Shown: piece after piece, positions 1 to 28,615 of the stretch
Layout: each line of letters begins with the position of its first letter
How positions within the stretch are numbered: position 1 is the first letter of the stretch
IMG/VR virus record: IMGVR_UViG_3300020190_000276
Coordinates: 1 to 28,615 of that record
DNA from: a virus
Direction: 5' to 3' (one strand)
DNA length: 28,615 nt
The notes under the pieces: model-generated
The model's input: only the letters and a program-made list of their open reading frames with translations
Databases searched by the model: none
What the model was told of the DNA's origin: nothing
Translations under genes and position numbers: made by a program

Positions 1-867
1 CTTGCGAGCTACACAACGGCTAACACTTTTGGAGCAAGAGTCGTCAGGTCAACGAACAGCAACAACGAGCTGCAGTTGACGGGCAGCCATCATGCGGCGG
101 CAGTGCTGCACGATGCCGAGATTGACAGCATACCAGCGGATGCACTGACCGCAGCGGCTATTGCAGCGATTCAGGCCGGGTTAGCAACGTCTGCAAACCA
201 AACTACAATTATCCAGTACATTGACACCGAGATCGCAGCAATCAAGACTGTCACTGACCGCATTAACACTGGGTTGGTAGTAGACGGTGCAGTATGGCAA
301 TTTACTACCAACATGCTTGAAAACAGTCCTGCAGGTGCTGGCGGAGCACCTGCAACACTTAGCAATCAAGAACTAATTCTTGATCAGTTAGATTTGATAC
401 AAGGCAAAACTGATTTGATCAGTGGAGCAGGAGCTATTGGTCCATTGCTGGCAGGGGCTGTGCTTGAGCCGGGAACTATTACAGGTTTTCCAAGTAGTCT
501 AACAATTGGTGACTCATACACTGAGGCTAATGGTCGAGCAATACAATTACCAATTGTAGATACAGACGGTAATCCGATCAGTAGTACAGGTTCCTTGCTT
601 TTCGCAGATGCTTCTGTAACATTTATTATTTCCCGTGCCCGCGAGACTGATTCTAACAAAATTATTACTGGCACAGCAACAGTCGTTGACCCTGCTGGGA
701 CCGGCACGGCTGAAGCACCTTACGCATTGGTACAACTTTCTTCTTCAGAAACTTCTAAAGGAAAACTCGGATATAAGTACAATGCCGTGTTAAAGTTTAC
801 ATGGGCGGGTACTGGCACAGATGTCATGTCATTCGAGTCTTCCACGGAAGTGCAATTTGATAACTGA
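1..867 (+). CDS. Fibre-like or baseplate structural protein, 5'-truncated by the window edge
   Basis: The frame is open from base 1 to the TGA at 865-867 without a stop, so the gene starts upstream. A TTG at 76 is the first possible start inside the window, but it has no convincing ribosome binding site and I do not favour it. The first half is Ala/Ile/Thr-rich and predicted helical, with Gln/Ile-rich stretches (for example near ILDQLDLIQGKTDLI) that could form a trimeric coiled coil. It continues into a Gly/Ala linker and a C-terminal ~130-residue domain rich in Ser, Thr and Gly, consistent with a beta-sandwich of the kind at the N-terminus of BppU-type baseplate or fibre proteins. Lying directly upstream of the terminase, it is probably the last gene of a fibre or host-recognition segment. 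The fold assignment is inference from composition and general resemblance. That it is a real coding region is much safer. Confidence 0.7.
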   Translation, partial: LASYTTANTFGARVVRSTNSNNELQLTGSHHAAAVLHDAEIDSIPADALTAAAIAAIQAGLATSANQTTIIQYIDTEIAAIKTVTDRINTGLVVDGAVWQFTTNMLENSPAGAGGAPATLSNQELILDQLDLIQGKTDLISGAGAIGPLLAGAVLEPGTITGFPSSLTIGDSYTEANGRAIQLPIVDTDGNPISSTGSLLFADASVTFIISRARETDSNKIITGTATVVDPAGTGTAEAPYALVQLSSSETSKGKLGYKYNAVLKFTWAGTGTDVMSFESSTEVQFDN

Positions 868-882
868 AGGTCATACACTCCC

Positions 883-2820
883 ATGACCATCGAACTTGAA
901 TTACCTGCATACCAAAGTTTTATTAAACAGCAGGAAATTAAAGACGGGCAGCCTACTGGAAAAATAAAAACTGGACCTAAGAAGATTCGTGTTCCTGACA
1001 CAATCTTTGAAAAAGGCCGAATGGTAGGATGGAAATGGACTGAGCGGTCTGCAGTCAGCTTGCTAAAAACACTGCCGGAATATGATCCATTTGTTTCAGC
1101 AGAAGGGTATTATTTCGACACCACTGAATGGGAACGAGTCATTGCGTTTATTGTAAACGAGTGTGTTTTCCCTGAAGGTGAATTGACAGGCCAGTCCTTT
1201 ATACCAGAACTTTGGCAGTCGGCCATATACGCAAATTTATTCTGTTGGAAGTCTGTTGAGACAAACTTACGACGGTACAGAGAATGCTTCATATATGTGC
1301 CAAGAAAAAACGGAAAAACAACTGCATTCGGAGCAATTATTACTCTCATAATGTTTTTTGTAGACAGTGAAAAGCGTAGTCAAAATTTTTGCTGTGCTGC
1401 CGATAGTGATCAGGCAACTGTAAATTTTAGGCACAGTCAATACATGATTGAAAACAACCCTCGCTTAATTAGCAGGCTTAAAGAAAAACGGGTTTACAGA
1501 TCAACTAAGTCATTTGAGCACACAGATGGTGCTAGTTTCAAAGTGTTGTCTAGTGTAGCCGATACAAAACACGGACTTAGCCCTAACTTTGTGTACGTTG
1601 ACGAAGTACATGCTCACCCCAACAGTGAACTTGTAGACGTGATGAAAACTGGCACTGCGGCACGCAGGCAACCTTTAATTGTTTACACAACTACAGCAGA
1701 CTATGACCGCCCCAGTGTCTGCAATGAAATGTATAGCAAAGCCAAAATGATTGCTTCAGGGAAACAATGGGCACCAACTTTTCTTCCAGTAATTTACGAA
1801 GCTAACACAACTGATGACTTTCGCAATCCAACAATATGGAGTCGAGCTAACCCAAACTACGGCAAGTCAATTACTAGAGAATACTTTGAAGAAATGGTTA
1901 GGTCAGTACAAGACAATCCTGCGGAACTTAATAGGTTTTTGCGGCTGCATCTAAACATAAAAACTAAAACTGAAACAGCATGGATTCCTCCGCACGTCTG
2001 GGCAAATGGTAATCCTGACCCTAATTCAGTCGAGATGATGTCAGTTGTTGATATTAAAAATTGGATGTCAGAACACCCGTATTGGAACAACATTGCCTGT
2101 GACCGCAATTTCAACACAACCTCAGTTGATGTCCAAATTGCTAATCAAGGATTGTATTGGTCGTGGTTCATAAACAAATGTGAAGAACTTCGATACGAGG
2201 AATGCTATGCAGGGTTCGACAACTCAATCGTTCAAGACCTTGCAGCGTTATCGTTGTGGTTTCCTACCAAACAAACGATGCTTACATGGCACTGGTGCCC
2301 CGCAGCGTCCATATACCGAAGGTCGCAAGAACAAGGACTCCCCTACGCTCGTTGGTGGGAAGCGGGGTTACTTAACTCCACTGCACCACTTGAAACGACA
2401 GACGATGAATCCATTGTCAAAACTATGTTGGGAGATGCGTCGTATGCTGGCATCTTCACCCACTTTCAAGGTCTTCGTGAAATTTGTTTCGACCGTTTTG
2501 CAATGCGTATTATCTATGTTCGATTAAAAGATTTTGGTTATCCAGCCCGAGCATACCCACAAAACTTTTTAGGCATGAACGAACCTGTGCGTAAAATCGA
2601 GTCTATGGCAATTGATAAATGCTTGTTTCACGGAGGCAACCCAGTGCTGGAATGGGAAGCTGGAAATGTAACGATCATGACAAATCATGATGGACAAAGA
2701 CGACCTGACAAGCAAAAATCAACAAACAAGATCGACGGTATAGTTGCTTCTTTAATGGCGTTAGGTGGGTCGCTATATCCTGAGATAGAGACAATTACCG
2801 ATATCCGGGGTTTGAAATAA
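883..2820 (+). CDS. terL: Terminase large subunit (DNA-packaging ATPase/nuclease)
   Basis: This is the packaging motor that pumps DNA into the prohead and cuts the concatemer. The 645-residue protein has an N-terminal ATPase domain with Walker A at about residues 140-147 (PRKNGKTT) and Walker B at 236-241 (FVYVDE, acidic pair D240/E241). A threonine-rich coupling segment follows (VYTTTADYD, about 268-275). The C-terminal RNase H-like nuclease shows the expected acidic sites: D446 in AGFDNS, a possible second in CFDRFA (D537), and D618 in NKIDGIVASL. The start is ATG 883, with GAAGG at 866-870, 15 bases after the preceding stop. The stop overlaps the portal start as TAATG. At 645 residues it is longer than many HK97-type enzymes; the extra length sits between the ATPase and the nuclease, around residues 375-440. 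No small terminase is visible in this window. Confidence 0.96.
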   Translation: MTIELELPAYQSFIKQQEIKDGQPTGKIKTGPKKIRVPDTIFEKGRMVGWKWTERSAVSLLKTLPEYDPFVSAEGYYFDTTEWERVIAFIVNECVFPEGELTGQSFIPELWQSAIYANLFCWKSVETNLRRYRECFIYVPRKNGKTTAFGAIITLIMFFVDSEKRSQNFCCAADSDQATVNFRHSQYMIENNPRLISRLKEKRVYRSTKSFEHTDGASFKVLSSVADTKHGLSPNFVYVDEVHAHPNSELVDVMKTGTAARRQPLIVYTTTADYDRPSVCNEMYSKAKMIASGKQWAPTFLPVIYEANTTDDFRNPTIWSRANPNYGKSITREYFEEMVRSVQDNPAELNRFLRLHLNIKTKTETAWIPPHVWANGNPDPNSVEMMSVVDIKNWMSEHPYWNNIACDRNFNTTSVDVQIANQGLYWSWFINKCEELRYEECYAGFDNSIVQDLAALSLWFPTKQTMLTWHWCPAASIYRRSQEQGLPYARWWEAGLLNSTAPLETTDDESIVKTMLGDASYAGIFTHFQGLREICFDRFAMRIIYVRLKDFGYPARAYPQNFLGMNEPVRKIESMAIDKCLFHGGNPVLEWEAGNVTIMTNHDGQRRPDKQKSTNKIDGIVASLMALGGSLYPEIETITDIRGLK

Positions 2821-4628
2821 TGTTCAATCTGTTTAAGAAACCTGTTGCTGCTCGCCCCCATGCCGCAATAGGCACACTGATTGACTACGCTATGAACGCA
2901 GCCACAATGTCGTGGTCAAATTTGTGGGGTACAATTCGCCACGAACAAATGTATGCAGACAGAACAGATATTGCCTTGCGTCTATCCGCAGTGCGATGTG
3001 CTGTTCAGGTTTATACTGGCATGGCTGTTGCACTGCCCCGCCGAATGTACTCTGTAGATCAAATAACTCAGCAATCTTCTCGGATTATTGAAACTACAAG
3101 CCACCCAGCATCAAGATTGTTTCAGCACTACTTTAATCCAGAACTCAGTGCAGACGATGCGTTGCTAAACATTATTTACGATGTGTTAATGGACGGCAAC
3201 TGCTACTTTATTCGCGAACTTGATATACAAGGTCGGACATCTCGATTGTACTACGTTCACCCTTCCAGAATTCCAAGGATGAACATTAAGCGTGCCAGAG
3301 GCGATGAGATGCTTGATACATCTCCTTCTCGCCGTGCAGTTGCTGGAGAAGTTTTGTATCGTATTGATACAGGCGCAACATATCGAGATAAGGACACACA
3401 GCCTTTGTATTTACCTAAAGAGGCTATGTGCCATTTCAAATCCTCAGTGCTAGATGCCGACTACTTTCGAGGTGAAGGATTTATTGGTAATGCTCAGATG
3501 ACTGTAGACTTGTATTCTGCGAGTGAGCAGTTTGGTAGAAACTTCTATACTCGCGGTATTGCTAATCAAATGTTTTTGACTACAGATAACAGGCTGTCCC
3601 CTGAAGTTTTGAAGCGTTTGGAAGCTAACTTTGAGGAAGACCCAAATGCTCCGCTAGAGTCAATTTTTAAGACTCGTATTCTGGAGCAAGGACTGAAGCC
3701 GGTCCACATGGGTATTCCGTTCCAGCACCTACAGTTTATTGAGACCCGTGCGTTTAGTGTGGAAGACGTAGCCCGAGGATTTAACATTCCTCCGGTACTT
3801 TTGCACAGTTACATGGGAACCAAGGCTGGAGATGTTGATCTGTCTGGCGTGGTTAGTTTATTTATACAGACTGGCATCGGTCCATTTCTCGACAGACTTT
3901 CTGCTCAATTCAAAACCGAGTTACTACCACTTCCATCGCAGATGCTGTACAGGTTTGAATTTGAGAAAATGTACCTGTACCGCAACGTAATTGACAGATT
4001 TTCTGATTCACTGCGTAAGTTGTTTGAAATTGGAGTCATCAACCGTATTGAGGCTCGTCAGTTGCTGGGGCTGTACATCAACCCCTCTGATGTTGCGGCT
4101 GACCCAAGGTACGTCCCGGTCAATTTGATGACCGTAGAACACTCTCTGCTGCTTCAGGAACAGGCTGAGATATCAAACAAAACCGCTAAGTCTAATTTAG
4201 AAATGCTTGATCTGCAAAAAGACAATCAACGTAAAGTAAATGATTATATGGTCAAACCTGTGGATGTTCCTGAAACTCCCGGAGCAATCACACAAGAAGA
4301 TATGGACAACAGCCCAAGTAAAGACAACATAGACAAGCGACTTCGCAAAGCCAACAATGCTGTGCAGTCTGCTTTCAGACATGTTATCAATGGTTTGAAG
4401 CAATACGAGTCGCGAGTATTAGACCAGAAAAAGTCCACTCGACCTAACGATTACGATACTGCTGTTACAGAATTTTATGCTTCTAACAGTCGCTTTAATG
4501 AAATGCTTAACGAGCAGTTAATTCCGTGGGCTGATCTCATGGATGACATTGATGTCAACGACTTAGTTTGTGCATGGGTTTCTTCAAAGAAATGCCCGGA
4601 GGTGTTAAATGTTGATTTTGAATCGTAA
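2820..4628 (+). CDS. Phage portal protein, HK97 family
   Basis: The portal forms the dodecameric ring at one capsid vertex through which DNA passes and to which terminase and connector dock. The N-terminal ~430 residues have the usual HK97-portal order: an early region with LRLSAVRCAVQVYTGMA, then LLNIIYDVLMDGNCYF, and the region around FSVEDVARGFNIPPVLLHSY, which closely fits the family hallmark (dIA..fgvPp.ll). Residues 430-602 form an extra C-terminal extension that is helical, charged and Gln/Lys/Asp-rich, making the 602-residue protein longer than the roughly 420-residue HK97 prototype. The start codon overlaps the terminase stop by one base, which implies translational coupling. The gene overlaps the protease gene downstream by 20 bases. 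The identification rests on family pattern and gene order and is firm. Confidence 0.95.
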   Translation: MFNLFKKPVAARPHAAIGTLIDYAMNAATMSWSNLWGTIRHEQMYADRTDIALRLSAVRCAVQVYTGMAVALPRRMYSVDQITQQSSRIIETTSHPASRLFQHYFNPELSADDALLNIIYDVLMDGNCYFIRELDIQGRTSRLYYVHPSRIPRMNIKRARGDEMLDTSPSRRAVAGEVLYRIDTGATYRDKDTQPLYLPKEAMCHFKSSVLDADYFRGEGFIGNAQMTVDLYSASEQFGRNFYTRGIANQMFLTTDNRLSPEVLKRLEANFEEDPNAPLESIFKTRILEQGLKPVHMGIPFQHLQFIETRAFSVEDVARGFNIPPVLLHSYMGTKAGDVDLSGVVSLFIQTGIGPFLDRLSAQFKTELLPLPSQMLYRFEFEKMYLYRNVIDRFSDSLRKLFEIGVINRIEARQLLGLYINPSDVAADPRYVPVNLMTVEHSLLLQEQAEISNKTAKSNLEMLDLQKDNQRKVNDYMVKPVDVPETPGAITQEDMDNSPSKDNIDKRLRKANNAVQSAFRHVINGLKQYESRVLDQKKSTRPNDYDTAVTEFYASNSRFNEMLNEQLIPWADLMDDIDVNDLVCAWVSSKKCPEVLNVDFES

Positions 4629-5319
4629 ACAACTTCCTTCTGGCAATCAGATGCTTGAGACTCGGGTATCGTTTAACAGTGCAAACGAACTAGAGATATA
4701 TGATTACATTATGCCGGTAAAATACGAAGAAGGCGATACTTGTGTTACACCTACTGATGTTATGAATTTTTTGCGTAACGTCACAGGTGACATCACCGTC
4801 CGCATCAACAGCCAAGGTGGTGAAGTTGGTGCTGCTCTGGCAATATACAATCGATTGCTGGAACACCAAGGCAAGGTGACAACCATTGTCGATGGATACG
4901 CTTTCAGTTCTGCAGGCTGGCTGGCTCTGGCCGGATCAGACAGGCAAATTACAAACGGTGCATTGTTCATGATGCACAACCCGTACATGTACGAGCGAAT
5001 CGACAGCGAGAAGTCTGCACAGAATGCTGCTGCTCGCTGGGTTGCTCATCGCGACTCAATTATGAATATCTTCACCTCCAGAACTCCCATGAAGGACACC
5101 GAGGTGAAAGACTTGATGGACAAAGAGACTTACATGTCCGCTCAAGAATCAGTCAAGCAAGGACTGTTCAATACAGTCCGCGATGGTCGCCCTGACACAA
5201 AAATCTTGAACTGTTTGAACATCCCTGCGGAGGCTCTTAACAAAGCTATTGTTGATCGTCCAGAACTGCCTGAAATTCGTCGTAGAGTTTTGAACATTCG
5301 TAAAAATTCTATTACTTAG
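4609..5319 (+). CDS. ClpP-like prohead maturation protease
   Basis: This is a serine protease of the ClpP/S49-like group that trims the capsid protein and scaffold region during head maturation. Visible landmarks in the 236 residues are the strand-turn RINSQGGEVGAALAIYN (about 65-81), the nucleophile region DGYAFSSAGWLALAG with S100 as the likely catalytic serine, and MMHNP with H123. The third catalytic position probably falls in MDKETYMSAQESVKQGL (D171 or E173). The start is ATG 4609, with a near-perfect GGAGGTG at 4598-4604 inside the end of the portal gene, so translation is probably efficient. The gene lies between portal and capsid, the normal place for this enzyme. The C-terminus (last ~30 residues) is basic and may bind the scaffold or be removed, but that is inference. 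Confidence 0.94.
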   Translation: MLILNRKQLPSGNQMLETRVSFNSANELEIYDYIMPVKYEEGDTCVTPTDVMNFLRNVTGDITVRINSQGGEVGAALAIYNRLLEHQGKVTTIVDGYAFSSAGWLALAGSDRQITNGALFMMHNPYMYERIDSEKSAQNAAARWVAHRDSIMNIFTSRTPMKDTEVKDLMDKETYMSAQESVKQGLFNTVRDGRPDTKILNCLNIPAEALNKAIVDRPELPEIRRRVLNIRKNSIT

Positions 5320-5322
5320 TTC

Positions 5323-5351
5323 TTGACGGTTAGTTTTTCGTACTTTAATTT
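5323..5351 (+). promoter_or_regulatory. Possible weak promoter ahead of the capsid gene
   Basis: The 101-base gap between protease and capsid genes contains TTGACG at 5323-5328, one base from the -35 consensus, with TAATTT at 5346-5351 after a 17-base spacer as a poor -10 match. The position suits a booster promoter for the most abundant virion protein. The -10 match is weak, so the call is tentative. Confidence 0.25.
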
Positions 5352-5420
5352 CAATCCGGCTCTGTCACGCAACGCATAAGCAGTAGCCGAATGCACCACA
5401 TTTTCACTGGAGGATTTATC

Positions 5421-6875
5421 ATGGCATTCGCCAAACTGCAATGTTCTGTGCCTACTTTTGTCTTTAATGACACTGCTGTTAAGCACGCCGATGTTCTAAA
5501 CATGAACCCCAATCAGCTTGCTGACGAGCGAACAAAACTTATTACCAAAACTGAGGCGTTTGACGCAAAAGGTGATAAAATCACTTCTGCAGAAACCGCC
5601 GAGTACGCTGACGTAGTGGACCGTCTTGAGATTGTGTCAAATGCTATCAGCCGTACTGCAGTCGGTCTTCGAGAGCGTCGAGATGCTCTCAATGCTGTTA
5701 GCCGTATTGCTCAGTCTGCTTCCGGTGTTGTAAACCTCGGTGGCGGTATTAGCACCCGTCCAGCATGGGAAGACGACAAAGAAAAATACGGGTTTCGTAA
5801 TCAAAATGATTACTTGAATGCCGTTGTGAACTCGTTTAAGGACCGTGAAGTCACTGACCCTCGCTTGCGTCGTTTGACGATGGACGCGATTGGCAGCGAC
5901 GAATTCAGCAAGGCCAACTGGGAAGCCCAGGGTCTGATGGTTCCTCGCGGATTCCTGCCGGACATCATGCAGATTGAAACCGAGATCAACCCGATTTTCA
6001 ATCTCATGACTCGCGTTCCGATGACTGCCCCGGTTGTTGACATTCCATGCCGAGTTGACAAGGACCACCGCACCAGCGTGACTGGCGGGTTCCGTGTCTA
6101 TCGCGGTAAGGAAACTGCGGCACCTGAGTTGTCGAAGTCCGCAATGGAGATGGTCAGCCTGAAGGTCCACGAAGTCAACGGTGCTGCTGCCGTGACGAAT
6201 CAGTTGATGGCTGACAGCCCAATTTCGATTGCTGCTTTGATTGAACAGGGGATGCGTCAGGAAGCTGCTGCTTATCGTTTGGATGAACTGCTAAACGGCA
6301 ACGGCATTGGTCGGCCCCTTGGAATGCTGAACAGTGGTAACGCTGCTCTGCTGACTGTCAACCGAGAGGCTGGTCAGTCTACTAGCCTTATCGTTAGTGG
6401 TCTAAACCTGCTGAAGATGCGTCAGCGTGTTTGGGGCTATGAGAATGCAGTGTGGCTGTGTTCTTTGGATTTGTATGCCGTGCTGACGACTGCTGTTGTT
6501 GAATCCCCGAACAACGCAGGCATCACAAAGTTGTTCTATCCCTCAACCGATGCAGGTAAACCAGACACGATTCTGGGTCGCCCTGTAATCTGGACTGAGT
6601 TTATGAACGGCATCGCCAGCGGTCAGGACGGAAACGTCATCAGCGAATGGAATGATAATTTCCTCGCTTGCGTCAACCCGACTCAGGTACTGTTTGGTGA
6701 GCGTGGCACTCAAAATGTTAGCCGCTCGATCCATGTTCGATTCCTTGAGCGTGAGGAAGTATTCCTGTTTTCAGCATTTGACGATGCCCGTCCGTGGTGG
6801 AAGTCTACGCTGACTCCTCGCAAGGCTGGTCTCACGCTGTCACCGTTTGTGGTGCTCAGTAAAGACACTGCCTGA
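5421..6875 (+). CDS. Major capsid protein, HK97 fold with N-terminal delta domain
   Basis: This is the shell-forming head protein. The favoured start is ATG 5421, which has GGAGG at 5409-5413 with a 7-base spacer. An in-frame ATG at 5391 would add ten residues but has no ribosome binding site. The resulting protein has 484 residues. Residues ~25-95 are charged and predicted coiled-coil, matching the delta or scaffolding domain that the adjacent protease removes. The shell domain follows from about residue 155, with GLMVPRGFLPDIM, then TGGFRVYRGKET, LKVHEVNGAAAVTNQLM, and the signature segment around LNGNGIGRPLGMLN (about 290-306), where HK97-type capsid proteins typically have a G-x-G-x-x-x-P-x-G-I/M-L pattern. 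The gene is followed by a strong terminator at 6888-6940. Codon use is regular and the region is slightly richer in G/C than its flanks, as expected for a highly expressed gene. Confidence 0.95.
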   Translation: MAFAKLQCSVPTFVFNDTAVKHADVLNMNPNQLADERTKLITKTEAFDAKGDKITSAETAEYADVVDRLEIVSNAISRTAVGLRERRDALNAVSRIAQSASGVVNLGGGISTRPAWEDDKEKYGFRNQNDYLNAVVNSFKDREVTDPRLRRLTMDAIGSDEFSKANWEAQGLMVPRGFLPDIMQIETEINPIFNLMTRVPMTAPVVDIPCRVDKDHRTSVTGGFRVYRGKETAAPELSKSAMEMVSLKVHEVNGAAAVTNQLMADSPISIAALIEQGMRQEAAAYRLDELLNGNGIGRPLGMLNSGNAALLTVNREAGQSTSLIVSGLNLLKMRQRVWGYENAVWLCSLDLYAVLTTAVVESPNNAGITKLFYPSTDAGKPDTILGRPVIWTEFMNGIASGQDGNVISEWNDNFLACVNPTQVLFGERGTQNVSRSIHVRFLEREEVFLFSAFDDARPWWKSTLTPRKAGLTLSPFVVLSKDTA

Positions 6876-6887
6876 TTTATGCAGGTC

Positions 6888-6940
6888 GGAGGGGTGGGGG
6901 GTTTAACGCTTCTCCCCCCGCCCCTCCCGTTCGATTTTTT
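6888..6940 (+). terminator. Rho-independent terminator after the capsid gene
   Basis: Fourteen bases at 6888-6901 (GGAGGGGTGGGGGG) pair with 6914-6927 (CCCCCCGCCCCTCC), with a single G-U pair and a 12-base loop. A run of six T follows at 6935-6940, eight bases after the stem. This is an exceptionally strong stem made almost only of G-C pairs, placed 12 bases after the capsid stop. Confidence 0.8.
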
Positions 6941-6970
6941 CTCCGCTTTTCTCCGCAAAGGATTTTTAAT

Positions 6971-7405
6971 ATGGCTACGCAGAAGTTTACTCATCTGTCG
7001 AGCAAGAGTTTAATCAAGGCTCTGGGTACTTTGACAATGAACGGCTCTATCGGTAACGCGCATGTGTTTACCGAACCAATCGACAAAGCCATGATCGTTC
7101 TAAACGATATGGTTCTCAGCGGCACTTTGACCGTCACCGTCGTAGGCTCTACCTCAGCTACTGGGGCTTCTGGCTATACTACCATCAAGACTTGTGCATT
7201 CGGCTCTGCCGGAAGCCAAAACGTCTCTGTGGAAGTTGATTCAGAAGAAATCAGCTACGCTGAAGATGTTGCTGGCGTAACATTCAAAACTGTCGTGTTC
7301 AGACTGACTGGCACAAACACCAACACAGTAAAGGCTGCAGTGCAAGCCCTCACGTTTCACCAGCGTGAAGACTTGACTCCAACTGGAACTGGAGTTACTG
7401 CTTAA
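6971..7405 (+). CDS. Small head-associated protein, possible decoration protein
   Basis: The 144-residue protein starts at ATG 6971, preceded by AAAGGA at 6957-6962. It has almost no charged clusters, many Thr, Val, Ser and Gly residues, and a pattern of alternating hydrophobic residues (for example SGTLTVTVVGSTSATG), so an all-beta fold is likely. There is no signal peptide or membrane segment. It sits directly after the capsid gene and before the head-tail connector, where head decoration or stabilisation proteins are often found, and it is isolated between terminator-like structures on both sides. That suggests a separately tuned expression level. The role as decoration protein is inference from position and composition. 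I do not recognise a specific family. Confidence 0.8.
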   Translation: MATQKFTHLSSKSLIKALGTLTMNGSIGNAHVFTEPIDKAMIVLNDMVLSGTLTVTVVGSTSATGASGYTTIKTCAFGSAGSQNVSVEVDSEEISYAEDVAGVTFKTVVFRLTGTNTNTVKAAVQALTFHQREDLTPTGTGVTA

Positions 7406-7430
7406 TACTCCCGAGGTGGCCGTAGCCATT

Positions 7431-7515
7431 CCGCAAGATTGCCTGCGGCTGCCTTTCTTAACTTACTCGCCGTGCCGATTCCGCTTTGCGGTGTCGCACA
7501 TCAAAGGCGAGTTTT
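7431..7515 (+). terminator. Two stacked hairpins after the small head protein gene
   Basis: The first hairpin is CCGCA (7431-7435) with TGCGG (7444-7448). The second is a nested structure: ACTCGCC (7465-7471) pairs with GGCGAGT (7506-7512), enclosing GTGC/GCAC (7472-7475 and 7496-7499) and CCGC/GCGG (7481-7484 and 7488-7491), and is followed by TTT. It could terminate transcription or protect the 3' end of the upstream message. Confidence 0.5.
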
Positions 7516-7534
7516 AAGTCGCTCCGGCGAACAG

Positions 7535-7577
7535 CCGCAGTACAGGTACGGGGGTGGCTGTGCTGCGGTTTGTTTTT
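7535..7577 (+). terminator. Rho-independent terminator before the connector gene
   Basis: CCGCAGTACAG at 7535-7545 pairs with CTGTGCTGCGG at 7558-7568, giving 11 pairs with one G-U and a 12-base loop. TTTGTTTTT follows directly at 7569-7577. This is a textbook terminator. It ends immediately before the GGAGG of the next gene, so transcript entering the tail genes must read through it or start elsewhere. Confidence 0.75.
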
Positions 7578-7590
7578 GGAGGTCTAATTG

Positions 7591-8253
7591 ATGCCCCTTT
7601 CTATCGATCTATCGTCTGAAGACGCTCCTTCAACGCTAATTACTGAAGCGTTTTTGCGATCTGTTAAGCAGAATCTTGGATTTGACCCGGAGACACCAGA
7701 TACAGACCTGCCTGTTGATTTGACCGATCTGCTGCATGAAGCTATTGCAATATGCGAGCGGGAACAGTGGCGTTTTATCCTCCGTAAAACAGTTACCCTC
7801 ATACTCCCCTACGAAGCATTCACTACAGCAGATCGGCTCGTATTCCTGCCGTTTGGCACTGTTTCCAGTTTGACCACCTTTACCTACAAGAAATCAGACG
7901 GGACAACCGGCTCAATCTCAGCCGCAGACTATACGATCTACTCTCAGGAACCTACAAGGCTCTGGGCGGCTGACTGGACCGCACTACTGTCAGGAATTGA
8001 CACAGACCAGCCTTACCCTGTCACAATCGCTTACAGCACCGGCTACGCATCCTATGAAGCCATTCCAAAGGCTACGATTCGTGCTCTGAAAATTCTAGCA
8101 TATCATCTGTTTGAATACCGCGATGCGGTCTCGGAAAGCAAGATGGTAGAGTTGCCACAAGGTTACTGTCAGTTGCGTGATTTGCACCTGCTTAACAGTA
8201 TGCGTGCAATTCAATACGTTGCTGAAGACTGGTCGAAAGTGGGACGTGGATGA
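7591..8253 (+). CDS. Head-tail connector / adaptor protein (gp6 or phiE125 gp8-like)
   Basis: The 220-residue protein fits the family of adaptor proteins that bind under the portal ring. The N-terminal part is helical, with DLTDLLHEAIAICEREQWRFI at about residues 45-65. A beta region follows with YEAFTTADRLVFLPFGTVSSLTTFTY and a short D-G-T turn. The end contains VTIAYSTGY, then a helix with AIPKATIRALKILAYHLFEYRDA. This order (helix, hydrophobic P-L-x-x-V strand, Y-x-x-G-Y, helix ending in x-x-x-R) is typical of the connector families. The start chosen is ATG 7591 because GGAGG at 7578-7582 gives an 8-base spacer; a TTG immediately before it at 7588 is in frame but less likely. The stop overlaps the next start as ATGA. 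Confidence 0.85.
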   Translation: MPLSIDLSSEDAPSTLITEAFLRSVKQNLGFDPETPDTDLPVDLTDLLHEAIAICEREQWRFILRKTVTLILPYEAFTTADRLVFLPFGTVSSLTTFTYKKSDGTTGSISAADYTIYSQEPTRLWAADWTALLSGIDTDQPYPVTIAYSTGYASYEAIPKATIRALKILAYHLFEYRDAVSESKMVELPQGYCQLRDLHLLNSMRAIQYVAEDWSKVGRG

Positions 8254-8645
8254 ACAAGTACCGCCGCAGACAACGACCGAATCTTCGGCACATTGTTGAG
8301 TTCTGGATTCCTACCTCAGTAGCAGATGCGTCTGGAGAACTGAAGCAGGAATTCACTATGCACTATCGTGGTCCATTTGCGATGGAGTTACCGCTTGCAC
8401 CGAAAGAAATATCTGAAGCGGGTCGAGTTGTGAACGAGCAAACATTCCTGTTACTAGGGCAGTGGTGTAAACCTGCATCAACTGTAACCGCCGGGATGTT
8501 TGCAGTTATACCTTCTCTCCAGAAAGTCTACGCAATACAAGGTAACGCCACCGACCAGTGGGGCAGCCGACAAAAGATCCAGATTCGTATTGTGGACAAT
8601 GTGACGCAGACTATCACTACCCAAGTATTGAGCACCGTTTACTAA
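8250..8645 (+). CDS. Head-tail joining / closure protein
   Basis: This is a 131-residue, probably all-beta protein. The N-terminus is basic (KYRRRQRPNLRHIVEFW) and is followed by a conserved-looking T-S-V-A-D-A-S-G-E-L motif. That is how head-tail joining proteins of the SPP1 gp16 type and the Pfam Phage_H_T_join group usually begin (L-R-H-x-V-x-x, then x-D-x-x-G-E). Later segments, YAIQGNATDQWGSRQKIQIRI, correspond to the Y-x-I-x-x-V region. Its position directly after the connector supports this role. Both ends overlap their neighbours (ATGA at 8250-8253, TAATG at 8643-8647), so the three genes are probably translationally coupled. Confidence 0.78.
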   Translation: MNKYRRRQRPNLRHIVEFWIPTSVADASGELKQEFTMHYRGPFAMELPLAPKEISEAGRVVNEQTFLLLGQWCKPASTVTAGMFAVIPSLQKVYAIQGNATDQWGSRQKIQIRIVDNVTQTITTQVLSTVY

Positions 8646-9331
8646 TGGCCAAAAACCGAGAAATCTTGACTATAAAATTTACCATCCCGAAAGAAATTCG
8701 CAGTGGCTTTGCTAATTTTCTTGCGAAGACGCGAAAGCATATTGTACGTCAAGCAATTCGATCAGCTATGTTCCCGGCTCGTACTCACCTGTCTTTATTG
8801 CTTAAACAACTGCCGACTCAAAGCCGTCAAAGTTCTGGAGCATCTAAGCGAGCCTTGGACATGAAGGTTCGTATGTCTGTCAAAAAGCGTAATTACATGT
8901 ACGGCATCGTAAGCATTAATCGAAAATATGTTGAGGCTGTGGTAAACACTCAATCCACCGCTTTTCCAGAATTTCGAGCACGAAATAAAGATGGTCGCAT
9001 AGGAACTTATAAATCTCGCCGTACTTCACTTGCTTTCGGTGTACTCCGGGGTATTGACAAAAAAACTGGTAATCTCAGGTTTGTAAAAAAGTTTGCTCGC
9101 AATACTGAAGTACGGTCGTATTATCGCCGTGGTTACAAAAGCAGTGCTTCAGGCAAGTTTATGCGGCGTGAACCAAACAAGTATTGGCATTTGTCTGAGT
9201 ATGGATTTAATCGTGGCAGTGCCCGATTTGATGGACACAAGTTTGTTGAACAAACAATCAACGCCAAACGCACTGAGATGATTACAATCTTTGAGCAAAA
9301 GATGATAGAGCACTTCAGGAGATACGCATGA
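8645..9331 (+). CDS. Tail completion protein, HK97 gp10-like
   Basis: The 228-residue protein is strongly basic (many Lys and Arg). It contains the C-terminal pattern expected of HK97 gp10-like tail completion proteins: KYWHLSEYGFNRGSARFDGH, in which a Tyr-x-x-x-x-Glu-x-Gly is followed by a Phe-x-x-x-x-F/V near the end (here HKFVEQTI), then a terminal helix. An in-frame ATG at 8558 lies inside the preceding gene and would add 29 residues of shadow-like sequence. ATG 8645 overlaps the previous stop by one base and is preferred. The family prototype is shorter, so the ~80-residue middle region (VKKRNYMYGIVSINRKYVEA and what follows) may be an insertion. The identification is moderate, helped by gene order. 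Confidence 0.7.
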   Translation: MAKNREILTIKFTIPKEIRSGFANFLAKTRKHIVRQAIRSAMFPARTHLSLLLKQLPTQSRQSSGASKRALDMKVRMSVKKRNYMYGIVSINRKYVEAVVNTQSTAFPEFRARNKDGRIGTYKSRRTSLAFGVLRGIDKKTGNLRFVKKFARNTEVRSYYRRGYKSSASGKFMRREPNKYWHLSEYGFNRGSARFDGHKFVEQTINAKRTEMITIFEQKMIEHFRRYA

Positions 9332-9795
9332 GTGCTCCATATAACATTGACAACGCAATTATGAAAATACTGTCTGCAGGAATGCCAACAAATGTTCCTG
9401 TCTATAAATCTGAGTTTCTTCCTTCAGATGACTTAGTAAAACTACCAAAAGGTTATGTCTTTTTTGATATATCACAAATGATCCCGGCTTTTTGTTCAGA
9501 AGGATATTCAAATCCAAATGAACGTGAATCAGTAGACTTTTTACTTGACGTATCTGTAGTTCATCATGACAATACACAACGTAAATCTTTACAAACGTCA
9601 GTGCTCAATGTCTTGCAGCCAACGGTAAGCGGACGGCGAACAATTTTAACGTCTTACAATGTGCAAGGAACTGGAATTTTCTTTAACTACATCCGTATGG
9701 AGTCAGTTGAAGAAGGTGCAGTTCTAAAAACTGCACAATCTACTCCTGATTTAGTTGTGTTGATGATGTCTTTTTCTGGCAAAGCAAGTACATAG
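9328..9795 (+). CDS. Probable tail terminator protein
   Basis: The 155-residue protein starts in an ATGA overlap with the tail completion gene. It has no motif I can name with certainty. Position gives the best clue: after the gp10-like protein and before the tail tube protein is the usual place for the tail terminator (lambda gpU-like), which caps the tube and joins it to the head. Its alternating pattern (YVFFDISQM, DFLLDVSVVHHDN, GIFFNYIRMESVEEGAVL, DLVVLMMSFSG) suits the mixed alpha/beta fold of that family. The region is noticeably more A/T-rich than the preceding genes. The functional call is inference from order and size. Confidence 0.6.
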   Translation: MSAPYNIDNAIMKILSAGMPTNVPVYKSEFLPSDDLVKLPKGYVFFDISQMIPAFCSEGYSNPNERESVDFLLDVSVVHHDNTQRKSLQTSVLNVLQPTVSGRRTILTSYNVQGTGIFFNYIRMESVEEGAVLKTAQSTPDLVVLMMSFSGKAST

Positions 9796-9805
9796 GAGTG
9801 CTTAA

Positions 9806-10315
9806 ATGGCTAATCGCGATACAAGCCGCATCCGTATTCAGTTTTTTGCTCAAACAACTGCCCCTACCGGATCTGGGGCTGCTCCAGACCCTGTTAATGC
9901 CTCAAGCAATGTTTATGCTTGCGTAACAGACGGACCTAACTGGTCTGGCTTTACTCGCGGTGAAACAGAAACCACTTGCAGTAACACCACACTGGACGCA
10001 TGGGGTAATCTGATTCGCACCTACCGTTCCGGTAAAATTGTTGATCTCGGCACAGTAACATTTACTGTTGATTGGGATGTCGATGATGCTTACGGTGGGC
10101 GTGAACTGGCAGCATTTATGGACGGTCGTTCTGGCGATTTGAAAGTGTACTTCCCGGCAGACGGAGCAGAAACCACTGGGCCTATCCTGACCCTGAACGG
10201 CTTTTGCAACTCGTTTAAGCCTGCGGGTACTGTTCTGGTTGACGGTGCTGGTGCCCGATCTACCGCTGAATTGGTGTACCGCATTTGCGCATTAACCGTT
10301 ACCGCTGCTACCTAA
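9806..10315 (+). CDS. Probable major tail tube protein
   Basis: This 169-residue protein, with AGGAG at 9794-9798 eight bases before ATG 9806, has the size and composition of a siphovirus tail tube subunit: rich in Gly, Thr, Ala and Asp, and mostly beta. The segment SGKIVDLGTVTFTVDWDVDDAYGGRELAAF is like the central strands of tube proteins, which carry a D-x-G-x-x-x-F/V-x-x-x-x-D pattern before the G-R-x-L region. It lies directly before the frameshifted tail-assembly chaperone and the tape measure gene, the standard position. The C-terminus ends with a run of small residues (LTVTAAT). Confidence comes mostly from order, length and composition. Confidence 0.75.
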   Translation: MANRDTSRIRIQFFAQTTAPTGSGAAPDPVNASSNVYACVTDGPNWSGFTRGETETTCSNTTLDAWGNLIRTYRSGKIVDLGTVTFTVDWDVDDAYGGRELAAFMDGRSGDLKVYFPADGAETTGPILTLNGFCNSFKPAGTVLVDGAGARSTAELVYRICALTVTAAT

Positions 10316-10354
10316 TTAAACTCCACCCCCAACTTTTTACCCCCGGAGCAAGTA

Positions 10355-10777
10355 ATGATTAAGTTTAATCCATTGAAAAAGGTAGCTCTACCTAGTAATG
10401 ACAACGCATTTGTTATAGAGCCGTCTACAGGACTTGTGACTGCGTTCCTGCAGGCACTTAAAGATTTTCCTAAACTGAAGGAAGATCAAATTGATGCACG
10501 GTATTTTACCGGACTGCGTAATTTGATTTGTTTGTTTGATGGAGACCGGCCATTTTTGGCCCAATACGCCAACAGCCTGCACCAGTCTGATGCTGCGGTA
10601 TGGCCCCTGTCTTTTTCAGAAACTGACACGGCGAGACAAGTGCTTGAAGCATTTGACACTCCTTACTTGACTCGTATCATCGATACGTTCGTAGATTCTA
10701 TCGGTGTGACTCAGACTGAGGAACTCGTTGAACTTATTCGTCAGGTTTGGCCAGACAGGGAACCAGTAAAAAACTGA
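10355..10777 (+). CDS. Tail assembly chaperone, zero-frame product (G-like)
   Basis: The 140-residue protein starts at ATG 10355, with GGAG at 10345-10348, and ends at TGA 10775-10777. It is mainly helical and acidic, and has the length typical of the shorter tail-assembly chaperone that coats the tape measure protein while the tube polymerises. Its last two sense codons are AAA AAC, preceded by an A, forming the slippery heptamer A AAA AAC in the zero frame and abutting the stop. A share of ribosomes should shift back one base and continue into the next open frame (see the 10774-11118 entry), giving a fusion of about 254 residues. The family assignment is from position and the frameshift arrangement, which is a hallmark of these genes. 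Confidence 0.85.
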   Translation: MIKFNPLKKVALPSNDNAFVIEPSTGLVTAFLQALKDFPKLKEDQIDARYFTGLRNLICLFDGDRPFLAQYANSLHQSDAAVWPLSFSETDTARQVLEAFDTPYLTRIIDTFVDSIGVTQTEELVELIRQVWPDREPVKN

Positions 10778-10832
10778 TTACCCCCGATGATGAACAATGG
10801 TTCGTGCTGTTTCTTTGTAGTCGTTGGGGTAA
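10768..10832 (+). promoter_or_regulatory. Programmed -1 ribosomal frameshift site
   Basis: The heptamer AAAAAAC at 10768-10774 is read A AAA AAC by the upstream gene and is followed immediately by TGA. After a -1 slip the next codon is CTG at 10774, and the frame stays open to 11118. A possible 7-base-pair stem, TTACCCC (10778-10784) with GGGGTAA (10826-10832), lies just downstream and could stimulate slipping, although its 41-base loop makes it less certain. AGGG near 10757-10760 might act as an upstream Shine-Dalgarno-like stimulator. Confidence 0.85.
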
Positions 10833-11118
10833 GTACAAATCAGAAATTGAGGCAATGCCGTATTCAGAATTCTGTCAACACCGCCAGTTCTGGCAGCACT
10901 ACAGGTGGGGTATGACAGACGATCTTATGGCAATAAAAGTTGCTTTTGATTACAATACAGCTTCTAGGAAAAACAGTCTTGTTCCGCATCAAGTAAAACA
11001 ATGGGCTGTTCAGCCAGACTATGCGTTCAAAGTTTTGACGAAAGCTATTAAACCCGTTACGGCAATCCGTAACGGGTTTATGGCTATCGTAGAAGCTGTA
11101 AAGGGAGTAATGAAATGA
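10774..11118 (+). CDS. Tail assembly chaperone, frameshift extension (GT-like)
   Basis: This is the -1 frame continuation of the chaperone gene, joined after the slippery heptamer. It encodes 114 residues starting LITPDDEQWFVLFL. The frame can be followed back to TTG 10747, but there is no ATG or ribosome binding site in the overlap, which supports expression by frameshifting rather than by independent initiation. The sequence is aromatic and basic (WGKYKSEIEAMPYSEFCQHRQFW), and the short DEQW-x-F-x-L-F-L start is like the T-domain of other siphovirus chaperones, which binds the tail tube protein and is covalently linked to the tape-measure-binding domain in the fusion. A perfect 14-base-pair hairpin (11049-11080) lies in its last third. 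The stop overlaps the tape measure start as ATGA. Confidence 0.8.
   Translation: MITPDDEQWFVLFLCSRWGKYKSEIEAMPYSEFCQHRQFWQHYRWGMTDDLMAIKVAFDYNTASRKNSLVPHQVKQWAVQPDYAFKVLTKAIKPVTAIRNGFMAIVEAVKGVMK
11049..11080 (+). repeat. Perfect 14-bp inverted repeat inside the chaperone coding region
   Basis: TAAACCCGTTACGG at 11049-11062 is followed by the loop CAAT and the exact complement CCGTAACGGGTTTA at 11067-11080. It lies inside coding sequence, about 20 bases before the AAGGGAG of the tape measure gene. It could attenuate transcription, control translation of the tape measure protein, or be an RNA-processing or stability element. Confidence 0.85.
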
Positions 11119-14054
11119 GTGGAACAAGCATTTCCGCTATCTCCGTATCCTTGGGCGTTGACGACACTACGCTCCAGTCGGGCTTAAAAAGTGCAGGCAG
11201 CCGTATAAATAATTGGTCGAGTCAAATGATCCAAGGAATGACTAAGGCATTCCAAACCCAACAATTTGAACAAAGCGTAATTGATCGCATGACTCAGGGA
11301 TCAAACGAAATTATCCAGAGACAACTGCAACTAGCCCGTGACGAAAAGCGTAATAGAGTTCAAAATGAAATTGACAATCTCAGTAAGGTAGCAGACTACC
11401 GCAAGCAAATGATGCGGTGGGAACTGGAGCACATACGGACAGTCAACGAAGCAGCAGCAAAAGCAGCCCGAGATCCATCTATCTCAAAAGAAAACATGGA
11501 TACAATGCGTTTTCTGGGCGGCGGTAAAAGCCCTCGCCAAGTAGCTGCAGAAGAAGCTGAAGCAGCGATGTTTCAGGATTTAGTGAATGAAAGAAAATCG
11601 CAGGCTCTGAGTCTTATCAAAAGTCTCACAACAGAGCAGCAGAAGTACAACAGAAAACTGGAAGAGTACAATCTTCTGTTAGAGCAAGGATTTATCACAA
11701 AAGATCAGTACAAGGCAGCAAAACTGTCTTTAGGACAAGATCCAGAACTGAAGTACCGCAGACAGGTTCAAGACTTGCTCAACCAGCAAGTAGGGACTAC
11801 CGACAACTTAGTTGCTCTCCAGCAGCGATTGAAAGCAGAAGCACGGGAATTTTTAGAGGTATTGAACAAGACCAACCTGTCTGAAAGAGAACGAAAAGAA
11901 CTTGCCGAACAATTTGTAGCCGCTCAGTCTAAACGCAGACTTGAAGCGAGAGCAGTTGATAGTGATCGTCAACAGGCTCGGGCTAATGATTTGCTTAGAC
12001 AGGCTGAGACTGTACAGGAGCGATACAACCGCAGATTGGCCGAATTGAACACGCTGCGTGCTACTGAGAACATCAGAACTAAGCAGGCGATGTTAACAGA
12101 AGAACAATATGCTCGATTAAAAGCTAAACTGATCGAAGAGACAAAACAAGATAAGTCAGGAACAAGACAGCAAGCAATCGACAAGATCAGGCAGATACTG
12201 GCCAGTACCGGCAACGAGCAGGCCAAGATAAACCTGCTCACAGCTAACCAGAAGAAAGAAGTCGCAGAACTGAACAAGGCTATGGAAGCCGCTGGTGTCT
12301 CTCTCAAACAGCAGGCTATTCAGCGAAGAATACTGCTGCAGCATCACAAAGAAGAACTGGACTTACTGAGAACCAAAAAGACAGTCACAGATAAAACTAC
12401 AATAGATCAAGACGCCAGACTTGCTGAACAAGTCATTCGCAGAAATCTCACTGCTCAAGAAGCACACAATCAGCGGCTGGCTGACTACGCACGTCTATTA
12501 GGTACTGTCAACAAAGCGACGGGTAAGAACTACCTCACTCTGGAACAGTATAACAGAGCGGTAGCAGAGTCTATCAAGATAATGAACTCTTCTCGTGGCG
12601 GCTTAGGTGCTTATACAGGCATGATGACTCAAGCATCATTCGCGATTGAAGACTTCATTCAGGGTGTTGCATTCGGAGACATTCGTTCTGGTATTCTCGG
12701 TGCGTCCAACAACTTGACAATGGTTGCTCGCGGAGCACTGCAGGCATCTGAGGGTATGACTATCCTCGGAATGTCCGCAGGAAAGTTCATGGCTGTAGCT
12801 CTCGGTTTGCCAGCAGCGGTGATTGGTGTCGGTGCAGCATTCAGTTGGTTGAATCGAGCAGAACGAGATACTCGCAGTCTTACAGATGCTCTCAAAGATG
12901 CAGAGCATGGATTCGACCGCCTGCGTGCTGCTCAAGACCGTAGAGAGCATATCCAGCAGCAGCATCGTGAGATTGCCAATATCAAAGACATGGAATCTCA
13001 CGACCAGAAGCGTGTGCTCTTGCTGGAGCAGCAAGAGAATATCAGAAGACGAATGGAGCAGGAAGAAGCCAAGACAACACGACTCGGCTCAGAAATGCTG
13101 TTGAATACCATTGGCGGTAAAGATGCTGAAGCCGAGTTGCGTCAGTTGATTCATTCGTTGCGAAACAGCGGTAACGAAATGGCCGCTGCTATGGGCACCA
13201 ATATGGAAAAAGCATTGGGCGATGCTTTCGGTGCTGCACGTCGCGGTGAAGTCGAAAAGATGATCAATGCCTTGAGAGTGCTTAACTCCCTCGGATATCA
13301 GATGCAGCAAAATCTGCTAACAGAAGACTTTACAACAGGGGGAGTGTTTGCTGACCTCCAGAACTTAATCAACGACCCGACAGCCCTCGACAGTCTTCAG
13401 GCTATCTTCAACACTGGGTTCCTCATGCAGACTGAGGATCGAGCAAAGTTGAGAGAACTTAGAGATGAGATGGTCTCTATCAATAAAGAAAAGTTAAAGT
13501 TGCAAGAAGATACCAAGGCTAACGCACAAGCATTGCAGGAATTGGAAGAACGGCGTCTTGAGATACAGAAAGAGATGAAGAACTTAGAAGAACAGGCTGA
13601 AAAGGTTCAAAGAAGTAAAATTGAGGGCATCATCGTTGAAGAACAGATTCGCCGTCGCATGGCCCTTGAAGCTATGAAGATGACGGAAGAACAAAGACGC
13701 ACTGCTGAACTTCAACAAGAAATGAATGAGTTCATTGGATTTGATCCGATGGCTATGGCTGGTCTTGGACTTCAAGGAATGCTCGCTGCAGGACAAGGAC
13801 AGGTTTTCGGCTTGCAGTTCCTTCAAGCCAAAGCAGATCAGTTGCAGAAAGAAATGGATAAGGCTACACAAACCCCTGTCATTCAAGGTGCTTTGGAGAA
13901 AGACGCATTCAAGGCTCAGGCAGACGCTTTGAAGCAGGCAATGCAGGCAATCAACAAGAAACCTGATCCTCAACTTGAAGCACAACGAGCACTGTTACAG
14001 CAGATCAGAGATGCTATCGCTTCTGGTAACGTATTCTTTCAAGGTATACCGTAA
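11115..14054 (+). CDS. Tape measure protein
   Basis: The longest gene in the window encodes 979 residues. The protein is dominated by long charged helices rich in Glu, Gln, Lys, Arg and Ala, predicted coiled coil, at about residues 30-480 and again at ~590-930. A hydrophobic, glycine-rich stretch occupies ~495-580, including MAVALGLPAAVIGVGAAFSW at ~558-577, which could insert into the host membrane during DNA entry. It determines tail length and is ejected with the genome. By the usual rule of about 0.15 nm per residue, it predicts a tail near 145-150 nm. The start is ATG 11115 with AAGGGAG at 11101-11107. I see no lysozyme or peptidase motif, so it appears to lack a lytic domain. The stop overlaps the next start as TAATG. 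Confidence 0.93.
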   Translation: MSGTSISAISVSLGVDDTTLQSGLKSAGSRINNWSSQMIQGMTKAFQTQQFEQSVIDRMTQGSNEIIQRQLQLARDEKRNRVQNEIDNLSKVADYRKQMMRWELEHIRTVNEAAAKAARDPSISKENMDTMRFLGGGKSPRQVAAEEAEAAMFQDLVNERKSQALSLIKSLTTEQQKYNRKLEEYNLLLEQGFITKDQYKAAKLSLGQDPELKYRRQVQDLLNQQVGTTDNLVALQQRLKAEAREFLEVLNKTNLSERERKELAEQFVAAQSKRRLEARAVDSDRQQARANDLLRQAETVQERYNRRLAELNTLRATENIRTKQAMLTEEQYARLKAKLIEETKQDKSGTRQQAIDKIRQILASTGNEQAKINLLTANQKKEVAELNKAMEAAGVSLKQQAIQRRILLQHHKEELDLLRTKKTVTDKTTIDQDARLAEQVIRRNLTAQEAHNQRLADYARLLGTVNKATGKNYLTLEQYNRAVAESIKIMNSSRGGLGAYTGMMTQASFAIEDFIQGVAFGDIRSGILGASNNLTMVARGALQASEGMTILGMSAGKFMAVALGLPAAVIGVGAAFSWLNRAERDTRSLTDALKDAEHGFDRLRAAQDRREHIQQQHREIANIKDMESHDQKRVLLLEQQENIRRRMEQEEAKTTRLGSEMLLNTIGGKDAEAELRQLIHSLRNSGNEMAAAMGTNMEKALGDAFGAARRGEVEKMINALRVLNSLGYQMQQNLLTEDFTTGGVFADLQNLINDPTALDSLQAIFNTGFLMQTEDRAKLRELRDEMVSINKEKLKLQEDTKANAQALQELEERRLEIQKEMKNLEEQAEKVQRSKIEGIIVEEQIRRRMALEAMKMTEEQRRTAELQQEMNEFIGFDPMAMAGLGLQGMLAAGQGQVFGLQFLQAKADQLQKEMDKATQTPVIQGALEKDAFKAQADALKQAMQAINKKPDPQLEAQRALLQQIRDAIASGNVFFQGIP

Positions 14055-15175
14055 TGGCTCTCGAAGAAATTATCGGCGTACCTCTCGATACAGAAGTGCT
14101 GTCTGCATCGTGGGGTACTGTGACTTTGAATGTCGAGTGGTTGGTTCGCATGACCAGCCCTCTCGAAGATTCTACAGACGTACAATACTACTTGCCGTCA
14201 TTCAATCAGCAAGCAGAACCTACGTTCACTATTGGTCTCAGTCACTATCCTGGCAGGCCAGACCTGCTGCTGAAAGAATGCAGTGGCATCAAGGAAGATC
14301 AGAATGCTGGCAGGCCGTTCTGGCGTGTTGCAGTCACTTACGAGACTGGCCAATGGATGCGTGACATGTTTCCCGGAGAAGACCGGGGAAGAGGTAATGC
14401 AGGCACTAGAGACAAAGTGTATGAAACTGGTACAGGCGGCACTCCCGAAGAAAAACAAGTCATTGTCTTTCCTTGGGATGAGCCTGTAGTATGGAGTGCT
14501 GACACTCGAACTGTTACTGTTACAAAGTATCATGATGCAAACGGTGGTGTACTGTTACATCCAAACGGCCTACCTATCACCGAGGGTATTGAGATACCTT
14601 TGGAACTGGAAGTACATACCTTTACTTGGAATAAACAATACGCTGGGTTCGACTACGAAGATATCAGTCAGTACATTGGCAAGATTAACTCGCAACAAAT
14701 TGACAGTTTCAAAAATGCTAATATCAAGCATGTCATGTGTGAGCGTATCAGTGTTGTAGAAAACAGAAGACCTGTAAACATTGGAACTCCTGCCGGACAA
14801 TCCGTAGCAGGAACAAATGCAGAGCACCACTTTGTTACTTTAACTGCCGTATTCGTGATTGATCGTCGTCCTACATTTGAGGGAGACCAAGGATACTTTC
14901 GAGATGCTCATCGAAGAGTTTCTAAGCATACCCTCGGGTTGCTCGCTCCGAATACACCCCCTGTACTGCTGAACCCTCTACTGCCAATTCCAATCAACGG
15001 CAGGGGAGACTTTGCTCAAGAGCCGTGGCCGTTGACTCCGTTAGGTCAGGGTTTCCCATTCGCAGACCTTCAGACCGCAGACCCACAAACAGCCTTTGCC
15101 TACATCGATCCTGAGTTGCCTGTTGAGGCTGACCTGCATACCTTTGTAGCAGACAATAATCTGGAAATACCATGA
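14054..15175 (+). CDS. Tail-tip or distal tail structural protein, family not recognised
   Basis: The 373-residue protein directly follows the tape measure gene with a one-base overlap (TAATG at 14052-14056), where distal tail proteins normally lie. Residues 1-270 look beta-rich, with many aromatic residues and acidic turns (WGTVTLNVEWLVRM, TVTVTKYHDANGGVLLHPNG). The last ~90 residues are proline-rich (PNTPPVLLNPLLPIPINGRG) and end in an acidic, mostly disordered stretch. I find no catalytic motif, signal peptide or membrane segment. Function as a tail-tip component is inferred from location only. The ATGA overlap with the next gene suggests they are made in fixed proportion. Confidence 0.72.
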   Translation: MALEEIIGVPLDTEVLSASWGTVTLNVEWLVRMTSPLEDSTDVQYYLPSFNQQAEPTFTIGLSHYPGRPDLLLKECSGIKEDQNAGRPFWRVAVTYETGQWMRDMFPGEDRGRGNAGTRDKVYETGTGGTPEEKQVIVFPWDEPVVWSADTRTVTVTKYHDANGGVLLHPNGLPITEGIEIPLELEVHTFTWNKQYAGFDYEDISQYIGKINSQQIDSFKNANIKHVMCERISVVENRRPVNIGTPAGQSVAGTNAEHHFVTLTAVFVIDRRPTFEGDQGYFRDAHRRVSKHTLGLLAPNTPPVLLNPLLPIPINGRGDFAQEPWPLTPLGQGFPFADLQTADPQTAFAYIDPELPVEADLHTFVADNNLEIP

Positions 15176-15882
15176 CCAGTTTTGGTGTATTTAGTCCTGA
15201 AGATGCTCGCGAGATACACCGTAAAGTGCTCGGCCAGCAATCTACCTCTTCCCCAGAAAACATACAGCGACGTTATACAACGTCCGCTGATATGTACTAT
15301 GTGAAGATGCTGGCTGATCTTCCTGCAGCTACTAATCCTGAGACTGGGTACACTCAAGCTGATGGTTTGATCGTCCGGTACAAGATCCCTGCTGAGGATA
15401 CACTGGATCGTGAAGTAGCTCCCGATACTGCAGAGAACAGGGAGAAGATCACCAATCGCTCTACGTCATTCAGTGCAAATACTGGCGACTACATCTGGGT
15501 AAAACGTGCAGGTAGCGAATACATTCCTTTGCACTCAAGTGGCGGCACGTCAACACCTATTATTCGATTTGAAATTTTTGAATCTGATTGCGAAGGTCGA
15601 TCAGCAATCGTTCGAGTGCTGTCAAATAATGGTAGCGTGCCAGGATCATATGAAATATACGGTGAAATTGAGCAGGACGAGCAGGGGCAAGATGTGCCGT
15701 CAAAATTTGTAGTAGTGTATGATAAAACTGGATGTTTTTTGAACGAAAGTAATATCAACTTGCAGGATCGAATTGGGTACGCAACGTATTTAACAGGTCG
15801 CCCTAAATATCCGTACCAACCGTGGACGGGTTTTGAAGTCACGTCGTTGGCGGAACAGCAAACGGAATGCGAGGCGTTCTGA
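15172..15882 (+). CDS. Probable baseplate or tail-tip protein, family not recognised
   Basis: The gene encodes 236 residues, starting in an ATGA overlap with the preceding tail gene. The first ~60 residues are polar and predicted helical (FSPEDAREIHRKVLGQQ). The rest looks beta-rich, with an SH3- or OB-like run of strands (NTGDYIWVKRAGSEYIPLHS, then PIIRFEIFESD and SAIVRVLSNNG). The C-terminal end has two cysteines, KTGCFLNESN and QTECEAF. The local sequence becomes more A/T-rich towards its 3' end and remains so into the Cys-rich gene, with which it overlaps by one base (TGATG). The role is inferred from position among tail genes. No enzyme motif is seen. Confidence 0.7.
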   Translation: MTSFGVFSPEDAREIHRKVLGQQSTSSPENIQRRYTTSADMYYVKMLADLPAATNPETGYTQADGLIVRYKIPAEDTLDREVAPDTAENREKITNRSTSFSANTGDYIWVKRAGSEYIPLHSSGGTSTPIIRFEIFESDCEGRSAIVRVLSNNGSVPGSYEIYGEIEQDEQGQDVPSKFVVVYDKTGCFLNESNINLQDRIGYATYLTGRPKYPYQPWTGFEVTSLAEQQTECEAF

Positions 15883-17807
15883 TGGCAGATGACCCGTTTT
15901 TTCGGAAGCCTATTCGCACGGCTAAAGGCGGGGGCACAAAATGCACCACTTGCGAAATCACCACAGATTGCAACGAAGCTACAAAATGTTTGTTTCCCTT
16001 TTTGTGTGTGTCGCTAAACATGCCATCTTGCGGGTACGAAGCAACTTTGTTAGGAGCGTCTCAATACTTTGGGGCTGTATCATACAACTGCAATATACAA
16101 GCGTTTGACCTGTCGTTCCTGTGCGGTAGTTACCTAATCGATTTGTACCTCACATATGAGTTGGTATCCGGTACGCCATCTGCGGTTTTACGAAGCGACC
16201 AATTGGATCTTGAAGTATCGCACGCATTTACAGACGACATCAATGCAAGATGCCCTTATTGGGAATTTGATTTAGGCAATGGAGATGTAGTATCTGTTCG
16301 CAAATACAACATGGTAAGTCTTGGTCAGCAAAAATGTATAAATAGCGGTCCAGACGACTGTACAGGAGGGCGATGCCTGCCGCAACGATTGTGTGCTGAG
16401 GTATTCACTTTAGATGACCCTGGAGTAGCCAAACGCACTACTCTTGAGTGGTACATAAACGACACGGTGTTAGTAGACCCTGAGTGCTGTTGCAATGCCA
16501 ATACTATGCCAAGTGTATTGATTGCACGGATTGTAAATTTTTCAGACGGATGCACTTGTATTGCACCAAAGAGAACAGGGACTCAATACTACACAGAGTC
16601 GCAGGCTGGAAACGAGATCACTGACCCCGGCTCGCTCTTGCATCTACAGCACAAGTTGGCGTATGCCTCCGACCCGTTTGTATCTGGATACCCAAACATA
16701 CCAGAAGGGTCTGACATTTGGTTATCTGAAGGAGTCTTGGCTGACTCTTTAGCGTCACTGTGTCCATCCCCGTTTCAAATAGAGACCCCGTACACTATTG
16801 AAGTGTACGCTCGACTTGTACTGTGGTGCGACGTTACAACTGGAACATGGCAGGCTTGCTTTGAAATTGTCAATTATACTGCGTCTGTCGCGGCGAATAA
16901 CACAGACTATCTGATACCATTTAATGAAGCCAACATTTACTCTAACGTGTACCGAATCAGTGATGCTAAAATTTTAAGTTGCAACCCGTTTCAAATAAAG
17001 TTATCAGGCATTGTCGAGACTGAGTTTTGCCAAAACACTGATAGTGATTTTGGTACAGGAGTTTTAGAGTTAATTGTTGGAGAGTTTCAAGGTTGGGTAG
17101 GCTCAAACCCAATAGACTATACAAAAAAGATAACACTATATTCTGAACGCATAAACACAGCGGCATTAGTTCAAACGCTAACTAGCGATTGTCTTCCAAA
17201 GCTGCACATCGAAACAACTACGAATACATTCAAAGGTCGTAGAGATGAATGGTCTATTAGTGAGATATGGCCAGAGCATGTATTCACTGGTTGCGAATTT
17301 GCTGTAGCGTCACAACCACCGCACCACTACATATACAAAGTTATTGTATACCCTGAAAAATGTACTGGCTGCGACGAACAAACAGAAGAAGATCCTTATG
17401 GTGCAGTAACAGTTGCGTGTTGTTCCCAACCCGTGCCAAGAATACTGTATGCAACAGCGTATGAAGACAACGACTGCCCTTGTGCTAATGACGTGGTAAT
17501 TGTCCTTATCTACGATGCTCAGGAAGAAGCATGGTTAGGCGAGGCAGTATTTGGATTTTCTGAAGGGTGCGGCACATGCAGTGTTAATATGAGACTCGGC
17601 TGTGACGATTTAATAGGCTCTCCTGTTTGGAAACTGCAGTGGGGTTTTAATGGAAATATAGATCATGTGTGGGTTCCGCAGGTGCCTGTATCAGATCCAG
17701 CGTTTAACTGCATCCCTTTCTTGTGGGAGACTCGATCCGTGTCGTCTAACACATGCTGCAACCCTTCTTTTGCAGCGTCTTTTTTCCACTGGGTGATTAC
17801 GGAGTAA
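15882..17807 (+). CDS. Cysteine-rich tail-associated protein, possible receptor-binding or tip protein
   Basis: The preferred start is ATG 15882, which overlaps the previous stop and has GAGG at 15871-15874; an in-frame ATG at 15867 would add five residues. The 641-residue protein has about 37 cysteines (near 6%), spread along its length in pairs and small clusters such as TKCTTCEITTDC (about 19-30), DPECCCN, GCTCIA, EKCTGCDE, DCPCAND and CGTCSVNMRLGC. There is no signal peptide and no heme- or iron-sulfur-type motif that I can assign with confidence. Alternating hydrophobic residues suggest a beta-rich fold. Possible explanations are metal (zinc) clusters or disulfides formed in the extracellular virion. 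Being the last tail gene before the sugar-enzyme cassette, it is a good candidate for the glycosylated or receptor-binding protein. That is inference. Confidence 0.75.
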   Translation: MADDPFFRKPIRTAKGGGTKCTTCEITTDCNEATKCLFPFLCVSLNMPSCGYEATLLGASQYFGAVSYNCNIQAFDLSFLCGSYLIDLYLTYELVSGTPSAVLRSDQLDLEVSHAFTDDINARCPYWEFDLGNGDVVSVRKYNMVSLGQQKCINSGPDDCTGGRCLPQRLCAEVFTLDDPGVAKRTTLEWYINDTVLVDPECCCNANTMPSVLIARIVNFSDGCTCIAPKRTGTQYYTESQAGNEITDPGSLLHLQHKLAYASDPFVSGYPNIPEGSDIWLSEGVLADSLASLCPSPFQIETPYTIEVYARLVLWCDVTTGTWQACFEIVNYTASVAANNTDYLIPFNEANIYSNVYRISDAKILSCNPFQIKLSGIVETEFCQNTDSDFGTGVLELIVGEFQGWVGSNPIDYTKKITLYSERINTAALVQTLTSDCLPKLHIETTTNTFKGRRDEWSISEIWPEHVFTGCEFAVASQPPHHYIYKVIVYPEKCTGCDEQTEEDPYGAVTVACCSQPVPRILYATAYEDNDCPCANDVVIVLIYDAQEEAWLGEAVFGFSEGCGTCSVNMRLGCDDLIGSPVWKLQWGFNGNIDHVWVPQVPVSDPAFNCIPFLWETRSVSSNTCCNPSFAASFFHWVITE

Positions 17808-17811
17808 TATC

Positions 17812-18846
17812 GTGAAACCAGTGTCTTGCAATAATTTGAAAGGACGACTTCGATACATTTGTGAAGGCTCTGACGAAAATGGGCATCCTATTGACATGCT
17901 TCCTGAAAAACGGCTGGCATATTTGAAAAGTATATTTCCAGACCGAACAATTGAAGACCTTGTAGCCCACATGCAGAATCAATCGTCAGGCGTTAAAAAA
18001 ACAGGTCTTGGGGATATCGTAGCTGCCGGAATTAAAATCGCTACAGCGGGGCTGGTCAAGCCCTGCATTCCGTGCGAAAAACGTAAGCAGTGGCTTAATG
18101 AAATAAACTTCCGAAAAGTTATACCGTTCTTAGCACCAAGACCCATATCCAACGACACTCGCAGAAACTTGTTGATGCACTTATGGCCAACAGGCAATGG
18201 AGCCTGGCAGTGGAATCTTGACCAAATTCTTAGTCGCAAACATGTCTTCACGGGCCAAGTTGTCATAGGTGTTGCCGAAGGTCCGGGCACAGCCTCGGCC
18301 TCGGAGGTCGCAGAGTATGCAGCAGAGTTAAACCCAAAGGTTTTTTCAGTGCCGAACAACCCCCGCATTCGCGAAGGGGCGACCTTTCAAAAGTTACTGT
18401 CGTCCGTTCAAAACGACAAAGATAGTATTACGTTTTTTTGCCACGGCAAAGGTGCTCGTCACGGAGGAGCTTTTGGGGATAAAGGGTCAACGATTCAAGA
18501 CTGGACAGAAACCATGTATCGATCTTGCCTAGACGATGTAGATCGAGTTGTGCTGCACCTAAAAACAGCGGCTATGACTGGGCCTTTCCGCCGATTCGGG
18601 AGTTTCAAGACTCCGGGAAATCACAGGTGGCACTATTCTGGAGCGTTCTACTGGTTTAGAAACGCCGATGTGTTTGAACGTAACTGGCAAAAAATGGATA
18701 TGTTTTTCTTTGCTGTAGAATCATGGCCAGGATTGATGTTTCCGGCAGAACAAGTATCTTGTTTATTTCACGACAACGCTGGCGACTTATACCTGAAGTC
18801 GTACTGGGATAGTGCGGTACAGGCCGAGTTGAAGATAAACATATAA
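17812..18846 (+). CDS. Cys-x2-Cys domain protein with glycosyltransferase-like C-terminus
   Basis: The 344-residue protein starts at GTG 17812, supported by GGAG at 17801-17804. Residues ~65-100 contain the segment GLGDIVAAGIKIATAGLVKP followed by C85-x2-C88-x3-R and W-L-N. This pattern occurs in small phage proteins of unknown function as a tiny zinc-knuckle-like module. The C-terminal ~230 residues look like a glycosyltransferase-type fold: QVVIGVAEGPGTASASEV, a strand ending in SITFFCHGKGARHGG (H211), and WHYSGAFYWFRNADVFERNW, in which H274-x-S-G-x-F-x-W recalls the acceptor-site 'H-x-G-N-x-W-W' region of some GT-A-like proteins. No clear DxD motif is visible, so activity is uncertain. The GTG start and separate ribosome binding site, five bases after the Cys-rich gene, suggest co-transcription. 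Confidence 0.72.
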   Translation: MKPVSCNNLKGRLRYICEGSDENGHPIDMLPEKRLAYLKSIFPDRTIEDLVAHMQNQSSGVKKTGLGDIVAAGIKIATAGLVKPCIPCEKRKQWLNEINFRKVIPFLAPRPISNDTRRNLLMHLWPTGNGAWQWNLDQILSRKHVFTGQVVIGVAEGPGTASASEVAEYAAELNPKVFSVPNNPRIREGATFQKLLSSVQNDKDSITFFCHGKGARHGGAFGDKGSTIQDWTETMYRSCLDDVDRVVLHLKTAAMTGPFRRFGSFKTPGNHRWHYSGAFYWFRNADVFERNWQKMDMFFFAVESWPGLMFPAEQVSCLFHDNAGDLYLKSYWDSAVQAELKINI

Positions 18847-18864
18847 AACACGAAATAAAAAACA

Positions 18865-19437
18865 ATGAATACCACGCAGGTTAAACTATTGTACAATGTA
18901 CTGCCAGCAGCCGTTTTGCGATCAGTGTCCGCATCATGGCCTAGCGTGGATTGGAATGGTTGGCATCGATACAAAGGATTTACCGCAGACAAATACGGTC
19001 TCCTGCACGTTAGCCTTTTACCAGAGGCTTGCCGAGAAGCAATACGCCTGCTTGCAATAAGCGTGGCCGACATGGTAGAAGATTCTTTTATTGACTACGA
19101 CCTGCACGCTGCGGGTTTGCACCAGATACCTCCAGGCGGTTTTCTTGGCAGGCACCAAGATGCTGAGAAACACCCCCTTCGGCCTTGGGTCCGCACGCAC
19201 TCCATTATATTGTTTTTAGACAATTTCCAAAAAGAGGACGGCGGTTCACTGGTGTTAGAACCGGACATTTTGATTACTCCAGAAGCCAATATGGCTGTTG
19301 TATTTCAAACACCTAATACATGGCACTATGTGCAGAAGACAGCAGAGACAGCCCCTATGCGGAGAACATTAGCCTTGTTTGCGTGGACAGAATCGTGTGG
19401 TTTTGAAGGAGCCACTGCCGCTAGATTTGAAGCGTAG
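18865..19437 (+). CDS. 2-oxoglutarate/Fe(II)-dependent oxygenase (prolyl-4-hydroxylase-like)
   Basis: The 190-residue protein has the compact double-stranded beta-helix core of this superfamily. The metal triad is visible as H97-x-D99 in GRHQDAEKH and H154 in NTWHYVQ. R166 or R167 in MRRTLALF is the expected 2-oxoglutarate carboxylate binder, 12-13 residues after the distal histidine. The intervening THSIILFLDN and DGGSLVLEPD match the strands that normally follow HxD. The enzyme would hydroxylate an organic substrate using O2 and 2-oxoglutarate. Candidates are a protein side chain (proline, lysine or other) that is then glycosylated, a sugar, or a nucleotide. The substrate cannot be told from sequence. 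It has only a weak ribosome binding site (A-rich leader 18847-18864) and is followed by a 69-base gap. It sits between two glycosyltransferase-like genes. Confidence 0.88.
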   Translation: MNTTQVKLLYNVLPAAVLRSVSASWPSVDWNGWHRYKGFTADKYGLLHVSLLPEACREAIRLLAISVADMVEDSFIDYDLHAAGLHQIPPGGFLGRHQDAEKHPLRPWVRTHSIILFLDNFQKEDGGSLVLEPDILITPEANMAVVFQTPNTWHYVQKTAETAPMRRTLALFAWTESCGFEGATAARFEA

Positions 19438-19506
19438 ATGCCTTTGAACACTACCTGTTTTTATTGATACACTGCAAAAACTTGTTTCTTTTAGTTGGAG
19501 TTTGAC

Positions 19507-20463
19507 ATGCCTGCTGTTGTAGCACCTACATCTCGGCATGTCTGTGGTTGTGTTCATGACGGCGAAGTCAAAGAGTTTGAAGCATGGGCTAAACCTCAAA
19601 CCAAGTCCTTGTACTTCGGACTCAGGCCAACACCGTCTAGTCATCGCAGGGTTCTCTGCGATCCCGGACACGAAGACGTATTAACCAGACTGGTAAATCA
19701 GTGGAACAAGGGACATGACCGCCCACAGACTGATGTACCTTACGTCAAGGGCCGATGGCAGTATGCCGTGACTACGGTTCAGTCTCGATTCGAGACAACC
19801 CTACAGCCAACAATGAACAGTCTGGTCGATGCAGGCTTCCCTGACCCAGAACTATTCGTCGATGGTCCGTGGATCAACTACGGTGACGTATGCAATTACA
19901 ACCGTGTTCACTTCAGAGGGGCCAACATCCGCACGTTCAGTCACTGGCACCTGACTCTGCTGGAACTCTACAACAGAGATCCGTGGGCAGAATACTACGC
20001 AATCTTTCAGGATGACTTCGTAGCCGTCAAGAATCTAAGAGCGTACTTCGAGCAGTGCAGCAAACCAGACAAAGCATACTTCAATCTGTTCACGTTCATG
20101 GAGAACGAACAGGTTGTGAAAGACCGCAAAGGCTGGGTTGAAGCAGCCTATGCTACCACTCCAGACAATACTCGCAGCCACCAGTTAGGCCGAGGTGCTG
20201 TCGGCCTAGTCTTTCCTCACGATGCTTGCGTAGCCTTGCTGTCGTGCCCTCACATGATCACTCGGCGTATGGACTCTCAGAGGGGCCACCACTCGCTTGA
20301 CGGGGCTGTAGTTGAATCTATGAACCAGTCTGGATATACTGAGTACGTTCACGCTCCCAGCCTGCTTCAGCACACAGGAGAAAAGTCTTCAATGGGAAAC
20401 CGAAGACATCCCGAGGCTCTGACATTTCCGGGAGAGAATTTTGATGCCCTGACCCTACTCTGA
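19507..20463 (+). CDS. GT-A glycosyltransferase
   Basis: This is a 318-residue enzyme. The start chosen is ATG 19507, with GGAG at 19497-19500; an in-frame TTG at 19495 overlaps that ribosome binding site. A short N-terminal region with C-x-C (HVCGCVHDG) precedes the catalytic domain, which starts near RWQYAVTTVQSRFETTLQPT, the typical first strand and helix of a nucleotide-sugar-binding domain. The metal-binding acidic motif is IFQDDF (D169, D170). The C-terminal part ends with YVHAPSLLQHTGEKSSMGN, a P-S-L-x-Q-H-x-G-x-x-S-x-x-G-N pattern common in phage and bacterial GT-A enzymes of this type. It should transfer a sugar from an activated donor to a polymer or protein. The acceptor is unknown. 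It is followed after only eight bases by the GT-B gene. Confidence 0.87.
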   Translation: MPAVVAPTSRHVCGCVHDGEVKEFEAWAKPQTKSLYFGLRPTPSSHRRVLCDPGHEDVLTRLVNQWNKGHDRPQTDVPYVKGRWQYAVTTVQSRFETTLQPTMNSLVDAGFPDPELFVDGPWINYGDVCNYNRVHFRGANIRTFSHWHLTLLELYNRDPWAEYYAIFQDDFVAVKNLRAYFEQCSKPDKAYFNLFTFMENEQVVKDRKGWVEAAYATTPDNTRSHQLGRGAVGLVFPHDACVALLSCPHMITRRMDSQRGHHSLDGAVVESMNQSGYTEYVHAPSLLQHTGEKSSMGNRRHPEALTFPGENFDALTLL

Positions 20464-20471
20464 GGACAGTT

Positions 20472-21551
20472 ATGCACCCCCGCACGGTCCAAGAGACATT
20501 GAACCAACTGAAACCGATGCAGACTTGTCAAGAATTGCCAAGACCTGCATTCATGCCAAACAGCAGTACCGAAAGAGTCGTGCTCGGTGTCGAGTCGATG
20601 AAACGACACATGACCGATGAGGGCTGGCAAATCACTAACGGTTTGGCATGTCAAGGTTACAGACACTGCGGATACAACCTTGATTATCCGCAAACGAATG
20701 TCTGCAAGATCATTGAGCACACAAACCCCGGTATCGTCGTCGTGCAGGACATTCGCGAGTGGGATGTTCAGCCGGGGAACTTCAGAGAGTCAGAAGCCCG
20801 CTTTGAGAACATTACGGCTCTACAAGACCACAACAGTCTAAACGTCACTATTCTGAAAGATGCTCACCAAAATCCTCTGTACCACCGTCAGGCTGCGATT
20901 GACATGGCTTGTCACGCATGGATCGTGTACTACCATCCGAGGATTGTGAAATGTCTTGCACCTTACGTTCGAGAGCAAGATTTAATTCGGACTTACCACA
21001 GTCTAAATCCAGACGATATTCCATTATGGAACAATCAGCGAGAGGGGGTAGGAATGTCTGGAGCAATGTCCTCAGTCTATCCTCTTAGACAGCGCATACG
21101 ACAGTTTCAAGCAAAACTGAACATGACATGGCTCACTCACCCAGGATATCACCGTAAAGGCTGCTGTACGCCAGAGTACCTGCAATTTTTATCACGATTT
21201 AAGGTCGCGGTTTGTACCAGCAGTCGCTACGGGTACGCTCTCAGAAAAATTATTGAGGCTACTGCTGTAGGCTGTCGAGTTATTACGGATCTACCAGTCG
21301 ATGACGTACTGCCAGAGATTGACAGTAATCTGATTCGTGTTCACCCAGACATCAATATAAAATCACTGCAATGTGTTCTCGAAGAAGCAACAGCAAATTA
21401 CGATTACGAACGTCAATATGATTTTGCATGTAAAGCTACAGTAAGGTACAACTACAATACTGTGACTTCTTATCTAGCTGATGCTCTTGAAGCTAAAAGG
21501 ATGGAATACGATGAACGAGCAAGAATGCTTAGAACAAATGGTTGCCCCTAA
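20472..21551 (+). CDS. GT-B type glycosyltransferase (CgeB/family 1-like)
   Basis: The 359-residue protein has two Rossmann-like halves. The N-terminal half contains NPGIVVVQDIREWDV and MACHAWIVYYHPRIVKCLAPYV, in the style of the acceptor half of CgeB-like proteins. The C-terminal half has RFKVAVCTSSRYGYALRKII and EATAVGCRVITDLPVDDVLPE, where E262 in the K-x-x-E-x-x-x-x-G-x-x-x-I pattern is the usual donor-binding glutamate region. The end of the protein is a helical tail. It would transfer a sugar from a nucleotide-sugar donor. The last 41 bases overlap the radical SAM gene in a different frame, indicating translational coupling. Exact donor and acceptor cannot be inferred. Confidence 0.83.
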   Translation: MHPRTVQETLNQLKPMQTCQELPRPAFMPNSSTERVVLGVESMKRHMTDEGWQITNGLACQGYRHCGYNLDYPQTNVCKIIEHTNPGIVVVQDIREWDVQPGNFRESEARFENITALQDHNSLNVTILKDAHQNPLYHRQAAIDMACHAWIVYYHPRIVKCLAPYVREQDLIRTYHSLNPDDIPLWNNQREGVGMSGAMSSVYPLRQRIRQFQAKLNMTWLTHPGYHRKGCCTPEYLQFLSRFKVAVCTSSRYGYALRKIIEATAVGCRVITDLPVDDVLPEIDSNLIRVHPDINIKSLQCVLEEATANYDYERQYDFACKATVRYNYNTVTSYLADALEAKRMEYDERARMLRTNGCP

Positions 21552-22443
21552 CCAGAGACGACCGGGAAAGTTTCGTGAAGGTGTCATGCAGATCCACCTG
21601 ACAAGAGCCTGCGACCTCGCTTGCAGTAACTGTACTCAAGGAAGTCAGTTTCGTGGCAAGTCCACATTCATATCACTAGAGAACTTCGAGATTGCCCTGA
21701 AGTCAATGAAAGGCTACTGGGGATTGATCGGGATCTTTGGAGGCAATCCTGCATTACACCCGCAATTCGATGACATCTGTTCCATCCTCAAAAACTATTT
21801 CCCGAAGCAGCAGTGTGGTATCTGGTGTAATAATCCTCGCGGTAAAGGCGGCATCATGCGGGAGACATTCAACCCGCACATGAGCAACCTGAACTGTCAC
21901 TTGAACCAGACAGCTTACGATGAGTTCAAGGCATCATGGCCGGAGTCAAAGCCGTTTGGCAATCAGACAGACAGCCGACACTCCCCGGTTCACGGTTCAA
22001 TGATCGATCTCGATATCCCCGAGGAACGTCGATGGGAATTGATTAGCCAGTGCGACATCAATCAACATTGGTCTGCAATGATCTGTGAGTTCCGTGGTCA
22101 GGTGCGTGGGTTCTTCTGTGAGATTGCAGGCAGTCAAGCTATCCTCAATCAGCACAATCCAGAGTACCCAGACACCGGCATTCCAATTGTAGCAGATGAA
22201 GGTTCAGGCATCGCATGGTGGCAGAAGTCGATGACAGAGTTTGCTCCACAGGTTCGTCAACACTGCCACAACTGTTTAGTGCCCCTTAAAGGCCACGGCT
22301 CTCACGCCCAGCACGACAATGTGACTCATGTGACCCAACAGTATAGTCACTCAAACCTGAAAAATGGACTGTTGCAAATTTTGAGTACGGAAGAGGAAGT
22401 TCATTCAACCGACCGACCTGTCATTAAGTATTTAGGAACTTGA
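21511..22443 (+). CDS. Radical SAM enzyme with SPASM/twitch-like C-terminal cysteines
   Basis: The preferred start is ATG 21511, preceded by AAAGGATGG at 21497-21504; an in-frame ATG at 21481 lies further inside the GT-B gene. The 310-residue protein has the [4Fe-4S]/SAM motif C34-x3-C38-x2-C41 (RACDLACSNC) and the following GGxP element as FGGNPALHP (77-80 GGNP, with Asn instead of the usual Glu). Four further cysteines, C192 and C203 in ICEFRGQVRGFFCEIAG and C252/C255 in QHCHNCLVPL, look like a SPASM or twitch-type auxiliary cluster site. SPASM/twitch enzymes commonly act on peptides or sugars. With sugar transferases on both sides, sugar epimerisation, dehydration or peptide modification is plausible. 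The next gene follows after one base. Confidence 0.88.
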   Translation: MNEQECLEQMVAPNQRRPGKFREGVMQIHLTRACDLACSNCTQGSQFRGKSTFISLENFEIALKSMKGYWGLIGIFGGNPALHPQFDDICSILKNYFPKQQCGIWCNNPRGKGGIMRETFNPHMSNLNCHLNQTAYDEFKASWPESKPFGNQTDSRHSPVHGSMIDLDIPEERRWELISQCDINQHWSAMICEFRGQVRGFFCEIAGSQAILNQHNPEYPDTGIPIVADEGSGIAWWQKSMTEFAPQVRQHCHNCLVPLKGHGSHAQHDNVTHVTQQYSHSNLKNGLLQILSTEEEVHSTDRPVIKYLGT

Positions 22444-22444
22444 C

Positions 22445-23227
22445 ATGACTCCGTTAAAAGCGTTTATCGTGTGCGTAGAGTATGCTGATTTCCTTTCCAG
22501 AACTTTGCCTATCAACAAACATCACTTCTCTGAGATCCACGTTATTACAACTCGCAAAGACCGACCAACGCACACCGTCTGCAGTAAAAACAAAGTAAAC
22601 TGTCACCATACTAAAGCGTTCTACCTAAACGGAGCGTATTTCAACAAATACCTTGCACTAGAAGAGACATTCGATGCTGTAGGTCGTGATGGTTGGATAT
22701 GTATTATGGATGCTGATGTTTGCTGGCCCAACCATATTGACTGGTGCTTCCACCATCCTGACGGTTCGGTATCTCCTAGTACACTCGAACCTAGTATGGC
22801 ACACATGCACCCCGGATATCTATACACTCCACTTCGCCGGATGATGTATGACGTACCTGATCATTTACCACAGGAACCATATTGGAAACAATTTCCACTG
22901 CACAAACAACAAGTTGAGTGGGCGGGTTACACTCAGATATTCCACGGTTCGGACAAGCACCTTAGTACAGCACCGTGGCATCAGACAAACTGGAAACATG
23001 CGGGTGGAGGCGACTCGTTCTTCCAGCAAAAATGGTCTACCGCAGAAAAGCTGCGACCACCATTTGAGGTACTACATCTCGGACACGATGGTCGAAACTG
23101 GTGCGGACGAGTTACTATGACTCTAACCGGAGAAACTAATCCACATGCAGGTATTCGAGAAGAAGCTCTGAGAGATATGTTGGCAGCCCGTCATCGCACA
23201 AAATCTTACGAATCGGAGAAATTCTGA
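22445..23227 (+). CDS. GT-A glycosyltransferase
   Basis: This 260-residue protein starts one base after the radical SAM stop. The N-terminus begins with an immediate strand, LKAFIVCVEYADFLSRTLPINK, and then HFSEIHVITT, the nucleotide-binding start of many GT-A enzymes. The acidic metal site is ICIMDADVCWP (D89-x-D91), a clear DxD. The C-terminal part has KHAGGGDSFFQQKW, in which G-x-D and the following aromatic residues occupy the position of the catalytic-base and acceptor-site loop, followed by EVLHLGHDGRNWCGR, the H-L-G-H tail seen in this enzyme type. It probably works in series with the preceding enzymes. It is the last gene of the cassette; an inverted repeat containing a promoter follows at 23249-23308. 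Confidence 0.87.
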   Translation: MTPLKAFIVCVEYADFLSRTLPINKHHFSEIHVITTRKDRPTHTVCSKNKVNCHHTKAFYLNGAYFNKYLALEETFDAVGRDGWICIMDADVCWPNHIDWCFHHPDGSVSPSTLEPSMAHMHPGYLYTPLRRMMYDVPDHLPQEPYWKQFPLHKQQVEWAGYTQIFHGSDKHLSTAPWHQTNWKHAGGGDSFFQQKWSTAEKLRPPFEVLHLGHDGRNWCGRVTMTLTGETNPHAGIREEALRDMLAARHRTKSYESEKF

Positions 23228-23248
23228 AACAAATTGAAAGATTTTAGT

Positions 23249-23276
23249 TTGACATGACGATCCTGCTTGCTAGACT
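23249..23276 (+). promoter_or_regulatory. Sigma-70 type promoter for the ParB-like gene
   Basis: TTGACA at 23249-23254 is a perfect -35 element. After a 16-base spacer comes TAGACT at 23271-23276, preceded by TGC (23268-23270), an extended -10. It is in a non-coding gap ahead of the gene starting at 23336, and is the best promoter match I found in the window. Confidence 0.7.
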
Positions 23277-23308
23277 GCCTTCCGTGAGGCAACTAGCCGC
23301 AGGATCGT
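23257..23308 (+). repeat. Long imperfect inverted repeat overlapping the promoter
   Basis: ACGATCCTGC (23257-23266) pairs exactly with GCAGGATCGT (23299-23308). Inside are GCTAG/CTAGC (23269-23273 and 23293-23297) and TGCCT/AGGCA (23277-23281 and 23287-23291), giving about 20 base pairs. TTTCATTACTTT follows. It may be a terminator for transcripts arriving from upstream, or a repressor operator that includes the -10 element. Confidence 0.7.
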
Positions 23309-23335
23309 TTCATTACTTTAGTGGAGTTCACCCCC

Positions 23336-24553
23336 ATGTCGTTTGAGAATTTGTTGAAGAAGTGCTCAAAGCCAAAGTCAGAAATTGTGAGTCGTGTAGC
23401 TTGCGTGACTAAAGCATTTGCTGCTGGCGTAGTCGCTGATCACAACAGCCGCAACCGGCCATACAGCAAAGGTCTTGCTGGCATTTATGCTAACGAATTT
23501 TTGCGAGGTAAATGGAAACTAAACGGCGAACCGTTGATCTTCGACAATAAGGGTCAATGTGTCAGTGGACAACATCGCCTGCACGGTTTTTTGATGGCTC
23601 ATCAGGCTCTTGAATCCGGTCAAAGCTGGCCAGATGCTCAGTCTGAATTTGATTGTGTTATCGTCTCAGGTGTCGATCCAGAAACCGCTGACAGTGTGGA
23701 CACTGGTAAAGGCCGTAACCACGGTGATGTGTTATTCCGCAGTCCAATTGTTGACAGAATAATTAGTGCAGATTGGAATACGTCTGCAGCACGCCGCAAA
23801 AAGTGGACCACCTGCCTTGCAACCGCTGCACGTTTAGTATGGTTGCTTGAAGGTGGGCAGACTGTCAGCGATGCAGTGAAGTTTTTGCACAGCGAAATGC
23901 TGGCATTTATTGAGCGTCACCAGAACCTTGCAAAGTTCGTCACAATCATTTTGGACGCAGACGAAAACGATGGGGGCTACGGTGGTCTCAAAATTAGTCT
24001 AGCTTATATGGCTGCTCTGGGCTACGCATGGGCCATTGACACTGTTGAGCCTCTTGAGTCAGAAATTGTCGACATTGACTCAGACCTGACTCATAGTTTC
24101 ATTGTATTCGCAGAAAAACTGGCAAGCGGTAAAGACTTCACTAAAGGTAGTGTTTGTCACGCAGTCAGTGGTTATTGGAACACGCTGTTTTCAGAAAAGG
24201 GCAGCAAAGACCGCGACCGCGAGATTATGGGTCCATTTATTAAAGCCCTGAACTTGTTGACCCCGACCTACCACGGCGATTCGGACAAGGGTAAAAAGCC
24301 CTCTGACATCAAGTTGTCTGCAAAAGAACGCGATAATTGGAGCCTATGCCCTATCGGTTTAGATGGCTGGCATACAATGTGTTTGGAAAACATTGCACGA
24401 ATTAAGGCTAATGTTGCGATAGCGAAGGAAACTCAGCCAGAGCCAGAACCTGCACCTGTCCGTCCTGCGAAGAAACGGCCAGTCAAAAAGCGTGCAGCCA
24501 TTGCTTTGCCTGACGATGACGGCGGGTTTGATGCAGACGGCGAAGACCTTTGA
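23336..24553 (+). CDS. ParB/Srx-like domain phage protein
   Basis: ATG 23336 with GGAG at 23323-23326 is the preferred start; an in-frame GTG at 23321 sits on the ribosome binding site. The protein has 405 residues. The first ~130 contain a ParB/sulfiredoxin-like core: NRPYSKGLAGIYANEFLRGK, then NGEPLIFDNKGQCVSGQHRL with G78-Q79-H80-R81, then VIVSGVDPETADSVDTGKGR, the D-x-G-x-x-R element typical of this phage protein group. ParB-like domains bind CTP or act as nucleases in different families. Which applies here cannot be told. Residues ~140-350 are helical with no named domain, and the last ~50 form a disordered tail with alternating Glu/Pro and Lys/Arg (EPEPAPVRPAKKRPVKKR) and an acidic end. 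Such genes often lie in early or replication modules. It is driven by its own promoter. Confidence 0.82.
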   Translation: MSFENLLKKCSKPKSEIVSRVACVTKAFAAGVVADHNSRNRPYSKGLAGIYANEFLRGKWKLNGEPLIFDNKGQCVSGQHRLHGFLMAHQALESGQSWPDAQSEFDCVIVSGVDPETADSVDTGKGRNHGDVLFRSPIVDRIISADWNTSAARRKKWTTCLATAARLVWLLEGGQTVSDAVKFLHSEMLAFIERHQNLAKFVTIILDADENDGGYGGLKISLAYMAALGYAWAIDTVEPLESEIVDIDSDLTHSFIVFAEKLASGKDFTKGSVCHAVSGYWNTLFSEKGSKDRDREIMGPFIKALNLLTPTYHGDSDKGKKPSDIKLSAKERDNWSLCPIGLDGWHTMCLENIARIKANVAIAKETQPEPEPAPVRPAKKRPVKKRAAIALPDDDGGFDADGEDL

Positions 24554-24559
24554 TCTGCA

Positions 24560-24633
24560 GATGACGTGGGAACGCTGTAGGAGCCTCCAATACTCCTGCC
24601 CTACGGTCCCCGGTTCGACTCCGGGGGTCATCC
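24560..24633 (+). tRNA. tRNA-like element, degenerate or highly divergent
   Basis: The 3' half is convincing: T-stem and loop CCCGG TTCGACT CCGGG at 24609-24625, followed by GGTCATC (24626-24632), which pairs with GATGACG at 24560-24566 in six of seven positions. Total length (74 bases) suits a tRNA, and no CCA is encoded. The middle does not fold normally. An anticodon loop CTCCAAT (24585-24591, anticodon CCA, tryptophan) can be drawn, but its stem has one mismatch, the D-arm would be only ~11 bases and the variable region ~12. A competing 7-pair hairpin, GTAGGAG/CTCCTGC (24577-24583 and 24593-24599), is more stable. It could be a decayed phage tRNA, a tRNA mimic or an attachment-site relic. 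Confidence 0.4.
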
Positions 24634-24640
24634 TTTGTTG

Positions 24641-24732
24641 AAAGCACCAGCAGTCCTGCAATGGTAGGTCTCTCAGCCGCAGGTTGCTTTACAGTTGTGT
24701 CACAGACGTTACAACGCCACTGTAACACAACT
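24641..24732 (+). ncRNA. Structured non-coding segment with nested and alternative hairpins
   Basis: AAAGCA (24641-24646) pairs with TGCTTT (24685-24690) around an inner CCTGC/GCAGG (24655-24659 and 24679-24683). Directly downstream, two mutually exclusive pairings are possible: TTACAGT/ACTGTAA (24689-24695 and 24719-24725) or AGTTGTGT/ACACAACT (24693-24700 and 24725-24732). With the tRNA-like element this fills much of the 270-base gap 24554-24823. The remainder (24733-24810) shows no clear element. Whether the segment works as RNA or as protein-binding DNA is unknown. Confidence 0.35.
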
Positions 24733-24823
24733 ATCTCCACGGGATAAAAACACGCATGAGAGATGACCGCTGTTAAACTTCATTAAACAAGTCCGTGCCC
24801 GTAATACACAGAAAGGTTTTGTC

Positions 24824-25219
24824 ATGGCAGACGCACCCTGGAAACGATTTGAGCGGTACATTGCAGCAATGTTTTCTTCTCTCAGAAATTCACTGAGCGG
24901 AGGCAACAGTAAACTGACTCGGAGTGATAGCACTCATCCGAAGTTGTTCATCTCCTGTAAGTACACTAGACACAATCACAAGACACTGAGACAACTGCTT
25001 GGCGAAGAACGGGAGAAAGCGAAAGTTGAAAAAAAGACTGCCGTTCTGTTTATCGGGGAGTTTGACGACCGAGCTAACACAATGGTTGTGTTAGCACTTA
25101 AAGACCTGCCTGAATTTTGTAGAATGGTAAAGAATGGCGAAGTTGCAGTCGCTCAAGCAACTGTGGAACCCAGTGATAAACGGCCTAAGCGTAAGCGGGC
25201 TGGAGTTATGGCTCGTTGA
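24824..25219 (+). CDS. Putative PD-(D/E)xK nuclease / resolvase-like protein
   Basis: This is a 131-residue protein with AAAGG at 24812-24816 upstream. The N-terminal WKRFERYIAAMFSSLRNSLS and the strand-loop RSDSTHPKLFISCKYTRHNH resemble small phage Holliday-junction-resolvase-like or restriction-like nucleases, in which a helix with W-x-x-x-E is followed by a glycine loop, D, and (E)-x-K. Here D35 and K46 are visible, but the position normally occupied by the acidic residue before K is S44 (I-S-C-K). The catalytic acid is therefore missing or supplied from elsewhere, and the protein could be an inactive or structural relative. A later strand, TAVLFIGEFDD, fits the core sheet. The C-terminal ~25 residues are basic (KRPKRKR) and may bind DNA. 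It overlaps the next gene by 86 bases. Confidence 0.7.
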   Translation: MADAPWKRFERYIAAMFSSLRNSLSGGNSKLTRSDSTHPKLFISCKYTRHNHKTLRQLLGEEREKAKVEKKTAVLFIGEFDDRANTMVVLALKDLPEFCRMVKNGEVAVAQATVEPSDKRPKRKRAGVMAR

Positions 25220-26102
25220 CAGAGTTGCGTTCGAGTGTTCCTACCTCAGAGATCTTGAAGCGGTGGAACCTTGGAACAAGAACATGCAGTTTGGGACACT
25301 GGTGCAAGCGGGCATTGAAGGGTTCATTAAGACCCGACAAGCCCGAGGTGCTGGTAAGCTGATAGCCAACGAATTTGAGAATCAGATTGCTCTGTACTCC
25401 GAGACAGATGAAATCAGTTTCTGGACGAAGTTGGCAACACAGATGGTCAACACATGGATTAGCCTCTATGCGGAAGACCTCGATACCTACGGTATCAAAC
25501 ACTCAGAACGACATCACGAAATGATGCTGGAACTACCCTCCGGCAGATCGATCAAACTTCACGGTTATGTGGACGGTGAAGGCGATGATGCACTGATGGA
25601 AAACAAGTGTCGAGGGGAATGGGATGAAACAAAACTGGCTGAAGAGATTGATCTCAATCTTCAGGTCAATATGTATTGTCTGTTCCACAAAGCACAACAC
25701 GGGAAACTCCCATCGACAGTCTGGTATCAACACATGCGACGACCAGCAGGTTTCGCATACAGAGGGCCAGCAAAAAGAAGCAAGGAAAGTCATGAGGAAT
25801 TTGCTGGCAGATTATGCGAAGCGATAGATGGTAACAGAGATTATCACTTCTTTCGTTATTTCATCCATCCAGACGAACAACGATTCAACCGTTTTTTGCA
25901 CGCATGTCTTTACCCAATGCTTGAGTGCTTTCTCGACTGGTACGAATATATGTCTCTTCCATCTAAACAAGGAGTCGTCAATAAAACACATTACATGATG
26001 CCCTACGGTTTGTTTAATCCATTCATGGAAGGAACGGCAGAGCGTTACCGTGCTTTCCGCATGTCCGGCAGTACCTTTGGTCTTAGAAAGAAGTCACGAT
26101 GA
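25134..26102 (+). CDS. PD-(D/E)xK nuclease family protein (RecB/Cas4-like exonuclease)
   Basis: The 322-residue reading starts at ATG 25134, inside the preceding gene and with only a poor ribosome binding site. No other ATG, GTG or TTG occurs before the conserved region, and a non-standard CTG near 25200 cannot be excluded. The nuclease core is clear: an N-terminal helix region FECSYLRDLEAVEPW-x5-FGTLVQAGIEGF, then SIKLHGYVDGEGDD with catalytic D147, then MENKCRGEWD with E156-x-K158, followed by a Q-x-x-x-Y-type helix, DLNLQVNMYCLF. These match RecB-type exonuclease motifs. There are no four-cysteine iron-sulfur positions like those of Cas4. Phage enzymes of this type resect DNA ends to feed a single-strand annealing protein. 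The ATGA overlap with the Sak4-like gene supports this partnership. Confidence 0.82.
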   Translation: MAKLQSLKQLWNPVINGLSVSGLELWLVDRVAFECSYLRDLEAVEPWNKNMQFGTLVQAGIEGFIKTRQARGAGKLIANEFENQIALYSETDEISFWTKLATQMVNTWISLYAEDLDTYGIKHSERHHEMMLELPSGRSIKLHGYVDGEGDDALMENKCRGEWDETKLAEEIDLNLQVNMYCLFHKAQHGKLPSTVWYQHMRRPAGFAYRGPAKRSKESHEEFAGRLCEAIDGNRDYHFFRYFIHPDEQRFNRFLHACLYPMLECFLDWYEYMSLPSKQGVVNKTHYMMPYGLFNPFMEGTAERYRAFRMSGSTFGLRKKSR

Positions 26103-27010
26103 GTGTTCGACCTGCACTACGTCCAACAAAGCCAGCGAGTCCCGCTGCACTACCTGCTACGCCACGAATGCGAGCAGGCGATAATCCGTTTGATGACCTG
26201 ATCGATGAGTCCCCAACCCACGGTCGATTCATCCTTCTCTACTCAGAAGCCGGTGAGGGTAAGACAACCCTTGCCGCACAGTTCCCCGCACCAATGTTCA
26301 TTGCGACCAGTGGCGAACAGGGTGTCCACATTCATAAGCAGCGTGCAGCTATTCCTATGTCTGTACCTGTGATTGACCTTGATCCTTTGTTCGACCAGAA
26401 CAATATACCGCGAGGTACTGGACATCCGGGCTGGAAAAAACTGATGTCAGCAATTACTCGTTTCCGTGACAGCAAACATCAGTACAAGACACTGGTGATT
26501 GACAGCACAAGCGGCCTGCAGGATATCTGTTTCCAACACGCCGCATCGGTACTGTTCAACGGCGACATGACCAGCAAAGATTTTAACGACTTTCAGCGAG
26601 GTTACACTAAAGCTGCTGAGGTGTTTTGGTCTGGTATCTTCATGCCGTTGTGTCTGGAGATCGTTGCAAAGGGTCTTAACATCGTGCTGATCAGTCACAG
26701 CACAACTAAGACGGTCGCCAACCCTGTCGGTCCTGATTACGATCAGTACCAGCCGCAGTTGACGAAGGGCATCTTCAATTACACAAAGAAAGATGTCCAC
26801 GCTATTGTGTACCTTGGTCGCACAGTCAGCGTGCTTAATGACGAAAAGACCAAAAAGCGTAAGGCAGTCGGAGACCGTCGATTTATCGGAGTAGCACCGA
26901 ATACCTATTACATTGCAAAGTCATGGTGTGGTGAGTCCGATGAACTGGACTGTGGGACTACTCCTGCAGAAACCTACAAGGTTTTGCAGAACGTCCTCGG
27001 CATCGCCTAA
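26099..27010 (+). CDS. Sak4-like RecA-type ATPase (single-strand annealing/recombination)
   Basis: The 303-residue protein has an N-terminal ~30-residue Pro/Ala-rich tail and then a RecA-fold ATPase core. Walker A is YSEAGEGKTTLA with K55 and T56. A following acidic strand includes FIATSGEQGV, Walker B is KTLVIDST with D135, and the sensor-like strand is LNIVLISHSTTK (about 200-211). This arrangement and length fit the AAA_24 / Sak4 group of phage recombinases, which anneal complementary single strands, often with a phage single-strand-binding protein. The immediately preceding gene encodes a RecB-like nuclease, and the next encodes a possible ssDNA-binding protein, so the functional context agrees. 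It starts in an ATGA overlap. A short A/T-rich gap (27011-27063) separates it from the next gene. Confidence 0.87.
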   Translation: MSVRPALRPTKPASPAALPATPRMRAGDNPFDDLIDESPTHGRFILLYSEAGEGKTTLAAQFPAPMFIATSGEQGVHIHKQRAAIPMSVPVIDLDPLFDQNNIPRGTGHPGWKKLMSAITRFRDSKHQYKTLVIDSTSGLQDICFQHAASVLFNGDMTSKDFNDFQRGYTKAAEVFWSGIFMPLCLEIVAKGLNIVLISHSTTKTVANPVGPDYDQYQPQLTKGIFNYTKKDVHAIVYLGRTVSVLNDEKTKKRKAVGDRRFIGVAPNTYYIAKSWCGESDELDCGTTPAETYKVLQNVLGIA

Positions 27011-27063
27011 TAACATTCATCAATCAACTGTATGTTTAACTTCAAGTTCAGAAAGGTGTTCTA

Positions 27064-27924
27064 ATGGTTGACAATACTCAGAACCTCGGGCTGGCTGCTC
27101 TGCTGAAGCAGAACAAAGCTCTTGCAAAGCACGCCGAGGTCGCGAAGAAAGCTCAGGCTGTCCGGGACTTTGCCGGACCTCCGGGCGAATACGTTGTGAC
27201 GTTTGTTGGTCCGAAAGTCGTGTTGAAAGACGGTGCCCAGTATTTCATCCTGCAGTTCAAGTGTGACGGCAGCCTGCCTCATCAGGCACCTCACAACGGG
27301 GCCAGCATGAACGTGCTGCACAATCTGTCAGGCAATGAACGTCGCACTCCTGAGCAGTGTCTCGAAGACCTGATGCGCGACCTTCAGCGTATGTCCATCG
27401 ACACAGCAGAACTTGAAATCGCTCAGATTGACACGGCTTTGAAAGGCTGCATCAATCAGGCGTTCAAGATGCGTGTTGTTCCGGGCAAAAATGACCCAAA
27501 CAAAAGGTACTTCAACATCCTCGGCATGAACTGGGCGGATGAAGATGCTGCCCCAGAGCCGAGACCGGCCACTGAGCCTGCTTCGGCCAAGGTGACAATT
27601 AAGCGTACCTCCAAAAACGTCGTTAAAGCCGCTCCAGAGCCTTCAGAAGACGAATGGAATGCCGAATTGGACCATCCTACCGGGGAAGACCTCGACAGCG
27701 TTACAGACGATGCTGGAGAGCCTGAGCCAGAGCAGGATACACCTGTTCATGCAGACTACTCCCCGTCTGACTGGGTGGACTACGAAGTCCAGTACCAAGC
27801 CCCAAGGTCTCCCAAGGCTCTGACCTACAAGGTTACAGCCGCTGACGACAAGAAGCAGACTTTGACAATCGAAAGGGCAGGTAACTCTCTGACTGTTCCG
27901 TACCTGTCTGTGACTCTGCCTTGA
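27064..27924 (+). CDS. Probable single-strand DNA-binding partner of the Sak4-like protein
   Basis: This is a 286-residue protein with AAAGG at 27051-27055. The first ~165 residues hold the folded part, with PGEYVVTFVGPKVVLKDGAQ and YFILQFKCDG as candidate OB-fold strands, and FKMRVVPGKNDPNKRYFNIL as a basic strand-loop-strand like those that contact DNA. Residues ~170-240 form a highly acidic, Pro/Glu/Asp-rich linker. The last ~45 (DWVDYEVQYQAPRSPKALTY onward) look like a small additional beta domain. Phage Sak4 genes are often paired with an SSB-like protein, and the position here suggests the same. I do not recognise a diagnostic motif, so the function is inference from fold pattern and context. 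Confidence 0.65.
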   Translation: MVDNTQNLGLAALLKQNKALAKHAEVAKKAQAVRDFAGPPGEYVVTFVGPKVVLKDGAQYFILQFKCDGSLPHQAPHNGASMNVLHNLSGNERRTPEQCLEDLMRDLQRMSIDTAELEIAQIDTALKGCINQAFKMRVVPGKNDPNKRYFNILGMNWADEDAAPEPRPATEPASAKVTIKRTSKNVVKAAPEPSEDEWNAELDHPTGEDLDSVTDDAGEPEPEQDTPVHADYSPSDWVDYEVQYQAPRSPKALTYKVTAADDKKQTLTIERAGNSLTVPYLSVTLP

Positions 27925-27949
27925 TCGTCAGTTAATTCCACCCCCGTCC

Positions 27950-27981
27950 GACAGCCGTGTGGAGCAATCTACACGGCTGTC
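27950..27981 (+). terminator. Perfect 11-bp hairpin, probable terminator
   Basis: GACAGCCGTGT at 27950-27960 and ACACGGCTGTC at 27971-27981 are exact complements with a 10-base loop. TCTTTCT follows, a weak T-tract. It lies 25 bases after the preceding stop and directly before the GGAGA ribosome binding site (27989-27993) of the methyltransferase gene, so it may instead act as a leader hairpin. Confidence 0.6.
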
Positions 27982-28000
27982 TCTTTCTGGAGATATACCC

Positions 28001-28615
28001 ATGTTGAAAATATACAATGCTGATTGCTTAGTGCAGTTGAAGTCCATGCCCGATAACAGTGTTGACTCCTGCGTCTGCGATCCCCCCTACGGAATTTCTT
28101 TCATGGGCCGCAAATGGGACTACGACGTTCCATCGGTTGAAATCTGGCAGCAGGTGCTGCGAGTCCTGAAACCGGGCGGGCATCTGCTGGCATTTGCAGG
28201 GACACGGACACAGCATCGCATGGCCGTGCGGATTGAAGACGCAGGGTTTGAGATTCGCGATTTGATTATGTGGGTGTACGGCTCAGGATTTCCTAAGTCG
28301 CTGGATGTGAGCAAAGCCATTGACAAGGCGGCCGGAGCGGAGCGGGGGGTAGTGGGGCAAAAAGTTCGGGGTGATGTGGAAAAAGCCAAGACAAGCGGCT
28401 CGACGTATGCAAGTGCTATTGCCAACAAAAACAACAAAGCAATTTTTGGATATGGAGTAGAAAATATCACCGCCCCCGCGACCGACGCCGCGAAGCAGTG
28501 GGCCGGCTGGGGCACCGCGCTCAAGCCAGCGTGGGAGCCGATCATCGTCGCCCGCAAGCCGCTGGCCGGCACCGTCGTCGAGAACGTGCTGCGGTACGGG
28601 ACGGGCGGGATCAAC
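28001..28615 (+). CDS. DNA methyltransferase (N4/N6 type), 3'-truncated by the window edge
   Basis: ATG 28001 follows GGAGA at 27989-27993. The frame is open to the end of the window (205 codons), so the C-terminus is missing. The catalytic motif IV is DPPY at residues 27-30 (CVCDPPYGISFMG), followed at the right distance by VLRVLKPGGHLLAFAGTRT, where LKPGG is a typical motif of these enzymes. Later, WGTALKPAWEPIIVARKPL is like the KPxxW/P-x-x-x-x region of phage DNA modification methylases. The order, with DPPY near the N-terminus, suggests the beta-class layout in which the SAM-binding motif lies towards the C-terminus. It would methylate adenine or cytosine to protect or regulate phage DNA. 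The last ~145 bases are about 74% GC, well above the rest of the window. Confidence 0.85.
   Translation, partial: MLKIYNADCLVQLKSMPDNSVDSCVCDPPYGISFMGRKWDYDVPSVEIWQQVLRVLKPGGHLLAFAGTRTQHRMAVRIEDAGFEIRDLIMWVYGSGFPKSLDVSKAIDKAAGAERGVVGQKVRGDVEKAKTSGSTYASAIANKNNKAIFGYGVENITAPATDAAKQWAGWGTALKPAWEPIIVARKPLAGTVVENVLRYGTGGIN

Follow-up and report, generated by a model that had tools for sequence, protein, structure and literature searches.

An abrupt GC step at the end of a phage contig is probably a recombination seam in a mosaic DNA methyltransferase gene

Does a sudden rise in GC content within the last gene of a phage contig record recombination, or a join between two genomes made during assembly? 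The question is raised by IMG/VR record IMGVR_UViG_3300020190_000276, which was analysed as a whole and is called the window here; it comprises 28615 bases, and the record stops where the window does. Genes for a large terminase, a portal protein, a Clp-type protease and a capsid were recognised in the window and identify a tailed phage as its source. An Rfam scan of the window and seven loci returned nothing at gathering scores. By eye, a frame at 21481-22443 with a CxxxCxxC stretch is reminiscent of radical SAM enzymes.

The composition step was confirmed as real. A sequence-only reading of the window had described a GC content of about 74% from about 28471 to the window end, A/T-rich bases at 28431-28470 and an overall GC content in the 40s, and measurement agrees on all three counts, giving 0.745 for 28471-28615, 0.300 for 28431-28470 and 0.471 for the whole window; when the final 300 bases are set aside, no 145-base stretch exceeds 0.614. 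Within the final 700 bases, maximum likelihood placed the best change point after position 28469 with a 2lnLR of 26.1, and none of 78 other stretches of the same length in the window, which overlap one another, exceeded 13.7. The start of 28320 proposed for the feature is too early, as the break lies at about 28463-28470, at codon 155, where the right edge of a variable segment (segment 1, see below) meets a conserved block. The last 51 codons have GC values of 0.63/0.57/0.96 at the three codon positions, versus 0.57/0.40/0.63 over 28001-28342, so the rise is mainly one of third positions. The frame that starts at 28001 does run on through the step, as had been stated, and stays open to the window end.

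The product had also been said to resemble methyltransferases, and the window fragment indeed matches PF01555 with 35.1 bits (cut-off 26.7). The fragment contains DPPY and is truncated ahead of the SAM motif, but its full-length relative L002 (395 residues; PF01555 over residues 21-383, 112.7 bits) has the complete order, with DPPY at residues 27-30 and the SAM-binding DPFMGSGSTG at residues 350-359. A profile of 102 relatives found CcrM as the top match among solved structures (E 1.1e-30), and an AlphaFold2 model of L002 (mean pLDDT 78.5, with low confidence in segments 2 and 3) matched M.BceJIV and CcrM in Foldseek (best E 1.6e-15), with a VIA Z of 24.6 to both 9c3u_A (227 residues, 3.8 A) and 6pbd_B (216 residues, 2.5 A). 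The model shares its fold and motif order with these two beta-class N6-adenine methyltransferases; a difference is that some 170 residues of the model lie beyond the aligned core. Taken together, the PF01555 match, the position of DPPY ahead of the SAM motif and the modelled fold assign the predicted product of the window gene to the beta-class N6/N4 DNA methyltransferases of permuted order, with DPPY early and the SAM motif late. In beta-class enzymes, the target-recognition region lies between DPPY and the SAM motif. The alignment of relatives contains three variable segments in this interval (L002 residues 120-155, 214-246, and 269-300), separated by conserved blocks, and from this position the segments are predicted to set the methylation target.

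Table 1. Features of the window discussed in the text, with positions counted from its first base.
Feature	Positions	Strand	Remarks
Sak4-like single-strand annealing protein	26099..27010	+	phrog_124, E 1.2e-24; PF13479 AAA_24
DNA methyltransferase gene, first 205 codons	28001..28615	+	open frame; PF01555, phrog_67, phrog_6025; truncated at contig end
Block A, codons 1-36 with DPPY	28001..28108	+	identical in L002, and to 28107 in L004
Block B	28109..28351	+	49/243 positions differ from L002; 88.2% to L004
Block C1, variable segment 1 (about 28358-28465)	28352..28462	+	identical in L002; L004 not matching
Block C2, GC-rich start of conserved block	28463..28503	+	identical in L002; step at left edge
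Block D, GC-rich	28504..28615	+	28/112 positions differ from L002; 92.9% to L034

L002 lies on contig 3300020220_002002 (locus L082 is the same contig), a near-clone of the window. The two differ at 24 positions across 21099-27949 and at 78 across 27950-28615, the latter interval containing the methyltransferase gene, and the differences fall in sharp blocks. Within the gene, identical blocks alternate with blocks at 75-80% identity (Table 1), and it is the conserved blocks, not segment 1, that differ in this pair. The step itself lies inside 28352-28503, a stretch of 152 bases that is letter-for-letter identical in L002, where block C1 has a GC content of 0.44; L002 then spans the rest of the methyltransferase gene and enters a frame beginning MLVIDTETTGLHLRAGWSTV. 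Thus, the step is no assembly join peculiar to the window contig at that point, and the sequence-only reading's alternative of a join there is not supported. A third phage, L004, is 88.6% identical to the window over the aligned stretch, and identical to it over 27965-28107 and 28466-28515, while the intervening segment 1 is without a match. Outside the methyltransferase gene, two further clusters of differences from L082 were observed, of 13 positions at 25367-25442 and 6 positions at 27207-27223, and these are small exchange tracts. In the sister phage L084, MLVIDTETTGLHLRAGWSTV also opens a 691-residue frame behind the same place, and a different gene occupies the methyltransferase position, which makes this a cargo site. 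The gene found there (L084:6900-7697) has, by eye, a PEP-CTERM-like end.

The nearest relative changes from block to block in the window, L002 and L004 alike. For the window it is L004 in block B and L034 in the last 112 bases; for the last block of L002 it is L152 (90.2%); and for L004 it is L152 in block B (89.1%) and L170 in the GC-rich block (90.7%). These block-specific relatives, the mosaic blocks versus the near-clone and the reassortment of segments described below bear out the proposal of recombination within the gene. The accompanying proposal of a high-GC source was half right. L034, the nearest relative of 28504-28615, is a 65-kb contig of another phage with a background GC of about 0.5, in which the matching DNA forms an island in mid-contig (GC 0.755, GC3 1.0) with about 50% GC on either side, and the immediate relative is thus itself a GC-rich tract in a phage contig of about 50% GC; an ultimate high-GC origin is nevertheless suggested by the GC3 values of 0.96-1.0. 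Across 162 locus rows, in which some contigs occur twice, a background of 0.47 predicts a block GC of 0.586 (residual SD 0.051), and the window has 0.72 over 28464-28615. The two isolate phages compared at this block showed a mild GC rise (BUCT618) and none (MooMoo). Phage records that match the window's tail number 254, and 226 of these are from Mycobacterium.

The relatives, drawn from the best 80 of 439 and the best 80 of 580 matches, carry evidence that the segments themselves are exchanged, all of it from metagenome assemblies. The sets used for segment sharing, in which identical genes were merged, include loci fetched by a 20-base motif (see below) and some contigs twice. Segment 2 could be bounded in 234 of 243 gene rows, 161 of them unique, and among these 161 segments there are 29 pairs of similar length whose segment 2 DNA is 80% or more alike; for 20 of these pairs, similarity lies below 75% over the next 150 bases, a stretch that extends into segment 3. 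In the pair L241/L217, whose background GC is 0.68 versus 0.45, segment 2 is 99% identical and sits in a 201-base tract at 95%, and the shared tracts extend 26-63 bases into the flanks; the remaining aligned pieces of the gene, 26-197 bases long, are 72-92% alike, and L217 has large inserts. Within L217, GC is 0.66 in segment 2 versus 0.44 in the gene head. In 89 genes for which both segments could be delimited, sharing was called at 60% protein identity; segment 1 was common to 18 pairs, segment 2 to 20 and both to 6. Segments 1 and 2 therefore reassort, with thin support for segment 1 at the DNA level, where 9 pairs among 114 unique segments are at least 80% alike and L024/L275 is the only pair clearly discordant with both flanks.

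Synonymous sites point to the DNA beside the segments as the place of exchange. In 62 genes, a set that excludes those fetched by the 20-base motif, conservation beyond the codon usage of the phage concerned was 0.239 nats/codon within 12 codons of a variable segment and 0.058 nats/codon at more than 50 codons, and none of 218 circular shifts gave as strong a fall with distance; as the sequences are related, these figures are descriptive strengths and not probabilities. Synonymous identity between low- and high-GC phages was 0.496 near the segments (expected 0.343) and 0.382 far from them (expected 0.338). The strongest sites were AGG for Arg210 (37/62, 6.9 expected) and GGG for Gly208 (47/55, 12.3 expected). 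An earlier test on 37 genes had the same peaks, and a test on 102 genes was biased because some genes had been retrieved via the 20-base motif; the Spearman correlation of z with distance weakens from -0.42 in the 102 genes to -0.29 in the 62 genes, and still stands. The motif, GATGGGTGCAGGGTGGGGAC, was found in 92 viral stretches and once in genome contigs, on a Bacteroidetes MAG scaffold. Its candidacy as a free-standing DNA signal was dropped, as 77 of the 80 viral stretches examined fit a context pattern and the remaining three, in which 10-25 bases precede the motif, share its reading frame and code for a similar kind of protein downstream.

Direct support exists for the mosaic structure, for the reassortment between segments 1 and 2, and for the raised synonymous conservation close to the variable segments. 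We consider it likely that the step marks a seam left by recombination in a mosaic phage methyltransferase gene, whose segments and blocks phages exchange by recombination anchored in conserved blocks. The main alternative is that the assembler passed through a shared stretch into the methyltransferase of another phage, the contig ending there. The contig terminus falls within a conserved block, 112 bases past the last base identical to L002 and directly 5' of a stretch common to many phages, and it therefore fits an assembly break; block D differs from the near-clone (Table 1), and the last 33 bases of the window are without an exact match in viral contigs. However, the step sits within the 152-base stretch that L002 shares without a difference, and L002 runs on through the gene into the next one; L004 and L002 are also mosaics, and L034 carries its island within a 65-kb contig. 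A switch of this kind is thus an unlikely account of the locus and would apply at most to the last 112 bases, after 28503, which could derive from a co-assembled phage.

Two other explanations seem far less plausible. If the conserved domain demanded GC-rich codons here, no exchange would be needed, and the block of the relatives does average 0.08 above background (162 locus rows, repeats included). Yet with a GC3 of 0.96 the amino acids do not force GC-richness, relatives from GC-poor phages that are 71-88% alike in protein have a GC3 of 0.10-0.57, the window exceeds the GC expected from its background by far more than the residual SD, and the mismatch blocks versus the near-clone are left unexplained, so that we regard this account as very improbable. 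An equally low probability is given to homing endonucleases, whereby HNH genes or inteins in the gene would cut empty alleles and repair would copy flanking DNA, although they might act in addition to recombination in conserved blocks. HNH_3 frames do occur, in a different reading frame, within the methyltransferase genes of L003, L099 and L163 (two), three of the four exceeding the Pfam cut-off, and intein-like inserts before SGFPKSL were recognised by eye in L163, L173 and L217, a pattern search for inteins in the 243 gene rows giving none. Against this, the sequence motif applied revealed such a frame in only 3 of the 243 gene rows, a set that includes loci fetched by the 20-base motif and some contigs twice, with identical genes left unmerged, and none was found in the gene of L002. 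The methyltransferase frame remains open across the nested HNH_3 frames of L163, L099 and L003; per 20000 synonymous redraws, 3861 stayed open for L003, 1146 for L099, and 15 and 8 for L163, in a test that is biased by the choice of genes with an open frame only and is given no weight here. No title among the literature matches listed fits nested HNH frames in methyltransferase genes.

Under the favoured reading of a recombination seam, recombination anchored in conserved blocks would move variable segments, and also blocks, between phages, possibly with help from annealing proteins, of which the Sak4-like protein, encoded about 1 kb upstream of the methyltransferase gene, is an example. Annealing proteins of the Sak4 type are described as recombining short or diverged sequences (PMC8093625, PMC5499656). 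Cassettes with their flanks would thereby pass between phages that differ in base composition, and such a transfer would leave behind a GC-rich tract in a genome of 47% GC; the benefit may be new target recognition and escape from host restriction.

Similar exchange has been described in bacteria, where target recognition domains (TRDs) move within Type I S genes (DoMo; PMC3077401) and where the TRDs of Type III mod genes pass from one non-orthologous gene to another at sites where the DNA for conserved methyltransferase motifs is weakly similar (PMC3983042). As in these accounts of variable recognition segments exchanged via recombination in conserved flanks (PMC3077401, PMC3983042), the segments found here lie between conserved blocks and reassort, and exchange occurs at flanking conserved DNA, as seen in the synonymous peaks and in the L241/L217 tracts that reach into the flanks. 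Unlike the bacterial restriction-modification cases, the genes here encode stand-alone phage methyltransferases with three variable segments, whose role in specificity is predicted. The domain mosaicism described for phage proteins in PMC10684548 likewise involves recombination that shuffles protein fragments among phages; neither "methyltransferase" nor "methylase" occurs in the main text of that paper. Among the literature matches listed, bacterial TRD movement was represented, and no title concerned shuffled segments in phage methyltransferases.

It is conceivable, though we hold it doubtful, that a common pool of cassettes serves phages whose hosts are unrelated, and that the DNA beside the cassettes, and not the protein alone, is kept similar across base compositions as a selected recombination anchor, as in GGG for Gly208 and AGG for Arg210; if so, one short exchange could re-tool the DNA marks of a phage. 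The conserved blocks of this gene may also cause breaks or false joins in assembled phage genomes. An abrupt change of composition where a contig ends is easily written off as an artefact of assembly; the present one marks a hot spot of exchange in many environmental phages, and allele pairs such as L217/L241 make the idea that cassettes set the methylation motif testable. If they do, this gene would be a readable record of phages changing their DNA marks to pass host restriction.
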